Source: Hirschia sp.
GTDB taxonomy: Bacteria > Pseudomonadota > Alphaproteobacteria > Caulobacterales > Hyphomonadaceae
Length of the DNA stretch: 64,000 nt
Direction of reading: 5' to 3'
NCBI GenBank assembly: GCA_002709235.1
Contig: PAQI01000024.1
Span: forward strand, 1-64,000
Positions 1 through 64,000 of the stretch are shown one piece after another; position 1 is the first letter of the stretch, and each line of letters begins with the position of its first letter. Under the pieces are notes generated by a model that was not told the DNA's origin, did no database searches, and saw nothing but the letters and a program-made list of their open reading frames with translations. A program made the position numbers and the translations under genes.

Positions 1-1083
1 CTCGGGCGGGCGGCCTTCTTCGGCAAGAACCGTCTCGACGATCCTGGCCGTCTCCGCCTTGGAGAAACCCCGCTTGCGGAGGAAGTCGGTGCGGTCATCG
101 TCACTGCGCGCGACGATCCGCTCGCGCGCGGCACGGATGCCTTCGACGAAGGATTGCGGCGACGAGTCCGCGAAGCGGGTCAGCGCCGGCGCCGCCTCGT
201 GCGCGAAGCGATTGGCGGCGTATTTGGAATGCCGGATGCTGATTTCCTGAAAATCCTCGACGCCCCAGAGATTGCGGTTCTGGCAGACGGCGCGCAGATA
301 GAAGCTGGCGATGCCGAGCGTCTTCGCGCCGACTTCAGAATTCCAGCAATAGAAGCCCCGGAAATAGAGATCGGGCGATCCGTCGGGCAGCTTGCCCGCC
401 TCGATCGGGTTCATGTCGTCGACCAGGAAGAGGAAGACGTCTCGGTCAGAGGCGTAGAGCGTGGTCGTATCCTTGGTGATGTCGACCATCGGGTTGTAGA
501 CGCCGCTCGACCAGTCGAGCGTGCCGGGCACTTTCCAGCGCGTATCGCCAGTTCCATTCCCCGCGATCTTCTGCACGGCCGCCACGAGTTCGTGGTCGTA
601 GATGCGGCCATAATCCGGGCCGGTGACGGCGCGCAGTTCCGTGCGCCCGTCTTCGGTTTCCAGCGTCTTGATCTGCTCGGCGCGGTGCGAGGTGAGCCCG
701 TATTGCAGGTTGATGCCCGCAAGCGGCGCCGGGAGCTGGCGCAGATAGGCAGCCGGCGCGCTGACCAGGCTGGCGAGCTGGCCGAAGCTCCAATGGGTCG
801 GCGCGACCGGCGCCTCGGCGTCGGGCAGGATGAGCGCCAGGTTTTCCGGATCGTCGCGATGGGCTTCGACGCGGATCACCGCGCTCTCGACCGTCCGCGT
901 GCGGCTGCGCTCGGCGCGGCCTTTCACCGAGGTGTAAAGCTCCGACAGGGACAGATAGCGCTCATCATCCGGCCGGGAAAACCATTCCGAGGAGACGCGG
1001 CCGATCCGCTCTCCGCGCGAGATATCAACTTTGTAGCCGCCGCTCGCGTCGCGCCGACCGTCCAGGGTTTCAAGGTTCGTCAT
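1..1083 (-). CDS. DUF932 (phage/plasmid-like) protein, 3' end outside window
   Basis: A long reading frame runs leftward from an ATG at 1083 and leaves the window at base 1 still open, so at least 361 codons are present and the C-terminus is missing. The N-terminus (MTNLETLDGRRDASGGYKVD) and the stretch with WSFGQLASLVSAPAAYLRQL resemble the DUF932 family of plasmid, phage and ICE proteins; this is recognition by memory, not a search. The family has no firmly established biochemical role. It stands divergent from the defence genes to its right and fits a mobile-element backbone. The opposite-strand frame across 154-1314 is its shadow. Confidence 0.7.
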   Translation of the reverse strand, partial: MTNLETLDGRRDASGGYKVDISRGERIGRVSSEWFSRPDDERYLSLSELYTSVKGRAERSRTRTVESAVIRVEAHRDDPENLALILPDAEAPVAPTHWSFGQLASLVSAPAAYLRQLPAPLAGINLQYGLTSHRAEQIKTLETEDGRTELRAVTGPDYGRIYDHELVAAVQKIAGNGTGDTRWKVPGTLDWSSGVYNPMVDITKDTTTLYASDRDVFLFLVDDMNPIEAGKLPDGSPDLYFRGFYCWNSEVGAKTLGIASFYLRAVCQNRNLWGVEDFQEISIRHSKYAANRFAHEAAPALTRFADSSPQSFVEGIRAARERIVARSDDDRTDFLRKRGFSKAETARIVETVLAEEGRPPE

Positions 1084-1395
1084 GGGTCAATCTCCGTGGA
1101 CGGGCCGGCCGGGAGACTCTCTCTCGACCTCCAAACCCGTCACGGCGAAAGCCGCCGAACTCTCACTCTCTCTTGCACCGACGAAAGCAGAGAATCTCAG
1201 CGTTGCGACACCGCCCCAACAAGAAGGTCGTTGGCAATATGTTGGCGTCCAGACGGCGCATTTGCATCGATATTCGGCACATATTTCCCTAAACTATTGC
1301 AAAATATGGCATGAAATTCATAGAATCTATTGACTCAACGCGGCGTAGAAACTACCTGAATTTCAGTGAAGGATGCAGAAGGCGGTGATGGATTG
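1084..1395. other. intergenic stretch between the DUF932 gene and the GHKL module
   Basis: About 310 bases without a convincing gene. The right half is clearly AT-richer than the left and should hold the promoters for the leftward DUF932 gene and the rightward pair starting at 1396. A TTGACT hexamer at 1330-1335 could be a -35 element, but I see no convincing -10 partner. Confidence 0.4.
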
Positions 1396-1626
1396 ATGTC
1401 TGAAGACAGCGAGAAACGGGAGAAGTTTGTTCGGCTGGCCGAGGGGCGGACTCAGTCTGCGCTCGACGCCATTCGGAAACTTGGCAACCTCTCGAACCGC
1501 CGGGCTTACGAATACAATGATGCTGACGTGAAGAAGATCATCAAAGCGCTCCGAGATGCGACAGGCGAGATAGAGCGAAAGTTCGGATCGACTTCGGGCG
1601 ATGGCGCAGACAAGTTCAAGCTGTAG
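1396..1626 (+). CDS. small acidic/charged protein preceding a GHKL ATPase
   Basis: A 76-residue protein beginning MSEDSEKREKFVRLAEGRTQ. I chose the ATG at 1396 over a GTG at 1366 because the sequence before it is poor coding and an AGAAGG lies about a dozen bases upstream. It is charged, predicted helical, and has no signal peptide or membrane segment. It ends 12 bases before the GHKL ATPase gene, so the two are almost certainly co-transcribed. I do not recognise the family. A role as partner or regulator of the ATPase is inference from spacing alone. Confidence 0.6.
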   Translation: MSEDSEKREKFVRLAEGRTQSALDAIRKLGNLSNRRAYEYNDADVKKIIKALRDATGEIERKFGSTSGDGADKFKL

Positions 1627-1638
1627 GGGGCGCAATCC

Positions 1639-3504
1639 ATGAAGGCTGAACCACTTAACATTCGCGACAAGCGATTTCTCATAAACCGGCTGATCGAACA
1701 GGCGCCCGTGAGCACGCTGGTTCGCGAGTTCTTCAAGAATGCCGACGAAAGCGCTGTTCTGGCGGAAACGGGGAATCGTCGTATCGAAATCTACCCCACG
1801 ACGATTGATGGCGTACGCAAGCTGACCTTCTGGAACACGGGCGTGGGTATGGACGATAGAGAGTTGAAGCAAGCGACCGATCTATCATCTTCGATCAACA
1901 AAGAGATGGCGCTTGATGGCAATTTCGGGATTGGGGCGAAGGTCTCAGGTCTCACCATGTCGCGCGAAGGGATACGCTATCGGTCGTGCAAGAGTGGCAT
2001 CGTCAACGAAGTCACCATCGGCTTCGATGCTGACGAAGGCACCTATGTCCGCTTCCCTGTCGAATTGCCTGACGGCAGCTCGGACACTGTCTATGACGTT
2101 ACCGACGTGGCCCGTGAAGCGGGACAGGACACCGCGTTCGACTGGACGGAAGTCGTCCTGCTCGGTCAAAGCGAAGATCACGACACCGTAGCCGAGCCGC
2201 TGGGCAAAGGGAAAAGTCTGGACCGAAGCTTCATTCCGTCGGCGATCTTCCGGCGTTTTGCGCGTTTTGGAGAGGGAGTCGAAGTTCGCGTCGATGTCGC
2301 CATGACCAAAGGCGGCGGCAAAGGCGAGACAGGTCGTACGCGTCGATTGAAAACGCTGGAAGATGTGGTCGACGAGTTGCCCAACCATGAAAGGGTCGAA
2401 GCGCCCGGCGGGGAGGTCATTGTACACTATATCCACGACCCCAAGCATGAGCGGCACAGCCATTCGCTAAGTGCGCTCGCCAATCCGGCGACGAGTTCCA
2501 CGACATTTTGCGCGCTGGTGCATAAAGGTGAGCGCTATGACATCAAGTCGAAGAAGGCTTGGTCGGCGGCAGCCCCGAACTTCGGTATTCCCTTCGGCTC
2601 GAAGGTCCTCACGATCGAAATCGAGCTTGCTGACAATGTCGCCATGCCAAATCAGTATCGTGATGGACTGACCTGGCCCGATGACCGGTCGCCGATGGTC
2701 GCTGAGGACTTCGATGCCTATGTGCGCGAGCTCATGCCCGAATGGGTCAGGGAGGTCATTCGTTCCGAGTCACCATCCTCCGACGACAATCTGGATGATC
2801 TCCAAACCGACCTTCAGAAACTCCTCGACGAGTTCCGTGTCCCCACGGCGACCCTTAGTCCCTCTCGTCGTCCGATGGCATCCCCGACTGAGGATACTGC
2901 TGAGGGCACCGATACGTCCGATCCCGTCGACCTCGATACGGATTTCCCGGAAACGGGCGACGAGCTAGATGAGAACGGGGACAAGCGCGACCCGAGCAAG
3001 AGCCAACGCGCCAAGCATAAGAAGGTGCGTAAGGCGCCGGATGGGGCAAAACTTTCCCGTTCCGCCCAGTCGTTGGAGCGCGTGCCGGAGATCAAGATCC
3101 TCACCGATCCCGAAGAAATCGCGGAGAAGAATCTGAAAGGCCGCGCGGGACGTTTTTACAAGGATGCCCAAACGCTGTTCGTGAACGGTTTGTACTCTGT
3201 CGTGGAACGTATGGCAGTCGAACTCGATGCCGAGCTACGGACGTCCGGCGAGCCGGAAGTAGTGCGCACTGCGATACTAAGGGCCTCTCGCAAGTTCATG
3301 GCCTTCCGAGTTGGGAAGGCCACCTGCTACGCCATCAGCAAACGACTCTCTGACGACTGGTCGAGCGACGATCTCGACCGTGCCACCTCGCCCGAATCTC
3401 TTTCGCTGGCTGCAGATGACTACAAGCAGAGCATATCTCAGGCCAAGCGCTATGCGAAGGAACTGATCAAGACGGCGGACGTCCCGGAAGAACATGTGGC
3501 CTGA
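1639..3504 (+). CDS. GHKL (Hsp90/MORC-like) ATPase, putative defence protein
   Basis: A 621-residue protein with the three landmark motifs of the GHKL fold near its N-terminus: N box with E30, N34 and D36 (REFFKNADES), a G1 box NTGVGM at 66-71 in which the usual Asp is Asn, and a G2 box GNFGIG at 94-99. The spacing resembles MORC/Hsp90/MutL-type ATPases rather than histidine kinases, since there is no H box. A low-complexity acidic and then basic linker (about residues 400-480) separates the ATPase part from a helical C-terminal part without recognised motifs. It lies in a string of defence-type genes, so nucleic-acid surveillance or an abortive response is plausible but unproven. It may form a two-gene unit with the 76-aa gene upstream. 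Confidence 0.7.
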   Translation: MKAEPLNIRDKRFLINRLIEQAPVSTLVREFFKNADESAVLAETGNRRIEIYPTTIDGVRKLTFWNTGVGMDDRELKQATDLSSSINKEMALDGNFGIGAKVSGLTMSREGIRYRSCKSGIVNEVTIGFDADEGTYVRFPVELPDGSSDTVYDVTDVAREAGQDTAFDWTEVVLLGQSEDHDTVAEPLGKGKSLDRSFIPSAIFRRFARFGEGVEVRVDVAMTKGGGKGETGRTRRLKTLEDVVDELPNHERVEAPGGEVIVHYIHDPKHERHSHSLSALANPATSSTTFCALVHKGERYDIKSKKAWSAAAPNFGIPFGSKVLTIEIELADNVAMPNQYRDGLTWPDDRSPMVAEDFDAYVRELMPEWVREVIRSESPSSDDNLDDLQTDLQKLLDEFRVPTATLSPSRRPMASPTEDTAEGTDTSDPVDLDTDFPETGDELDENGDKRDPSKSQRAKHKKVRKAPDGAKLSRSAQSLERVPEIKILTDPEEIAEKNLKGRAGRFYKDAQTLFVNGLYSVVERMAVELDAELRTSGEPEVVRTAILRASRKFMAFRVGKATCYAISKRLSDDWSSDDLDRATSPESLSLAADDYKQSISQAKRYAKELIKTADVPEEHVA

Positions 3505-3715
3505 ATGCGATCTTGCCTGGAAACCCAATTGTCATGATCTGATGTGCGTCCATTCTGGAACGTGCATATGTTAGTGGCATGTCGAAACCGTCGGATGCAG
3601 ATGGGGCGGATTCCACCCGTCAGAGAGACACTCCCATCCTTGCTGTCGGGATCAGAGCCCAAAGGTCGACTTCAATGTGTTGTCTTTCCTTTCACCGCTC
3701 TGCGCGATACAAAAC

Positions 3716-3742
3716 CTCACACTATAAATGCTGAAGTGTGAG
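3716..3742. promoter_or_regulatory. inverted repeat, likely operator of the AbiEi-like gene
   Basis: Perfect 8-base arms CTCACACT (3716-3723) and AGTGTGAG (3735-3742) separated by 11 bases, ending 11 bases before the ATG at 3754. AbiEi-type antitoxins are known to repress their own promoters by binding inverted repeats, so this is a good candidate operator. The position also overlaps an AT-rich promoter-like stretch. Confidence 0.6.
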
Positions 3743-3753
3743 AATATATATCG

Positions 3754-4371
3754 ATGCCCCAGACCCGCTCCCAACGCGAGATAGTCCGCGATCTCCTAGC
3801 GGCGCGTGGGATTCTACGCCTTGCGGAACTTAGGGACGCCGGTGTCACCGCCGCAACCGTCAGCCGCATGGAGAAGGATGGCGAGGTTATCCGCCTGGCG
3901 CGCGGGCTCTACCAGCTCCCTGACGCAGAGCTCGACGCAAACCACAGCCTTGCCGAAGCGGCCAAGCGTTTACCCAAGGGCGTGATCTGCCTCGTCTCGG
4001 CGCTCGCCTTTCATGGCCTCGCGGATCAGCTTCCCAAGAAGATATGGATGGCGATTGGCCGGAATGACTGGACGCCGAAGCCAAGCGACATGCAGATTCG
4101 TGTGCTGCGCTTCTCGGACGATCTGCTCATCGAAAGCGTCGAAACCCATGTGATCGAAGGCGTATCGGTAAAGGTGTTCGGCGTGGCGAAGACCGTCGCG
4201 GACTGCTTCCGCCATCGCGGCAAGATCAGTCTCGCCGTCGCGCTCGAGGGTCTCCAAGAGGCTCTGCGCCAACGCAAATCCACGCCGGCCGAGATCGCTA
4301 GGGCAGCGGACACAGGCGGGGTCGGCACGGTGATCCGCCCTTATCTGGAGGCACTGACCACCAATGGCTAA
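3754..4371 (+). CDS. AbiEi-family antitoxin/transcriptional regulator
   Basis: 205 residues. The N-terminal 60 residues form a winged-helix segment (SQREIVRDLLAARGILRLAE followed by a GVTAATVSRMEKDGEV recognition-helix region and the ARGLYQLP wing) typical of AbiEi antitoxins. The C-terminal part (VFGVAKTVADCFRHRGKISL) matches the AbiEi antitoxin C-terminal domain. It overlaps the next gene by 8 bases. Its partner is not the usual AbiEii nucleotidyltransferase but an unrelated 461-aa protein. An inverted repeat just upstream suggests autorepression. Confidence 0.8.
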   Translation: MPQTRSQREIVRDLLAARGILRLAELRDAGVTAATVSRMEKDGEVIRLARGLYQLPDAELDANHSLAEAAKRLPKGVICLVSALAFHGLADQLPKKIWMAIGRNDWTPKPSDMQIRVLRFSDDLLIESVETHVIEGVSVKVFGVAKTVADCFRHRGKISLAVALEGLQEALRQRKSTPAEIARAADTGGVGTVIRPYLEALTTNG

Positions 4372-5749
4372 GGCTGGCGGATATGTCTTGCGTCTGACCC
4401 ATGAGCGGCGCGATGTCTTTCATCATGCCGTGGATGAGTATGGCCGTTTCGCGGAAGCGGTGCCGTTGTTCGGCCACAGCCGCAATGCGCCTCTAGTCTG
4501 TTTCATTGTCGATCCGTCTGGCCGTGTCACGCATATCGGGCGGGGACGACGGGGGGTGAACGCGGGAACGCAGCAAAGCCGACTCAACATTGAGGAAATC
4601 CATTCGGTCGATGATGTTGTCTCCATTCAAAGCATTATCGGCGGCGTGCCAAATCGCAATCGGAAGGCCGTCGAACAGAGATTCCTTAGTGGCGGCTTGC
4701 TTTCGCCAAAGGCGTTCCAGGAAGCGATCGATGTTTTTGTCCGGCTCGCGCCAGGGGCTCGTAGCTTGGTCGATCGTTTCACAACATCGACCCGCCAGCG
4801 TCTTGAGCGGCTGAGCGAGCGGGCGCGAGATAGCCTTGCCTATCAGAAGGAAGCTTTGGCCGTTGCCCTGAGCCTCGCCGGGATCGACCGTGCGCCACTG
4901 GCTCAGTGGTCGTTGGAGGATGAGGCCCCCGGGTCATTCTTGGACGGGTTGCCGGAGGTTCGCATGCGCGAGGATCCGATGGTTATCCAAGATATGCGAC
5001 AGGTGCCGGGCTACGATTACCTCCGAGAGATTCCCAATGCTGCCGCTGCCGTTTTCGCTGACGGTGACGACCGCCTTACCGTGATAATGGCCAATCGGCA
5101 GCCGCTCGAGGAGCAGACCGGGACTGATCTGATCTACTACAATGAACGGTTCAGGGCGTTCGTCATGGTTCAATACAAGGCCATGGAGGCGGATGACGAT
5201 TTAGGTGCGATCTTTCGGTTCCCTGAGGCAAAACTCACCGATGAACTTCATCGAATGGACAGGTTTCTCAAGGAGTTGTCCAAGGTAAAAGCCGCCTCGG
5301 CACTGGATGATTTTCGCTTTAGCGACAACCCGTTCTTTTTGAAGTTTTGCCCACGAATTCAGTTCGAACCCGATAGCACAGGCCTGACGAAAGGAATGTA
5401 TATCCCCCATGCCTATTGGAAGCTTCTTGAAAAAGACGACCGATTTAAGGGCCCGCGGGGCGGTCGCCGTCTAGCGTACTCGAATGTGGGTCGATACTTC
5501 GACAACACCTCATTCACAATGATGGTCAAGGGCGCATGGGTGGGGACAAACATTCCGCAATCCGAACTTTTGGAAAGGTGGATGCGTGATGTCGTGGCCG
5601 CTGGCCGCTCCATCACCTTTGCGGTCAAGCCCGACGATCCGGACCCCGATGGGGACGGTGCGTTAGTCGTGAATCCAAACTTGGATCTAGATGGCTTGGC
5701 TGTCGAACACGATAAAGAGCCCGAGCGGGTCCAAATTTCACGCGGGTGA
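4364..5749 (+). CDS. 461-aa protein with Mrr-like D...QxK signature, partner of AbiEi-like regulator
   Basis: 461 residues, start ATG at 4364 inside the end of the AbiEi-like gene, so translation is probably coupled. I do not recognise the full-length family. In the middle, E249/E250, D255 and then VMVQYKAM (Q270, K272) give the spacing E-D-(Q)xK with two predicted beta strands, as in Mrr-type members of the PD-(D/E)XK superfamily in which Gln replaces Glu. This suggests a nuclease effector, but it is a motif reading only. The N-terminal part (FIVDPSGRVTHIGRGRRG) could be a small substrate-binding domain. A normal AbiE system has an AbiEii nucleotidyltransferase here; this gene has no GS..DxD motif. 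Confidence 0.6.
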   Translation: MAKAGGYVLRLTHERRDVFHHAVDEYGRFAEAVPLFGHSRNAPLVCFIVDPSGRVTHIGRGRRGVNAGTQQSRLNIEEIHSVDDVVSIQSIIGGVPNRNRKAVEQRFLSGGLLSPKAFQEAIDVFVRLAPGARSLVDRFTTSTRQRLERLSERARDSLAYQKEALAVALSLAGIDRAPLAQWSLEDEAPGSFLDGLPEVRMREDPMVIQDMRQVPGYDYLREIPNAAAAVFADGDDRLTVIMANRQPLEEQTGTDLIYYNERFRAFVMVQYKAMEADDDLGAIFRFPEAKLTDELHRMDRFLKELSKVKAASALDDFRFSDNPFFLKFCPRIQFEPDSTGLTKGMYIPHAYWKLLEKDDRFKGPRGGRRLAYSNVGRYFDNTSFTMMVKGAWVGTNIPQSELLERWMRDVVAAGRSITFAVKPDDPDPDGDGALVVNPNLDLDGLAVEHDKEPERVQISRG

Positions 5750-5884
5750 GCCAACGGCCACGTCGCAGTCTTCCGCCTCGCTCCGGAAGCGGCCTCCGAA
5801 AAGACATCCTTGGGCTGGAAGTATGAGGTGCCGCCTACCGCAGATGAATACCGTACGCAGACACAAAAAGAGAGGCCGGACGCT

Positions 5885-6487
5885 TTAGTATTTTTCGAAG
5901 CTTGGATTGTAGAATCGATCAGCAAACTCACCCAAGATGGATCGAGATTCTCGCAAAGCGCGCAGTGCGCTCGCACTCGCGATTTCTGGAAGCGGCTTTC
6001 GGTCCTGCGCAATCGTTCCGATGACGCGCAGCAAAGTGGCGAATGACTCGCGGATCAGATCCAAGGTGTTTGGCTCACACCACAGATCGCCAAACTCGCG
6101 GCGGCGAACCTCGCCCTGCCAACGTGGATTTCGCGAGAACACGAGTGTTGTCTCCATTTTGAAAGAGACGCCATGTGCGATGTTGTGGCGGACAATGAAG
6201 CCGGATCGAGCAGCCTTGCACCAAGTCTCCAACATGCTCTGCACGTCATCACCTGCTGCGTTGCCGATATGTTGTTCAAGCATTGCGATCAACTCGCTGA
6301 TCGGTTTTCCGTCTGTTTTCGGTCGGATGCCTTTGGGATCAACACCATCAAGGACCCAGATGGCGCGTTCAAGGTGGTATTCGATGTTCGCGGCAAAGAC
6401 GATAATCGATGCCAGCTTCGGGGCGACGACCTGATCCAGGCCCAACGCAGCTTCGAGTTGTTCGGCTCGGCCAAATGCTTGCTTCAT
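5885..6487 (-). CDS. HEPN-motif protein paired with a PD-(D/E)XK nuclease
   Basis: 200 residues from the ATG at 6487, which overlaps the stop of the upstream nuclease gene (ATGA), so an upstream in-frame extension to 6733 is not used. It is mostly helical and carries R100-HNIA-H105, the R-x4-H motif of HEPN ribonucleases, set in FIVRHNIAHG at the start of a predicted helix. An earlier helix (FAANIEYHLERAIW) fits a HEPN-like four-helix bundle. HEPN proteins are frequent RNA-cleaving effectors in defence and toxin systems. Activity here is inferred, because some HEPN-like proteins only bind. I do not know the exact subfamily. Confidence 0.6.
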   Translation of the reverse strand: MKQAFGRAEQLEAALGLDQVVAPKLASIIVFAANIEYHLERAIWVLDGVDPKGIRPKTDGKPISELIAMLEQHIGNAAGDDVQSMLETWCKAARSGFIVRHNIAHGVSFKMETTLVFSRNPRWQGEVRRREFGDLWCEPNTLDLIRESFATLLRVIGTIAQDRKPLPEIASASALRALRESRSILGEFADRFYNPSFEKY

Positions 6488-7533
6488 GAGGCGCTCCCCT
6501 GCTGCTCGGCTGGAGTGTCTTGGTCCGCGCGAGGTGACGGCCCTGTCGTGTTGACCTCTTCTCTCGGTAAGAAGCTTGGCCAGGTGTGCGGTTGCTGATG
6601 GAGTATGAGGTGTACGACCTTTTGCTCCAGGGCGCGTTCGAGTGCGCGTCCGAAATTGGTCATGTTGCTCACGACTGCGTCGCGTCTGATCGCGTGACGC
6701 CAATTGATCGTCGCACCTTGTGGGAGGTGCCAATGCAGGAGATGTGTCAGGGCCATGTGGCCGAACATCATGCCGTCATCATCGCCGGCAACGAAGCGAA
6801 GTTCGATATGCGTGTCGCTGTGTGATTGCTCCTCTGATAGATCCCATGTCGTGAAGAGCGTCGTCACATCTGGGTCTAGGTGCTCAGCTGGCCTGCCCCC
6901 GGAGATCATGAAACCAACCTCGTCGATCCTCATTTGCCATTGTTCGGTCACCGTGCCGTCGGTTTCTCGCCGGCTTACGAGTTCTTCCTTCCTGCAGCGG
7001 AAGCGCAGCCCCGCACCGGATGCGATCTTGTAAGAAACGTCTCCTGCCAAGATACCAAGCAGATTCTCCTTCATGGCGTCGCCGAACGTGATGTTGAAGT
7101 TCTTCTTAGCTTTGGTGAGATGTTTGACTTCGAACAGCACCCAGATGCCATGAAGCTTCCAGGCGATAAGCAAGGGCATGTTGACGAGCTGGGCGTAGGC
7201 GTGGAGACGGTCGAGATAGCGCGGCGTGAAGGAGAGCTTCGGTTTCGTCTTTGATTTCACCTCTATGAGGACGGGGCCGCCATGCTCGAACTCCGCCAAT
7301 AGGTCTGGAACTTGATATAAAAAGCGAGAGGCCACGGGCGCTTGATGCTGGTCAAGTTTGTGAACGAGGCGGGCTCGTCCGAGCCAGCTGCAGATGGCTG
7401 TGAACTCGTCCTCTGCTGGTAGGCCTTGGTCGAGCTGCCTGACCTTGTTCGCGATTGTCTTCGGATCCTCATCCCAACCGAGCTCGGAAAGGACCTCCTG
7501 AATCAACCGATCGCTATCGTCTGTCCCTGACAT
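6484..7533 (-). CDS. PD-(D/E)XK nuclease-like protein
   Basis: 349 residues. The N-terminal third contains VPDLL (D77) and VLIEVKSK (E91, K93), the D-x13-E-x-K core of the PD-(D/E)XK nuclease superfamily, preceded by a helix with acidic residues (E41, E43). The remaining about 250 residues have no motif I recognise and are followed by a proline/acid-rich tail. It is the first gene of a leftward two-gene unit with the HEPN-motif protein, overlapping it by 4 bases, and stands divergent from the AbiE operon. A short inverted repeat lies just upstream (7561-7577). A nuclease plus HEPN pair fits a defence or toxin system. Confidence 0.65.
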   Translation of the reverse strand: MSGTDDSDRLIQEVLSELGWDEDPKTIANKVRQLDQGLPAEDEFTAICSWLGRARLVHKLDQHQAPVASRFLYQVPDLLAEFEHGGPVLIEVKSKTKPKLSFTPRYLDRLHAYAQLVNMPLLIAWKLHGIWVLFEVKHLTKAKKNFNITFGDAMKENLLGILAGDVSYKIASGAGLRFRCRKEELVSRRETDGTVTEQWQMRIDEVGFMISGGRPAEHLDPDVTTLFTTWDLSEEQSHSDTHIELRFVAGDDDGMMFGHMALTHLLHWHLPQGATINWRHAIRRDAVVSNMTNFGRALERALEQKVVHLILHQQPHTWPSFLPREEVNTTGPSPRADQDTPAEQQGSAS

Positions 7534-7560
7534 CGGCGCGCCTTGGATTGTATGCTAAAG

Positions 7561-7577
7561 TCCGCGCTAAACGCGGA
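7561..7577. promoter_or_regulatory. GC-rich inverted repeat between divergent defence operons
   Basis: Arms TCCGCG (7561-7566) and CGCGGA (7572-7577) with a CTAAA loop lie 28 bases upstream of the leftward nuclease gene and 73 bases upstream of the rightward AbiEi gene. It could be an operator for either operon. Confidence 0.35.
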
Positions 7578-7649
7578 GTTATCTATATCAAGCTTGCTTG
7601 CATTCCAATATCATATTAAAAACTCGGCTGGTAGAGCGGATTTTGAGAT

Positions 7650-8474
7650 ATGATACCTGAGCGCACCACCTCCTTGGCGGCCTATGTTGAAGAACTGGCG
7701 TCAAGTGGACGCATCAGCTTCACCCGCGAGGATGCAATGGAAGCCCTGGGTGTAAGCCATGGGGCGTTCCTCGATGCGGCCGCACGCCTCAAGAAGCGTG
7801 GTCATGTCGTCGTGCCGCGTCGAGGTTTCTACGTGATCACGCCCACGCGCTATCTGAAGTGGGGTGCGCCACCGCCGAGCTGGTACATCGATGCCATGAT
7901 GAAGGATGCAGAGAGGCCTTACTACGTGGCGCTTCTGAAGGCTGCAGAAGTCCATGGGGCGTCACACCAGGCAGTGATGGAGTTCCAAGTCGTAACCGAT
8001 CGACAGTGGAAACCCATTCGGGCCGGGCGTTCCAAGCTCGCCTTTTATTTCCGCAAAGACATGGAAAGCATTGAGCAGGGTATCGAGCAAAGAAAGACCG
8101 ATACAGGTTCGATGCGCGTGTCATCACCGGCTTTGACCGCCTTGGACCTTGTGCGCTATCCACAAGCCAGCGGAGGCATCAGTCATGCGGCAGGTGTTCT
8201 TAACGAACTCGCCGCCCAAATTGACCCAGAACGCCTCGACGCGTTGGCGCCGAAGTTTGAGCGGTCTGTCGTTCAGCGCCTCGGATACATTCTCGAACAC
8301 CTTGGACAAGAGGAGATAGCATCCAGTTTGGAGAGGCATCTCCGTAACGGCAATGTGCCGTGGGTCGAACTCGAACCTGGAGAAGCAAGCGTAATCGCGT
8401 CCAGCGACGAACGAGAACGCAGCTCACGCTGGCACGTCATTGTCCGCCGGCCAATTGAGGTCGATGAACAATGA
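7650..8474 (+). CDS. abiEi: AbiEi antitoxin (type IV toxin-antitoxin)
   Basis: 274 residues with an N-terminal winged helix (ISFTREDAMEALGVSHGAF, then a wing GFYVITP) and the long C-terminal domain of AbiEi antitoxins that act with AbiEii. It overlaps the AbiEii gene by 4 bases (ATGA at 8471), the normal arrangement for this family. Role by family: it neutralises the AbiEii nucleotidyltransferase without direct binding and represses the operon. It is a different, longer subtype from the AbiEi-like protein at 3754-4371. Confidence 0.85.
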   Translation: MIPERTTSLAAYVEELASSGRISFTREDAMEALGVSHGAFLDAAARLKKRGHVVVPRRGFYVITPTRYLKWGAPPPSWYIDAMMKDAERPYYVALLKAAEVHGASHQAVMEFQVVTDRQWKPIRAGRSKLAFYFRKDMESIEQGIEQRKTDTGSMRVSSPALTALDLVRYPQASGGISHAAGVLNELAAQIDPERLDALAPKFERSVVQRLGYILEHLGQEEIASSLERHLRNGNVPWVELEPGEASVIASSDERERSSRWHVIVRRPIEVDEQ

Positions 8475-9352
8475 TCCCCGAGACGAACATCACCGCCTGG
8501 AGTCTGACGGCGCCCTGGGCTGAGCCGAGGCAGGTTGAGCAAGATTTGATCATCTCGCGAGCGCTCGTGGAGATTTTCAATCACGATCTCCTAGGATCTG
8601 AGCTGAGGTTCCGAGGTGGTACGGCCCTCAACAAAGTGATCTTTCCGGAACCGCTACGGTATTCCGAAGACATTGATCTCGTTCGGACGACCGCAGGGCC
8701 TATCGGCCCCATTCTTGATGCTATGCGAGAGGTGCTGGAACCTTGGTTAGGGCAAGCGAATTTTGCGTCGAGCCAAGTTGCTCCGAAGTTACGCTTTCGT
8801 GTGCCGGCCGAGGATGATCCCGAAGCGCAGATTCGTCTGAAGGTCGAGATCAACATTTCAGAGATCGAAGCCTTCGATCCACCGGCTTCAATCCCATATG
8901 CCGTTGAGAACCCGTGGTTCAAGGGAAGTACGACCATAGCGTCCTTCTCCGCGGAAGAGCTTCTGGCGACGAAGCTACGTGCCTTGCTGCAACGCGATAA
9001 AGGACGCGATCTTTTCGATCTCGATCATGCGCTCAATGCGCTTCCCGATTTGGACATCGAACGGGTCGTCGCGCTTTTTGTGCGCTATCTTGATCAGCAA
9101 GGTCAGGCCATCTCCCGGGCTGAAGCAGAACAGCGGATGCTCGCGAAATTCGCGCGACCAGACCTTTTAGGAGATATCCGCGCACTACTCACCCCCGATC
9201 GCGCCGACGCACTTGATGCCTCTGCCGGACGCGCCGCATTCATCAGGGTGTTCACAGATGTGATCGAGCGGATTCCTGGTCAGAGGTGGGCGCGTACCGA
9301 CGAAGTCTCGCATCAACTAAGTCTCTCTGAAATCGCCGAGAGATCGTCGTGA
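8471..9352 (+). CDS. abiEii: AbiEii nucleotidyltransferase toxin
   Basis: 293 residues. It carries the AbiEii/DUF1814 nucleotidyltransferase signature: RFRGGTAL, then RYSEDIDLV giving the G-(G/S)...DxD catalytic pattern, and the downstream KLRALLQRDKGRDLFDL motif typical of the family. By family knowledge AbiEii toxins modify RNA (some add nucleotides to tRNA) and stop growth on phage infection. It is translated as a coupled pair with AbiEi and overlaps the next small HTH gene by 4 bases, so that gene belongs to the same operon. Confidence 0.88.
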   Translation: MIPETNITAWSLTAPWAEPRQVEQDLIISRALVEIFNHDLLGSELRFRGGTALNKVIFPEPLRYSEDIDLVRTTAGPIGPILDAMREVLEPWLGQANFASSQVAPKLRFRVPAEDDPEAQIRLKVEINISEIEAFDPPASIPYAVENPWFKGSTTIASFSAEELLATKLRALLQRDKGRDLFDLDHALNALPDLDIERVVALFVRYLDQQGQAISRAEAEQRMLAKFARPDLLGDIRALLTPDRADALDASAGRAAFIRVFTDVIERIPGQRWARTDEVSHQLSLSEIAERSS

Positions 9353-9771
9353 GCACGCATTCATCAATACGACAGACACTCGATAGACCCTATCGGGATG
9401 CGAGTGGCAGTAACGCGACGAACGTTTACGCACATAAAAATATGTGGCAAGATACATTAAAATATGTGGCTGAGAATGATATGCCATACGCCGATTTTCT
9501 TGTAGAGCTGGGCAAAGCGGGACTGAGCGTTCGCGCGTTCGCCGAGCTTGTCGGTATGAATCCGAATTCGATCTCCAACTATGCGCGTAATGGCGAACTT
9601 CCCACACACCTTGCATTGATTGCGGTCCTGATCACAGGGATGAGCGAGCTGGGCGGCGACTATCGCCAGGCTATGTCGAAGGTGGCGCTAACACCGAAGA
9701 AGGTTCGCGGCGGTGCCCGGAAAGGCCACTTTGGCGGTGATCGTCAGAGCAGCTTGGATCTCGTCCCATGA
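9349..9771 (+). CDS. small helix-turn-helix protein in the AbiE operon
   Basis: 140 residues from a GTG overlapping the abiEii stop; an internal ATG at 9442 (MWQDTLKYVA) is an alternative start and the better match to conserved-looking sequence. The middle (GLSVRAFAELVGMNPNSISN) is a clear lambda-repressor/XRE-type helix-turn-helix, followed by a basic glycine-rich tail. AbiE operons normally have two genes, so a third HTH gene is unusual and may be an extra regulator or a partner of the downstream methylase operon. Confidence 0.6.
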   Translation: MSTHSSIRQTLDRPYRDASGSNATNVYAHKNMWQDTLKYVAENDMPYADFLVELGKAGLSVRAFAELVGMNPNSISNYARNGELPTHLALIAVLITGMSELGGDYRQAMSKVALTPKKVRGGARKGHFGGDRQSSLDLVP

Positions 9772-9825
9772 CCGGAGCCTGCGCCCTTCTGTTCGCTCGA
9801 CGCACCGCTGATGTGAGGTGCTGTC

Positions 9826-12800
9826 ATGGCTGACCTTCAAAGCAATGCTTCAGCCTTTGGTGCCGATCCCAGATCGTTGCACCTATTCGATAGCGAAAGT
9901 CCGGATCTGCTGCCCTATGCCACGCTGCTGACGGCCCGGCGCGCCGGCGACGAAGATTTGGGCATCGTGCGTGCGGTGTACGAGTGGCAAGGGGCACCGC
10001 TGATATTTCTTATCGATGCTGACTCAGTCACTGATGAGAGCCAGTTGCATCGCATCAGACGCTTGCTCGCTATGCGCGGTGATGCGCCCTATCTCGGGCT
10101 TGTCTCGCCCGGACAACTTCACGTCTATCGACTTGCGCTTGATCGTAAATCCCCGGCGGAGGCTCGCGTCGAGTGGGGGGACGGCGGCGATGAATCAACC
10201 GCATTTGCCCGTCTCGGCAACATTCGTCCCCATGCCGCAATCGGCAAGCGGGATTGGATTTCGAACGTTGTCCTCAATCTTCTTACTGGATCAATCGACA
10301 AACTGATCAAGGCTGGCGGCGTGTCAGATGAGGACGCCATCTCACTTGTCGGCCGCGCGCTGTTTACGCGGTTCCTTGCAGATCGCGACTTGTTACCCAA
10401 GAGCATGGCGGCCCAAACGGTCACACCCAGCCTGTTCGACAATCGTGCGTCTGCAGAAAAGACATCGGCTTGGCTCGACAGAACCTTTAATGGAGATCTT
10501 CTGCCACTGTCCGATGATATTTTTTCGCATCTGCCGGATAATGCGTACCAAGTTCTTGGCGACGTCTTGCGGCGCGCGCCGGACAGCCAACTCTTTCTAG
10601 GATGGGAAGAGAAGTGGGACAATCTTGATTTCTCACACATTCCGGTGGGGGTTCTTAGTCAGGCATACGAGCTCTATCTACGCAATCACGCCCCAGCCCG
10701 GCAGCGTCGTGAAGGTGGATACTACACCCCTCGATCAATAGCCGACCTCCTCGTTCGTGCTTCATTCAGAGCTCTAGAACGGCAGGAGGTAACTCATCTG
10801 GCCCGTGTTCTCGATCCAGCAGCTGGGGCGGGCGTTTTCCTCCTTACTGCATTCCGTGAGCTGGTCGCGGAGCGCTGGCGCATTGAAGGGCAAAGACCAG
10901 ACACTAGCGCTCTTCGTTCGATACTAGACGGCCAAATTGTAGGTTTCGATATCAACGAAGCAGCGCTGAGGTTCGCTGCCTTGGGCTTGTACCTGATGTC
11001 GATCGAACTCGACCCAAATCCACGGCCCGTCGACAAATTGCGGTTCAAAAATCTGCGCGGCAAAGTACTGCATCGCATCTCGGCTGAAAGTGAGGTGGCA
11101 GGTGCACGGCTTGGAAGCCTTGGTCCACTGGTTGGTGACGAGCATGGCGGATGCTACGACTTGGTGGTCGGAAATCCGCCATGGGCGAGTGGCACGAAAC
11201 TACCCGATTGGCATTTGGTTTGTGAGACGGTTGCACGGATTGCCGCTGAACGCGGCATCACAGAAGCTCCTCCGTTACCGAACGAAGTCCTCGATATTCC
11301 GTTCATTTGGCGAGCCATGGAATGGGCCAAGCCAGGTGGCCAGATTACCTTTGCGCTGCATGCCAGGCTACTATTCCAACAGGGCGATGGCATGGGGGAA
11401 GCCCGTCAAGCCTTATTCGATGCACTCGATATTTCGTCGGTCATCAATGGCGTCGAGCTGCGCCAGACCAAAGTCTGGCCCGAAATTTCAGCACCCTTCT
11501 GTCTATTATTCGCAACCAATCGGAAACCGGAAAACAGTGCTGGCTTTCGACTAGTCAGCCCACGTATTGAATCGTCACTAAATGAGTCCGGCATTATGCG
11601 TATCGATGCATCGAATGCAGAAGTGATTCCGGCGCGCGAGCTTCGCGAGACGCCTGAGATTCTTAAGATATTATTTCGAGGAACGAAGGCCGATCTCGGA
11701 ATTATTGAGAGGATACGCAGCAAACTACATCCGACGCTGGATACCTTCTGGCGGGAGGCGATTGGGTCTACCGATCGCGGATATCTCAAAGGAAGTGGCA
11801 ACGGATATCAGAAGCTAAGGCCAAGCAGCCGTATACGTAAGACCGGTGACGGCTTGCCCGGCGTCGATGCGCGCTATTTGCATGGGCTACCGGAAATCAC
11901 TGCGGCGACGTTTACGGACGTTTCTGTTGATCCGGCGGAGCTAGATTTGTTTTCGCAAGAGAGAATTCATGACCCTCGATCACGTGAGTTATTTGTCGGC
12001 CCTCTCCTTGTGGTCCATAAATCACCTCCCGCGATTAGTGGTCGCATTGGCTTAGCCGTCTCCGAAAAGGACGCCGTCTTTAACGAGACCTTTTACGGCT
12101 ACAGTCCAGGTGACTTTGCAGATCCGCGCGGCCTGACGTCCTATTTGGCCCTCGTCATAGGGAGCAAGCTTGCTGTTTGGTTTGCTCTGATGACTAGTGG
12201 TGAATTCGGTTTTGAACGAGAGGTGGTCGAAAAAGCGACGTTAGATCGCATTCCCTTGCCAGATTTTAGAAAATTCAATCGGAAGAAAATAGCTGAGATC
12301 GAAAAACTCTACGAAGGTTTGCGCACAGACAATGTAACCTGGCAAGAGGTCGATGAGTGGGTTGTAAATTTGTACGGCCTTGGACGGCGTGACCTGCAAG
12401 TGATCTCTGACACCTTGGAGTTCAATTTGCCCTTTGCGCAAAACAAAAGCGATGCCCAAGCTATGCCATCGCGGCAAGAGCAGGTGCGCTTCTGCGAGGT
12501 TTTAGCCGAGGAACTCACCCCTTGGAGCAAGCGACTAGGCTCTGAGTTGCATGTTCACTCACTAGATCATTCGACTGCCTTGCCTTGGTATGGGTTGGAG
12601 GTGCGGACATCAGAGAGCGAGCTAGACCCCACTTCAAACAGTGACTGGAAAGGTCTCCTGCGTGCTGCAGACGACGCTGCGGCATCCGAGATTTTGGTGC
12701 ATAGCCGATCGGGAACCTTGCTTATCGGACGGCTTTCCCAGCGGCGATACTGGAGCGAAACTCAAGCCCGTCTACTCGCCCAGCGCATTGTCTGGTCTCA

Positions 12801-12834
12801 CGTGGATTTCCTGCAAGGGACGGCGAAGGGATGA
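9826..12834 (+). CDS. N6-adenine DNA methyltransferase (Eco57I-like/type IIG-like)
   Basis: 1002 residues. After an N-terminal region of about 290 residues comes YYTPRSIADLLV (299-310), the SAM-binding motif I DPAAGAG (330-336) and the catalytic motif IV NPPW (450-453), which together define an N6-adenine methylase of the N-6_Mtase/Eco57I type. The approximately 500-residue C-terminal part probably contains target recognition; a weak DRIPLPDF segment resembles the end of such domains. There is no obvious nuclease core inside the protein, and the next gene, overlapping by 4 bases, encodes a PD-(D/E)XK protein. Together they look like a restriction-modification pair. Confidence 0.8.
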   Translation: MADLQSNASAFGADPRSLHLFDSESPDLLPYATLLTARRAGDEDLGIVRAVYEWQGAPLIFLIDADSVTDESQLHRIRRLLAMRGDAPYLGLVSPGQLHVYRLALDRKSPAEARVEWGDGGDESTAFARLGNIRPHAAIGKRDWISNVVLNLLTGSIDKLIKAGGVSDEDAISLVGRALFTRFLADRDLLPKSMAAQTVTPSLFDNRASAEKTSAWLDRTFNGDLLPLSDDIFSHLPDNAYQVLGDVLRRAPDSQLFLGWEEKWDNLDFSHIPVGVLSQAYELYLRNHAPARQRREGGYYTPRSIADLLVRASFRALERQEVTHLARVLDPAAGAGVFLLTAFRELVAERWRIEGQRPDTSALRSILDGQIVGFDINEAALRFAALGLYLMSIELDPNPRPVDKLRFKNLRGKVLHRISAESEVAGARLGSLGPLVGDEHGGCYDLVVGNPPWASGTKLPDWHLVCETVARIAAERGITEAPPLPNEVLDIPFIWRAMEWAKPGGQITFALHARLLFQQGDGMGEARQALFDALDISSVINGVELRQTKVWPEISAPFCLLFATNRKPENSAGFRLVSPRIESSLNESGIMRIDASNAEVIPARELRETPEILKILFRGTKADLGIIERIRSKLHPTLDTFWREAIGSTDRGYLKGSGNGYQKLRPSSRIRKTGDGLPGVDARYLHGLPEITAATFTDVSVDPAELDLFSQERIHDPRSRELFVGPLLVVHKSPPAISGRIGLAVSEKDAVFNETFYGYSPGDFADPRGLTSYLALVIGSKLAVWFALMTSGEFGFEREVVEKATLDRIPLPDFRKFNRKKIAEIEKLYEGLRTDNVTWQEVDEWVVNLYGLGRRDLQVISDTLEFNLPFAQNKSDAQAMPSRQEQVRFCEVLAEELTPWSKRLGSELHVHSLDHSTALPWYGLEVRTSESELDPTSNSDWKGLLRAADDAAASEILVHSRSGTLLIGRLSQRRYWSETQARLLAQRIVWSHVDFLQGTAKG

Positions 12835-13544
12835 GTTTACCTGCGATCCGGCCGCGTCCTGACCAGATAGCCGAGCTGACACGCGGACTCGAACTCCCGC
12901 TCCCGAAACTATCAGCTGTTCACCTTGAAATTATCGCAGAAGGGCTTCTTCACGCTTTCAGTCAGGTTCGCGCCTCTTCCCCCACTATAGTGATGTCTGG
13001 AAGCGAAGCGGAAGTTACCGCGCTGCTTGAGGCGCGCCTCAACGGCATGGTTGAGGAGGATCCGCTCTGGCGCCAGCTAGTTTTGTGCGTTGCTCGTGGG
13101 AAGGAAAGCGTCAGCTACGACGGTTCGCACCTTGAGAAAAGGCCCGACCTCTCGATTTACCTGTCGGGTAAACACCGTGGATTCCCGCTCGTGGTGGAAG
13201 CCAAGATCATCGATGCTGCAAACTCAAAAACGGAAACCCTATACTGTGACAATGGTCTTCGTCGGTTCGTCGATGGCGAATATGCATGGGGTAATCGCGA
13301 AGCATATATGATTGCCTATGTTCGCGACGGTTCGTCGATTGGTGCCAAGCTGACGCCCTTCCTCTCCAACGCGATGGCACAATCTCCGCCAGGCTATCTC
13401 ATCGAAGATCTGCCTGCTGCCATAGGGGCGGGAAAGATGGACTTGGCACATTCGCGCCATGGACGCAATTTCATCTATTGCGGTTCGTCAGCGTTGGCGG
13501 CGCAACCTGGTCCGATCTCTGTCTGGCATCTTTGGTTGCTATGA
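12831..13544 (+). CDS. PD-(D/E)XK protein, putative restriction endonuclease
   Basis: 237 residues, start ATG overlapping the methylase stop (ATGA), so coupled. A helix with E61 (SEAEVTALLEARL) is followed by KRPDLSIYL (D106) and PLVVEAKIID (E123, K125), the ordered E-D-ExK core of PD-(D/E)XK nucleases. The rest shows no recognised DNA-binding domain. As partner of the upstream N6-adenine methylase it is the natural candidate for the cleaving enzyme. The specificity cannot be read from sequence. The pairing is unlike the common single-chain type IIG enzymes. Confidence 0.6.
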   Translation: MSLPAIRPRPDQIAELTRGLELPLPKLSAVHLEIIAEGLLHAFSQVRASSPTIVMSGSEAEVTALLEARLNGMVEEDPLWRQLVLCVARGKESVSYDGSHLEKRPDLSIYLSGKHRGFPLVVEAKIIDAANSKTETLYCDNGLRRFVDGEYAWGNREAYMIAYVRDGSSIGAKLTPFLSNAMAQSPPGYLIEDLPAAIGAGKMDLAHSRHGRNFIYCGSSALAAQPGPISVWHLWLL

Positions 13545-13599
13545 GATGAGAAAGTTGATCGCAGACACGCCAACTCCAACTGCGCGATCATGCTGGCTG

Positions 13600-13640
13600 C
13601 CATATTTGACAGTGAATGCTGTGCTAACTGCCAAATATGC
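13600..13640. repeat. imperfect inverted repeat between restriction gene and integrase
   Basis: Arms centred on CATATTTG (13601-13608) and CAAATATG (13632-13639), extending imperfectly to about 16 bases, separated by about 23 bases. It sits between convergent genes and starts immediately after the integrase stop. It could be a terminator or a recombination-protein binding site. Confidence 0.4.
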
Positions 13641-13643
13641 CAT

Positions 13644-14996
13644 TTAGCGCGACATGACTTCGTCGGTGGGGCTCACTTCTGCTGGCCTTGATGCTGTTAG
13701 CATTGAAGCGATAGCGCTTCTCCGGGATTGCCGATCCAATGTGTAGGTGTTCCGCCTGAACTCCACGCCTTCCAGCAGTGCTTTCACATAGCCGGACACG
13801 GTGTCTGCCGCCATGATCAGTGTAGAATCGAGTGTGTGGACGTATTTGCTCGTGACTGATCCCTTGGCATGACCGATCAGCGCGGCAATCGTGATCTCGG
13901 TGAAGCCCAGATCGTTCGCGATGCTCGCGAAACTGTGCCGGAGCACGTGAGGTGTGACGTCCCAGAGCGGTGTGTCCTTGAACAGCTTCTTCCAGCTCTG
14001 CGGGAAGTTTCCGACCACGTTGTCGATGCCCTGGCCGGGAAAGACGTAGGTGCCGGTTCTCTGAGGCCGCTCCTCCTCTAGATACTCCACGACGGGGAGC
14101 CCAACCGGACGAACCGAGGAGCCTTCCTTGCTGTCGATCAACCGCAGGCAGCTCCCTTCGAGATCGACCTCGCTCCATTTGAGATTGACGATTTCGCCGC
14201 GCCGGCAGCCCGTCACCGCGATCAGCCGGAGGATCTCGGCATGTATCCTGTAGCGGTCGCTTCCCTGCGCCTCCCTGAGAATGCTGCCTAGAACCCGATA
14301 CTCGGCTTCGCTGAGCCGGCGGTCGCGGACCTGATATTTCGGTTTGCGGAGGCCATGCGTGGGATTGTGCTCGATCACCCCAGCCTCGACTGCGTATGAG
14401 AAGATGCCGCCAAGCAGACCCATCGTTCGGATCGCGGTTCCGCGGCCGCCGCGGACGATGGCCTTGCCGCGGAGCTTTTCGGTCTTCACGGTCACGCGCG
14501 TCTTGCCGGCAATGATGTCCTTCATCAGATTGTTCATGTCCGGCTTGGTGATGTCCCGCACACGTCGTGCCCCGAGAAGAGGAATGATGTGCCTGCGGAT
14601 ACGGCCGACATCGGTGGCGATGGTGGTGTCCTTCTTTGGCCGGCCGCCTTTTCCCAGGATGAGGCCAGCTTCCATGTCGGCGATATACTGCTCGCAGAGC
14701 TGCTTGATGGTCAGCGCCTTGCGATCTTCCTCGCGTTCTTCAGCAGGATCGCCGCCATGCGCGACATGTCCGAGCAGGGCCTTGGCTTCGCGGCGCGCGG
14801 TCTCGGGCGTCCAGGCGCCATGAAGGCCAATCGTGTAGCGACGTGAACGGCCACGAGAGCGGTACTGGACGATGTAGCTGCGCTTGCCCGAGGGATAGAC
14901 ACGAAGACCGAAGCCCGGCAGTTCGTCATCCCAGATGACGTGACCTTTGCTCTGCGGCTCGGCGGTCTCTACGAACCGTTTGGTCAGTTTGGTCAT
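13644..14996 (-). CDS. tyrosine-type integrase of the defence island
   Basis: 450 residues from the ATG at 14996 (MTKLTKRFVETAEP); an extension to 15041 has poorer coding character. The N-terminal 90 residues are the DUF4102 arm-binding domain typical of genomic-island and P4-like integrases. The catalytic tyrosine-recombinase residues are visible: R265/R266 in TGCRRGEI, H350 and R353 in HVLRH, H376 in IGHAKG and the nucleophile Y385 in SKYVHT. Its 5' end lies about 180 bases from a partial tRNA-Arg sequence, the expected attachment site. Confidence 0.9.
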   Translation of the reverse strand: MTKLTKRFVETAEPQSKGHVIWDDELPGFGLRVYPSGKRSYIVQYRSRGRSRRYTIGLHGAWTPETARREAKALLGHVAHGGDPAEEREEDRKALTIKQLCEQYIADMEAGLILGKGGRPKKDTTIATDVGRIRRHIIPLLGARRVRDITKPDMNNLMKDIIAGKTRVTVKTEKLRGKAIVRGGRGTAIRTMGLLGGIFSYAVEAGVIEHNPTHGLRKPKYQVRDRRLSEAEYRVLGSILREAQGSDRYRIHAEILRLIAVTGCRRGEIVNLKWSEVDLEGSCLRLIDSKEGSSVRPVGLPVVEYLEEERPQRTGTYVFPGQGIDNVVGNFPQSWKKLFKDTPLWDVTPHVLRHSFASIANDLGFTEITIAALIGHAKGSVTSKYVHTLDSTLIMAADTVSGYVKALLEGVEFRRNTYTLDRQSRRSAIASMLTASRPAEVSPTDEVMSR

Positions 14997-15121
14997 GCTC
15001 CCGTCCCTCGGAAGCCCCGATTTCGAGTAAGCACCACGCAAGCACGCGGGCGGAAATCAAGGCGTATTCTCGGATAGAGACTTCGGAGAGCGGATTCTGA
15101 AAATCAATAATTTTCAGGTGG

Positions 15122-16780
15122 TTATCGTGCTCTGGCGTGCCCTATCGTGCAATTCGGATAGGCCCTTAGACCAGCTCCGAAGGCAGAGGTCAGAGGTTCG
15201 AATCCTCTTGGGTGCGCCATATTGTTTTCCGGGTCGTGAAGGCCCTCAGAATCCCCCTTAAGTGATTTAATTACCTGAAAAGGTAGGCTGGGTGTAGCGG
15301 TTCTAACACCCTTGCCGCGATCATATATAATCGGCCCTGCGAAGGCCAATTTCAGCACAATATGGCGCAGAGCCGGATCGCCAGAATCCCAAGGTTTTAC
15401 AGGGTTTAGGAGGAAGTCGAGTGCGGTTCTAAAACACTCCTCGAAGGGTTTTGACGGTTTTGCGGCCCTGTGCGCCTTCTCCTGTAGCAGCAGCTTTTCC
15501 GCCTCTAGTGCGGCGATGCGTTTCTCATAGGCCTTGATGACGTGTTTCGAGCTGGACTCGACAATCCGAGCCACCAGATCATCGATGTCCTTTTCAATGC
15601 GCTTGATTTCCGTTTTGCCCTCAGCGATCAGGGTTTTCGCCTGCGAGCGGCGTTGATCCCATAAATCCTTGAACATCGCGAAGCCGCATTTGACGAGCGC
15701 CGGAGACGGTTGGAGCGATTGGATCACTTCCTCAACTTCACCCTCCAGCATGTCGCGCTTGATCGACTTCCCATAGCTGGTACATTTCGGGTTATAGCAG
15801 TGATAGTAAGGGTATTTCTTGGAGCGTCCCTTGGCCCAGCACGCGGTGAGTGGTTGTCCGCAATCCCCACATTCCACGAAACCGCGCAGAGCAAAATCCT
15901 TGTAAACCGTGTCGCGCACTGGGGCGACGGGCTTGGCCGCAAGGCGATCCTGTATCTTCTTGAAGGTGGTGAAGCTCACCAACCCTTCATGTTTGCCTTC
16001 ACGCAAAGACACATCCCAGTTTGGAGCCTCCACCATTCCCGCATAAAGCGGGTTGGTCAGCATCTCCTTGACGCGCTGATAGCGGATGATGCCCCGGCTA
16101 TCGCGCGGAAAATGCGGCAGGCTTTCCAGATAGCGATGTACTTCGGCCTGCGTTTCAAAACGACCGACCGCGTAGCCTTCCAGACAGGTCTGAATGATGC
16201 TGGCCAGCGGTTCATGCCGAATCATCATCTTGCCCTGTCCTGACACGCGCTCATGGCGATAGCCCATCGGCACCCGGAACGGCCAATAGCCGTTCATCAC
16301 GCGGGCCCGCATACGGTTCTTGGTTTGCTCGCCATTCTTCTGACGCTGGTGTTGCGACACGACCGCCAGCAGATTCTCCACGAGTTGAGAATCTGAATCC
16401 TCGCCAAATTCAATCGATGGAGATTCAAGCAAGCCGCCAGCCTCGCTGATGGCTCGGCGCAAAGCGATATGCGCATCCAGCCCACGCGCCAGCCGCGATA
16501 GATCATCAATCAAAACAACATGCGGATCATCGCGATGATCGCTCAGAAAGCGCAGCATGTCCGCCATTCCAGGCCGATCAATCAGTGAGCCAGAGATGTC
16601 ATCCTGAAACACCCGAACGATGCTGTAACCCTTATGCCGCGCAAACTCTTCGCAGCGCGTGACTTGCGAGTTCAGGCCATCCCCGGCCTTTGTCTGCTTG
16701 GTCGATGACACACGGGCGTAAATAACGGCGCGTGTCGCAGGCGAGTGAAGCTTGGATGATGTTGTCAGTATCGAAGGCAT
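15122..16780 (-). CDS. large serine recombinase
   Basis: 552 residues. The resolvase-type catalytic domain begins with VIYARVSSTKQ (Ser25/26), followed by the recombinase domain and a zinc-ribbon segment with CGDCG and later HCYNPKC, then a coiled coil rich in Glu and Lys (about residues 370-440), the layout of large serine integrases. The last roughly 30 residues, including HPRGFEPLTSAFGA, are encoded by the antisense of the tRNA-Arg fragment and by DNA beyond it, so this tail is probably not ancestral. It is preceded by a 129-aa gene on the same strand and probably moves the element extending to the right. Confidence 0.85.
   Translation of the reverse strand: MPSILTTSSKLHSPATRAVIYARVSSTKQTKAGDGLNSQVTRCEEFARHKGYSIVRVFQDDISGSLIDRPGMADMLRFLSDHRDDPHVVLIDDLSRLARGLDAHIALRRAISEAGGLLESPSIEFGEDSDSQLVENLLAVVSQHQRQKNGEQTKNRMRARVMNGYWPFRVPMGYRHERVSGQGKMMIRHEPLASIIQTCLEGYAVGRFETQAEVHRYLESLPHFPRDSRGIIRYQRVKEMLTNPLYAGMVEAPNWDVSLREGKHEGLVSFTTFKKIQDRLAAKPVAPVRDTVYKDFALRGFVECGDCGQPLTACWAKGRSKKYPYYHCYNPKCTSYGKSIKRDMLEGEVEEVIQSLQPSPALVKCGFAMFKDLWDQRRSQAKTLIAEGKTEIKRIEKDIDDLVARIVESSSKHVIKAYEKRIAALEAEKLLLQEKAHRAAKPSKPFEECFRTALDFLLNPVKPWDSGDPALRHIVLKLAFAGPIIYDRGKGVRTATPSLPFQVIKSLKGDSEGLHDPENNMAHPRGFEPLTSAFGAGLRAYPNCTIGHARAR
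15175..15219 (+). other. attachment site: 3' fragment of tRNA-Arg(CCG)
   Basis: This stretch reads as a tRNA from the anticodon loop (CTCCGAA) through the T arm (AGAGG-TTCGAAT-CCTCT), the acceptor strand TGGGTGC, discriminator G and CCA. The sequence left of it does not complete the anticodon stem, D arm or 5' acceptor strand, so it is not an intact gene. A crossover in the anticodon loop is typical for tyrosine integrases that use tRNA 3' ends. The intact tRNA should then lie left of this window. Confidence 0.7.
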
Positions 16781-16835
16781 GGGACTCTCTTTCTCATCCC
16801 ATGACCGAGATCGGTCATGGAATGGTATTTATTCG

Positions 16836-17225
16836 TTACTCTACGGAATCCTTGGCGGCGGCGCCAGAATCGACATGCCCTTGTCCACAGCCAGGACTAT
16901 CGACTTTACCCGTCGATTGACTGTAGGCTTCAGCCGCTTCAAGGACGAGACTCATCGCATCCTGCTTCAGGCCCAAATCAACAAAATGGCCCATGATCTT
17001 CCACATGATTTGAAGCAGGTCAGTCGCCTGTTGATCGGTCAGCTCCAGCTCGGCCAGATAAGGGCGATATTTCATCATCGCCTCAACATTTAGACCGTGA
17101 TCGCAAGCAATCAGCCAGTCGTAATTCTCCGCCGCTGCCGTTGCCGCATCGTTAAGTGCGCCGCTGGTCTGGTTTTCGTTCTGGCTGGTTTCAGGCACAG
17201 CCCCGCCCTTGTCATGTTCACACAT
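16836..17225 (-). CDS. small conserved-looking hypothetical upstream of the serine recombinase
   Basis: 129 residues from the ATG at 17225, chosen because a perfect AGGAGG lies 5 bases upstream; the longer frame to 17486 is AT-rich non-coding-like. The central part (LAELELTDQQATDLLQIMWK) is helical and acidic, and both ends are low-complexity. No family recognised. It ends 55 bases before the recombinase gene and is likely co-transcribed, perhaps as an accessory factor, which is inference only. Confidence 0.6.
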   Translation of the reverse strand: MCEHDKGGAVPETSQNENQTSGALNDAATAAAENYDWLIACDHGLNVEAMMKYRPYLAELELTDQQATDLLQIMWKIMGHFVDLGLKQDAMSLVLEAAEAYSQSTGKVDSPGCGQGHVDSGAAAKDSVE

Positions 17226-17482
17226 GAGCACCTCCTGAGTTCTGGGTTTGTCGGTTGAAGTATTCCCGCGCCGGTCAATGGGACCCGTTCCCATTTGTTC
17301 CGAATGCGAGAACAATATAAGAACATTATGACAAACAAAATTGGATATAACAAGTAAAAAATGTTTATTATCAATGCTGTATACCATTGTATTCAGTCCC
17401 ATTCTTGACGAATACTCGGTATGGGCAGCCTCTACGCCGCACCAATACTGACGTTTCAGCGACCGAGAAACGTAAGCAAGGC

Positions 17483-17776
17483 TCATAAGGATTTCCCCTT
17501 GTTGTTGGTCTGGTGGTGTTCGTTCGGCTTGGCCTGAATGCGGTCTTGTTTGATCGCTTCAAGCCGGGCTTTCATGTCGATACGGTTCTGTTTCAGGGCG
17601 TCGCGGCCAGCCTGATCGCCCTGCATCCGCATGGCGGTGCCGGGCGGTGGCCTGAGCTGCGGCTGCGGCGCAGGCGGGGTATTGAGTTGCTTTTCGATCT
17701 CCCGCGCGCGCTGTTCGAGGCGGCGTTGCTGGTCGCGATAGGTTTCCGGCGCGATGCCGTTAAAGCGCTGTTTCAT
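17483..17776 (-). CDS. small charged protein downstream of the coupling protein gene
   Basis: 97 residues, very rich in Arg, Gln and Pro, with a coiled-coil-like N-terminus (YRDQQRRLEQRAREIEKQL) and no membrane segment. Its start is 3 bases after the stop of the VirD4-like gene, so it is in the same transcript. Small charged proteins are common next to coupling-protein genes in mobilization regions, but I cannot name a function. Confidence 0.55.
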   Translation of the reverse strand: MKQRFNGIAPETYRDQQRRLEQRAREIEKQLNTPPAPQPQLRPPPGTAMRMQGDQAGRDALKQNRIDMKARLEAIKQDRIQAKPNEHHQTNNKGKSL

Positions 17777-17779
17777 GGA

Positions 17780-19666
17780 TCAACCCTCTTCATTTTCGGT
17801 GTGGTCGCCTGGGATATCGGTCATGCCCCATGTGTCGTAATTGGCGCGGGGAAGCCGCATCGGCTTGCGGCCTGCGATGAACACGAATGCCTCGCCCGAC
17901 TGGCGGCTCACCAGCTTCTCCGCTTGATCAGGGCGGGCGACCTCGCGCAGCTCCCATGTCGAGGTTGTTGAGCTGCTTTGCCCGCCTTGGGTCGTGGAGA
18001 TTTTGCGGTACAGCTCCTTACCGAGCCGCCGGGACAAATACTCCTGTGTCGCCAGATCATTATTCGAGAACATGATCAGCGCGCCGGAATTTGCGACGAA
18101 GGTTTCCCATGCATCGCCGTAATGCTCCTTGAGCTGGGTCACATCTTGCGCGGCGACTAGGAGCCGGATTCCGAACTTGGCCGCTTCCCCGGCAGCCCTT
18201 TGAATGCGCGGCATCTTCCCGAGCAACGGGAACTCATCCAGCACGAACAGCGTGGCAATGTCGGGTTTGGGGATGGTCTGATCCTGCATGGCATCGAATG
18301 CCGCATTGAACAGGATACGCAGCCACGCCTTATAGCTGTCGCCCATCCCTGCAGGCAGCACGATATAGATTGAGGTCTGGCCGTCCTTCAGCTCTCGCAT
18401 GGAGAAGGTCGAGGCGCGGCAAAACCGCTCCATCAGGCCAGAGTCCAGCCATTTCATGGCCGTGCGGGCGACCTCCATGGTCGAGGCCAGCTCCTGCTCA
18501 CCGCGTCCGACATTGCTCTCGCCAAAGCGGCGGATCAGCCCGTCAAAGGCCTCGTTCTCGGACAGTTCGTTCCACAGCCTGCCCAGATCACCGAGCATCA
18601 GCAGATCACGCACAATGCCCAGATGCTGATCCTCGGGCAGCGCTAGCGACCCGATATGTGCGATCATCATCGCCAGCATTTTGCGCGGGGCCTGCACCCA
18701 GTATGGGTCAGAGCCACGATCCTCGATCAGGCTCTCGGCCAGCAGATAGGCTTTATCTATCGCAAGCGGGTCGTGGTCGAAATTGATCTCGGCCATCGGA
18801 TTCCACTGATCGGTCGCATCCCCCGTCACGCCGAATGGGTCGAGCAACACCACTTTCTGCCCCAGAACTTCACGGCGATAGCGGGCGGTTTCGCGATACA
18901 GCTCACCCGATGGATCAAAGGCGATGGTCGAGCCCCGCCATTGCGTCAGGTTTGGGATGATATAGGCGCGCCCTTTTCCAGCTCTCGAACCTGCCAGCAG
19001 GCAAACATGCCGGTCGTCCTCAAACAGGATCGGACGCGCAGGCTGCGGCGGGAACTGCGTCGGAGGTGCCATGCTCAGGAAGAAGCCATTTTTGTTGGCC
19101 GCTTCAGGGAATATCCCCCGCACCACGCGCATCTCGCTGGTGATCGAGGACGCCCAGTCGCGCAGCCACGCACCGCGCTGCAGCCACCAGGCGAGCAGCC
19201 CTGCCCACAGACCTTCACGCGTGTAGTAAATCGCCAGCCCAACCAAGAGCAGCGACAGCAGCATCGCCGCCAGAGCGATCAGCAGGCCGATAAGGCCGAA
19301 CCCCGCAAAGACACCGCCCTGCACCCAGTGCGGCAGCAGGCTGTAAAGCAGGCCCAGCATGATGATGATCAACACCAACAGCGTCATCAATGCCGCGATA
19401 CCGCACAGCCCCGCCGCGATCATCACCAGCGGTGCAGTCACCAGCCCGCTCGCCTTGAGCAACCGCCACAGACCAGTCAGCGGGGCGAAGGGATTAACGA
19501 ACCGCAGCCCTCGCAACGCGCGCAGCGGATTGGCCATTGCAAAACGCAATGACCACAGCGCGGATTCAGCGCTGTTCTTCAGTGTTGAGAGAACACCCGG
19601 TCGCTCCTGCAATGCAGGCACGCGGCTGGATTCAGAGTGAGCGGCATCGGTCAGTATTCCGCGCAT
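17780..19666 (-). CDS. virD4: VirD4/TraG-type conjugative coupling protein
   Basis: 628 residues. The N-terminal about 170 residues hold several hydrophobic segments (for example around ALMTLLVLIIIMLGLLYSLL and the LLIALAAMLLSLLLVGLAIY stretch), anchoring the protein in the inner membrane. The cytosolic ATPase has Walker A GSRAGKGRAY and Walker B TLFVLDEFPLLG, both diagnostic for TraG/TraD/VirD4 coupling proteins that link a relaxosome to a type IV secretion channel. No mating-pair genes are in the window, so the element is probably mobilizable rather than self-transmissible. The matching relaxase is about 8 kb to the right. Confidence 0.9.
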   Translation of the reverse strand: MRGILTDAAHSESSRVPALQERPGVLSTLKNSAESALWSLRFAMANPLRALRGLRFVNPFAPLTGLWRLLKASGLVTAPLVMIAAGLCGIAALMTLLVLIIIMLGLLYSLLPHWVQGGVFAGFGLIGLLIALAAMLLSLLLVGLAIYYTREGLWAGLLAWWLQRGAWLRDWASSITSEMRVVRGIFPEAANKNGFFLSMAPPTQFPPQPARPILFEDDRHVCLLAGSRAGKGRAYIIPNLTQWRGSTIAFDPSGELYRETARYRREVLGQKVVLLDPFGVTGDATDQWNPMAEINFDHDPLAIDKAYLLAESLIEDRGSDPYWVQAPRKMLAMMIAHIGSLALPEDQHLGIVRDLLMLGDLGRLWNELSENEAFDGLIRRFGESNVGRGEQELASTMEVARTAMKWLDSGLMERFCRASTFSMRELKDGQTSIYIVLPAGMGDSYKAWLRILFNAAFDAMQDQTIPKPDIATLFVLDEFPLLGKMPRIQRAAGEAAKFGIRLLVAAQDVTQLKEHYGDAWETFVANSGALIMFSNNDLATQEYLSRRLGKELYRKISTTQGGQSSSTTSTWELREVARPDQAEKLVSRQSGEAFVFIAGRKPMRLPRANYDTWGMTDIPGDHTENEEG

Positions 19667-20072
19667 GGAATACGTCCTCCTATTCTACAATAATACTAGA
19701 GTTGGACCCATTCAGGGGCGTTCTGCCGCCGTCCTCACTATTGGACGACCGAATCGGGTAAACGCCCAATACCCAAAATGAAAAAAAGTCAAAATATTTT
19801 CGAAACCCAATGAAATTCGAAAAAACGAGATTCATCACCTGCTGCCGATGTCTTTCCTTCAAACATCGAACAGGTTTGCATCGGAGGTCTGATTTTCTCT
19901 TGATTATTAGGACGTTACCATCGGCCCGGGCTCTAGGCGCAAGCGCCCCAAGCCCACGCAGTGCGCGGTCTTGGCCCATTCGGGTGACGATCCCTAACGC
20001 GGCTCGCCTCCGGCTCTCCAAAGGGAACATGGCCCGCTCGCCAGATCACGACACTGCTGCCCGCTCCGTGCG

Positions 20073-20123
20073 GAAGCTTCAAAAAAGCCCCCCTTTTTTA
20101 GTGTGGGGCTTGTTTGAAGCTTC
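20073..20123. repeat. long near-perfect inverted repeat (hairpin)
   Basis: Left arm 20073-20091 and right arm 20105-20123 are 19 bases each with one mismatch (HindIII-like ends, inner GCCCC/GGGGC), around a 13-base T-rich loop. It lies in the 507-base gap between the 784-aa gene and the coupling protein gene, 50 bases downstream of the former's stop. It is a candidate terminator, but the T-run is in the loop rather than after the stem, so another role is possible. The rest of the gap (19667-20072) shows no gene I can support. Confidence 0.6.
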
Positions 20124-20173
20124 CACCCTGCGCTCCAGCCAGACGGCGGCTCCGAAGGGAACAGCTTCGAACG

Positions 20174-22528
20174 CTATAACCAGCGGGGTTCGGACATTTC
20201 GCCCTGTGTGTCAGGAGAAATCAAATCGGCGAGCGCCACTATCGTCGCGCTGCGTTCTGGAGCTCCCTGCCGCTGAAAATGCACCTCGACACTATTTGCA
20301 CTATGCCTATTACGATCAGGGTATCGAGCTTCACGCCTCAATTCCTTTGCAGTTCGGTCTGCATAGTCTTGGTCCAAAACATAATCCTTAAGTCTATCTC
20401 TAAATTGAGCTGTGACCACTTCATCTGCAGCTATTCCCCATAAATCAACACCCAGCAACGAAATGGCTTTTATACCCTGCTCTAAAATGCCCCATCCAGT
20501 CGGCTCGACCGAAGCGCTTAGCGTCCAATCCATCAGCACCTTCATAATTACCTCGGTTACTTCCGGCGCTATTCGAAAATGACTAACTTTCCCGATATCG
20601 AAGAGTGTTTCAGTTATCTGGAAATTTTCAAGGTATCGTATCTTTTCCGGAGTCACAGGAAGCCAACTAAACACATAAGCAATGTGCAAAGCTTGCCTTT
20701 TTAGGGCGGCGGAATCATCATCAGAGCAAGCCGCAGCGTTTGCTGTGACCAACAAGCATTCGATGTGTAGTTTCAGCCAACTCAACACATGAATTGCGAA
20801 GTGAGATTCTTTTTCGATCGCCAAAAGCAAGAGTTCTTTGTCGGAGCGGTCCGCTCCCTTTGACCACTCAATCAAATTTCGAACAGCACGTTTTGCAATC
20901 TCGCTGTGTTCATCGGCCTCACACAGCTCATTAACGAACAAGGGTAGCCTCTGATTCAGCGCGCCAGTCCCCAGCCCATAATAATTTCCCAAAAGAAAGC
21001 TGTGTATCGAAGAAAATGGCGTGTCATGGATGCTCAAAACAGACTTTGCTACAAACAAATAGTTCGACCTGATCTCTTGTATAACTGGCCCGATTTCATG
21101 CAGCGCAGCATCTTCTCGAACCTTCAATAAGGCGAAACTCAAGTTTGATAGAGCTGTCACGCCTGCAATCGCAATTGGTCGCTTATCTTCTCTAAGAGAG
21201 GTTACCGCAGAAATGACTGCAACACCTTGATCGATTTTCTGAATTCCTCTCGGTCCTTCTGCATACAGGAACCGCTCACCACATCGTCCCAGAATTCTAA
21301 CGACCTCAAGATTTACTTCTGTGAGATTAGTGCTAAGAGAAGCTTGTGTTTCATCCCGAAGGTAACCTAACGCCAAATGTGCATGAAATCTGGAATCCAA
21401 CAGTCCGCCGTATTCAATTCCGATGTAGATATTGATAAGTTGTTCGAATGTTTTGGCGATATGTATAGATAACGCCTCATCACTATCCGATAGCGAGATG
21501 CGCAAGCATTCTTTCAGCCCCTCGAGGGTCATATTAATTATGCGGTCTGTGGTAAGAGGGTTGTCAAAGAAAATATTTACAGAAAAGAATGTCTGGCCTT
21601 TGACCTGAACGTATAACTTATTAAGGCGCACTACAGCGTTTAGCGCCGAAACACAAACATCATAGTCCGATTGTCTGCCAAAGTAACGGACAAAGGAAAA
21701 CGTCTGTTTTAGCGATCTTTCAGTAACGAAAGTCCAATTCTGATTGATTTGAAAAAACGCCACCCTAGCAACATCATGATTGCCTGTGAGACCACTTTGA
21801 GAAGTCGACGGCTTCCTGTCTCGCAATTCCAACAATGGGGCAGTCTTCTTGATACTCTTTTCCCATTTAGCCGAATCTTTCTCCGCTGCTTTTATAAGAA
21901 TATTGAGTTGTTTATGAGGGTTGATGAGCGCCAAGGCCCGAAGATATCCAACCAGAAACAAGACCGGCAACAAAGCGGTTACCAGGCTTGCCAACCATAA
22001 GATCAACGGTAGCCATTCCCTACTTGGAAACACAGAAGTAGCCGTCAAAGCTACCGCAGAACTAAATGCAAGTCCGAACAGTGAGAGCAGCACTTGGTCG
22101 CCGCTCAATGAGCGAAACATACTGTACGGCAGGCGCTCTACATTGACCTGTAGAGCAAAGAGAACCAACGACGAAACAAGCGCAGATGCGCCTATATATC
22201 CACCGCCGAGGGTGAGCAGAATGGCTCGCATATGGTCTACAGAATTTGAGCTAAAACTGGCTCTGATTTCACCTCGATAAATATAGAGAACTATGGCCAA
22301 CACGACGAAAACAAATGAAAATGATCCTACGAGTATCGATTTCCAATTTTTGCTCAATGACACCAAAAATTTAGTCTTGGTGTTCGATGAATACACCCAA
22401 AACTTGGCATAGCTACGGCGAATGAAACGAGTAAGACGTTCTCTGTAAGAACGCTGTTTTCGGGACCAATATCGAATGCGGAACGAAGCATACTCAGCCA
22501 ATGATCTCTTTTTCGACGAACTCTTCAT
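20174..22528 (-). CDS. large multi-pass membrane protein of unknown function
   Basis: 784 residues, noticeably AT-richer than its neighbours. The first about 60 residues are strongly basic, then about five hydrophobic segments lie between residues 65 and 200 (for example SILVGSFSFVFVVLAIVLY). The remaining 550 residues are soluble, helical and repeat-like with no enzyme motif I can see. The N-terminal layout loosely recalls DUF2254-like membrane proteins, but I would not assign it. It is cargo of the mobilizable element, between the coupling protein and the resolvase. A membrane sensor or effector in phage defence is possible; nothing in the sequence proves it. Confidence 0.65.
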   Translation of the reverse strand: MKSSSKKRSLAEYASFRIRYWSRKQRSYRERLTRFIRRSYAKFWVYSSNTKTKFLVSLSKNWKSILVGSFSFVFVVLAIVLYIYRGEIRASFSSNSVDHMRAILLTLGGGYIGASALVSSLVLFALQVNVERLPYSMFRSLSGDQVLLSLFGLAFSSAVALTATSVFPSREWLPLILWLASLVTALLPVLFLVGYLRALALINPHKQLNILIKAAEKDSAKWEKSIKKTAPLLELRDRKPSTSQSGLTGNHDVARVAFFQINQNWTFVTERSLKQTFSFVRYFGRQSDYDVCVSALNAVVRLNKLYVQVKGQTFFSVNIFFDNPLTTDRIINMTLEGLKECLRISLSDSDEALSIHIAKTFEQLINIYIGIEYGGLLDSRFHAHLALGYLRDETQASLSTNLTEVNLEVVRILGRCGERFLYAEGPRGIQKIDQGVAVISAVTSLREDKRPIAIAGVTALSNLSFALLKVREDAALHEIGPVIQEIRSNYLFVAKSVLSIHDTPFSSIHSFLLGNYYGLGTGALNQRLPLFVNELCEADEHSEIAKRAVRNLIEWSKGADRSDKELLLLAIEKESHFAIHVLSWLKLHIECLLVTANAAACSDDDSAALKRQALHIAYVFSWLPVTPEKIRYLENFQITETLFDIGKVSHFRIAPEVTEVIMKVLMDWTLSASVEPTGWGILEQGIKAISLLGVDLWGIAADEVVTAQFRDRLKDYVLDQDYADRTAKELRREARYPDRNRHSANSVEVHFQRQGAPERSATIVALADLISPDTQGEMSEPRWL

Positions 22529-22602
22529 GTCCCAAAGCCTTCAATAGCTGTCCCCTGTCCAGCTTCAAGACTGAATGATCAAAAACGATTCTGCAATTGG
22601 TG

Positions 22603-23232
22603 TCAGATTAGGTTGGCTTTCTGCTCGTGCAATGCCCGTCCCAACGTCCGAACAGATACGCCGTATTCTTTAGCGAGATCGAGCATAGAGATATCGGTCT
22701 CCTCAAGACGAAGGCGTGCAGCAGCGACCATTCTGTCGGTCAATTTCCTTGGCCTACCAAGGGTGACGCCGCGTGCTTTTGCGGCGGCAAGGCCTTCGCG
22801 GGTGCGGGCGCGGAGCTTTTCCCGCTCCCATTCCGACAAGGCGGCGCGGATCGTAAAGGTGAAGCCGCCATCGGCGGTGGTCAGATCATACTCGCCCGAC
22901 ATGGCCTCAAACCCTACGCCGCGCGTGGTCAGCGCGCGCACCTCAGTCAAAGCATCGATCACCGAGCGATAAGCCCGATCCACATCCCACACCACCAGCG
23001 TATCACCGGGCCCCAGCTGCGCCAGCATCGCATCATAGATCGGGCGCGGAGCAGAACTGGCCGACACCCCTTCTTCGATAAATACCAGGTCGCAAGTCTC
23101 GCGCAGGCCGTTGATCTGCCGCGCCGGGTTCTGCCGATCCGTCGAGGTCCTAATATATCCAATTCTGCGCCTGCGCGTTTGTTCTATAGAACGCCTGCCT
23201 TGTCTGGGTTTCCGGTGTTTTTGCGTCGCCAT
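22603..23232 (-). CDS. small serine resolvase/invertase
   Basis: 209 residues from the ATG at 23232; the frame is open to 23313 but that part lacks coding character and runs into a res-like palindrome. The catalytic domain starts RIGYIRTSTDRQ (active Ser in RTST), contains the conserved WDVDRAYRS and the EREKLRARTREGL E-helix, and ends in a helix-turn-helix (DISMLDLAKEYGVSVRTLGR). This is a standard Tn3/Hin-like recombinase of about 200 residues. Two matching palindromes lie between it and the divergent membrane protein gene, the expected place for its recombination site. Confidence 0.88.
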   Translation of the reverse strand: MATQKHRKPRQGRRSIEQTRRRRIGYIRTSTDRQNPARQINGLRETCDLVFIEEGVSASSAPRPIYDAMLAQLGPGDTLVVWDVDRAYRSVIDALTEVRALTTRGVGFEAMSGEYDLTTADGGFTFTIRAALSEWEREKLRARTREGLAAAKARGVTLGRPRKLTDRMVAAARLRLEETDISMLDLAKEYGVSVRTLGRALHEQKANLI

Positions 23233-23251
23233 GCAAGGCCCCTGAAGCGCG

Positions 23252-23404
23252 GACAAAAACCATCGTTTTTGACCGACAGGGCAAACTGACGACAAGCGAG
23301 AGTCTCGCGCCACCCTGTTTTCAATGAAATCAGGATGTTATGAGTCTAGCCGATTGGGGCGGGATCACGCAATCAAAATCATGACAAAAACGATGGTTTT
23401 TGTC
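23252..23404. promoter_or_regulatory. two res-like palindromes in the divergent promoter
   Basis: Two 22-base near-palindromes at 23252-23273 and 23383-23404. Each has arms GACAAAAAC and GTTTTTG(A/T)C around a CATCG/CGATGG centre, and the second is the reverse complement of the first with one difference. They are 131 bases apart centre to centre and flank the resolvase promoter. They are best read as binding or crossover subsites of the adjacent serine resolvase that also autoregulate it. Confidence 0.6.
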
Positions 23405-23421
23405 TATGAATACAGGGCTCT

Positions 23422-23943
23422 ATGCGCGGAGTCCGCGACGTGAGTTTTTTATCCCCCGCCGCTGAAACGACGCTGAATATCGTGGGATTTTCCCTCGCTA
23501 TCCTCGATTTTACAGGGCTTTCAAGGCGAATCGAAGCGGGTCTTGCGCGCTATCGCGATTGGGAGCGTGACTTCGTCGGATACGCTAAAGATCGAAGAAA
23601 TTCACTATTCGATTTCAAGCGGATTTGGCCAGATTTCCTGAATGAGACATTCAATATTGGTCTTGGCTTATTGATCGCCGCCGGAATCGTCTTTTTCTTT
23701 GGCGACCTTAGTCGCGCTGATCCGTATTTGCCTGACTGGCCACACTGGGTCTGGTGGTCACTTCTTGCCTGCGTGCCGATCTTTTGGGTGATCTACTTCA
23801 TCATAAATCATTTGATTTCTGGAACATTGATGGTTTGGACATCTGAAATTACATGGCGTGTGTTCTGGGTGCTGTCTCGACCCAAGGCAGGCGTGCTCGG
23901 CACCATCGGCCTGGCAATAGCCGCTATCGGATTCATCGCCTAA
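23422..23943 (+). CDS. membrane protein of unknown function
   Basis: 173 residues with one hydrophobic stretch near the N-terminus (LNIVGFSLAILDFTG) and three clear membrane segments (IGLGLLIAAGIVFFFG, WWSLLACVPIFWVIYFII, VLGTIGLAIAAIGFIA). The basic loop between residues 35 and 70 should be cytoplasmic. I recognise no family. It is divergent from the resolvase and its promoter region contains one of the res-like palindromes. Confidence 0.65.
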   Translation: MRGVRDVSFLSPAAETTLNIVGFSLAILDFTGLSRRIEAGLARYRDWERDFVGYAKDRRNSLFDFKRIWPDFLNETFNIGLGLLIAAGIVFFFGDLSRADPYLPDWPHWVWWSLLACVPIFWVIYFIINHLISGTLMVWTSEITWRVFWVLSRPKAGVLGTIGLAIAAIGFIA

Positions 23944-24125
23944 ATTGTATGAGCGGGCGCGGTTCCTGCTGGCCTCAACCGAAGCGCTGCAACAGCAGCC
24001 CCCGCCGCCAAGCCTGCTGGCAATCCAGTGAGCAAGCCAACCACTGCAGTGGTTGCAACGACGGTTGCAACCCGGCGCTTCGTTCCAAAAGTTGTATCTT
24101 TAAAATCAAATCGTAAAGCTCTCAA
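23940..24125 (-). CDS. possible small one-segment membrane protein
   Basis: 61 residues from a TTG at 24125 with a GAGG about 5 bases upstream. The protein has a basic N-terminus and a hydrophobic, Ala/Val/Gly-rich middle (VATVVATTAVVGLLTGLPAG). It is convergent with, and overlaps by 4 bases, the gene before it. The rest of the gap up to the TIR gene at 24272 shows only AT-rich promoter-like DNA. It could also be chance. Confidence 0.3.
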   Translation of the reverse strand: MRALRFDFKDTTFGTKRRVATVVATTAVVGLLTGLPAGLAAGAAVAALRLRPAGTAPAHTI

Positions 24126-24271
24126 ATATCCTCACTTGTTATAAGGATATTATGTCATAAACAAACTATAAATTGCAAACTTTTCATAGGCTTGCGCACA
24201 TGCGTATGTTCCGGCTTTGACCACCCGCCAGGAATCGTTGACTTTGTGACTATATTTCATGGTGGTGGTCG

Positions 24272-25141
24272 ATGAGTGTACAAACGGATCGTTCGGCAGT
24301 GGCGCGTATTCAGGGCCAGATTGCTGACCTGCAGAAGAAAGATGCCGCCGAGCAGAAGAAAGAGGCCGATGCTACGCAAAAGGCCAATGCAGCTGCTGAA
24401 TCAGCCAGGAAAACCAAATCAGTTTCAATCGCCCAGTCAAAAATGCGCGAGTTGGACAGATATAGTAAGCAAGCGGCAGACGCCGCCTCGAAACGCGCGG
24501 CAATCTCGAAGCAGATCAGCCAAAAGACAACCGAATTACACCGGGCACAAGACCGCCTTTCCAAGGCAGAAAGAGCCGATAGAGAAAAGGAACTGAAAGG
24601 TTATGATCGCAAAATTCGTGACCTCGAAAAGCGAGAAAAAGCTCTTCAGGACAACATGACTCAGCAGGCGATGAACGCAATTGAACTCCATGCCGGACCT
24701 GATGAGCAGTATGACGTATTCATCAGCCACGCCTTCGAAGACAAAGAAAGCTTTGTGCGCGAATTCGCCGAAATGCTTCAGGCACGCGGCGTAAAGGTCT
24801 GGTACGATGAGACCTCGTTGGTTTGGGGGCAGCGACAAAGGCAAGCTATGGATCGAGGCATCGCCTCATCAAAATTCGGGATCGTTGTTTTATCCAATTT
24901 CTTCTTTTCCAAATCTTGGGCCCTGAACGAGCTGGAAGGGCTGATGGCAAATGACGCAAATGGATCATGCCCTCTCTTGCCGATCTGGCATAACATATCA
25001 AAGAATGAAGTGTTGAAGGAAAGCCCGATGCTCGCCGGGCGAACTGCCCTACTTACTGCCGCGCACACCGTTGATGAGATTTGCGACAAGGTGGAAGAGA
25101 TCCTCAAGAGCGCTTCAGGCGACACGCCAAAGTCCGCTTAG
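24272..25141 (+). CDS. coiled-coil TIR-domain protein, putative NAD-degrading defence effector
   Basis: 289 residues. Residues 10-130 are a long coiled coil of Lys, Glu, Ala and Gln heptads. From about 147 follows a TIR domain: YDVFISHAFEDKESF (BB-loop region after it), VKVWYDE, and WALNE (W216, E220), the WxxxE catalytic glutamate motif of TIR NADases. Coiled-coil-TIR proteins are known in alphaproteobacteria and several TIR proteins deplete NAD during phage infection. The last codons lie inside an imperfect repeat also found at the end of higA. The gene downstream is a degenerate kinase/receiver protein, perhaps its trigger. Confidence 0.8.
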   Translation: MSVQTDRSAVARIQGQIADLQKKDAAEQKKEADATQKANAAAESARKTKSVSIAQSKMRELDRYSKQAADAASKRAAISKQISQKTTELHRAQDRLSKAERADREKELKGYDRKIRDLEKREKALQDNMTQQAMNAIELHAGPDEQYDVFISHAFEDKESFVREFAEMLQARGVKVWYDETSLVWGQRQRQAMDRGIASSKFGIVVLSNFFFSKSWALNELEGLMANDANGSCPLLPIWHNISKNEVLKESPMLAGRTALLTAAHTVDEICDKVEEILKSASGDTPKSA

Positions 25142-25196
25142 GAGGTGGGGCGATAATGTTGTACGCCGAGGGACGCGGCCTTTTAGCTGAAGAAGG
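25124..25196. repeat. left copy of imperfect direct repeat (higA 3' end remnant)
   Basis: About 73 bases that match 26397-26472 with scattered substitutions and short indels (shared blocks include CGCCAAAG, GGGGCGATA and GACGCGGCCTTTT). The right copy is the 3' end of the HigA gene and its downstream bases; this copy has no intact gene and includes the last TIR codons. The two copies flank exactly the kinase-like gene. Confidence 0.7.
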
Positions 25197-25240
25197 TACA
25201 TATGACTTGGGAAAATAAGGTACATATGACTTGGGAAAAT
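25193..25240 (+). repeat. perfect 24-base tandem duplication over a start codon
   Basis: The unit at 25193-25216 is repeated exactly at 25217-25240. Each copy contains AAGG followed by ATATG and the codons for MTWEN, so ribosome site and start codon are both doubled, in frame (8 codons). Confidence 0.9.
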
Positions 25241-26383
25241 ACAGCCATTCGATTGGCGACATTAACGCGCCAACTCCATCATGACATGGCTCGATCACTT
25301 GGCGGTGTGCGCGGCGCTGCCGGCATGCTCCGCTATGGCAATTTGCCGCCCGGTGAGCAGCTTCAGGCGGCAAAGCTTTTAGAAAAAGCTTATGAGGATG
25401 TGCGTCAGCTCTCTTCCACCATCGAGCGATGGTTTTGTGACGTTCCAGATGAACCATCCAAATGCAACATGCACGAGATGCTACCAACACTACAGGCCGC
25501 TGTATCCAGGCAAATAGGTTCCAGCACAAACCTGGAGTGGACCGTCTCAGAAGACTGTCCGCGCCACATCTATTTTGATCAAACCAGATTGGCGCTCGCA
25601 CTTTCGGAAATCTGGTACCACTCAAATCACGAATCTCTGTGTCGTACAGGTGGCCGGTCAAAAACGCGTTTCACTTGGTCCCGCACGACACCACAAGCCA
25701 TGACCCAAGACGGTATTCTAGGCTTGGACGAGCGGGACTTTCTGCTGCTGGATATGGAGTTTGGCGGCACAATGCCGCGGAAACTGCAAGACCATGAACA
25801 TTCCCAATCCGACGGGGCGGATTGGAGGCAGTTCGATGTCAAAGAACCCATGGCATACGCCACACGCTTGATCGCGGAAGGTGGAGGACATTTCTTTACT
25901 CGGTTCACCGAACGAGGCGAATTGATCGCACGCGTCCTCCTGCCTGAATATCGCGAACAGCAATCTTCGCCAGAAGGCATCGAGGTCGAGGATCAAACAT
26001 CTCGCTCCAAGATATTGATCCTGCATTCTCAGGCCGACGCTCTGAGTATCATGGAGCAACGGCTGACATGTGTAGGATTTGAAGTCCGAGTTTTTGAAGA
26101 CGAAAAATCGCTGCTCGAATTCTTCAAATCGCCGTCGGCTAGGGCTGACGCCTTTATCATTCAGCTCAAGCACGATGATATGTTGACTGATGTGGGGATG
26201 TCTAAATCTCTTTGTGAGGTCATCGGGCATTCACCGCTCTTATTCATCCCGGCTCCAGATCATGACGATGATATAGAAGCGGCGGTTCTTGAGCGATTTT
26301 CCACCGCCAGAAACCTCGGGAAAGTCTTTACTCTCAACCAGCTTAGAGAGGCGCTAACCGAGGTATTGGCAGAGAACAAATAA
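25202..26383 (+). CDS. degenerate histidine kinase-receiver protein beside the TIR gene
   Basis: 393 residues from the first of two in-frame duplicated starts (the second is at 25226). An H-box-like helix has LHHDMARSLGGVRG (H26/H27). The ATPase part is degenerate: an N-box-like LALALSEIWYHSN and a weak G region (LLLDMEFGGTMP). Residues 268-390 follow the receiver fold (KILILHSQADAL) but the phosphoacceptor Asp is replaced by Q321 in AFIIQLKHDD. The N-terminal half also resembles ChpT-like histidine phosphotransferases. It looks like a non-signalling or rewired two-component protein. Its place directly after a TIR gene suggests it controls or senses for the TIR effector; this is inference. 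Confidence 0.6.
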   Translation: MTWENKVHMTWENTAIRLATLTRQLHHDMARSLGGVRGAAGMLRYGNLPPGEQLQAAKLLEKAYEDVRQLSSTIERWFCDVPDEPSKCNMHEMLPTLQAAVSRQIGSSTNLEWTVSEDCPRHIYFDQTRLALALSEIWYHSNHESLCRTGGRSKTRFTWSRTTPQAMTQDGILGLDERDFLLLDMEFGGTMPRKLQDHEHSQSDGADWRQFDVKEPMAYATRLIAEGGGHFFTRFTERGELIARVLLPEYREQQSSPEGIEVEDQTSRSKILILHSQADALSIMEQRLTCVGFEVRVFEDEKSLLEFFKSPSARADAFIIQLKHDDMLTDVGMSKSLCEVIGHSPLLFIPAPDHDDDIEAAVLERFSTARNLGKVFTLNQLREALTEVLAENK

Positions 26384-26396
26384 CCCCGATAACTAA

Positions 26397-26472
26397 ACGC
26401 CAAAGCCCGCTTAAGTGCTGGGGCGATATTGTTGCACGCCGAAAGACGCGGCCTTTTGCTGGATGAGGAAGG
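26397..26472. repeat. right copy of imperfect direct repeat (overlaps higA 3' end)
   Basis: Counterpart of 25124-25196. It starts just after the stop of the kinase-like gene and continues into the last codons of the leftward higA gene. See the left copy for the match. Confidence 0.7.
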
Positions 26473-26740
26473 CATCGCGCGCGGCCTGCATGCGCAGCAG
26501 CATGTCCGCATCAATGCCGCAATGACCGAACGCCAGCTCAAACCGCATCGCCATCTCGGGCGAGAGAGCGGATTTCTCGTTCAGCAAATCCGATAGCGTG
26601 GCGTGACGCACGCCCATATGCCGCGCGACCTCGCTGATACTCAGGTTCAGCTCGTCAAAGATTTCCACGCGCAAAAACGCCCCCGGATGGGACGGGGCCA
26701 ATCCGCGTTTTCTGGGTCGTTTTGCAATGGTCTGCGCCAT
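26411..26740 (-). CDS. higA: HigA-type antitoxin
   Basis: 109 residues. An N-terminal PSHPGAFLRVEI motif and the helix-turn-helix LSISEVARHMGVRHATLSDL followed by ALSPEMAMRFELAFG are the hallmark of the HigA family. It binds the toxin and represses the operon. Translation starts at the toxin stop (1-base overlap at 26740), toxin first as usual for higBA. The C-terminus is slightly longer than the common form and lies in a duplicated segment. Confidence 0.88.
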   Translation of the reverse strand: MAQTIAKRPRKRGLAPSHPGAFLRVEIFDELNLSISEVARHMGVRHATLSDLLNEKSALSPEMAMRFELAFGHCGIDADMLLRMQAARDAFLIQQKAASFGVQQYRPST

Positions 26741-27024
26741 CAGTGGTAATCCTCTAAATCCAGTTCCAATATTTCACCGTTCGCGACAATGAAGGTCAGC
26801 CGCCAATTGCCGCTGACCGAGATCGACCAAACCCCGGCCCGATCTCCGCGCAGCTGATGCACCCGCCAGCCAGGCGGTGCATTCAGGCTTTCCATGTCGG
26901 CGGCTAATTCCAGCCGCGTGAGCACGTTTTGAATGCGCGGGATCATGTCCTGCCGAACCCGTCGGCTGCGTCCTGTTTCGAATAGCTCTAGCAGGCCGCG
27001 ATGTTTGATCGTTCCTATCTCCAT
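26740..27024 (-). CDS. higB: HigB-type (RelE superfamily) toxin
   Basis: 94 residues with the HigB pattern: IKHRGLLELFETGRSR at the N-terminus, LNAPPGWRVHQLRGDRAGVWSISVS in the middle and NWRLTFIV near the end. HigB toxins are ribosome-dependent mRNA endonucleases. First gene of a leftward operon with higA. Such modules stabilise mobile elements, which fits the surrounding mobilization genes. Confidence 0.88.
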   Translation of the reverse strand: MEIGTIKHRGLLELFETGRSRRVRQDMIPRIQNVLTRLELAADMESLNAPPGWRVHQLRGDRAGVWSISVSGNWRLTFIVANGEILELDLEDYH

Positions 27025-27201
27025 ATACCATACGCCCTTACCGTATAAATTGCAAGTATGATTTGCGTTTCCATGAATTCATGGTGACAGGTCGAAACGC
27101 TTTGATTCAAGAAAATTCGGGTTCTAACGAATCCGGATAGTATATCCGAAAACCCTATTAAATTGCGGGTCCTAGGCTCATTTTGATATCGTAGACATTA
27201 T

Positions 27202-27233
27202 GCAAGGTATGCGCGGTGTGACCGCGCCCTTGC
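27202..27233. other. oriT: oriT-like hairpin upstream of mobC
   Basis: Arms GCAAGG (27202-27207) and CCTTGC (27228-27233) enclose GCGCGGT/ACCGCGC (27211-27217, 27221-27227) with a 3-base loop and a 3-base bulge. A second hairpin (GAAGCGCTTTGCGCTTC) follows at once, and smaller palindromes lie upstream (CATGAATTCATG near 27072 and GGATAGTATATCC near 27137). The whole 27025-27394 gap is otherwise gene-free. Its place before mobC and the relaxase makes it the best oriT candidate. Confidence 0.45.
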
Positions 27234-27394
27234 CGAAGCGCTTTGCGCTTCGTGGAGGGAGGGGAAGGCCCCTCCCGTTACACCCTCCCCGGGAAGCGTT
27301 GCATGAGCAGAGCCTTGAACAGCCCATCATGAAACGCTGCGCCATTTGGCAATGTCGCTGTTGTGGTTTCGGGGAACAACGATGCGAGGACGCC

Positions 27395-27865
27395 ATGCCC
27401 GAAGGACATATCCCCGAACCCACAAACGGGGTTCAGCCGACACCAGCCAAGGCCAGTGGTTCTGAAACCCGGCAGCGCAATGCCTCCGCATCTGTTCGTT
27501 TAACCGCGCCTGAAAAGGATATCCTCACCCAGGCCGCTGATCAGCGGCGCATATCATTGGGCAGCTTTATGCGGGATGCGGCGATGCTCACCGCCGCAAC
27601 GCAAGGCCTTGTTGATATGCGAGAGGCCGAGGATATGGCGCTTGTACCCAAGCGTAGGCGCGTTTCCAGAACAGAAGGACGGCAGATCGCGCTGGTGCTG
27701 GCCTGTATGGCCCGCCTGTCCGATACGCTACAGGCGTTTGAGGCGGCTAGCACAGCCAGTCATCAGGCTTCATCCGAGGAGGTCATCCTGATGATCGCGG
27801 CGATGCGCCGCGAGATCATGGATGTGCGCGATGCCTGTTTCACGGCACTGGGACGCACGCCATGA
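27395..27865 (+). CDS. mobC: MobC-like relaxosome accessory protein
   Basis: 156 residues from the ATG at 27395, which has AGGA upstream; the frame is open to 27200 but that part encodes the hairpin region. The segment SASVRLTAPEKDILTQAADQ followed by RISLGSFMRDAAM has the ribbon-helix-helix-like pattern of MobC proteins that help the relaxase open oriT. It overlaps the relaxase gene by 4 bases (ATGA at 27862). Confidence 0.7.
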   Translation: MPEGHIPEPTNGVQPTPAKASGSETRQRNASASVRLTAPEKDILTQAADQRRISLGSFMRDAAMLTAATQGLVDMREAEDMALVPKRRRVSRTEGRQIALVLACMARLSDTLQAFEAASTASHQASSEEVILMIAAMRREIMDVRDACFTALGRTP

Positions 27866-29196
27866 TCTTCAAAGGCAATGCGCGCAAAGGTCCGGTCGAT
27901 CTCGCCCTGCATCTTTCCAATGCAGTCGAGAACGAAAATGTCACGCTGCACAGCTTGCACGGCGCAGCCAGTGACGACCTTTACGGAGCATTCCGGGAGT
28001 GGGCGCTGATTGCAGATCAATCGCGCGCGAAAAAGCCGCTCTATTCTCTGTCCATCAACCCCGACCCGGATCAACGCGCCCTCACCCCCGAGGAATGGGC
28101 GCGTGCGATTGAAGCAGCTGAGGCAAAGCTCGGCCTCACCGGACAACCTCGTGCCGTAGTCTTTCATGAGAAGATCGGTGAGAGCGATGGCGAGCTGCGC
28201 AAGCATTGCCATGTGGTTTGGTCGCGGGTGGACGGCAAGACCCTGAAAGCCATCCCGACCAGTCATGACCGCTACAAGCTTAAGGCCTGCGCCAAGGAGT
28301 TGTGCCGGGAGTTTGATCTTGAGCTCCGCGAGGAACGGCGAAAGACTGAAGCCTTTGATCTTGCTATCTCACAGGGAAAGAACCGCGATCCAGAAACTGC
28401 CGCCAAGCGGAAAACTACGATCACCACATTATGGCGGGAACATGAGGATCGCGCCGCCTTTGACGGGGCGATGCGTCAGCATGGCTATGTTATCGCCAGA
28501 GGCGACAAACGCGCCTTTGTCGTCGTGGATCGGGACGGCGCAACCCACGCCCTCCCCCGTCAGGTCAACGGCGTAAAAACCAAGGACGTGAAAGCCCGGC
28601 TTGGCGATCCTGCGGCATTCCCGAATGTAGAAGCCGCCATCGAGGAGCAACGCATTCGCACGGTACAGAACGAACCCGTCATCACGCCCCAGCATCGCAT
28701 CAGCATGACCCGCCAACAAAAACTGATGCGAAAATATCGCCGCATGGCACAACGCGCCGACCTCCTTTCGGAAACCCGCCGCGCGGCGTTGGCCGAAGAA
28801 CAGCAGCGCATGATGGATCGGCATAAACAGGAACGCACGCGCTTGCGCCGCATACAGCGGCAGCAAGACACCCGCATCCTCACCAAGCGCCATCGCGACA
28901 AACCGAAAGGCGCGCTCGGCATGATCTCAAAACTGATTGGCTATGGCATGCTCATAAACTGGAAACACGCCCAGCAAGACCGCGAGCGGGAACGTCAGTT
29001 CGCAATATCTCGCGACGATCTCCGAGCTGCACAAACCCGCGAACGCGCCCGTCTCGACCGGAAGAAAGACCATATCCAGCAACAGGAACAGCGCGAAGCC
29101 AGATCCCTCAAGCACCGCTTCGTCTCAATCCAACCCACGCACGACAAACAGAAAGAGGCCCGCCGTAGCGGACCTCTCCTGAATGGGCTCGCTTGA
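27862..29196 (+). CDS. relaxase/mobilization nuclease
   Basis: 444 residues. The N-terminal relaxase domain has the metal-binding histidine segment KHCHVVWSRVD and the upstream AVVFHEKIGE, typical of MobP-type relaxases that nick oriT and lead DNA transfer. The Tyr nucleophile is not certain. After about residue 260 the protein is extremely basic and rich in Gln and Arg with coiled-coil character, ending SIQPTHDKQKEARRSGPLLN. Coupled to mobC. The VirD4-like protein at 17780-19666 is its likely coupling partner. Confidence 0.85.
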   Translation: MIFKGNARKGPVDLALHLSNAVENENVTLHSLHGAASDDLYGAFREWALIADQSRAKKPLYSLSINPDPDQRALTPEEWARAIEAAEAKLGLTGQPRAVVFHEKIGESDGELRKHCHVVWSRVDGKTLKAIPTSHDRYKLKACAKELCREFDLELREERRKTEAFDLAISQGKNRDPETAAKRKTTITTLWREHEDRAAFDGAMRQHGYVIARGDKRAFVVVDRDGATHALPRQVNGVKTKDVKARLGDPAAFPNVEAAIEEQRIRTVQNEPVITPQHRISMTRQQKLMRKYRRMAQRADLLSETRRAALAEEQQRMMDRHKQERTRLRRIQRQQDTRILTKRHRDKPKGALGMISKLIGYGMLINWKHAQQDRERERQFAISRDDLRAAQTRERARLDRKKDHIQQQEQREARSLKHRFVSIQPTHDKQKEARRSGPLLNGLA

Positions 29197-29212
29197 AGCG
29201 AACCTGTCACTC

Positions 29213-29761
29213 TCAACCGCGGTCGTTCAAGCGTTCGAACAGGGTTTTCGTCGTCGCTGTTCGCGGGAATGACACATGATAGTGACCATCCTCGTAAAGC
29301 TTGAAGTAGCCGTATGCGAAAGGAGTCTTTTTGCGCGCCGCTTCCATCACGGCGAACGGGACTCCTTTCGTCACGATGTCCGCTGCTTCGTCAACGAGGT
29401 GCTGAGAGTATTCAGCTGATTCATCGACAATGCTGTTGTTGGACGCTGATCGGTGGACCTTACCGTCACGATAGCGAAAGCCACCAGACACCCGCAAACC
29501 AAAGTCTTCTGTTCCAAGGAGTTCGGCAATCTCGGCGTGAAGCTGAAGGATCGCCACACGCAACGCGCAGTTATTAATGACGATGTTGTCGGGGTTCAGG
29601 TTTTTACCCGAGGGCGTGACCAGCTCCACTGAGCATGGTTCATAAAGAACCGGGACCAGCGAAACGGGCTCTTGGTCCTCTGACAAGGCGTTGAAGTTAG
29701 CGATGACGGTCGCGGCGGATGCTGCGCAAAGTCCGCGCAGGGAGTTACGATGAACACGCAC
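29213..29761 (-). CDS. M15-like peptidase (D-Ala-D-Ala carboxypeptidase fold)
   Basis: 182 residues. The stretch VSGGFRYRDG ... EYSQHLVDEAADI matches the zinc motif of M15 peptidases (SxHxxGxAxD, with Asp in place of the central Gly), and YEDGHYHVSF near the C-terminus supplies the last histidine ligand region. There is no clear signal peptide; the start is a GTG at 29761 and an internal start is possible. Convergent with the relaxase gene. M15-like domains occur in phage and mobile-element proteins that cut peptidoglycan; a role in transfer is only a guess. Confidence 0.55.
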   Translation of the reverse strand: MRVHRNSLRGLCAASAATVIANFNALSEDQEPVSLVPVLYEPCSVELVTPSGKNLNPDNIVINNCALRVAILQLHAEIAELLGTEDFGLRVSGGFRYRDGKVHRSASNNSIVDESAEYSQHLVDEAADIVTKGVPFAVMEAARKKTPFAYGYFKLYEDGHYHVSFPRTATTKTLFERLNDRG

Positions 29762-30028
29762 AGTGCCCCTCCTTTCTGGAAGGAGTGCTTGCGTCGGCCC
29801 AATCTTCTTGATAGGAAAGAAAATTCAGGCGCTTACAAGCGTTTGATACAAGGTGCGCTCCGGTGTGAGCATTGTGGTGATGAGCCACCGGAGACGCCCC
29901 GCTTTTTCACTCTACAATCAAGATTGGAACGCCCCCGAGCATACCGCCCATGTCGACCCAACCTCAGGGTTAAGGTAACTTAACCAATGAGGAAGTCAAT
30001 AAAAATCCTGTTCGAATCGGTTTTTTAT

Positions 30029-30568
30029 TTAATTTCGGTACAAGGCTGCGGTCATCAAGTTTCGAATACGTTTCAGTGCCACTTCCGCGTTTGTTGAATT
30101 GTCAGCCAGAGCACGTATACGACTATCACTTCGTTCGGCGAGCGTTGGAAGTTCAAAATCAGATGGAAACTCATGATTTTGAGACCAATTGACCAATCCA
30201 CGATACAGTGAGGAGTCAATTTTTCGTATATGGGCACGAGTTAGCCCTTTTCCTAAGAAATCTCCATAGTGTTCTCGAGTAAATGAAACGGGATCCTGCT
30301 CCTTATTAACTCTGTCCTTGTACTTGATTTTCGCGGCCTCTGGTAATTCAGGATTACGTAACGCCTCTGCAAATGCCACTACGAGCATTTGTTCTGAATC
30401 ATCCAACTTTTCAAATTCTGAAATCAACAAATCTATTCTTTTGTTTTTCGTCAAATTCCCCCCTATTCTTATATATTCTCCATAAAGCGTATCAGGTAAT
30501 TTGAATTTACTACCATTTTTCTGTTCTTTGTTTCCAGAAAAATCTTTTTCTTTTTTCTTGCTTGCCAT
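30029..30568 (-). CDS. unknown protein encoded next to a ROK gene
   Basis: 179 residues, Lys-rich at the N-terminus (MASKKKEKDFSGNKEQKNGS), helical thereafter, without membrane segments or recognised motifs; the DNA is AT-rich. It starts 3 bases after the stop of the ROK gene and is surely co-transcribed with it. Family unknown. The AT-rich composition shared by both genes suggests joint acquisition. Confidence 0.6.
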   Translation of the reverse strand: MASKKKEKDFSGNKEQKNGSKFKLPDTLYGEYIRIGGNLTKNKRIDLLISEFEKLDDSEQMLVVAFAEALRNPELPEAAKIKYKDRVNKEQDPVSFTREHYGDFLGKGLTRAHIRKIDSSLYRGLVNWSQNHEFPSDFELPTLAERSDSRIRALADNSTNAEVALKRIRNLMTAALYRN

Positions 30569-30571
30569 TTT

Positions 30572-31687
30572 TTATTTCCGCTTTGCAGATAATTGTGCAA
30601 CTTTGCCTTCTGGGTCGAGGCAGTTATAGCTCCAGCACAAGCACCCCAGAACACCAGTGTCAGGCATAGTGCTTCGCTTGATGTATTCGTCCGTATCGTA
30701 CTGTGCGGCGTAGTTCGGAAACAGCGACACTCTTTCTTCTTCGTCAAAGGAGTTTGACGCTATCAGCTCATAACATACCTGAACCATTTCTAGTAAGTCC
30801 GGATGATCCATTACCCGGCCCCCCAGAAGGATGACCGTAGGCGCATAAAAGACGGACAACTGGAAGACCGCTTGGCCGATATAGAACGCAATGGACTGAA
30901 CGAGATCATGTTCATATTCCAGTTTAGCGATCTCATCAGAGTCCATACCCCAACTCGTTCTCAAGTTAGGCAATCCGATGGTACCCTCCAGACATGAATA
31001 TTTGTGCGAAAAGCAGGGTGCTGGCTTCAGTCTGTTGTCACGGTGATAAACAGGCATATGTCCCAGCTCAAGTGACGCTTCTCCCCGTACGAACAATCCT
31101 CTTTGAAAGACGGCACCGCCGACGCCCTCATCCAACATCAGATAGGCTACGGTATCTCTTCCCATCTGTTTCGCGTTGCGCTTGTTCTGCGCCAGAGCGC
31201 TGTTCGAGCGTCGAAACAAATAGTGTTCGCCCAACACATGCGCCTCTGTATCTCCCAGGCATCGGATTGTGGGCACGCTTCCTATTCGCCTCTCGAACTC
31301 GCTTTTTACAGCGCCGTAAAGATCAATGCCCTGATCCCATCCCTCTCGCCTTGCTCCTTTTATAATCCTTCCGCCTTCCACCAACCCTGACTTTCCGTCT
31401 TCAAATGGACCGATACTGGCCGTTGTTATCGCCCCGATATTCTGCAGGTCGATCTCTTTCGACATCTGATCCAAAGCCGTTCCAAGGTCTGCCAAAGGCG
31501 CTGAAGAGGCCTCAAAGCGTCTTGCGCGTGAATGCGGTTCGCGGGGCGAAGTTAAATTTACAAAATCTGGAAAACATTCGAGCGCCATATCGGGAAAGCC
31601 CACAGCACGATCAAGCGCTTTTGCAGTACCCCAGATCACATAGTCATCAGCAAAAAATATCCCGGCCAAGTCGTGGTCAAGCGCCAT
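30572..31687 (-). CDS. ROK-family protein (sugar kinase-like)
   Basis: 371 residues. The ROK signature is present: MLDEGVGGAVFQRGLFVRG, then SLELGHMPVY and a cysteine-containing CFSHKYSCLEG corresponding to the zinc site, and further on YAPTVILLGGRVM. There is no N-terminal helix-turn-helix, so it is a kinase-like rather than a repressor-like ROK. The N-terminal phosphate-binding loop (HDLAGIFFADDYVIWGT) is poorly conserved. First gene of a two-gene unit. A sugar kinase without sugar genes at the edge of a mobile island is unusual. Confidence 0.7.
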   Translation of the reverse strand: MALDHDLAGIFFADDYVIWGTAKALDRAVGFPDMALECFPDFVNLTSPREPHSRARRFEASSAPLADLGTALDQMSKEIDLQNIGAITTASIGPFEDGKSGLVEGGRIIKGARREGWDQGIDLYGAVKSEFERRIGSVPTIRCLGDTEAHVLGEHYLFRRSNSALAQNKRNAKQMGRDTVAYLMLDEGVGGAVFQRGLFVRGEASLELGHMPVYHRDNRLKPAPCFSHKYSCLEGTIGLPNLRTSWGMDSDEIAKLEYEHDLVQSIAFYIGQAVFQLSVFYAPTVILLGGRVMDHPDLLEMVQVCYELIASNSFDEEERVSLFPNYAAQYDTDEYIKRSTMPDTGVLGCLCWSYNCLDPEGKVAQLSAKRK

Positions 31688-31966
31688 ATTGTCATCCCCT
31701 AGACCTACAGTCGGCCAGATAGAGGCCCTACCGCGATGAACAGTCTATGCCATATTAGGTCGCTATATGCAGAGGAGCTATAGGGATAACAGAAGTTTAT
31801 TTTCGACAGAATTTATCTCGACAAACGCATTTCCCACACCTCCAGCTCGTACCACAACTGGTTCAAATCAAATTGGTGGGAGTGCGCCAGTTCACTTGCT
31901 GGTGACAGGCATTGCAGCCGCGGATGTATGGTGCGATGTAAGGTCTGGGTTTCAGGCGTCCGGTGC

Positions 31967-32368
31967 ATGAAGTTTTCGAAGATCAAACATTTGCTGGTGG
32001 CCATGCTGGTCCTGATTGTCGGGACGCAGCAGGCGATCTGTGCCTGTGCCGGTCATGACAGCCTGACCGACTGGACCGCACCACAAGCTGACAGTGCAAC
32101 CGCTCAGCACGCGGGTCATTGCGACGAGCCCCCTGCTCCAGATGAGAAGCCCTGCCCGCATTGCGATCTTGATCTGGCCCACGCCACCCTTGCCAGCGTG
32201 GATGGACCTGACGCGATCACGGCGCAGGCCACCGCCCTGCCGGATGCACCCCGCCCCGCTGAAATAAATGTGCCGACCCATGCCGCACCGCAGCCCATAC
32301 CCTTGCAACTGGCGCAGGGACCACCCCGACCTACGCCCATCACGCTGAAAACCCGCCTCCTCAATTGA
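31967..32368 (+). CDS. small exported Cys/His-rich protein of the copper locus
   Basis: 133 residues from the ATG at 31967 (an upstream GTG-type start adds nothing recognisable). A signal peptide (KHLLVAMLVLIVGTQQAICA) is followed by Cys and His residues (HAGHCDEPP, KPCPHCDLDLAH) that could bind copper, then a Pro/Ala-rich tail. It resembles DUF2946-type proteins found ahead of cop genes. The CopA gene starts 90 bases downstream. Confidence 0.6.
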   Translation: MKFSKIKHLLVAMLVLIVGTQQAICACAGHDSLTDWTAPQADSATAQHAGHCDEPPAPDEKPCPHCDLDLAHATLASVDGPDAITAQATALPDAPRPAEINVPTHAAPQPIPLQLAQGPPRPTPITLKTRLLN

Positions 32369-32458
32369 CGCTGATCCACGAGCGCATGCACAGCCACCCC
32401 TTCCGGGTGCGGCTGCCTGCTGTCTTTCTGGTTCCAACAGTCTGTTTGAGGTTCGCCC

Positions 32459-34537
32459 ATGTTTTCCCGGCGTCAGTTCCTGCACTCCACCGCGCAAGGC
32501 GCAATGTTCACATCCCTGTCCTGCCTGCTGCCCGCCTGGGCACGCTCTGCCAGTGACGGCAATATGGGTGTCTCGCCCGTAACCGCCTCGGCCTTCGACC
32601 TGGTAGTCGACACGTTCCCCGTCACCATTGGCGGGCGCACAGGCAAGGCCGTCGGCGTCAATGGCACGCTGCCTGCGCCCCTGATCCGCTTTCGTGAAGG
32701 CGAGGAGATCACGCTCAATGTCACCAATGGGCTGGATGAAGACACCTCGATCCACTGGCATGGCCTGCTCGTGCCTTTCCAGATGGACGGCGTTCCGGGT
32801 GTCACCTTCCCCGGCATCCGTCCGGGACAGACCTTCACCTATAAATATGCCGTCCCGCAATCAGGCACTTACTGGTATCACTCCCATTCCGGCCTTCAGG
32901 AACAACAGGGCCATTACGGGCCAATCATCATCGACCCGAAGGACGCAGATCCCGTCAGCTTTGACCGCGAATATGTGCTGGTGCTGTCGGACTGGAGCTT
33001 TACCAGCCCCTACCGGATCTTTGCCGAACTGAAAAAAGCCAGCGACACGCTGAACTATAACAAGCGCACATTACCGGACTTCCTGGCCGACGCCAAAGCC
33101 AATGGGCTGGGTACAGCATGGTCCGATCGCGCCATGTGGGGCCAGATGCGCATGTCCCCGCGCGATATCGCCGATGTGACGGGTGAAACCTATCATTACC
33201 TCATCAATGGCCACGCCACCTCTGACAACTGGAATGGCGTGTTCAATCCGGGCGAGCGCGTGCGCCTGCGCATCATCAACGCCTCGGCCATGACCCTTTT
33301 CAATGTGCGCATGCCTGGCCTTCCCATGACCATCGTCGCCTCTGACGGCCTCAACGTACAGCCGCTTGAAGTGGATGAATTCCAGATGGGTGTCGCTGAA
33401 ACCTATGATGTGATTATCGAACCCAAAGAGCAGCGCGCCTATGCCTTCGTCGCCGAGAGCATTGACCGGTCCGGTCAGGCCGTCGCGACATTCGGCCCGC
33501 GCCCCGGCATGCGTGCGGAAGCCCCGCCATTGCGCGCCGTGCCCACCCTGACCATGAAGGATATGGGCATGGATCACGGGTCCATGTCTGGCGGCGACAT
33601 GCAGATGGACCACGGTGACATGGATCATTCCACCATGGACCACGCGGCAATGGGCCATGACATGTCCGGCATGGATCACGGCACATCCGAGGCTGACTGG
33701 CCGGTTGAAAAACCACACTTCACCAAAGGCCCCGGCATTGCCAATATTGCCATGATGCCGATGAGTCGCCTGGATGAACCGGGCATTGGGCTTGAAGATG
33801 TCAGTCATCGCGTCTTGCGCTATTCGCAATTGCGCAGCCTCACCCGCAATCTGGATCTGCGCGCTCCCCAACGCGAAGTTGAAATCCACCTCACCTCCAA
33901 CATGGAGCGCTATATGTGGTCCTTTGACGGGGTGAAGTTTTCCGAAGTCACCGCCCCCATCACCTTCCATGAAGGCGAGCGCCTGCGGGTGACGCTGGTC
34001 AACAACACCATGATGCCCCACCCCATTCACCTGCACGGCATGTTCTTCGATCTGGTCAATGGCGGTGGCGATCATGCCCCGCGCAAGCACACCGTTATCG
34101 TCAAGCCCGCGGAGAAACTGTCATTCGATGTCTCAGCCGATCATGTTGGCGACTGGGCGTTTCACTGTCACCTGCTCTATCACATGCATGCCGGTATGAT
34201 GCAGGTCGTCTCCGTCCTGCCGGATCCTGAGCGCGCTGCGCGGGCCGCAACCGAGCGCATGCATGCCGAACACATGGCAGATGGCAAGATGAGCCATGAC
34301 CGGATGACGCATGATACCATGAACCATGAGGACATGGACCATGAAGACGGCAGCGGCATGAACGACCACAACATGCACACCGCGCCTGAACAGCCACCAC
34401 CTTCGGACCATCATTCCATGGATCACACGAAGATGGATCACGGTTCCCATCATGACGGCATGAAGCCCGGCAACATGAAGCACGGCGACATGGATCACAG
34501 CCAGATGGACCATTCCACGCATGGGGAGGCCAGATGA
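32459..34537 (+). CDS. copA: CopA, periplasmic multicopper oxidase for copper resistance
   Basis: 692 residues. A Tat signal (MFSRRQFLHSTAQG) directs export. The four copper-ligand motifs of multicopper oxidases are all present: HWHGLL, WYHSHSG, HPIHLHG and HCHLLYHMHAGMM. A Met/His-rich stretch (MDHGSMSGGDMQMDHG and following) lies before the last cupredoxin domain, as in CopA/PcoA. In addition the last about 80 residues are another Met-Asp-His repeat tail. The enzyme oxidises Cu(I) in the periplasm. It overlaps copB by 4 bases. Confidence 0.95.
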   Translation: MFSRRQFLHSTAQGAMFTSLSCLLPAWARSASDGNMGVSPVTASAFDLVVDTFPVTIGGRTGKAVGVNGTLPAPLIRFREGEEITLNVTNGLDEDTSIHWHGLLVPFQMDGVPGVTFPGIRPGQTFTYKYAVPQSGTYWYHSHSGLQEQQGHYGPIIIDPKDADPVSFDREYVLVLSDWSFTSPYRIFAELKKASDTLNYNKRTLPDFLADAKANGLGTAWSDRAMWGQMRMSPRDIADVTGETYHYLINGHATSDNWNGVFNPGERVRLRIINASAMTLFNVRMPGLPMTIVASDGLNVQPLEVDEFQMGVAETYDVIIEPKEQRAYAFVAESIDRSGQAVATFGPRPGMRAEAPPLRAVPTLTMKDMGMDHGSMSGGDMQMDHGDMDHSTMDHAAMGHDMSGMDHGTSEADWPVEKPHFTKGPGIANIAMMPMSRLDEPGIGLEDVSHRVLRYSQLRSLTRNLDLRAPQREVEIHLTSNMERYMWSFDGVKFSEVTAPITFHEGERLRVTLVNNTMMPHPIHLHGMFFDLVNGGGDHAPRKHTVIVKPAEKLSFDVSADHVGDWAFHCHLLYHMHAGMMQVVSVLPDPERAARAATERMHAEHMADGKMSHDRMTHDTMNHEDMDHEDGSGMNDHNMHTAPEQPPPSDHHSMDHTKMDHGSHHDGMKPGNMKHGDMDHSQMDHSTHGEAR

Positions 34538-35367
34538 TGACGAAATTCAGCCAGCTTCTGCTCACCGGCGGCGCGCTTGCAGCCCTCGGTATCGCCTCAC
34601 CCGCCCTCGCGCAGGACCCCTCACACACGCATCACCATCAGGGCACGACCGACGCACCCTGGTCGCAGGCGGACGCCTATTTTGGCCCTGAGGAGATGGC
34701 CGCATCGCGCGCCCATGTGCTCCACCATCATGGCAATGACAGCTATGGCATGATCATGATGGATCGCGCCGAAATCCAGTTTTCCGATGATGGGGAGCTG
34801 GGCGTCTGGGACGGTGCCGCCTCCTATGGCGGCGATATCAACCGTCTGATGCTCACCACGGAAGGCGAATATTCATTTGACCATGAAGAATTCGAGGACG
34901 CCGAAATCCAGCTTCTGTGGTCGCGCGCCATCTCCACCTATTTTGATGCGCAGGCGGGCCTTCGTTATGACATTGAACCTGATGGACTGGCCCATGCCGT
35001 GCTCGGTTTTCAGGGCCTCGCCCCCTATTGGTTCGAGGTCAGCGGTGCAGCCTATCTCAGTGAGGAAGGCGATCTTACAGCCGATTTCGAAGCAGAATAT
35101 GAGCTGTTCCTCACCCAGCGCCTGATCCTGCAACCGCGCGCCGAACTGAGCCTCGCTGCACAGGATATCCCCGAGCGCTCGCTTGGATCAGGCTTTACCA
35201 ATATCGAGGCGGGCCTGCGTCTTCGCTATGAGATCAGGCGTGAATTTGCGCCCTATATCGGCGTGGAATATCACAGCGCGCTGGGCAGCACGTCAGATCT
35301 TCTCGATCTGGCCGGCGAAGACATGGACCAGACCGTCTGGGTGATCGGCCTGCGCAGCTGGTTCTAG
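34534..35367 (+). CDS. copB: CopB, outer-membrane copper resistance protein
   Basis: 277 residues with a signal peptide (LLTGGALAALGIASPALA) and the CopB/PcoB layout: a short His-rich start (HTHHHQG), then DAYFGPEEMAASRAHVLHHH and alternating beta strands ending in a C-terminal aromatic (LRSWF), as expected for an outer-membrane beta barrel. Works with CopA in sequestration or export of copper. It is shorter than PcoB because the Met-rich part is on CopA here. Confidence 0.92.
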   Translation: MMTKFSQLLLTGGALAALGIASPALAQDPSHTHHHQGTTDAPWSQADAYFGPEEMAASRAHVLHHHGNDSYGMIMMDRAEIQFSDDGELGVWDGAASYGGDINRLMLTTEGEYSFDHEEFEDAEIQLLWSRAISTYFDAQAGLRYDIEPDGLAHAVLGFQGLAPYWFEVSGAAYLSEEGDLTADFEAEYELFLTQRLILQPRAELSLAAQDIPERSLGSGFTNIEAGLRLRYEIRREFAPYIGVEYHSALGSTSDLLDLAGEDMDQTVWVIGLRSWF

Positions 35368-35382
35368 AACGCCAGAAACAAA

Positions 35383-35417
35383 CCAGCCCCGCACTTTCAT
35401 TGAAAATGCGGGGCTGG
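35383..35417. terminator. bidirectional terminator between copB and the TonB receptor gene
   Basis: Arms CCAGCCCCGCA (35383-35393) and TGCGGGGCTGG (35407-35417), with the inner bases also partly complementary, lie between two convergent genes. The A/T tracts next to it fit factor-independent termination in both directions. Confidence 0.75.
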
Positions 35418-35441
35418 AAATTTGAGTCACGTCAGGTCTGA

Positions 35442-37472
35442 TCAGAAGACCTTGGACAGTGTCACCTTCACATTGCGGCCAGGCTCGACATCATAAAGCA
35501 CAAGCGGACCAAAGACCGGGTGGAAGCTCTCACCCGTCCGCGAGGCGTGCGAGGTATAAGCTTCGTCAAACAGATTATCTACGCCACCCGTCAGCGACAA
35601 TCCTGTCCAGCCTGCCAGATCATCCAGGCGCAGCGAGATATTGTTCACGCTATAACCCGGCTTGAGTTCACCAGTAGAGGTCGTCTTGTCCATGACCTGC
35701 TGGAGGTTCCAATTGGTTGTCAGATTCCAGGGTTCATAAAAATGCGTGGCCTGAAGGCCCAGCTGGTCGCCGATCTCACGAATGCTCTCGGTTGAGACCG
35801 AAGACAGGTCCAGCTCGCTGGCGTCGAAATCCGCCGTTGACCAGGTCGCCAGCAGGTCAAGTTCGCCAAAGCCCCAGCCAAGGCTGGCTTCAAAGCCATT
35901 GATCGATGCAGTGCCGATATTGGCATCGAATGCAGCACCACCAGCGGATGTTTCCGCGATGTAATTGTCCAGCGTTGTCTCGAACCAATTGGCACCGGCG
36001 GTGATCCGTGCTCCGGCGATTTCATTGGCATAGCGCAGGCCGAATTCCACATTGTCACCAGTCTGAGGCTCAAGATCAGGATTCACGATCTTGATCGCCG
36101 CACTTGCCCCACCAAATGGTTCGGCCAGCTCCGGGCCCTTGAACAGTTCAGTATAGCTGGCAACAGCGCTGAGGCCGGGAACGATAATGAACTCACCGCC
36201 AAGCCCATAGGTGATCTCGTCCCAGGAGCCGCTTTCACCCGTGGCCAGATAGGTCACTTCATAATCGTTGAAGCGCACACCCGGACGGATGAACAGGCGG
36301 TCGGCAAAGCCGATTTCGTCTTCCAGGAAAATGCCAAGACTGGTCGCTTCCTGTTCAACAGGCGCGGTCCCCGCCTCCAGGTCAGGGTGATAGGCCAGCT
36401 CCTGATCGAAATATTCCACACCATATTTAAGTGTGTGTGAGACCGTCCCGGTCTCAAGTCGCGAAATCGCAAGCAGGTTAACACCCTGATTGTCCGCCTC
36501 TGCTTCACGCTTGACCAGCGCGCTGCGCGGAATGAGTGGGCTGGTTTCATCGCGCCAAAGCGACATGGCGTTCATGTAGTAAGTGGCACTCAGATTGAAT
36601 GCATCACCCAGATCCAGCCCATAGGACAGGTTGACCGTTTCACGGGTATATTCGGTCGGGATCAGGATATCGCCGGTAATCGCGGTATTGGTCAGCACGC
36701 CCATATCCGGACGCTGTGTATAGTCGCCTGAATCTTCCAGACGGTCATAGCTCAGCTCGATGCGCTGGTTCTCGGTGATGTCAAAACCGATCTTGCCCAG
36801 CCAGTTATCGGTCGTGCCATCGGACCCGATGGTCTCACGGCCTGAGCCATCCTCGAAATTGTCACGGTCGACCCTGTTGAAATAGACAAATACATCCGCA
36901 CGATCTGCAAAGCGTCCATAGCCGGTACCGGAAAAGCCGGTCTGCGCATTGTCATTATAGGACGCCATCAGACGGCCACCGAACATCCGGCCATCGGCGA
37001 GCAGATCTGCAGCATCCTTGGTGTCGAAGCGGACCGACCCGCCAATGCCGCCATGAGTAACGGTGTTCGCACCCAGCTGAACATCTGCGGATTCCAGGAT
37101 ATCCGCATTGATCAGCAGATTGCCCATGTGGTGATAGAGATAGTTGGTCTGCAATGCGCCATCGATATAGACATTGAGATTGCGGTCATCGAGACCACGG
37201 ATATTGATGCGCGAATTGACTGAATGCGTACCGCCAATATCAACGCCCGGCACAGTGCGCAGCAGGTCGGATAGATGGTCGGCCTGCTTCAGCTCGATCT
37301 CGCCTTCGCCAAGATAGAGTGAGTTGGACGTGACTGCCGTTCCCCAGACAACAACCGTGTCCTGAACGGATTCAGCGTCTGCAGCGTCCTGGGCCTGAGC
37401 TACGGTCAGGCCGGTCATGAGGGCTGATACGGCAACAAGTCCGAAACAGCTGCGCCCAATGGATACTGACAT
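35442..37472 (-). CDS. TonB-dependent outer-membrane receptor
   Basis: 676 residues from the ATG at 37472, which has AAGGGG 8 bases upstream; the frame extends to 37547 without coding character. A signal peptide ends at AQAQDA. The plug domain (HLSDLLRTVPGVDIGG ... INIRGLDDRNLNVYIDG) and a 22-strand-type barrel ending NVKVTLSKVF are clear. The ligand cannot be named; the company of ApbE, DUF4198, DUF2271 and PepSY genes suggests a metal or metal chelate. A palindrome at 37496-37507 just upstream is a likely regulator site. Confidence 0.9.
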   Translation of the reverse strand: MSVSIGRSCFGLVAVSALMTGLTVAQAQDAADAESVQDTVVVWGTAVTSNSLYLGEGEIELKQADHLSDLLRTVPGVDIGGTHSVNSRINIRGLDDRNLNVYIDGALQTNYLYHHMGNLLINADILESADVQLGANTVTHGGIGGSVRFDTKDAADLLADGRMFGGRLMASYNDNAQTGFSGTGYGRFADRADVFVYFNRVDRDNFEDGSGRETIGSDGTTDNWLGKIGFDITENQRIELSYDRLEDSGDYTQRPDMGVLTNTAITGDILIPTEYTRETVNLSYGLDLGDAFNLSATYYMNAMSLWRDETSPLIPRSALVKREAEADNQGVNLLAISRLETGTVSHTLKYGVEYFDQELAYHPDLEAGTAPVEQEATSLGIFLEDEIGFADRLFIRPGVRFNDYEVTYLATGESGSWDEITYGLGGEFIIVPGLSAVASYTELFKGPELAEPFGGASAAIKIVNPDLEPQTGDNVEFGLRYANEIAGARITAGANWFETTLDNYIAETSAGGAAFDANIGTASINGFEASLGWGFGELDLLATWSTADFDASELDLSSVSTESIREIGDQLGLQATHFYEPWNLTTNWNLQQVMDKTTSTGELKPGYSVNNISLRLDDLAGWTGLSLTGGVDNLFDEAYTSHASRTGESFHPVFGPLVLYDVEPGRNVKVTLSKVF

Positions 37473-37495
37473 GAATGTCCCCTTATGAGAATGGT

Positions 37496-37507
37496 ATGCA
37501 ATTGCAT
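37496..37507. promoter_or_regulatory. palindrome ATGCAATTGCAT upstream of the TonB receptor
   Basis: A perfect 12-base palindrome 24 bases upstream of the receptor ATG, with a second looser TTGCA...TGCAA arrangement about 40 bases further upstream. It resembles the palindrome at 40658-40674 in front of the PepSY operon. A Fur-superfamily operator is a reasonable guess. Confidence 0.45.
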
Positions 37508-37585
37508 GAGGGGAATAGGATTTGTTGCAAATGACTGTCAACTGCAATTGTCTGAGGCATTATGGTGGCCGACAGGAAAATGCCT

Positions 37586-38500
37586 CTAGTCCAGCCAGGA
37601 CCGCGCGGCATCACTCATCGTCACATTGCCCTGCATATCTGTAAATAATGCAACAATATCATTATCTTGAGAGATTTTGATTGCAGCCTCACCCGCGGCA
37701 AACAGGGCCGTAGCCCAGCCATCTGCCGACATACAGTCATCGGCCAGAACGCTGACGCATGAGTGTAGATTTCGCGCAGGTGTGTCGTCCTGATCACGGA
37801 TGATATGGGTATGACGATCTGTATATTTATGCAGCCCCCCACTGGTCGCTAGCGCGCAGTCACACAAGGCGATCCGGACATGCGGCGCAGCTGACACCGG
37901 CCGCTCCAGCTCTACCCACCACGGTGCGAGATCCGCGCGAACACCACTACCGGTAAACTCCCCGCCTATCTCCGCCAGAAAAGAGGATATGCCGATCTGC
38001 TCCAGTGCCCAGCCCATCTGATCGACGCCATGGCCCTTGGCAATTGCAGACAGGTCCAGCTCAATGCCGCCCGGCTGGCGAATACGTCCGTCATCCAGGC
38101 TGATCGGATCATCGTTCCAGCAATGGCGCTCTGAGAACACTGCCAGCCCCTCCCCCTCAGGTCCGAACCCTCGCGCACGCACCTGCGCCCCGTGGCAGGG
38201 GTCAAACGCCCCACCCGAGGCATTGGCGATCTGGACCGCACGCGCCCAGACTGTGCTGAAATGATCCGGTGGAACAAATATCTCGCCCGGTGCGGCGCGA
38301 TTGAAACGACTGATGAAACTGTCGGGCAGCCAGGTGCTCAGCTGCGAGATGATGGCGGAGAACACTGTCTCCACCACCGCCCGCACCTCATCTGCCCTGC
38401 CGCGATCGGCATGAGCGCGAAGAGACCATGTGGTGCCCATGGTCTCTCCGGTCAGGTTCAGAATGTCATGTTCAACGGGCCCCACCAGCTGTGTCGCCAA
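37586..38500 (-). CDS. apbE: ApbE, FAD:protein FMN transferase
   Basis: 304 residues with a TTG start (38500), required because the conserved GETMGTTWSL motif begins at residue 18. Other family motifs are present: DPCHGA, ELDLSAIAKGHGVD, IGGEFTGSG and SADGWATALF. It attaches FMN to threonine in target proteins. There is no lipobox, so it may act in the cytoplasm or have lost export. It follows the DUF4198 gene in the leftward operon, and the PepSY protein upstream is a conceivable redox partner. Confidence 0.9.
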   Translation of the reverse strand: MATQLVGPVEHDILNLTGETMGTTWSLRAHADRGRADEVRAVVETVFSAIISQLSTWLPDSFISRFNRAAPGEIFVPPDHFSTVWARAVQIANASGGAFDPCHGAQVRARGFGPEGEGLAVFSERHCWNDDPISLDDGRIRQPGGIELDLSAIAKGHGVDQMGWALEQIGISSFLAEIGGEFTGSGVRADLAPWWVELERPVSAAPHVRIALCDCALATSGGLHKYTDRHTHIIRDQDDTPARNLHSCVSVLADDCMSADGWATALFAAGEAAIKISQDNDIVALFTDMQGNVTMSDAARSWLD

Positions 38501-38532
38501 CAGCCCCGGAGGGACGAGAACAATCGGTTCAC

Positions 38533-39345
38533 TCAGGGTGCAAGCACTTCGAATGTGGCGACATAGCCATTCATCGCCTTGATCTGCATGCCGTTCAGTT
38601 CGGCCGTGCCATCAACGCTGGATGACAACCAATAACGGCCGGGTTCTTCCAATGTGAACGACACTTCGCCATTCTCGTCGGAGACTAGCTCGACCAGCCC
38701 CTGATCATCGCGGTAACGGTCCTGCCCCTTGGAGATCTTCACCTCAAGACCGACAGCAGGTTCGCCATCCAGGACGAAGCGGAAAAAGGCTGGCTCTTCG
38801 GCATAGACATCATTGGGGTGCGTAACAGGCACCAGTTCCAGCCCCTGACCTGTTGGAGCCAGTGCATCGACCGACGGTGCGCCAAGTGTCACGAAGGTTT
38901 CAACACGCCGCGAGGCCTGCATCACCTCCACACCCGGCTTGCCGATCAGACCGTCTGCTTCCAGATCAGCCAGGGAGCCCCGCTTGCGACGCGGTTCGCC
39001 ATCTTCTTCCCAGCGAGCAAAATAGGAGGCACCGGCTTCACCGATCTTCCATGTGCCCTGCTTGTCCAGTTTCACATCGAAAGCTGAGCGAAACTTGCCC
39101 GTCCAACCACCTTCAACCGGGCTCGACACACCATCGGGTGCGGTGACAACCATATTGTCCAGGCGCAGCGGCACATGGTTGGGAAAGAACAGGTCATTGG
39201 ACACAGCACCATCCACCGTCACCCACTGCTCCTCACCGGACAGGGTAAAGGTGGACGGCAGGATCCACATGCGATGTGCCTGCGCAGGACCGGCGAGCGC
39301 GACAATGGCAGCAGCACCGGCGAGAAGATAACGAACAGCTTTCAT
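38533..39345 (-). CDS. DUF4198 periplasmic protein
   Basis: 270 residues from the ATG at 39345 with AAGGAG upstream. A signal peptide (YLLAGAAAIVALAGPAQA) precedes HRMWILPSTF, the typical start of DUF4198 proteins, and the C-terminal part with SFTLEEPGRYWLSSS looks like a beta-sandwich. The family is associated with metal (nickel/cobalt/iron) uptake operons and TonB receptors. Second-to-last gene of the operon. Confidence 0.82.
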   Translation of the reverse strand: MKAVRYLLAGAAAIVALAGPAQAHRMWILPSTFTLSGEEQWVTVDGAVSNDLFFPNHVPLRLDNMVVTAPDGVSSPVEGGWTGKFRSAFDVKLDKQGTWKIGEAGASYFARWEEDGEPRRKRGSLADLEADGLIGKPGVEVMQASRRVETFVTLGAPSVDALAPTGQGLELVPVTHPNDVYAEEPAFFRFVLDGEPAVGLEVKISKGQDRYRDDQGLVELVSDENGEVSFTLEEPGRYWLSSSVDGTAELNGMQIKAMNGYVATFEVLAP

Positions 39346-39371
39346 GGCTGGCTCCTTGGCATTTGAAATCA

Positions 39372-39908
39372 TCATGGCTTGAGCGTCAGGGACACGGTTC
39401 CCAGCTCGGTTTCGCCAGACAGCGTTTGAGTGGAAGGGGCATCCGAGCCCCAGGCGAATGGAATCTTCACAAGCTCACGTCCGCCAACTTCACGCGCAGC
39501 TTCGACATGCAACACATAGTCTCCGGCGGGCAGGTCCTTGAGCAGGCCCTCATCATCAAAGGTGACAAGGTGCTGACCTGGTGAACGGGTTGGCCCGGAT
39601 ACACCGTCAACCGGCATTTCCAGATTACGACCCGACCGACGCCACCACTGGCGCATATCCTTCAGCCAAGTCTCGCCCTTGCCTTCTGGGCCATCCTCCT
39701 GCTGATACCAGACTGCCAGGTTTGCCGCCACGGAATGATCCGCCCGGGCGATCCACACCGCCACATATGGCTTGTGATATTCTGCAACACTGATCTTCGG
39801 CAGCTCCACCGAAACAGCCAGTTCCTCAGCTGACGCCACGCCAGCCAATGGCCCGGCCAGCGTGCCGGCAAGAGCGCTGAAACCAGCAAGTTGAAGGATT
39901 GCACGCAT
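39372..39908 (-). CDS. DUF2271 periplasmic protein
   Basis: 178 residues from the ATG at 39908 (the frame to 40082 overlaps the upstream gene in another reading and is not used). A signal peptide (LAGFSALAGTLAGPLAGVAS) is followed by YVAVWIARADHSVAANLAVW and GETWLKDMRQWWRRSG, characteristic of DUF2271. Members occur with PepSY proteins and ApbE in iron- or flavin-linked loci; the biochemical role is unknown. It is 11 bases downstream of the PepSY gene. Confidence 0.82.
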   Translation of the reverse strand: MRAILQLAGFSALAGTLAGPLAGVASAEELAVSVELPKISVAEYHKPYVAVWIARADHSVAANLAVWYQQEDGPEGKGETWLKDMRQWWRRSGRNLEMPVDGVSGPTRSPGQHLVTFDDEGLLKDLPAGDYVLHVEAAREVGGRELVKIPFAWGSDAPSTQTLSGETELGTVSLTLKP

Positions 39909-39919
39909 GAATAACCTCG

Positions 39920-40600
39920 TCAGTGAACAAACAGGACAAGCACAACGACCGGTATCGCGACACCGATCAGAGTAAGGGGCCAGGTGATCGCTCGCTTGGC
40001 CGAATGAATCTGCAACAACCACAGCCCGGTCAGGCAGAAGAATATTGTCGCGACGGAAAACACATCGAGAAACAGCGCCCATGCTGGTCCCGTGTCCCGC
40101 CCCTTGTGAAGATCATTGAGATAGGAGATCGCCCCGCGCGATGTGTGCTCATATTCCACCAGCCCGGTCTCGCGGTCGATCGCCAGCCAGCCATCACCAC
40201 CCGGTCGTGGCAGGCCCACATAGACATCCACATCAGTCCATTCCGCAGCGCGGCCCGATACATTCACGCCCGGATCACGGCGCAATTGGCGGATGATCTC
40301 CGGTGGCAGGGCACCGGTCATCCCCTCCTCCGGTTGCGTGGCAAGAATTGATATCATTTCATCGGGCAATTGCGCTTCAACGCTACGCGTCACGGGCTCT
40401 GCCGGAATATCGCCCGCGTGATTGAGCGTGATACCTGTGACCGCGAACAGCACCATGCCGACAAGGCATACTGCGCCGGAGATCCAGTGCCAGATCCGCG
40501 CTTGTTTCTTCCAGAAATTCTTCGCAGCCTTGCGTGCACGCATGGGTGTCGCAGGAGCAGGCACGTCAGTGCGTTCAATCTGGGCAGTTCGAGAATTCAT
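39920..40600 (-). CDS. PepSY-associated membrane protein
   Basis: 226 residues from the ATG at 40600. A membrane segment (WHWISGAVCLVGMVLFAVTG) ending ITLNH, a periplasmic PepSY-like part and SYLNDLHKGRDTGPAWALF followed by two more membrane segments define a short PepSY_TM protein. Such proteins are thought to be inner-membrane electron carriers or reductases for metal chelates. First gene of the leftward operon with DUF2271, DUF4198 and ApbE; a palindrome lies 58 bases upstream. Confidence 0.8.
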   Translation of the reverse strand: MNSRTAQIERTDVPAPATPMRARKAAKNFWKKQARIWHWISGAVCLVGMVLFAVTGITLNHAGDIPAEPVTRSVEAQLPDEMISILATQPEEGMTGALPPEIIRQLRRDPGVNVSGRAAEWTDVDVYVGLPRPGGDGWLAIDRETGLVEYEHTSRGAISYLNDLHKGRDTGPAWALFLDVFSVATIFFCLTGLWLLQIHSAKRAITWPLTLIGVAIPVVVLVLFVH

Positions 40601-40657
40601 GAATGTGTGGTCAACCGGGCCATTGAATTGGACGGACCCTAGCACCAGCCCCCGAGA

Positions 40658-40674
40658 ATGCAAACCATTCGCAT
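40658..40674. promoter_or_regulatory. near-perfect palindrome upstream of the PepSY operon
   Basis: ATGCAAACCATTCGCAT: arms ATGCAAA and TTCGCAT match as a palindrome except for one base. It sits at promoter distance from the PepSY gene and shares the ATGCAA-type half site with the palindrome before the TonB receptor. Confidence 0.5.
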
Positions 40675-40733
40675 GTAATTTCTTGCAGTCTCACGAAACA
40701 GTGAGCATAGCCTCTATCCGTGGCTATTCATGG

Positions 40734-40766
40734 AAAAAGCGCCGGACCTTTCGATCCGACGCTTTC
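40734..40766 (-). terminator. factor-independent terminator after mmsB
   Basis: Read on the minus strand, a stem AAAGCGTCGGA / TCCGGCGCTTT (one G-T pair) is followed by a run of T, ending about 25 bases after the mmsB stop. Confidence 0.75.
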
Positions 40767-40790
40767 TTGTCAAACAGCCGTCGACGAAAC

Positions 40791-41681
40791 TCAGATTTCG
40801 CCCTTCAGACGCTTCATCACACTGGAAAAGTCCAGCCCGCCAAAACCGTCTTCATCCAGCTTGGTGTAGAATTCCAAAGCATCATCACCCAGCGGTGTCA
40901 GAGCGCCTGCACTATCCGCCGCACCCTTCGCCAGACGCATATCCTTGAGCATCATCGCCACTGCGAAACCGGGCTTATAGTCATTGTTTGCAGGCGATGT
41001 CGGCACAGGACCTGGCGACGGACAATAGGATGTCATCGACCAGTTCTGGCCCGAGGCTTTCGAAGAGATATCAAAGAATGTCTGCGCATCCAGGCCCAGC
41101 TTCTCGGCAAGGTTGAAGGCCTCGCATGTGCCGATCATGGAGATCCCCAGCAGCATGTTGTTGGCGATCTTGGCGACCTGTCCATTCCCATTGGCACCGG
41201 CATGGAAGATATTGCTGCCCATGATTTCCAGATAAGGCTTGGCACGCTCGAAGGCCTGCTCTTCACCGCCGACCATGAAGGTCAGCGTGCCACCTTCGGC
41301 CGCAGCTGTTCCGCCAGAAACCGGCGCATCGACCATGTCGAAACCCAGCGCCTTGAGATCGGCGGAGATTGATCGCGCGTCTTCCACGGCAATGGTCGAG
41401 CATTCCAGAAACACAGCAGATTTGGGTGCATTGGCGGACACACCATCATCACCCAGATAGACACCGCGCACATGCTTGCCAGCTGGCAGCATGGACACCA
41501 CGGCATCCACATCCTTCACGGCTTCAGCCACAGAGGAAGCACCCTTGGCACCTGCTTTCTCCACCTTTGCAATCGCATCGGCTGACAGGTCAAATGCCCT
41601 TACCTCATGCCCGGCCCTGGCAAGATTGGCGCACATGCCGCCGCCCATGTTTCCAAGACCGATGAACGCTATCTTCGCCAT
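40791..41681 (-). CDS. mmsB: 3-hydroxyisobutyrate dehydrogenase
   Basis: 296 residues from the ATG at 41681 with GGAGG upstream. The Rossmann motif GLGNMGGGM starts at residue 7, the substrate motif DAPVSGGTAAAEGGTL is present, and the catalytic Lys lies in GNGQVAKIANNMLLG. The enzyme oxidises 3-hydroxyisobutyrate to methylmalonate semialdehyde with NAD in valine breakdown. It is the last gene of the leftward catabolic cluster. Confidence 0.92.
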   Translation of the reverse strand: MAKIAFIGLGNMGGGMCANLARAGHEVRAFDLSADAIAKVEKAGAKGASSVAEAVKDVDAVVSMLPAGKHVRGVYLGDDGVSANAPKSAVFLECSTIAVEDARSISADLKALGFDMVDAPVSGGTAAAEGGTLTFMVGGEEQAFERAKPYLEIMGSNIFHAGANGNGQVAKIANNMLLGISMIGTCEAFNLAEKLGLDAQTFFDISSKASGQNWSMTSYCPSPGPVPTSPANNDYKPGFAVAMMLKDMRLAKGAADSAGALTPLGDDALEFYTKLDEDGFGGLDFSSVMKRLKGEI

Positions 41682-41790
41682 GACTTCCTCCAATTTGCCT
41701 TTTGTCCCTTCCGGCTCCTGCCGGAATGAGGACTGATTGCCGAATATCTATCCTGCCCGGATGCGGGCCATCACCGGCCCGCTGTCCGGC

Positions 41791-42831
41791 TCATACGTCC
41801 AGAAATGTCAGTTCTTCATCGACCGGCGCAAAGATCGCATCCAGCGCCGCCTCGGTGACGCCAGACAGTTCGGCCGGTGACCATTTGGGCGCATTGTCCT
41901 TCTCGACAACAACCGCACGCACACCCTCGATGAAATCATGGCTGACCACGATGCGGGAGCCGATGCGGTATTCCATGCGCATATTGTCCTCGAAGGTCTT
42001 CATCTGCCCGCCCGCACGCAGCTGGCGAAGCGCCACCTTCATTGTCGTCGGTGACTTGGTGGCAAGGGCGGCAAGCTGCTTGTTCGCCCACTCGCTGCCA
42101 TCCGCCTCAAGCGCTGCAATGATCTCCTCGACACTGTCCTTGCTGAAACAGCTGTCGATGATCGCCCGATATTGTTCAAACCCGCCCTTCGCGGAGGTCT
42201 GCAGCCCTTCCAGAGCGCCAACACCTTCAGTGCTCAGTTTTGATTTGAGTGCCTCAAGGCTGTCGGCCGGTGCAAAATGCGTCGCCACACCGGCAGCCAG
42301 AACATCCTCGCCCTTCAGCCGCGCGCCAGTCAGCGCCAGCCACATGCCCAGCTCACCATCAAGACGCGGCAGAAACCAGCCGCCACCCACATCAGGGAAC
42401 AGGCCAATGCCGCTTTCGGGCATGGCGAATGTCGTGTTCGGCGTGGCGATACGGTGCGATCCGTGAACGGAAATGCCCACACCACCGCCCATGGTCACCC
42501 CGTCAAGAAACGAGATATAGGGCTTCTTGTAATTGTGGATCAGCGTGTTGAGGCGGTATTCCTCAGCGAAGAAAGCCCGGCCTTCCACGCCATCTTTCTT
42601 GCCGCTGTCGGAGAGGAGCTTGATGTCACCCCCGGCACAAAAGCCGCGTGTACCTTCGGCGTGATCGACGATCACCAGGTCTACGGCATCATCATTGGCC
42701 CATCCGACCAGCGCATTGGTCATGATCTCGCACATGTCGCGATCCAGCGCATGCAGTGCCTTGGGCTTGTTGAGTGTCAGGCGTCCGGCGCGGCCTTCGA
42801 TACGGGCGATGACGGGAGCGTTGTCGGTCAT
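41791..42831 (-). CDS. 3-hydroxyisobutyryl-CoA hydrolase
   Basis: 346 residues with the crotonase fold and the longer C-terminal domain typical of 3-hydroxyisobutyryl-CoA hydrolase: GFCAGGDIK, FLDGVTMGGGVG, FAMPESGIGLFPDVGGGW and VVEKDNAPKW. It releases free 3-hydroxyisobutyrate from its CoA ester in the valine pathway. AGGAGG precedes the ATG at 42831 and the stop of the dehydrogenase gene is 24 bases upstream. Confidence 0.9.
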   Translation of the reverse strand: MTDNAPVIARIEGRAGRLTLNKPKALHALDRDMCEIMTNALVGWANDDAVDLVIVDHAEGTRGFCAGGDIKLLSDSGKKDGVEGRAFFAEEYRLNTLIHNYKKPYISFLDGVTMGGGVGISVHGSHRIATPNTTFAMPESGIGLFPDVGGGWFLPRLDGELGMWLALTGARLKGEDVLAAGVATHFAPADSLEALKSKLSTEGVGALEGLQTSAKGGFEQYRAIIDSCFSKDSVEEIIAALEADGSEWANKQLAALATKSPTTMKVALRQLRAGGQMKTFEDNMRMEYRIGSRIVVSHDFIEGVRAVVVEKDNAPKWSPAELSGVTEAALDAIFAPVDEELTFLDV

Positions 42832-42854
42832 GGTCGGTCCTCCTGAGGCGTCTG

Positions 42855-43991
42855 TTATTTCGTGAGTAATGCGCGCGAGACGATGACGCGCATGATCTCG
42901 TTCGTGCCTTCAAGGATCTGGTGCACCCGAAGGTCACGCACGATCCGCTCGACTTCATATTCGGAAAGATAGCCGTAACCGCCATGGATCTGCAGCGCAT
43001 CATTGGCCACACGAAACCCGGTATCGGTCACGAAACGCTTGGCCCCGGCACAGGCCTGAGTGGCATCATGTGCGCCAGCATCCAGCTTGCTCGCCGCGCT
43101 GTATAGATAGCTGCGAGCGGCCTGAAGATCGATTTCCATGTCGGCCAGCTTGAACTGGGTCGCCTGGAAATCGGCTATTGCCTGGCCAAACTGCTTGCGA
43201 TCCTTGGCATAGTTGACCGCCCGGTCCAGCGCTTCCTGCGCGCCACCCAGCGATCCGGCGGAAATGTTCAACCGCCCGCCATCAAGGCCCGCCATCGCAT
43301 ATTTGAAGCCAGAACCTTCATCACCCACGCGGTTGGAAGCGGGAATGCGGCAATCGTCAAACATCACCATCGCCGTCGGCTGGGCCCGCCAGCCCATCTT
43401 TTCCTCGTTCTTGCCGAAGGAAAGCCCCGGCGCATCCTTTTCCACGATGAAGGTGGATATGCCCCGCGCACCCGTATCAGCGGTGCGTGCCATCACGACA
43501 TAGATATCCGAATAGCCACCCCCGGAAATGAACACCTTGGAGCCATTGAGCACATAGTCATCACCATCGCGCACGGCCTTGGTGCTCAGGCTGGCAGCAT
43601 CCGAGCCGGCATTGGGCTCGGTCAGGCAATAGGAGGCAATGGTCTGACAGGTGGTCATGTCTGGCAGGAATTTCTTGCGCAGCTCATCGGAACCAAACTT
43701 GTCGATCATCGCCGCACACATATTGTGGATCGACAGGAAGGTCGCGTGCGATACGCATCCCTTGGACAATTGCTCGAAGATCAGCACGGCATCCAGACGG
43801 CTCAACGCCGACCCACCGACATCCTCTGACACATAGATCCCACCAAAGCCCAGCTCCCCAAGTGATTGCAGGACCTCGCGGTCAAGGCTGTGTGCAGCCT
43901 CCCAGCCCGCAGCGCCGGGGCGAAGCACGTCATCGGTGAACTTCGACGCCATGTCGATGATCATGCCCTGTTCTTCGGTGAGTGTGGTCAT
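42855..43991 (-). CDS. acyl-CoA dehydrogenase, probably isobutyryl-CoA dehydrogenase
   Basis: 378 residues from the ATG at 43991. Family motifs: YCLTEPNAGSDAASL (flavin site), KMGWRAQPTAMV, and near the end QIHGGYGYLSEYEVERIVRD with the catalytic-base region. FAD-dependent oxidation of a short branched acyl-CoA; the neighbours point to isobutyryl-CoA as substrate, an inference from context. Operon with the hydrolase. Confidence 0.88.
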   Translation of the reverse strand: MTTLTEEQGMIIDMASKFTDDVLRPGAAGWEAAHSLDREVLQSLGELGFGGIYVSEDVGGSALSRLDAVLIFEQLSKGCVSHATFLSIHNMCAAMIDKFGSDELRKKFLPDMTTCQTIASYCLTEPNAGSDAASLSTKAVRDGDDYVLNGSKVFISGGGYSDIYVVMARTADTGARGISTFIVEKDAPGLSFGKNEEKMGWRAQPTAMVMFDDCRIPASNRVGDEGSGFKYAMAGLDGGRLNISAGSLGGAQEALDRAVNYAKDRKQFGQAIADFQATQFKLADMEIDLQAARSYLYSAASKLDAGAHDATQACAGAKRFVTDTGFRVANDALQIHGGYGYLSEYEVERIVRDLRVHQILEGTNEIMRVIVSRALLTK

Positions 43992-44062
43992 ATCGGTTCT
44001 ATCCAATTGTCGTTCGTGAGGGGCGCAAACAGGTCCGGCTCGCGCCCGCTTCACATGTCAGG

Positions 44063-44842
44063 TCAGCTATCCTTGAAATTGGGCGGGCGCTTCTCGACGA
44101 ATGCCTGCATGCCCTCTTTCTGGTCCTGTGTCGCAAACAGGCCCATGAACAGGCGACGCTCGAACTTGACGCCTTCCGTTGTGGACAATTCCAGCGAGCG
44201 GGCAACCATTTCCTTGGCCGCCATCAGAGACGGAATGGAGAATGCCGCCATTTCCTCGGCCACCTTCATGACCTCATCCAGATAGCCTTCCTGCGGAAGT
44301 ACGCGTGCGACAAGGCCGATACGGTCGGCTTCTGCGGCGTCGATCATGCGGCCGGTCAACACCAGATCCATCGCCTTGGCCTTGCCGATCGCCTTGGTCA
44401 GGCGGATCGAACCACCCATGCCCGGCGTCACGCCCAGCTTGATCTCAGGCTGGCCGAACTTGGCCTTTTCCGATGCAATTATCACATCACACATCATGGC
44501 CAGCTCACAGCCACCACCCAGTGCGAAACCATTGACCGCAGCAATCACCGGCTTGCGACAGGCCGCGAAACGGTCCCATCCGGCAAAATAGTCATTGAGA
44601 TACATGTCGGAGAATGATTGCGGCTGCATTTCCTTGATGTCGGCCCCGGCGGCGAAGGCGCGCCCGGCCCCGGTCAGCACGGAGACAGCAATCTCCTTGT
44701 CCTGATCGATCCTGGCAAACACATCGGCGACTTCCGACATCACCTCCTGGTTCAGCGCGTTCAGGCTATCGGGGCGGTTCAGTGTCACCAGAGCGATCCG
44801 GCCTCGGCGTTCCATTGTAATCGTCGAATAATTGCTCATCAT
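44063..44842 (-). CDS. enoyl-CoA hydratase
   Basis: About 259 residues; two adjacent ATGs (44842 and 44839) and a GTG are possible starts. Crotonase motifs with the two catalytic glutamates: AGRAFAAGADIKEM, AVNGFALGGGCELAM, GQPEIKLGVTPGMGG. It hydrates methacrylyl-CoA in the valine pathway and probably other short enoyl-CoAs. First gene of the leftward operon; repeated GTGCGCA units lie just upstream. Confidence 0.9.
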   Translation of the reverse strand: MMSNYSTITMERRGRIALVTLNRPDSLNALNQEVMSEVADVFARIDQDKEIAVSVLTGAGRAFAAGADIKEMQPQSFSDMYLNDYFAGWDRFAACRKPVIAAVNGFALGGGCELAMMCDVIIASEKAKFGQPEIKLGVTPGMGGSIRLTKAIGKAKAMDLVLTGRMIDAAEADRIGLVARVLPQEGYLDEVMKVAEEMAAFSIPSLMAAKEMVARSLELSTTEGVKFERRLFMGLFATQDQKEGMQAFVEKRPPNFKDS

Positions 44843-44873
44843 CACAACCGTTCAGTGTCTGTTGAAAAGGATA

Positions 44874-44900
44874 GTGCGCAGTTGTGCGCAGTTGTGCGCA
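44874..44900. repeat. three tandem GTGCGCAGTT units upstream of the enoyl-CoA hydratase
   Basis: GTGCGCA occurs at 44874-44880, 44884-44890 and 44894-44900 with GTT spacers, a 10-base period containing the palindrome TGCGCA. The location just upstream of the operon start and the helical period suggest a binding array for a regulator. Confidence 0.5.
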
Positions 44901-44944
44901 TTGTGTTCGCAAAAGCCACCTGTCGTAAAGCAGGCCATTCTCAT

Positions 44945-44989
44945 GATCTTGCCCCGAACACTCACAAAGGGGCGTCTCGGGGCAAGATC
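44945..44989 (-). terminator. 13-base stem hairpin after the aldehyde dehydrogenase gene
   Basis: Perfect arms GATCTTGCCCCGA (44945-44957) and TCGGGGCAAGATC (44977-44989) with a 19-base loop, about 35 bases past the dehydrogenase stop on the minus strand. There is no clear T-run, so it may be a processing or partial terminator structure. Confidence 0.5.
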
Positions 44990-45023
44990 GCAGATCAGCC
45001 TGATAATCGGCAGCTCACCGCCG

Positions 45024-46466
45024 TCAGATGCCGGCTTTTTCCAGCTTCTGGACAACATCGCCAAACAGCACTTCATCCGAAGGCAGGGCCTTGGTCTTTG
45101 CCAGCGGCTTGGAGACCCAGGTCTCGTTGATCAGGTCACGCCATGAAATGTTGTTGTTGGTGCCGTTACCACCCCAGGAGCCACAGCCCAGAGAGAAGGT
45201 CTGGCGCATGCCGTTCCAGAGGTTACCACTGTTGGATGGAGCCTGAGGCTGGTTGACCATGACACGCGATGTCTTGGTCGCATTGGCCAGCTTCATGATG
45301 TTGGCATCATTGTTGGAGTAGATACCGCAGGAGTGGCCCTGGCCCTGATAGGCCTGGATGTTGTTGGTCAGCGCAATGGCTTCGTCAATGTCCTTGGCGC
45401 GGTAGAGCGCCATTGTGACAGACATCTTCTCGCCGGAGAACGGGTAGTCAGGACCATAGCCGGTTTCCGGAACGATGAAGAACTGAACCTCATCGGCAAC
45501 GGAAAAGCCTGCAATCTCTGCGATCTTCTGTGCCGTCTGCGCCACGATGGCGGAGTTGATGTGGCCATCCTTCCAGATCACGTCCTGAAGCTTCTGGCGT
45601 TCATCTGCAGTGACCACCTTGCCGCCCTTGGCGACCAGCTTGGCCAGCATCTCGTCATAGATGGCGTCCACCAGGATCACCGCATTGTCGGATGAACAGG
45701 AGGCAGCAAGGTCGAGCGTTTTGGACAGGCGGATCTTTTCAGCTGCATCATCAAGGTCAGCGCTCTCATCAACCGTGATAACCGCGTTACCGGCACCCAC
45801 ACCCAGCGCAGGCGTTCCGCTGGAATAGGCGGTCTTGACCATCGCCGCACCACCTGTTGCGAGGATGCGGTCACACTGCTTGAGCAGTTCTTCGGTTTTT
45901 TCCATGCTAGGCGTGTCGATGCTGATCACGAGGTCAGCAGGCGCACCCATGGCGACAATTGCTGCACGCATCTTGTCGCAGATCATCTTGTTGGTCAGCT
46001 TCGCACGCGGGTGCGGGGCGACGATGATGGAGTTGCGGCCCTTCACCGAGTGGATCGCCTTGATCACGGGTGTGGCTTCAGGGTTCGTCGTCGGGGCCAG
46101 CGCACCGATCACACCCACCGGCTTGGCGATCTTGACGATTGCGCGCTCTGGGTCTTCCTCGATGATGCCGACGGATTTGTCGTCGATAATGTCATAAAGG
46201 GTCGCGCGGGTCTTGCGGTCGATCTTCAGGAACTTGCCCTGGTAATTGCCCAGCTGGGTTTCCTCGACAGTGAACTTGGCAATCTCGTCGGACACGCCCG
46301 GCTTGGCCACGCACCAGACCATGGCGCGGATAAGTTCATCAACCTGTTCCTGGGTGTAGTTCTCGATCTGCGCCTGCGCTGCACGGGAGCGCGCCACAAG
46401 TGCTGCAATCTCTTCTTTCGCGGCAATCTGGGCTTCGGTGAGCTGAGGATCTGTTTGAGTTCCCAC
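45024..46466 (-). CDS. CoA-acylating aldehyde dehydrogenase (sulfoacetaldehyde/EutE-like)
   Basis: 480 residues, GTG start at 46466. It belongs to the EutE/AdhE/SauS-type acylating aldehyde dehydrogenases: IGALAPTTNPEATPV, IIVAPHPRA, ATGGAAMVKTAYSSGTPALG and the catalytic cysteine in AASCSSDN. The form is closest by eye to sulfoacetaldehyde dehydrogenase (acylating), but no other sulfonate genes are here. In this cluster it could convert methylmalonate semialdehyde or another semialdehyde to its CoA ester. Divergent from a LysR regulator. Confidence 0.8.
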   Translation of the reverse strand: MGTQTDPQLTEAQIAAKEEIAALVARSRAAQAQIENYTQEQVDELIRAMVWCVAKPGVSDEIAKFTVEETQLGNYQGKFLKIDRKTRATLYDIIDDKSVGIIEEDPERAIVKIAKPVGVIGALAPTTNPEATPVIKAIHSVKGRNSIIVAPHPRAKLTNKMICDKMRAAIVAMGAPADLVISIDTPSMEKTEELLKQCDRILATGGAAMVKTAYSSGTPALGVGAGNAVITVDESADLDDAAEKIRLSKTLDLAASCSSDNAVILVDAIYDEMLAKLVAKGGKVVTADERQKLQDVIWKDGHINSAIVAQTAQKIAEIAGFSVADEVQFFIVPETGYGPDYPFSGEKMSVTMALYRAKDIDEAIALTNNIQAYQGQGHSCGIYSNNDANIMKLANATKTSRVMVNQPQAPSNSGNLWNGMRQTFSLGCGSWGGNGTNNNISWRDLINETWVSKPLAKTKALPSDEVLFGDVVQKLEKAGI

Positions 46467-46771
46467 GTTTGAGTCTCCCTGTGGTTTATGCCGGACATTG
46501 ATATGCCCGCGCTGCTTTTCTCGATCTGGACGAGACCGCCTGACATGCGCTCTGACCGGAGGATCAACAGGCTCGACGCGTCAGACGTCGCAATCGATCA
46601 TGTCCAGTTCGTCCAGTATTCCTGAACAATTCGTAATTCGAACGCTGCGAGAAAAGAGCGATCTGAAGGCTTTTCACGCAATATTCTACTCGGCGCGGAC
46701 TTTATATCTGGCATTTTGTCAGGTCTATAGATAAAAATGCTGATCTTATCCTCATATTTGCAGATGAAAAC
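46467..46771. promoter_or_regulatory. divergent promoter region with a LysR-type site
   Basis: 305 bases between the dehydrogenase and lysR genes, no gene seen. TTCGTAATTCGAA at 46630-46642 fits the T-N11-A pattern of LysR-type operators. Confidence 0.4.
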
Positions 46772-47659
46772 ATGAACTGGGATGATCTCAAACTCCTGCT
46801 CCAGGTCAGCCGCACACCCAAGCTGACAGATGCCGCCGAACAGCTGGGCCAGGATGCCACCACGCTGAGCCGTCGCCTGCGCCGACTGGAAACGGATCTG
46901 TCCCTGCGCCTTTTTGATCGCACACGCCGCGGCCACATTCTCACACCGGAAGGCCAGGAGATCGCCCAGCGTGCCGAACTGGCCGAACAGACCATGTTCG
47001 ACATCACCCGCGTGGCCGAAATGCGCGACCAGCAGATCTCGGGGCGGGTGCGGCTGGGCGTCACCGAGGGCCTGGGCACTGCGCTGATCGCCCCCGCTGT
47101 CAGCGATTTCACTCGCGCCTATCCCGGTATCAGCCTCGACCTCATCGCCATGTCGGGCTTTGCCAATGTATCCCGGCGCGAAGCCGACATGTCGATCATG
47201 CTGGCTCGGCCGACATCGGGCCGCCTCAAGCTGCGCAAGCTGACCGATTATGTCCTGCGCCTCTACAGCACTGAAAAATATCTTGCCGACAAAGCACCCA
47301 TCACCCGGGTGGAAGACCTCTCCGAGCACGTCCTGATCGGATATATGGATGAGATGATCTATTCCCCGCAGCTGCGCTATTATGACGAGATCTCACCGGG
47401 CCTGGTGCCCTTCCTGTCCAGCCCCTCGATCATTGCCCAACAGGAAATGACGCGCTCAGGCGCAGGCGTGGCCATCCTGCCGCAATTCCTTGCCAACAGA
47501 TATCAGGAACTGGTCCCTGTCCTGCCCGATCATGTCGAGGTCACGCGCTCATTCTGGCTGGTCGTGCATGAGGATGTCGCCGAGATCAGCCGTATCCGTG
47601 CGGTCTCGGACTTCTTGACCAAACTTATGGCCACACGCCGCGCCGATCTGGGCACCTGA
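46772..47659 (+). CDS. LysR-family transcriptional regulator
   Basis: 295 residues. N-terminal winged helix (LLLQVSRTPKLTDAAEQLGQ then ATTLSRRLRRLETDLSLRLF) typical of LysR regulators, followed by the two-lobed effector-binding domain. Divergent from the acylating aldehyde dehydrogenase gene, which it most probably controls. The effector is unknown. Confidence 0.9.
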   Translation: MNWDDLKLLLQVSRTPKLTDAAEQLGQDATTLSRRLRRLETDLSLRLFDRTRRGHILTPEGQEIAQRAELAEQTMFDITRVAEMRDQQISGRVRLGVTEGLGTALIAPAVSDFTRAYPGISLDLIAMSGFANVSRREADMSIMLARPTSGRLKLRKLTDYVLRLYSTEKYLADKAPITRVEDLSEHVLIGYMDEMIYSPQLRYYDEISPGLVPFLSSPSIIAQQEMTRSGAGVAILPQFLANRYQELVPVLPDHVEVTRSFWLVVHEDVAEISRIRAVSDFLTKLMATRRADLGT

Positions 47660-47672
47660 CGCCAGCCACCAA

Positions 47673-48722
47673 TCAATCAACCGCGTAGTCGCGCCAGATC
47701 CCGTCCCGCCCGCGCAAGCTCAAACCAGCCTCATCCACCTGCACATCCGGCAAGGCGGCATTGGCCTTGGACACTCCCCCGGGAATGTCGATTACATAGG
47801 TCGGAACGCAAAGGCCCGACACATTGTCCCGCAGCGCCTGCATGAGCGCCTGACCGCGCGCGACGGACACCCGAAAATGCGATGTGCCCGGCGCGAGGTC
47901 GGTGTGATGCAGGTAATAGGGCTTTACCCCCGCACTTACCAATGCGCGCATCAGATCGGCCAGCGCCTCGAGGTTATCATTCACCCCGGCCAGCAACACG
48001 CTTTGCGATAACAGGCCGATCCCGTGACCGGCCAGACGCGCAAATGCAGTGCGCGCAGCCTCTGACAATTCGCGCGCATGGTTCACATGGGCCGCAACAT
48101 AAACCGCCTTGCCATGACGGCTGGCCAGCGCCGCGCAGACCTCATCACTCAGTCGTTGCGGATCTGCAACGGGCATGCGCGTGTGCCAGCGGATCACTTT
48201 CACATGCGAAATGACCCCGATGGCATCGGTGATTTCGGCAATCCGGCGAGGTGACATCATCAGCGGATCACCCCCTGTCAGGATCACCTCCCAGATCTCG
48301 TCATGGTCACGGATATAGCCCAGCGCGGCGTTCATTTCGGATACGGACAGAACGCCATCCTTGTCCGGACCGACCATTTCGCGTCTGAAACAAAACCGGC
48401 AATAGACCGGACACACCGACACCGGCTTGAACAGCACACGGTCGCGATGGCGATGCACGATCCCCGTCACCGGGCTGTGTGCGTGATCGCCGATCGGGTC
48501 TTCGCGCTCTTCAGGCGTGACATTCAGCTCTCGGATATCAGGCACAAACTGCAAGGCAATGGGATCACGGGGATCGGATCGATCCACAAGCGCGGCCAAT
48601 GCCGGCGTCATCGCAACAGCGTAACGCGCTGTAACCGCTGCCAGATCACCAGCAGCAACCGGCTTAGCCAGACCTGCGACAATGAAATCATCAGGCGCGC
48701 GAAGAGATTTGAAATTGGCCAT
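47673..48722 (-). CDS. epmB: EpmB, EF-P-lysine 2,3-aminomutase (radical SAM)
   Basis: 349 residues from the ATG at 48722. The radical-SAM cysteines are in CPVYCRFCFRRE, followed by LTGGDPLMMSP, TRMPVADPQRLS, HHTDLAPGTSHFRV and IPGGVSKA, all typical of the KamA/EpmB family. The length and the presence of EpmA and EF-P 5-6 kb away indicate EpmB, which makes (R)-beta-lysine for EF-P. Convergent with the lysR gene. Confidence 0.85.
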   Translation of the reverse strand: MANFKSLRAPDDFIVAGLAKPVAAGDLAAVTARYAVAMTPALAALVDRSDPRDPIALQFVPDIRELNVTPEEREDPIGDHAHSPVTGIVHRHRDRVLFKPVSVCPVYCRFCFRREMVGPDKDGVLSVSEMNAALGYIRDHDEIWEVILTGGDPLMMSPRRIAEITDAIGVISHVKVIRWHTRMPVADPQRLSDEVCAALASRHGKAVYVAAHVNHARELSEAARTAFARLAGHGIGLLSQSVLLAGVNDNLEALADLMRALVSAGVKPYYLHHTDLAPGTSHFRVSVARGQALMQALRDNVSGLCVPTYVIDIPGGVSKANAALPDVQVDEAGLSLRGRDGIWRDYAVD

Positions 48723-49143
48723 CGCATGGAAGTAGCGGGTTATAGGCGCAGATGGAAGCAATCATCGGGAATGCCTGCTATCCGGGGACCGGAGTAGTGA
48801 AACAAGATCTGTTTGTCGCCTTGTGCATTTCAGCACTGACGTCTGGCACGATCACTATCAAGCTCACCATGCCCGACTTGCGCAGTGAGAGCCGAAGAGC
48901 CCGAATTATGACGGGATTACTCAATCAGCCAAATTCCCGCATGGGTTGATGTATAGCGCACTATATCAACCGATAGTTTTGTTATATGCGGGTCATCAAA
49001 CCAACTTTAAATGCACAAAATCCGTCTCGACAAGTTCAGTTTTCCACATCAAAATGGCGATAATTCAACAATCATTGAATTTACATCTACCAGGCCAGAC
49101 CAACCGTTCTTCAGCGCGTCACGATCAGGATAGATTCTCCGGA

Positions 49144-50643
49144 ATGACAAGATTAAATCGCCTGTCGCGTGAATGGGCCTTCGCCCTTGCAGTCATGATT
49201 GGCCTGATCGCCATTAGTGTTCTGATTGGCGGTTGGGGCATGGGTATTGTAGCGATCCGACGCATCAGGCCGGATTTTGCAGCGATGGTTCCCACCACTG
49301 CGCTTGTTTTCCTTCTGATCTCCATTGCGATCCTCCTGCAATACAGGCCCGGCCCGCTGACACGGCTGACCCGCATTACGCACATTACGGCGCTCATCGT
49401 TTTGGGCGTGGCCATAGCAGATATCGCGGTCATCCTGATGACAGATGCCAATGGGCTGGACATGCTGTTCTGGCCAGGAATGAAGGTATTCCAGACCGAC
49501 AGCATGGCGATCGCAACAGCAACCTGCATGATCCTCGCAGGAATCTGCCTGTGGCGGATGGAGGGGCAATCCGCTGAGCGAGACCCGATCTATACTGCAG
49601 CGGCCACCGTCGGACTTATATTCTCAGGCGTAGCGCTGATCGGCTATATCTTCGATTCTACCGCGCTATATGAAGTCTCCCTGTTCACAGCAATGGCGCT
49701 TCATACTTCGATCAGCTTTGTCGCACTGTTCATTGCGCTGATCCTGCTGCGTCAGGAAGCGGGCTGGGCTTCGATCCTGACAGGGGAAGGGGGCGGAAGC
49801 GCAGGAGCGCGACGCCTGTTACCCGGAGCAATCATCTTACCCTTCACGCTTTGCCTGATCTCGCTATACGCCACACGCAGCGGCATCATGAATGCCAATT
49901 TCAGGATCAGTGTAGTCGCCATCATGATGATGGTACTGCCCGCCGCCGCAGTACTTTATTACGCAAATATCCAGAACAAGATTGAAAGCCGTCTGCGTGC
50001 CGCGCTGGATGATCGCGATTTGTTGTTGCGAGAGGTCTATCACCGGGTGAAGAACAATCTCCAGATGACCACTGCCCTGCTCCTCATGGGCAAACGCGCC
50101 ACCACGGACGAACAGGCGAAAGCTTTGATCTCGGCGACGATCAAACGTGTAGAATCAATCGGTATTGTTCACAGGTTGCTGCTTTCAGCGCGTATCCCAT
50201 CACAGCTGACCGTATCGGCCTTCCTGAACGAGCTTTGCGACAATATCAGGGAAGCCGGCAATGATACGGTCGGTCAAACCATCGGGATCACTGTCAACTC
50301 AAGTGATGATCACATCCATATCGAGACTGCTGTCACCCTGGGCCTGCTGATCAACGAGATTGTCACCAATGCAATCAAGCACGCCTTTCCGGACGGCCGC
50401 AACGGACAGATCACGGTTGTCTTTCAACGCCAGGCCGACGGTGATGCCATCCTGCGTGTCGAAGATAATGGCATTGGCTACAACCCCGGCGACACCCCAT
50501 CAAAAGAAGGTGTGGGCACAGGCATTATCAGCGGACTGGTCGGGCAATTGGACGCCGTGATGTCGATCAATAGCGACGCTGGCACCGCAATCGAAATAAA
50601 GATACCTGCGGCAACATTTGACGAAAGAAATTACGATGGATGA
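49144..50643 (+). CDS. membrane HisKA_2-type sensor histidine kinase
   Basis: 499 residues from the ATG at 49144; the frame is open back to 48946 but that part is AT-rich and without coding character, so the start is uncertain. Eight or so hydrophobic segments (for example FALAVMIGLIAISVLIGGWG) form an N-terminal sensor, then REVYHRVKNNLQ (phosphoacceptor His) and the GHKL ATPase with LINEIVTNAIKHAFP and EDNGIGY. HisKA_2 kinases of this type often act in the alphaproteobacterial general stress response. The stop overlaps the receiver gene. An imperfect palindrome is visible near 48940-48970. Confidence 0.85.
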   Translation: MTRLNRLSREWAFALAVMIGLIAISVLIGGWGMGIVAIRRIRPDFAAMVPTTALVFLLISIAILLQYRPGPLTRLTRITHITALIVLGVAIADIAVILMTDANGLDMLFWPGMKVFQTDSMAIATATCMILAGICLWRMEGQSAERDPIYTAAATVGLIFSGVALIGYIFDSTALYEVSLFTAMALHTSISFVALFIALILLRQEAGWASILTGEGGGSAGARRLLPGAIILPFTLCLISLYATRSGIMNANFRISVVAIMMMVLPAAAVLYYANIQNKIESRLRAALDDRDLLLREVYHRVKNNLQMTTALLLMGKRATTDEQAKALISATIKRVESIGIVHRLLLSARIPSQLTVSAFLNELCDNIREAGNDTVGQTIGITVNSSDDHIHIETAVTLGLLINEIVTNAIKHAFPDGRNGQITVVFQRQADGDAILRVEDNGIGYNPGDTPSKEGVGTGIISGLVGQLDAVMSINSDAGTAIEIKIPAATFDERNYDG

Positions 50644-50998
50644 GACCAAGACAGTCGTGATTGTGGAGGACGAATTTCTGATCGCAAATTACCTTGAAGG
50701 ATTGTGCGAGGATATGGGTGTCAAAGTATTGGGCCTGGCCTCCAAGGCCGGCCAGGCAATCGAATTGCTTGAACGCACAGACCCCGAATATGTATTGATG
50801 GATGTACGCCTGCAAGGAAAGAGAGACGGTGTCGACATTGCGTTGAAAGTCCACGCCAGACGACCCGAAACGAAGATTATCTTCATTACTGGTTCCAGCG
50901 AACCTCCGACCATTGACCGCATCAATACGGACCATCCATACCGCGTCCTGATCAAGCCCATCAATCCCGGCGATCTGAGGGAAGCTTTCAGCTTGTAA
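50636..50998 (+). CDS. single-domain response regulator
   Basis: 120 residues from the ATG at 50636, which lies inside the last codons of the kinase gene. A receiver domain only: VVIVEDEFLI (acidic pair), YVLMDVRLQG (phosphoacceptor Asp), FITGSSEPP and the final Lys in VLIKPINP. No output domain, so it probably serves as a phosphate shuttle or sink for the upstream kinase. Confidence 0.9.
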   Translation: MDETKTVVIVEDEFLIANYLEGLCEDMGVKVLGLASKAGQAIELLERTDPEYVLMDVRLQGKRDGVDIALKVHARRPETKIIFITGSSEPPTIDRINTDHPYRVLIKPINPGDLREAFSL

Positions 50999-51065
50999 GA
51001 CATGGCAGGATGCGTTCCCTGAAAGCCATCTGTTACCTTCCCTCCAGGGCATCACATAAAGATCA

Positions 51066-51860
51066 TCACCCTGCCAGAAGTGCGCCTGTCGCCTGCACGC
51101 CAACATAAAGTGCCACAAGCAATATCATGGCGGCAAACAGGGATCGGGCCAGCGTGATTCGGCTGGACAGGAGGCGCGAGACGAATATCCCCACAATGCC
51201 ACCCGCTGCGCCACCCGCCAGCAACAGCAAAACCAGGCGCGCATCCACCTGGCCGGATATGGCGTAATTGGCCGATGTTGCCGCTCCGAAGATCACAACA
51301 GATACCAGCGAGGAGGCCGTGGCATTGGCCATGGTCATGCCAGCTGCGAGCATCAGCCCCGGAACAATAAGGAAGCCCCCGCCAATGCCAAAGAACCCGG
51401 CCGCAATGCCCGTCAGAAGACCCAGAGGGGCCAACCGCGTCATGATACTGGCTGATATGTGAACATCGGGATCACCGGCAAATACCGGCTTGCGAAACAT
51501 CGAGACCGAAATCGCAGCCATGGCGACGGAGAATCCCAGCAGAAGCAGGTCACCATCCGTCAACTTGGCCAGGCTGGACCCAAGGATAGATCCGATTAGC
51601 CCGGCCCCTGCGAATACCACAGCACAGGGCCATTTGACGCGGCCCCCACGCCAGTGTCCCAGCAGGCTGACCAGTGCAATCGCCGCGACCGCCGCCGCAG
51701 ATGTACCAATCGCCACATGGGTGTCGCGCACCCCCACGACATAGATCAGCAAGGGTGCCGCCAGCACGGATCCACCGCCTCCGAACGTGCCAAGCAGCAG
51801 ACCGACAAGCGCGCCACTGGCAAGGGTCGTCAGAACAATGGTCAGCGTCATGTCCATCAT
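51066..51860 (-). CDS. TauE/SafE-family permease
   Basis: 264 residues from the ATG at 51860, overlapping the rhodanese gene stop. About eight hydrophobic segments and the repeated GFFGIGGGFLIVPGL / GLLLGTFGGGGSVLAAPLL motifs define the TauE/SafE (DUF81) family. Members export sulfite or related sulfur anions; the neighbouring sulfide genes support that here. Third gene of the leftward operon. Confidence 0.88.
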   Translation of the reverse strand: MMDMTLTIVLTTLASGALVGLLLGTFGGGGSVLAAPLLIYVVGVRDTHVAIGTSAAAVAAIALVSLLGHWRGGRVKWPCAVVFAGAGLIGSILGSSLAKLTDGDLLLLGFSVAMAAISVSMFRKPVFAGDPDVHISASIMTRLAPLGLLTGIAAGFFGIGGGFLIVPGLMLAAGMTMANATASSLVSVVIFGAATSANYAISGQVDARLVLLLLAGGAAGGIVGIFVSRLLSSRITLARSLFAAMILLVALYVGVQATGALLAG

Positions 51861-52396
51861 GATGAAACGGTGTGGTTCACCCGGTTCCAAGGCATATTGG
51901 CAAGCAATTGCGCCATGCCGCACCAGCCGGTTATTCCTGCAAACATCAATCCTGCGCCGACAAATCCGGAAATGCCAAGAAAGCCGGCATTCACGAATAT
52001 TCCAAGCAACACACCCGTCAGGATCAGGGCACCGGCCGTGATCTGCACCTGGCGATTGAGTTCCAGCGGAGCAGATTTGTCAGTGACCGTCGGCAGACCA
52101 TCAGCTTTCCATGCGTCCAGACCGCCCTCCAGCAGGAAGGCTTCACCTGTCACATGAGCGACAAGCCTGTTGCAATTGGCCTGAGTGCGCATGCCGGACT
52201 TGCAATGAAATACGGCCTTCTGATGCGATTGCAGGGTGAGGCTGCCGCTTTCAAGGGCCGACAGGGGCAATGACAGTGCGCTTCCTATATGTTCACGCGC
52301 ATATTCATCAGGCTCCCTGATATCGATCAGGACGAGTTCACCCGATTTCAGGCCTTTGGCGACCTGGTCCGGTTTGATATTTTCCAGCGTCATCAT
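51857..52396 (-). CDS. rhodanese domain fused to a DUF2892 membrane segment
   Basis: 179 residues. The N-terminal rhodanese has the active-site loop CKSGMRT (Cys65), then a C-terminal two-helix membrane part (GALILTGVLLGIFVNAGFLG and CGMAQLLANMPWN) of the DUF2892 type. It moves persulfide sulfur to an acceptor at the membrane. Overlaps both neighbours by 4 bases in the repressor-rhodanese-permease operon. Confidence 0.9.
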   Translation of the reverse strand: MMTLENIKPDQVAKGLKSGELVLIDIREPDEYAREHIGSALSLPLSALESGSLTLQSHQKAVFHCKSGMRTQANCNRLVAHVTGEAFLLEGGLDAWKADGLPTVTDKSAPLELNRQVQITAGALILTGVLLGIFVNAGFLGISGFVGAGLMFAGITGWCGMAQLLANMPWNRVNHTVSS

Positions 52397-52719
52397 TTCT
52401 CAAGCATCTCCGGGCAATAGATCGCCATCAGTGTCTCGATCACACGGATCGAGGCCTCATCGGCAATTCGGTAATGAATGACTTGCCCTTCCCTGCGCGT
52501 GGCGACGATGCCGTCACGACGCAACATGGCCAGATGCTGTGACAGGGCAGATTGGGAAAGATCAAATTCTTCCTGCAACTGTCCTACCGATTGTTCACCC
52601 ATGCCAAGCCGACACAGGATCATCAGCCGGTGTTCATTCGCCAGGCTGCGCAGAAGGCCGGCTGCCAGGGTGGCCTTTTCCTGAAAGGCTACAGGGGAAG
52701 GAAGGTCATTCTGTTTCAT
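52393..52719 (-). CDS. bigR: ArsR-family persulfide sensor repressor (BigR/SqrR type)
   Basis: 108 residues. The winged helix (SVGQLQEEFDLSQSALSQHL) is typical of ArsR regulators. The two cysteines C36 (MILCRLGM) and C102 (AIYCPEM) match the pair that forms a tetrasulfide bridge in SqrR/BigR sensors, rather than metal-site cysteines. It should repress its own operon and the divergent dioxygenase gene and release when persulfides rise. Operators are visible between the genes. Confidence 0.88.
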   Translation of the reverse strand: MKQNDLPSPVAFQEKATLAAGLLRSLANEHRLMILCRLGMGEQSVGQLQEEFDLSQSALSQHLAMLRRDGIVATRREGQVIHYRIADEASIRVIETLMAIYCPEMLEK

Positions 52720-52723
52720 GTAT

Positions 52724-52768
52724 CTAATATATTAGCTATTGCTAATTTAGCAAGTCCTAATATATTAG
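52724..52768. promoter_or_regulatory. operator array of the sulfide repressor
   Basis: Two perfect palindromes CTAATATATTAG (52724-52735 and 52757-52768), 33 bases apart, with a third palindrome TTGCTAATTTAGCAA between them (52739-52753). They fill the promoter region between the divergent repressor and dioxygenase genes. Confidence 0.85.
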
Positions 52769-52787
52769 ATGGTGAAAGGAATTCGCC

Positions 52788-53645
52788 ATGCCCCATATCA
52801 AAGCCTTTTTCGACACCGTCACCGGCACGGTCAGCTATCTGGTCTGGGATAGCGAGACACGCGCAGCCGCGATCATTGATCCGGTCCTGGATTACGAGCC
52901 GCATTCGGCAAGCCTGTCGACAGGATCGGCTGACACCATCCTCTCCGCTGCGCGAGAGCTGGATCTCGACATCAGCTGGGTGCTCGAAACCCACGCTCAT
53001 GCAGACCACCTGACCGCTGCTCATCACATACAGAGCGAAACAGGTGCCAGGATCGGCATCGGTAGACACATCACGGATGTTCAGAAGATCTTCTCGCCCA
53101 TTTTCGGGGCCTCGGATGTCACGCCGGACGGCCATGTCTTCGATCACCTCTTTGCCGATGGTGACACATTCCAGATCGGCAATCAGGAGGTGCGCGTCCT
53201 GCACACGCCCGGCCACACACCCGCTTGTGTGAGTTACCTGATCGGTGATGCTGTCTTTGTCGGCGACACGCTGTTCATGCCGGACTATGGAACTGCGCGT
53301 GCAGATTTTCCCGGCGGCGATGCAGCAACGCTCTATCGCTCCATCCAGAAACTGCTCGCCCTGCCACCGCAGACACGCGTCTTTGTCGGACATGACTATC
53401 TGCCCGAAGGCCGCGATACCCCTGCATGGGAAACAACAATCGCACAGCAGCGTGCGCAGAACCGCCATGTCCATACCGGCATCAGCGAGGAGGAGTTCGT
53501 GAAAATGCGCAGCGCTCGCGACGCAACACTCGCCGCACCTCGCCTGATCCTGCCATCACTACAGGTCAATATCCGCGCAGGTGCCATGCCGCCCCCGGAA
53601 GAGGATGGTCATACCTATCTCAAAATTCCGGTGAACAGGCTCTAG
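52788..53645 (+). CDS. persulfide dioxygenase (MBL-fold, ETHE1-like)
   Basis: 285 residues with the metallo-beta-lactamase iron site THAHADHLTAA, HTPGHTPACVSY, GDTLFMPDYG and VGHDY, as in ETHE1/Blh dioxygenases, plus the longer C-terminus of the Blh group. It oxidises glutathione persulfide to sulfite. Controlled from the operator array shared with the ArsR-type repressor; sulfite could be exported by the TauE/SafE permease. Confidence 0.9.
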   Translation: MPHIKAFFDTVTGTVSYLVWDSETRAAAIIDPVLDYEPHSASLSTGSADTILSAARELDLDISWVLETHAHADHLTAAHHIQSETGARIGIGRHITDVQKIFSPIFGASDVTPDGHVFDHLFADGDTFQIGNQEVRVLHTPGHTPACVSYLIGDAVFVGDTLFMPDYGTARADFPGGDAATLYRSIQKLLALPPQTRVFVGHDYLPEGRDTPAWETTIAQQRAQNRHVHTGISEEEFVKMRSARDATLAAPRLILPSLQVNIRAGAMPPPEEDGHTYLKIPVNRL

Positions 53646-53687
53646 CAGGCCCCGTGATCGCCACGAGACAGGCGGTCACGGGCACAC

Positions 53688-54719
53688 TTACCCAAACGGG
53701 GTCCAGATCACATCCTCAATGCGCCGTGCCCCTGCAGACAGCATGACCAGCCGTTCAAACCCCAGCGCCACACCGGATGCGTCAGGCATAGTTTCAAGCG
53801 CCAGCAGAAACTGCTCATCCAGCGGGTAGCGCACACCATAGATCTGCTCTTTGAGATCCATATCTGCCTCAAACCGCCGGCGCTGTTCCACCGGGTCCGT
53901 CAGTTCGCCAAACCCATTGGCCAGTTCCACCCCGCAGGCATAAAGCTCGAACCGCTCGGCAAAGCGCGGATCATCTGGCTGCGGGCGGGCCAATGCGGCC
54001 TCACAAACCGGATAGCTGTGAAGGAATGTCAGTCGCCCCTGCCCCAGCCTGTGCTCCACCTTCGACACCAGAACCGCCGAGAAGATGTCCGACCAGCTTG
54101 CATCCACTGAAAACGATATTCCCGCCGCGCGCGCCGCCGCCGCGAACGCCTCGCGATCCTCCAGCACAGACTCCAGATCGATCCTGGTATAGCGTTGGAA
54201 AGCCTCGCACAGGCTCAGATATTCAGGCTCCATATGAGGATCACACACATCATCGCGCCAGATCAGCTCAGACCGCTCTAGCCTGTCCACTGCCACCCGG
54301 CACATCGCAGTGCAATCCTCCATCACCGCGCGCAGATCCGCACCGGCGCGATACCATTCCACCATGGTGAATTCCGGGGAATGCAACGGCCCCGTCTCTC
54401 CATTACGCCAGACCCGGGCAAAATCCACGATCTGCGTCTCGCCCGCCGCCAGCAGCTTCTTGCAGGAAAATTCCGGGCTGGTGTGCAGATAGAAGGGCCG
54501 CGCACCTTCATAGCCCTCATAGACCGTGGCAAAGGCCTGCAGGTGGGTCTCATTGCCCGGTGAGACCTGTAGCGCCCCGCATTCCACCTCAAGAAAGCCT
54601 TCCGCTTCGAACCACACCCGAAGGGCCGATTTCACCCGGTGACGCGCCATCAGGAAGGGCCGCCGATCCGCATGGATATCGGGCTGGTGCCAGTTGCGAA
54701 TTTCGGGCTCCAGAGCCAT
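53688..54719 (-). CDS. epmA: EpmA, EF-P lysyltransferase (class II LysRS-like)
   Basis: 343 residues from the ATG at 54719 (MALEPEIRNW). Class II synthetase motifs: FLEVECGALQVSPGNETHL, FARVWRNGETGPLHSPEFTMVEWY (given in part as RNGETGPLHSPEFTMVEWY) and ASGVALGFERLVML. It lacks the anticodon-binding domain of full LysRS, as expected for EpmA/GenX. It attaches beta-lysine to EF-P, whose gene is divergent about 150 bases away. Confidence 0.92.
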   Translation of the reverse strand: MALEPEIRNWHQPDIHADRRPFLMARHRVKSALRVWFEAEGFLEVECGALQVSPGNETHLQAFATVYEGYEGARPFYLHTSPEFSCKKLLAAGETQIVDFARVWRNGETGPLHSPEFTMVEWYRAGADLRAVMEDCTAMCRVAVDRLERSELIWRDDVCDPHMEPEYLSLCEAFQRYTRIDLESVLEDREAFAAAARAAGISFSVDASWSDIFSAVLVSKVEHRLGQGRLTFLHSYPVCEAALARPQPDDPRFAERFELYACGVELANGFGELTDPVEQRRRFEADMDLKEQIYGVRYPLDEQFLLALETMPDASGVALGFERLVMLSAGARRIEDVIWTPFG

Positions 54720-54872
54720 GCCTGATATGCCGTCCTGCCAGCGCTTTGAGCGCCCGATATCGCTTCGCACTTGGCGAAACGCCGTTCACTCGTTATGGAG
54801 GGCATCAAATCCCCTCATCGGTGCGCGCAGGCTTAGACGCTCCAGCGCGCCCACGCAATAAAGGCCGACCAC

Positions 54873-55445
54873 ATGGCAGTCGAAACCGCAGCCAATATCC
54901 GCAAGGGCAATGTCATCGAGCACGAAGACGGCCAGCTTTACGTTGTCCTGAAAGCCGAAAGCTACCGTCCTGGCAAGGGCACACCGACAACCACGATCGA
55001 CATGCGCCGCATCTCCGACGGCATCAAGATCCAGATAACCACCAAGACCGGTGACAAGCTGGAAAAGGCCTTCGTGGAAGATGTGGACTACACCTATCTT
55101 TACGAGGATGGCGAGAACTTCGTGTTCATGCACCCTGAGAATTTCGAGCAGGTCATGGTTCCCGCTGCCATGGTCAGCGACAGCGCTCCCTGGCTTCAGG
55201 AGAACATGACGGTCGTCCTGCAGATGTTCAACGATGCCCCCGTCTCGATCACCCTGCCCAAATCCGCCGTTGGTGAGATTGTCGAGACCGAGCCCGTCAC
55301 CAAGGGTCAGACAGCATCCTCTTCCTACAAGCCCGCCACGCTGGACAATGGCGTACGCGTCATGGTCCCGCCCCATATCGGCGTTGGCACCCGTATCGTG
55401 GTCAATCTGGAAGACAACACCTACATGACCCGTGAGAAGGACTAG
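54873..55445 (+). CDS. efp: translation elongation factor P
   Basis: 190 residues, the standard length. The modified loop YRPGKGTPT contains the target lysine (K35 counting the Met), and the C-terminal domain ends [16 protein letters not shown] relieves ribosome stalling at polyproline. EpmA is divergent and EpmB is 6 kb away, so the lysine is probably beta-lysylated. Confidence 0.96.
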
Positions 55446-55460
55446 TTCCGGACCGGCGTT

Positions 55461-55897
55461 ACTCCCTTCTCCACCCGGGGAGAAGGGTTGGGGATGAGGG
55501 GGCTGATCGCCAGGAGCTTTGCGGTTGGGGGGGGTCTACCCTCACCCCTGCCCCTCTCCCTGCTGGAGAGGGGTTGAGCGACGGGCTTCATACTGCAGAC
55601 ACCAATGGAAACTGTTATCCATGCGCATATGCCTGCATCGTTCTGATTGAGGCTTCTATGGCACCGGTTCCCTTCATCTCAGCGCGTACTCCCTTCTCCA
55701 CCTGGGGAGAAGGGCTGGGGATGAGGGGGCTGATCGCCGGAAGCTGTGCGGTTTGAGAGGTTCAACCCTCACCCCTGCCCCCCTCCCCGCTGGAGAGGGG
55801 TTGAGCGACAGGATTCACACCGCAGATACCAATGAAAACTGATATCCACATAGTATGTGTCTGCATCGTTCTGATTGAGGCTTCTGTGGCGTGGGTT
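55461..55897. repeat. tandem copies of a ~227-base intergenic repeat
   Basis: A unit starting ACTCCCTTCTCCACC at 55461 recurs at 55688 and is about 85-90 percent alike by eye over more than 200 bases. Each copy holds two small GC-rich hairpins (CTTCTCC...GGAGAAG and CCCCTCTCC...GGAGAGGGG type). The type of repeat is common between genes in alphaproteobacteria. The 55446-55950 gap has no gene I can support. Confidence 0.8.
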
Positions 55898-55950
55898 CCA
55901 ACTTGCGTTGGAACCGGCGGTGGAAAGAATTGTGCAGTACATCGTTTAAT

Positions 55951-56733
55951 TTAGGGAACAACCAATAGGTTTTCAGTATCTTCTTCTTCGAGATCGCTAT
56001 CGATTAAAGGCCCAATCATTAGTCCAAATATACCCATTCTGAGATGAAAGCTCACCGCAAAGATACCATCAATAGCCGAATACCCCCAGCGATAGTCGAA
56101 TTGTTGCGAGAGATCTTGTCCATTACGACAAATTTTCGGAGCGTTTTGGAGGAAATTGAGACACAACCATTCGGAGCCTTCATCTTCAATAAGAAATGCG
56201 TTTGTATTACACCTTCGAGCAATGAGCGATCCTGATCTCAATATTTTTTGGGTATGTTTGTAATATATTGCACAAAACAATTTTCGAAATATAACATCTA
56301 AATATCTGAATGTTTCTTCATCTAATAACGCGATATTATAGTCTATTGAAAATTCATCCGCACTCTTCACTATCCCTGCATTTTTTAGAAGTTTTCTGGC
56401 TTCAATAGGACTCGTTACGAGTTCAGGCAGTCGATCCGGACTATTATTTTGAACGCCTTTGAGCCACGGGATAATAGACTCTCGGTCTGCATATTCATCC
56501 AAAAGGCTCATCCGTGCAATCAAACCAATGGCTTGATCCGCCAAGCGAGACATTCCATTGCAGTTTTTACATGCGGGAAACTGATATCCTTCCGGCCAAT
56601 GACGCCCAAAAAACAGTGTACGAGGTGGAACCTCATCTCTCGATTCTGTTCCCGCTTTGCCGCCGCAAAAGCAACATATCGGATGAATTTCTTTAAATTT
56701 TTCAAGGCTTCCCATCACTAATTGATCCCTCAT
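55951..56733 (-). CDS. HNH-like protein with two CxxC zinc knuckles
   Basis: 260 residues, AT-rich DNA. Near the N-terminus CCFCGG and, 30 residues later, ACKNCNGM frame RDEVPPRTLFFGRHWP, the layout of HNH endonuclease-like families; the usual His is replaced by Asp (DEVPP), so catalysis is doubtful. The rest is unrecognised. The ATG overlaps the stop of the helicase gene (ATGA), so both are coupled. Composition unlike its neighbours suggests recent transfer. Confidence 0.55.
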   Translation of the reverse strand: MRDQLVMGSLEKFKEIHPICCFCGGKAGTESRDEVPPRTLFFGRHWPEGYQFPACKNCNGMSRLADQAIGLIARMSLLDEYADRESIIPWLKGVQNNSPDRLPELVTSPIEARKLLKNAGIVKSADEFSIDYNIALLDEETFRYLDVIFRKLFCAIYYKHTQKILRSGSLIARRCNTNAFLIEDEGSEWLCLNFLQNAPKICRNGQDLSQQFDYRWGYSAIDGIFAVSFHLRMGIFGLMIGPLIDSDLEEEDTENLLVVP

Positions 56734-58085
56734 CCCCCCTCCAACCGAAACTCCTCGCCTTTCATGTCGGCGAGGAGAAAGTCTTCGGTTTCCTGCAGGA
56801 TGCTGAGCTTGCCAAAGGCGAAGGCGGTCTTGTCGATGATGATATCGCGCGGGCGCAGTTCGCGGGAGAGTTCAAGCCCATCCAGTGAGCGACAGCGCGA
56901 GAAGGCTACATAGGCCTGACCATGGGCGAACATGCCATTGTCAAAATCGATATAGACATTGTCCAGCGTCATGCCCTGGCTCTTGTGGATTGTCACCGCA
57001 TAGGCCAGCCGCAGCGGCAATTGCCTAAAGGAGCCGACCACCTGACGGTTGACCGCCTTCTTGTCGCTGTCGAATTCATAGCGGTATTTTTCCCAGGCCT
57101 GCGGGGCGATGCGGTGGGTCTCGCCATCAATGGAGACAAACGCGTCCTTGTCTGACAGGGCTTCGACCGTGCCGATGGAGCCATTGACCCAGCGCCCCTG
57201 CGGATCGTTCTTGATCAGCATCACACGCGCGCCGACCTTCAGTTCCAGTTCAGCCTCGGTGGGAAAGCTGCGCTCATCGAACTGGCCATCCGCCACGCCC
57301 TCGAAGATGGAGGGCACGCCGGGCAGTTCCTCAAGGCGCTGCTGGTTGATGCGCCACGCGGCGGCATTATTGGGGGTGAGCACGATATGGGTTTCGGAGG
57401 CTTCCGCCGGTGAGCGCCCGGTCACGCGCTTTTTCAGGGTCTCGACCTGATCAGGGGCCAGCCGGGAATTGCGCAATCCATTGAGGATCGCCACGAATTG
57501 TGGATCGGCCTGCCGGAACACATGCTTGAGCGCGGCCAGCCGGAACTGCGCGCCGTGAAAGGCTGGCGCCCGGAAGAACCATGGCCCGCCATAGGCATCC
57601 TGCAGGATCGGCTCGACCTGGCTTTCCACCACGGGCGGCAGCTGGTGCAGGTCACCGGACAGGATCATCCGCACACCGCCAAAGGGCTCACGGCTGTTGC
57701 GGTTCATCTTCAGCATCTCGTCAATGGCCTGAAGCATGTCCGAGCGGACCATGGATATCTCGTCGATGACCATGGTCTCGATGGTCTTGACCAGACGCTG
57801 GGCGCGCATCTTCTTGATATCGGCGCGGTCCAGAAGACGCGGGGGAAACTTGAAGAAGGAATGGATGGTCTGCCCGCCCGCATTGACGGCAGCGAGCCCT
57901 GTAGGGGCCAGGACGACGGCCTTGTCGCCTGCGCGTTGCAGCACTTTTTTCAGGAGCGTTGTCTTGCCCGTGCCCGCGCGGCCGGTGAGGAAGATGTTGC
58001 GCCGCGTGGTCAACAGCTCCTTCATCAGAGGTGCATAGACCGGCGCTTCGCCATTGGCGTCCGTGGGAGAGACATAGATGACCAA
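56730..58085 (-). CDS. PIF1/RecD-like AAA helicase
   Basis: 451 residues with a TTG start at 58085. Walker A GRAGTGKTT, Walker B VIDEISMVRSD, and later helicase motifs (SGDLHQLPPV, AYAVTIHKSQGMTLD, YVAFSRCRS) identify a PIF1-like superfamily 1B helicase. It is shorter than full PIF1 proteins and has no extra domain. Possible roles are in replication-fork or G-quadruplex processing. It is upstream of and coupled to the HNH-like gene. Confidence 0.9.
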   Translation of the reverse strand: MVIYVSPTDANGEAPVYAPLMKELLTTRRNIFLTGRAGTGKTTLLKKVLQRAGDKAVVLAPTGLAAVNAGGQTIHSFFKFPPRLLDRADIKKMRAQRLVKTIETMVIDEISMVRSDMLQAIDEMLKMNRNSREPFGGVRMILSGDLHQLPPVVESQVEPILQDAYGGPWFFRAPAFHGAQFRLAALKHVFRQADPQFVAILNGLRNSRLAPDQVETLKKRVTGRSPAEASETHIVLTPNNAAAWRINQQRLEELPGVPSIFEGVADGQFDERSFPTEAELELKVGARVMLIKNDPQGRWVNGSIGTVEALSDKDAFVSIDGETHRIAPQAWEKYRYEFDSDKKAVNRQVVGSFRQLPLRLAYAVTIHKSQGMTLDNVYIDFDNGMFAHGQAYVAFSRCRSLDGLELSRELRPRDIIIDKTAFAFGKLSILQETEDFLLADMKGEEFRLEGG

Positions 58086-58304
58086 GGCGGGATTCCGGTT
58101 GCGGCGTGTTCACGAAAGGTTTCTTGTGCCATGCTTCGTGGGTGTGGGCAAATGGGGGGTGAGCGGGTCAAGACCTCCTACTTCGGCAATACGACATGTT
58201 CAGTCGGCTTGTACGGTTGCCAGCCAAGTTGATCGAGCATCAGCGAGGCTTCATCGTTTCTGGCTTCGGGCAGTGCGCATGCTGTTTACGTTCGAAATGA
58301 TCCT

Positions 58305-58907
58305 GTGAACAATGTCGATCCAAATGGCAAAATGGCATTCACACTCGGAGTCGATATTGATGCCTCAGTCGCAGGGGTTGGCTTCGGTGCTCAGGGAAAA
58401 GTTGGATTTTCAGTAACCCGCAATCCTGAAGGAGGCGGGTTGAAATTCCAAGCCGGTGCCGTCGGCAGCTCAAATGTTTCCACTGCTGGAACTGTTTTCG
58501 CAAAAGGTTCCGATTCATCTCTTTTGGACAAGGCCGGAGCTCTAGCAACTGGAATATTCACGAATGCAGGAGTTTCTGCCGTTGGTGAAGCTGGTACGTT
58601 TACGGGCACAGCCTCCAATCCAGCAGACTTAACTGATCTGGCCGGTTCTTCACTTGAAGCAGGTGGGACAATCGATAAAAAGTTCTTAACCAAAAATCTG
58701 CCCGGGGCCTTAAGTAAAGTTGCAGACTATGCTCCCGGAGCTGTAGTTAGCGGGCAATTTGTGGTTGGTGAAGGTGGTATTAAAGGGGTTGAAGTAGGTG
58801 GCGGCGCTGCTTGGACCCCTCACAGTCACGCGTCGGGCATAGCACCATCGAGTGACTACACTCCGGACGCGAAAGTTGCAGCCAAGGAGTGGAATACAAA
58901 TAAATGA
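58305..58907 (+). CDS. orphan Rhs-type C-terminal tip (fragment)
   Basis: 200 residues from a GTG, but the frame is open upstream to 58233 and encodes VYVRNDPVNNVDPNGK, the end of the Rhs/YD-repeat core. The large repeat and shell part of the Rhs protein is absent; a stop at 58230 truncates it. The following 180 residues are Gly/Ala/Ser-rich with no recognised toxin motif and end SDYTPDAKVAAKEWNTNK. It overlaps the next gene by 4 bases, as toxin tips and immunity genes often do. Probably a displaced, unexpressed or donor cassette. Confidence 0.6.
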   Translation: MNNVDPNGKMAFTLGVDIDASVAGVGFGAQGKVGFSVTRNPEGGGLKFQAGAVGSSNVSTAGTVFAKGSDSSLLDKAGALATGIFTNAGVSAVGEAGTFTGTASNPADLTDLAGSSLEAGGTIDKKFLTKNLPGALSKVADYAPGAVVSGQFVVGEGGIKGVEVGGGAAWTPHSHASGIAPSSDYTPDAKVAAKEWNTNK

Positions 58908-59329
58908 TAAGAATTGGGAGATCGACGTCTTTAAGTGCAGATATGTTGTCATCGGAAGAATTGGCGGTTATTTCTGCCTTGTTTGAAAGCAACAAACTTA
59001 GACATCACTGGCGAGGATTTGGAATAGAAACAGACTTCACTTTGGAAAATGGTTGTTTGCACATCAACACACATATAAATCGCGACATGAGTCGGTTTGT
59101 CTTTATTTTTTTAGTTCTTTCAATTTTTATTTTTGGTGTATTTACATTAATACCAGAGGGTAGGGTAAGCCTCAAGGACACCCTTGCAACCGATCCCGCT
59201 TCCATTTTTTCTGCTGTCTGCGCGTTATTATTTATTTTTTTTCTTGGTTTCTTTTTACTCAATCTCGCGCACAAAGAAGCCACAAAAACAGCATCGCACT
59301 TTCTAGAAGAGCGACTGAATATCCTTTAA
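58904..59329 (+). CDS. two-segment membrane protein, putative immunity to the Rhs tip
   Basis: 141 residues with two strong membrane segments (FVFIFLVLSIFIFGVFTLIP and AVCALLFIFFLGFFLLNLAH) and a soluble N-terminal part. It is AT-rich and starts inside the stop of the Rhs tip fragment. Position suggests an immunity protein for a tip acting at the membrane; there is no sequence proof. Confidence 0.55.
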   Translation: MIRIGRSTSLSADMLSSEELAVISALFESNKLRHHWRGFGIETDFTLENGCLHINTHINRDMSRFVFIFLVLSIFIFGVFTLIPEGRVSLKDTLATDPASIFSAVCALLFIFFLGFFLLNLAHKEATKTASHFLEERLNIL

Positions 59330-59355
59330 TTAATTCAATTATATCTCTATATTTA

Positions 59356-59703
59356 CCTAAAATTAGAACAACGAATACAAGAATTCATCGTGCATTATTC
59401 TTACTTAATATTCCCTTTGCATGCTTCGGGTGCCATTCCGCCTCAGCCGACTGCACCAAAGATGAGCGTAAAGCCATTAAATGGGCAGTTAGGGCTTATG
59501 ATCGGCAGTCTGACCAAAACAAACAGGCTCAACATTGGCAAGGGGTAGTTCCTAGCAAGTCATCGGTCAGTAAAATTGCACTAACCCCCGCTGGCAAGGA
59601 TGGCAAACAGCGGGATTATTGGGTGACATTTTCCAGTCCAAATAACGAATATACTAAGACGGCTATAGTCTACCACGATTGCGAAGTCGGATGGACCGAG
59701 TAG
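59356..59703 (+). pseudogene. open frame for a small secreted protein without a normal start
   Basis: A frame ending at the TAG at 59701 encodes ALFLLNIPFACFGCHSASA then DCTKDERKAIKWAVRAYD and QRDYWVTFSSP ... DCEVGWTE, which looks like a signal peptide and a small disulfide-containing protein. No ATG, GTG or TTG lies at a sensible place upstream, so it is either a broken gene, uses a rare start, or carries a frameshift relative to a GTG at 59390. Confidence 0.35.
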
Positions 59704-59827
59704 TCTTAGTGAACAATCCGAAAAATTGTTGGGTGATACGAGTGCTTTCGCCGTGAAGGGTCACACATTCCACTAGTTGACTGCATTGCAGCGTGGCACC
59801 GTTGCTGGAAACCTCTTCATCCAGCTT

Positions 59828-59943
59828 AAACCGCCGCATCCCGCCTGATCCAATAACCTAAATGCCTCCGGCCCGCTCCATTCGCCGCGCCCTTGATTGG
59901 GCGCGTCTCCCGTGTTGTCGGCATTTAGGCTTTGGGGCGGTTT
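59828..59943. other. strongly structured 116-base intergenic element
   Basis: Three nested stems: outer AAACCGCC/GGCGGTTT (59828-59835, 59936-59943), middle CCTAAATGCC/GGCATTTAGG (59857-59866, 59920-59929) and inner CGCGCCC/GGGCGCG (59886-59892, 59899-59905) with a 6-base loop. It lies about 75 bases upstream of the MoeB-like gene. It could be a structured RNA leader, a small RNA or a palindromic repeat element. Confidence 0.6.
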
Positions 59944-60018
59944 GCTTACGGTAAGACCTAGCGGTGGGTTGATGTTGGCCCTAGGGTTGGGGACGTCAAG
60001 TTTGGTTGGAAAAACACA

Positions 60019-60801
60019 ATGCCCCTCTCCCCGCCCCAGATTGAACGCTATGCCCGACACATCATGCTGCGCGAGATTGGTGGGCCGGGCCAGCAGCGTT
60101 TGTTGAATGCGCATGTGGCGCTTGTGGGGGCTGGCGGGCTGGGTGGGCCGGCGGCGCTTTATCTGGCGGCGGCGGGCGTGGGGACGATCACGCTGATCGA
60201 TGATGACGCGGTGAGCCTGTCCAACCTGCAACGGCAGATCCTGTTCTCGACCGGTGAGATCGGTGCGCCCAAAACCAGTATGGGGGCTGCGCGACTGACG
60301 GGACTGAACCCGGATGTGCGCGTGATCGAGCGCCGCGCCCGGCTGACAGCGGAGAATGCGGCCGATCTGATCGGCGATGCACAGTTCGTGCTGGATGGAT
60401 GCGATAATTTTTCAACGCGATTTGTCGTGAATGATTTTTGCCACGCCCATGCCCGCGTGCTGGTGTCAGGCGCGGTGGGTCGCTGGATGGGACAGGTCGG
60501 CGTATTTGCATCCGGCGTGATGAAGGATGGACCACAGGACGATCGCCTGCCATGCTATCGCTGTTTGATGCCGGAACTGCCCGAGACCGAGGAAAGCTGC
60601 GCGGAGATCGGTGTGGTCGGACCGCTGACCGGCATTGTCGGTGCGCGCATGGCCCTGGAGACGGTGAAGGAAATCACCGGCGCGGGCGATACGCAGGCCG
60701 GACGGTTATGGGTGTTTGACGGGCTGACCGGAGATGGCCGCACAGTCCGCCTGCCGCAGGACCCGGCTTGTCCTGTGTGTGGTCAGGCCCCATCTTCATG
60801 A
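60019..60801 (+). CDS. moeB: MoeB/ThiF-type adenylyltransferase
   Basis: 260 residues with RYARHIMLREIGGPGQQRL, the nucleotide motif GAGGLGGPAALYLAAAGVG, the DDDAVSLSNLQRQILF segment with catalytic Arg, and zinc cysteines CYRCLMP and CPVCGQA. This E1-like fold activates the C-terminal Gly of MoaD or ThiS. The short form without rhodanese favours MoeB or ThiF; the target cannot be decided. A structured element lies in its leader. Confidence 0.9.
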   Translation: MPLSPPQIERYARHIMLREIGGPGQQRLLNAHVALVGAGGLGGPAALYLAAAGVGTITLIDDDAVSLSNLQRQILFSTGEIGAPKTSMGAARLTGLNPDVRVIERRARLTAENAADLIGDAQFVLDGCDNFSTRFVVNDFCHAHARVLVSGAVGRWMGQVGVFASGVMKDGPQDDRLPCYRCLMPELPETEESCAEIGVVGPLTGIVGARMALETVKEITGAGDTQAGRLWVFDGLTGDGRTVRLPQDPACPVCGQAPSS

Positions 60802-60882
60802 CACGGATTTAATCTTGGTGCTGGACGCACCCTGAAGTGAAAGGCAGACTATGGGTAACCGCCGAACAGCCAAGGACCCTGC

Positions 60883-61896
60883 ATGGCCTTTCGACAGTTT
60901 CTATTAGGGTTTCTCGCCTTCACAATCGTCATTGCGGCGGCTGTGTGGTTCACGCTCAAGCGGGATGACATCCCCTATTCACGGCTTGAAACGGCCTATG
61001 GACAGGAAAATTCAATCTTTCTGGACCTGCCGGGCGGACTGCTTGGCCATGTGATAGATGTCGGCCCGCGTGATGCCGAGCATACGCTGGTGCTTGTGCA
61101 TGGGCTGGGCGATTCGGTCTCAACCTGGTCCGACTGGATCCATGCGCTGCAATCAGATTACCGGCTCGTCGTGATCGATCTTCCCGGGCACGGTCTGACC
61201 CGCGCACCCTATACCTATCGGGCCAGCGTGGATGCTGCCGTCGCCTTTGTGGATGATGTTGCCGATGCGATGGAGCTGAAGGATTTCACACTAGTTGGTG
61301 CTTCTCTTGGCGGCATGGTCGCATGGACCTACACGCTGGATCATCCTGGCCGGGTCGAAGCGCTGGTACTTGTGGACGCCAAGGGGTGGGAGCTGACGGA
61401 TGAGGAACTCGGCTCTGATCCACTTTCAGATGCAAAAAACACACAGGACTGGATGCGTCCATTCCTTGAGCGCATGGACATGACGGACATGCTGATCAAC
61501 CATTTCAAGGCCGCTTTCGAAGACCCCGGACTCGTGACCGACCCCATGAAAAGGCGCATTTCGGAACTGTCGCTTGCACCGGGTCATCGTCGCGCCCTAC
61601 TGGACTATCAGCTCAGCCCTCATCGCAGCGCCTCGGCTCGCAGGCTGGAGACCATTACCGTGCCGACATTGGTCATGCAGGGCGAGAAGGACCGTATTGT
61701 GCCGGAGCGATGCGCCAGGTTGTTCACGGCAGCCATCCCGAATGCTCAGCTCATCATTTATGAAGGGGCCGGACATCTGCCACATCGCGAAGTACCCAAC
61801 CGGTCCGCAACCGATCTGAAGGCATTCATTGCCTCCCTGCCCGCCCAACGTGCGGATGCTCAGCCCGAAGCGGCCAGTATTGTGGTGAAGCGCTGA
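60883..61896 (+). CDS. alpha/beta hydrolase
   Basis: 337 residues with an N-terminal hydrophobic segment (FLLGFLAFTIVIAAAVWFTL) that may be a signal anchor. The oxyanion motif HGLGDS, the nucleophile elbow GASLGGM (Ser) and the catalytic His in GAGHLPHRE mark an alpha/beta hydrolase; the acid is probably the Asp in GEKDRIVP. Substrate unknown, probably an ester. Confidence 0.88.
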   Translation: MAFRQFLLGFLAFTIVIAAAVWFTLKRDDIPYSRLETAYGQENSIFLDLPGGLLGHVIDVGPRDAEHTLVLVHGLGDSVSTWSDWIHALQSDYRLVVIDLPGHGLTRAPYTYRASVDAAVAFVDDVADAMELKDFTLVGASLGGMVAWTYTLDHPGRVEALVLVDAKGWELTDEELGSDPLSDAKNTQDWMRPFLERMDMTDMLINHFKAAFEDPGLVTDPMKRRISELSLAPGHRRALLDYQLSPHRSASARRLETITVPTLVMQGEKDRIVPERCARLFTAAIPNAQLIIYEGAGHLPHREVPNRSATDLKAFIASLPAQRADAQPEAASIVVKR

Positions 61897-62009
61897 TTTT
61901 TTCGGTCGGACAACATATTTGTCATCCAAAAGAGCGCGGCCTCTGTTAGATTCCTGTTCGCTGGCACACAGTGACGGGTCACTAAGCCGAGGGGATGGAG
62001 GCAGAGCAG

Positions 62010-62879
62010 ATGGCTGATCTATATCAAGTAACAGCAAAGCGGGGCCTTTTCCTTCGCAACGCGCCGATTGACGGCGATGTGATCACGTCACTTGCCTATA
62101 ATGATGTCGTGGAGCGCGTTGGCAGTTCCAATCATGAGGACTGGTGGCAGATACGCGCCTCGGCAGGACGCAATGTGGAAACCGGATTTGCCCATAGGGG
62201 CTTTCTGTTTGCCTATGATCCCAAGCCAAAGACCAGGACGTTCAGTTTTTCGAACCTGGAGGCCTCGTTTGATCGGGTACGAAGTTTCGTTGGTGATTTT
62301 GCCGAAAGCTATTCGCCCCAGCTGCTGCCCATTTTGAATGATATCCTGACCGACTACGGGATCAACAAGAACCCCAAGCGGTTTTGTCACTTCATGGCGC
62401 AGATCGGCCATGAGAGCGCGCATTTCACGACCCTGGAGGAAAATCTCTGGTATTCCTCGAGCGGATTGTGGCGTGTCTTCCGCAAATATTTCGACAGTCC
62501 CGAACATGCGGCACAATATGCGCGCCAGCCTGAACGCATTGCCAATCGCGTCTATGCCAATCGCATGGGTAATGGGCCGGAGGAATCAGGTGATGGCTAT
62601 CGCTATCGCGGGCGCGGTTTCATCCAGCTGACCGGCCGTGACAATTATCGCCGGATCGGCCAGCGCATCGAGCTTGACCTGGAAGGCGACCCGGACATGA
62701 TCAGACGCGATGTTGCCGTGGCGGTGTTGGTCTCTGCGGACTATTGGGACAGCCGCAATCTCAACAAGGCCGCCGATGTTGACGATATCGAGGCCGTCAC
62801 GCGTGGTGTAAACGGAGGGTATAATGGGCTGGAAGACCGCAAGACTTTGCTGAAAAGGGCCAAGGCGATCTGGGGGTGA
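62010..62879 (+). CDS. SH3-like plus glycoside hydrolase family 19 protein (lysin/chitinase-like)
   Basis: 289 residues; the ATG at 62010 has GGAGG nine bases upstream, and an ATG at 61995 is an alternative. The first about 60 residues (YQVTAKRGLFLRNAPIDGDV ... DWWQIRAS) form a bacterial SH3 domain. The rest is GH19: MAQIGHESAHFTTLEENLWY with the catalytic Glu and later YRYRGRGFIQLTGRDNY. No signal peptide. Such proteins are usually peptidoglycan-cutting endolysins, possibly of prophage origin. Confidence 0.88.
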   Translation: MADLYQVTAKRGLFLRNAPIDGDVITSLAYNDVVERVGSSNHEDWWQIRASAGRNVETGFAHRGFLFAYDPKPKTRTFSFSNLEASFDRVRSFVGDFAESYSPQLLPILNDILTDYGINKNPKRFCHFMAQIGHESAHFTTLEENLWYSSSGLWRVFRKYFDSPEHAAQYARQPERIANRVYANRMGNGPEESGDGYRYRGRGFIQLTGRDNYRRIGQRIELDLEGDPDMIRRDVAVAVLVSADYWDSRNLNKAADVDDIEAVTRGVNGGYNGLEDRKTLLKRAKAIWG

Positions 62880-62924
62880 CCATTACCCTGGCCGCTCTTG
62901 CGGCTGGTGGTCTGGAGGGTGGAT

Positions 62925-63368
62925 TCAGTCCATTTCCGGAGCGACGCAGCCCTCGCCCTTGAAACTGATATCATTGACAGTGTTGTCAGGCGTCACCACG
63001 AAATGGGTGTTGCAGTTGTAGCGGGTGGTGTAGGGCGGCACCCAGACCGGGTGACTGTCTGTCACACGGCGCGTCTGACGGTTCCCGTCTGCATCGATAT
63101 AGCTGTAGCTGCGGTCAACGAACTCATTCGTTGTATAGCCTCCACCATGACGTTCCTCGATGATCTTGTAGACCCAGACCTCTCGACCATCGCTGAGCGC
63201 AGTCTTGGTATCAGGCGGCCCCCATTCGATCAGAAGGTCATCCACATGCTGGCCCTGCCAGGCAGAGACCTGCTGGCGGTAGCCTTCCTGCGTCTCACAT
63301 GCAGCGAGAACGGCAGATGCCGTCAGTGATAAAGCGAGGCCAAGGCCAAGACGCGAAAAGGGTACCAT
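62925..63368 (-). CDS. lipoprotein of unknown function
   Basis: 147 residues from the ATG at 63368. A signal peptide ends in the lipobox SAVLAAC. The mature part (VDDLLIEWGPPDTKTALSDG) resembles SmpA/OmlA-like small periplasmic domains that start with a ...GxP.. motif, and a second conserved-looking part has TTRYNCNTHFVV. Outer-membrane lipoprotein is likely. Confidence 0.75.
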   Translation of the reverse strand: MVPFSRLGLGLALSLTASAVLAACETQEGYRQQVSAWQGQHVDDLLIEWGPPDTKTALSDGREVWVYKIIEERHGGGYTTNEFVDRSYSYIDADGNRQTRRVTDSHPVWVPPYTTRYNCNTHFVVTPDNTVNDISFKGEGCVAPEMD

Positions 63369-63496
63369 GCGCACAACTCCAAGCATTTCCGGACTGAATA
63401 TATGATCGGTGAAGACAGAATGTTAGGGCTCAGCGCCGCGTCACGCGTTTCATTCTTGTAGCCAGACATTCCAACAGAGCACTCTAACGATGCACC

Positions 63497-63895
63497 CTAA
63501 ATGCGACGAAGAACCAAAAATCCGGATGAGCCATTCCTGTTGTCCCACTCACCGGACAATGTTGTCTGTGCAGCATCCAGACCGCCAATAATCTCCAGAG
63601 GTTGCAGCGTATCAGTTCGATGAAGCCAGAGCAGCATAGGCTGGCCAAAGGAACGATCCTCGCCCTCCAGAGTGCAGGCAGTTGGTTCCTTGCAGCTCGG
63701 AGCTTCCACCAATCCCTGCCCGACAAACATGCCCGAAGCACGCGCAATATCCAGCGCTACCGCCTGACGCATGCAGTTAGCATCGAGCCCTCGCAGTTCA
63801 CCGACCCAGCGATGGCTGGGCGTGAAGCGAAATCCGGGATCAAGTTCAAGGCGCGGCGTTGCGCCCCAGCGTTGGTAATATCTGAACATGGACAT
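63497..63895 (-). CDS. small hypothetical protein
   Basis: 132 residues starting MSMFRYYQRWGATPRLELDP; Trp, Arg and Cys are frequent and there is no signal peptide. No family recognised. A second frame on the same strand (63484-63747) is its shadow. The remaining bases to 64000 show no gene I can support. Confidence 0.5.
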   Translation of the reverse strand: MSMFRYYQRWGATPRLELDPGFRFTPSHRWVGELRGLDANCMRQAVALDIARASGMFVGQGLVEAPSCKEPTACTLEGEDRSFGQPMLLWLHRTDTLQPLEIIGGLDAAQTTLSGEWDNRNGSSGFLVLRRI

Positions 63896-64000
63896 AAATC
63901 GCAGAGCTGGACCAAGATGAAAGCTACGCTGTCTCCGTGCTCAGGGAACCTGGAGAATCAAACAATGCCCCCTTCACCGCCACCCTATATAGGGCAGAAT

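Follow-up and report, generated by a model that had tools for sequence, protein, structure and literature searches.

The window analysed here (64,000 nucleotides of contig PAQI01000024.1) comes from an alphaproteobacterium, Hirschia sp., with a genome of 3.8 Mb in 45 contigs. It contains two adjacent plus-strand genes, one for a 76-aa protein and one for a 621-aa ATPase of the GHKL (Hsp90/MORC/MutL) type. The pair is conserved in all close relatives of the ATPase and is found in mobile, defence-rich neighbourhoods, and the small protein also occurs beside other ATPases with GHKL motifs. We favor, with a probability of roughly 0.55, the reading that these genes form a mobile two-gene defence module, in which a dimeric GHKL ATPase would work as an ATP-closed clamp together with a dedicated helical subunit and act mechanically on the invader.

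The two genes and their predicted products

The small gene extends from an ATG at 1396 to the stop codon ending at 1626 (an alternative in-frame GTG at 1366 would give an 86-aa protein), and the ATPase gene extends from an ATG at 1639 to the end of its stop codon at 3504. The segment between the two coding parts (1624–1638) consists of the stop codon and a 12-base spacer, as the earlier note had reported. By inspection, the G-rich TAGGGGGC in this spacer is likely the ribosome-binding site of the ATPase gene. The signal in a promoter/terminator scan was at chance level.

The ATPase has the N, G1, and G2 boxes of the GHKL superfamily in this order, at the residues first read from the sequence (E30/N34, NTGVGM, and GNFGIG). 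An alignment of 49 ATPases shows no variation at the core residues. In the N box (REFFKNADE; 1723–1749), these are R29, E30, N34, and E37; in the G1 box (NTGVGM, residues 66–71; 1834–1851), N66, G68, and G70; and in the G2 box (GNFGIGAK, residues 94–101; 1918–1941), N95, F96, G97, G99, A100, and K101. Position 94 is a glycine in 36 of the 49 sequences. Pfam matches to the ATPase were all below the cut-offs (HATPase_c, E 0.003; HATPase_c_3, E 0.002), and PADLOC (0 families at E up to 1) and NCBIfam gave no match. In the AlphaFold model (overall pLDDT 76.5), residues 1–382 (1639–2784) form a GHKL fold followed by a middle (S5-like) domain. This part matches the structures of Hsp90 (Z 18.5), SMCHD1 (17.5), MORC3 (17.0), MORC4 (16.8), MORC2 (16.4), and MutL (15), which bears out the earlier placement in the Hsp90/MORC class; the protein is thus predicted to be an Hsp90/MORC-like GHKL module with a middle domain. 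A predicted disordered linker (residues 400–479; 2836–3075; pLDDT approximately 30–37) leads to a C-terminal alpha+beta domain (residues 483–613; 3085–3477; pLDDT mostly 70–89). Sequence searches agree with the earlier statement that the C-terminal region has no known domain, but a folded domain is seen there in the model. Among the matches listed in a structure search with the whole ATPase, none covers this domain.

The model of the small protein is an alpha-hairpin with helices at residues 3–33 and 42–63 (pLDDT mostly >90). Its best-conserved part is the GNLSN motif at the end of the first helix (residues 30–34; 1483–1497), which is located in the hairpin turn and is invariant in an alignment of 36 sequences that includes copies from phage contigs. 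A disordered tail closes with FKL (1615–1623), in which the phenylalanine is nearly invariant. In pairwise codon comparisons with nine relatives, pairs without dS saturation gave dN/dS values of approximately 0.03–0.05 for the small gene and the ATPase gene alike. Both genes are under strong purifying selection, and the small ORF is therefore a real gene. A Foldseek search of the PDB with the hairpin gave zero matches at E up to 10, no PADLOC model matched the small proteins tested at a significant level, and neither a PHROGs search with the small protein nor PDB sequence searches with either protein gave informative results. The literature searches, which reached few subscription papers, turned up no account of the small partner.

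The small protein could also be a mini-HEPN RNase that serves as the effector, with the ATPase as its switch. The DUF4145 family belongs to the HEPN superfamily and has been reported in operons with restriction-modification genes (PMC3710099), and sub-threshold matches to DUF4145 were found for 14 of the 36 members (best E 0.0019), together with two HepT-like matches. However, the catalytic motif R-x4-6-H is missing from the small proteins, with N34 at the position of the histidine and a variable R27, and the protein is just two helices long and lacks any PDB match in the Foldseek search. An RNase role is thus improbable.

Distribution and partner exchange

Scanning genome contigs with ATPase motif patterns that are independent of the small gene yielded 80 loci, to which plasmids added more. 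A tree of 87 ATPases, built by a quick method with SH-aLRT support, has three main clades. Clade I comprises 37 rows from Alphaproteobacteria and from single MAGs labelled Deltaproteobacteria/Myxococcota and Verrucomicrobiota, and every row shares 54% or more identity with the window ATPase. The small gene is located upstream in 37/37 of these, with a gap of 5–17 bases (median 11); the rows do not represent 37 independent events because near-identical copies are among them. The observed pairing in clade I is confirmed as conserved far beyond chance. In clade II, 11 of the 16 loci have the small gene, whereas clade III has it in none of 31. Accordingly, the expectation that the small gene always accompanies relatives of the ATPase holds for clade I, in part for clade II, and not for clade III. 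Among close relatives, neither of the two patterns that the earlier note named as contrary evidence, housekeeping contexts and frequent absence of the small ORF, was found.

The five clade II loci without the small gene are L047, L053, L055, L058, and L088. Three of these (L047, L055, and L058) have mutually related genes directly upstream instead. The one in L047 (6355–7866), the only one compared with Pfam, is DndB-like (PF14072, E 1e-27), and by inspection a gene of the same type precedes the ATPase in the viral contig L128. At these loci, the DndB-like gene appears to be an alternative partner. A different pattern is seen in clade III, where the Acidisoma locus L012 has a TPR gene downstream of the ATPase, and several other loci (L062, L068, L071, L076, L082, L089, and L092) carry either a related gene after the ATPase or an ATPase ORF of much greater length. 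The long ORFs (1086–1455 aa) look like fusions, and the arrangement recalls Hsp90 and its TPR co-chaperones.

The ATPase is rare, being present in 6 of 385 genomes of the class, and ATPases with 99% identity occur in different bacterial families. The pair moves between bacteria horizontally. A search of phage records for the ATPase found none. The viral contigs L126–L154, some of which are large, carry distant relatives of the ATPase (23–37% identical), most of which match it over part of its length.

Sampling by the small protein gave a broader view of its partners. A profile search of 398 Pseudomonadota genomes recovered nine copies, including that of the window. In all eight others, a GHKL-motif ATPase is the next gene downstream, or the next but one (L108). 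Two of these ATPases belong to clade II and the remaining six to other GHKL types: those of L105, L106, and L108 match the PADLOC model PDC-M33A, that of L107 aligns with the same group, and those of L109 and L110 have the motifs EKxxNxxD, DxGEGQ, and GxFNxGG. The small gene also precedes PDC-M33A-like ATPases on plasmids of Planococcus, Priestia, Arthrobacter, Deinococcus, and Paenarthrobacter, and most of these loci have restriction-modification or Shedu genes nearby. In Ensifer and two viral contigs, it precedes an ATPase of approximately 800–830 aa with a third motif set. Among viral contigs, pairing with a GHKL-motif ATPase is seen in L111–L115, and among plasmids in L009–L011, L095–L097, L099, L101, and L159. 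These other partner families are assigned to the GHKL proteins by their three motifs, which occur in the expected order; profile-profile comparisons between the ATPase families gave no significant link, and PDB profile searches gave no significant match. The pairing has exceptions: in Lactococcus and Ligilactobacillus, the PDC-M33A-like genes stand without the small gene, as do the EKxxN-type genes of plasmids L160–L162. In Deinococcus actinosclerus (L099, 5204–5741), the ATPase is annotated too short, and an open in-frame stretch directly behind the small gene encodes its N-terminal GHKL part.

These patterns qualify the earlier proposal of a two-gene unit: the unit stands for clade I but is not exclusive, as the small protein is common to other GHKL-motif ATPases. 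In the small-protein tree, which has 77 columns and resolves few forks besides this placement, the copies from L111 and L112 nest in clade II (bootstrap 99, SH-aLRT 96). The L111 protein is about 69–76% identical to the nearest clade II small proteins. The L111 and L112 ATPases, however, are of the third type and unlike the clade II ATPase. Judged from these sequences, partners have been exchanged, with one small-protein type located beside a different ATPase in one lineage. Together, the pairings point to the small protein as an overlooked subunit that several candidate anti-phage systems have in common.

Several copies of the small protein have no ATPase beside them. These are found on the rhizobial plasmids L093, L155, and L156 and in phage contigs and records (L117–L121 and L100). 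In L120, the small-protein relative is the C-terminal part of an SprT-like protein. Like the clade III and five clade II ATPases that lack the small gene, these copies weigh against our preferred reading. They are also relevant to its main rival, a toxin-antitoxin-like arrangement in which the first-encoded small protein would keep the ATPase inactive until phage attack frees it, and in which the lone copies would be counter-defence antitoxins. The gene order and coupling agree with such an inhibitor, as do the lone copies on rhizobial plasmids and in phages and the nesting of the L093 copy among the clade I small proteins. However, L053, L088, and the members of clade III have full-length ATPase ORFs but no small gene, and a toxic ATPase would scarcely tolerate this absence. 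An antitoxin-like role is therefore weakened, and we treat it as possible but not favored. A further idea, which we regard as doubtful, is that many GHKL/paraMORC-type defence ATPases of different bacterial phyla share the GNLSN hairpin as a subunit and that it is swapped between unrelated ATPases, with the lone phage and plasmid copies being captured decoys that disarm such systems.

Genomic neighbourhoods

Downstream of the pair, the window contains an AbiEi gene with a 461-aa partner, two minus-strand genes of no assigned family, and an AbiEi/AbiEii pair, followed by an HTH gene, a type IIG-like methylase gene, one more gene, an integrase gene, and a recombinase gene (the last two by inspection). 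A similar arrangement is located beside element genes on an Agrobacterium tumefaciens plasmid (L009). The same island of this plasmid, pAtK224b, also encodes a caspase-family protein and a restriction endonuclease (20164–24268).

Two parts of the downstream region are worth describing in their own right. At 3754–5749, the AbiEi-type antitoxin gene overlaps the next gene, in which a 461-aa protein of no known family replaces AbiEii. In Dinoroseobacter (L010), where AbiEi is absent from this place, a 461-aa copy with 84% identity comes directly after the same ATPase. The 461-aa protein is possibly a new toxin. It was considered as a third component of the pair and rejected, as it is found only in the window, L010, L015, and L017. 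More generally, no third constant gene exists; Gabija and the 461-aa gene recur at some loci only. At 9349–12834, the HTH gene has a weak match to mad1 (E 0.014), and the large methylase matches type IIG models (E 8e-24) and mad2 (E 8e-14). By these matches, the region looks like the beginning of a MADS or type IIG system.

To compare clades, genes within 5 kb of the ATPase were scanned with PADLOC (E up to 1e-10). The 92 neighbour genes of clade I matched 240 models and the 78 of clade III, used as a control, matched 10; these figures count models rather than independent genes, with one Gabija pair matching many, and since many models can match one gene, the comparison is a contrast and not a count of systems. 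The clade I matches include GajA and GajB models, each with as many as five matching genes, as well as reverse-transcriptase-associated helicase models. By Pfam, the neighbours also include KAP NTPase, a BREX BrxC/D protein, ResIII, and HipA. The remaining neighbourhood differs between loci. A housekeeping role of the ATPase is rejected for clade I, in which its occurrence is sporadic and its neighbours are variable and defence-rich. The setting in a defence island, read initially from the window, is thus seen across clade I, which occupies mobile elements and defence-rich neighbourhoods, in contrast to the poor control. This context supports the status of defence candidate and suggests anti-phage activity.

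Some loci adjoin DUF932, ParB, relaxase, or integrase genes, as would be expected if the pair were a non-defence accessory of integrative elements and plasmids, with a role in maintenance, transfer, or chromatin-like organisation. However, the neighbours vary by locus whereas defence genes recur, and the other GHKL-motif partners of the small protein are located with DNA methylase, Vsr, restriction enzyme, and Shedu genes. Such an accessory role is unlikely.

Comparison with known systems and proposed mechanism

GHKL ATPases in restriction-modification loci are already known, namely MORC and paraMORC1–5 (PMC2292703; Iyer, Abhiman and Aravind 2008), and the window ATPase resembles these prokaryotic proteins in its N-terminal GHKL and S5-like domains, its sporadic spread, and its restriction-modification or defence neighbourhoods. 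The small partner is not in the papers found, and a term search of PMC2292703 gave no sign of such a gene. By inspection of the alignments, the ATPase lacks features that define MORC proper, paraMORC2, paraMORC3, and paraMORC5. For MORC proper, the S5 motif GhXhhpXXRhl is lacking: by inspection, YR at 340–341 is conserved, but N333 rather than G is located eight positions before R341. The S5 ExxxH motif of paraMORC2 is missing, as the invariant or nearly invariant ATPase columns include no conserved histidine. Likewise, the C-terminal part has no conserved histidine for the HxH of paraMORC5. The nuclease of paraMORC3 and Shedu type I-D (E-D-ExK; DUF4263) has no counterpart, with no Pfam match to DUF4263 and no conserved ExK in residues 483–613. 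As to the TIR feature of paraMORC4, either a C-terminal domain or an adjacent gene, no TIR Pfam match was found in the ATPase itself, and the neighbours were scanned in part.

A known example with proven anti-phage activity is VcSduA, a GHKL-Shedu fusion of type I-D, in which an ATPase-motif mutant abolished phage defence (PMC12137116). It shares the GHKL ATPase and a clamp-like middle domain with the window protein. However, VcSduA is encoded by one gene and has a PD-(D/E)xK nuclease at its C-terminus, whereas the window ATPase has no recognised nuclease and has a separate 76-aa partner. The PADLOC candidate PDC-M33 consists of M33A, M33B, and M33C (DUF6339). The M33A-like proteins carry GHKL motifs, and their genes have the same small gene upstream in the five plasmid-bearing genera named above; unlike the window pair, PDC-M33 has a different ATPase family and two more genes, and the window ATPase cannot be assigned to M33A given its lack of PADLOC matches. 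Finally, the regulatory pair CapK (HTH-STAS-GHKL) and CapS (STAS-wHTH) (PMC13373217) also combines a GHKL protein with a second protein by immune operons, but neither architecture is present in the window pair.

For the preferred reading as a two-gene defence module, the following mechanism may be proposed. The product of the large gene would be an Hsp90/MORC-type GHKL ATPase that dimerises and closes its two arms on ATP. The 76-aa helical hairpin would bind it as a dedicated subunit and may govern loading, triggering, or target choice. The ATP-closed clamp would then trap or remodel invading DNA or a phage nucleoprotein complex, with the action of eukaryotic MORC proteins on chromatin as the model. 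A mechanical action is the most likely one because the protein has no recognisable nuclease.

GHKL ATPases beside restriction-modification genes have been known since 2008, mostly without a mechanism. The small recurrent partner offers a handle on them: it marks further systems, and its size suits structural and binding work. The copies of the small protein in phages and on plasmids predict a testable form of counter-defence. In addition, the pairing with M33A-like genes suggests that PDC-M33, as described in PADLOC, misses one of its genes.
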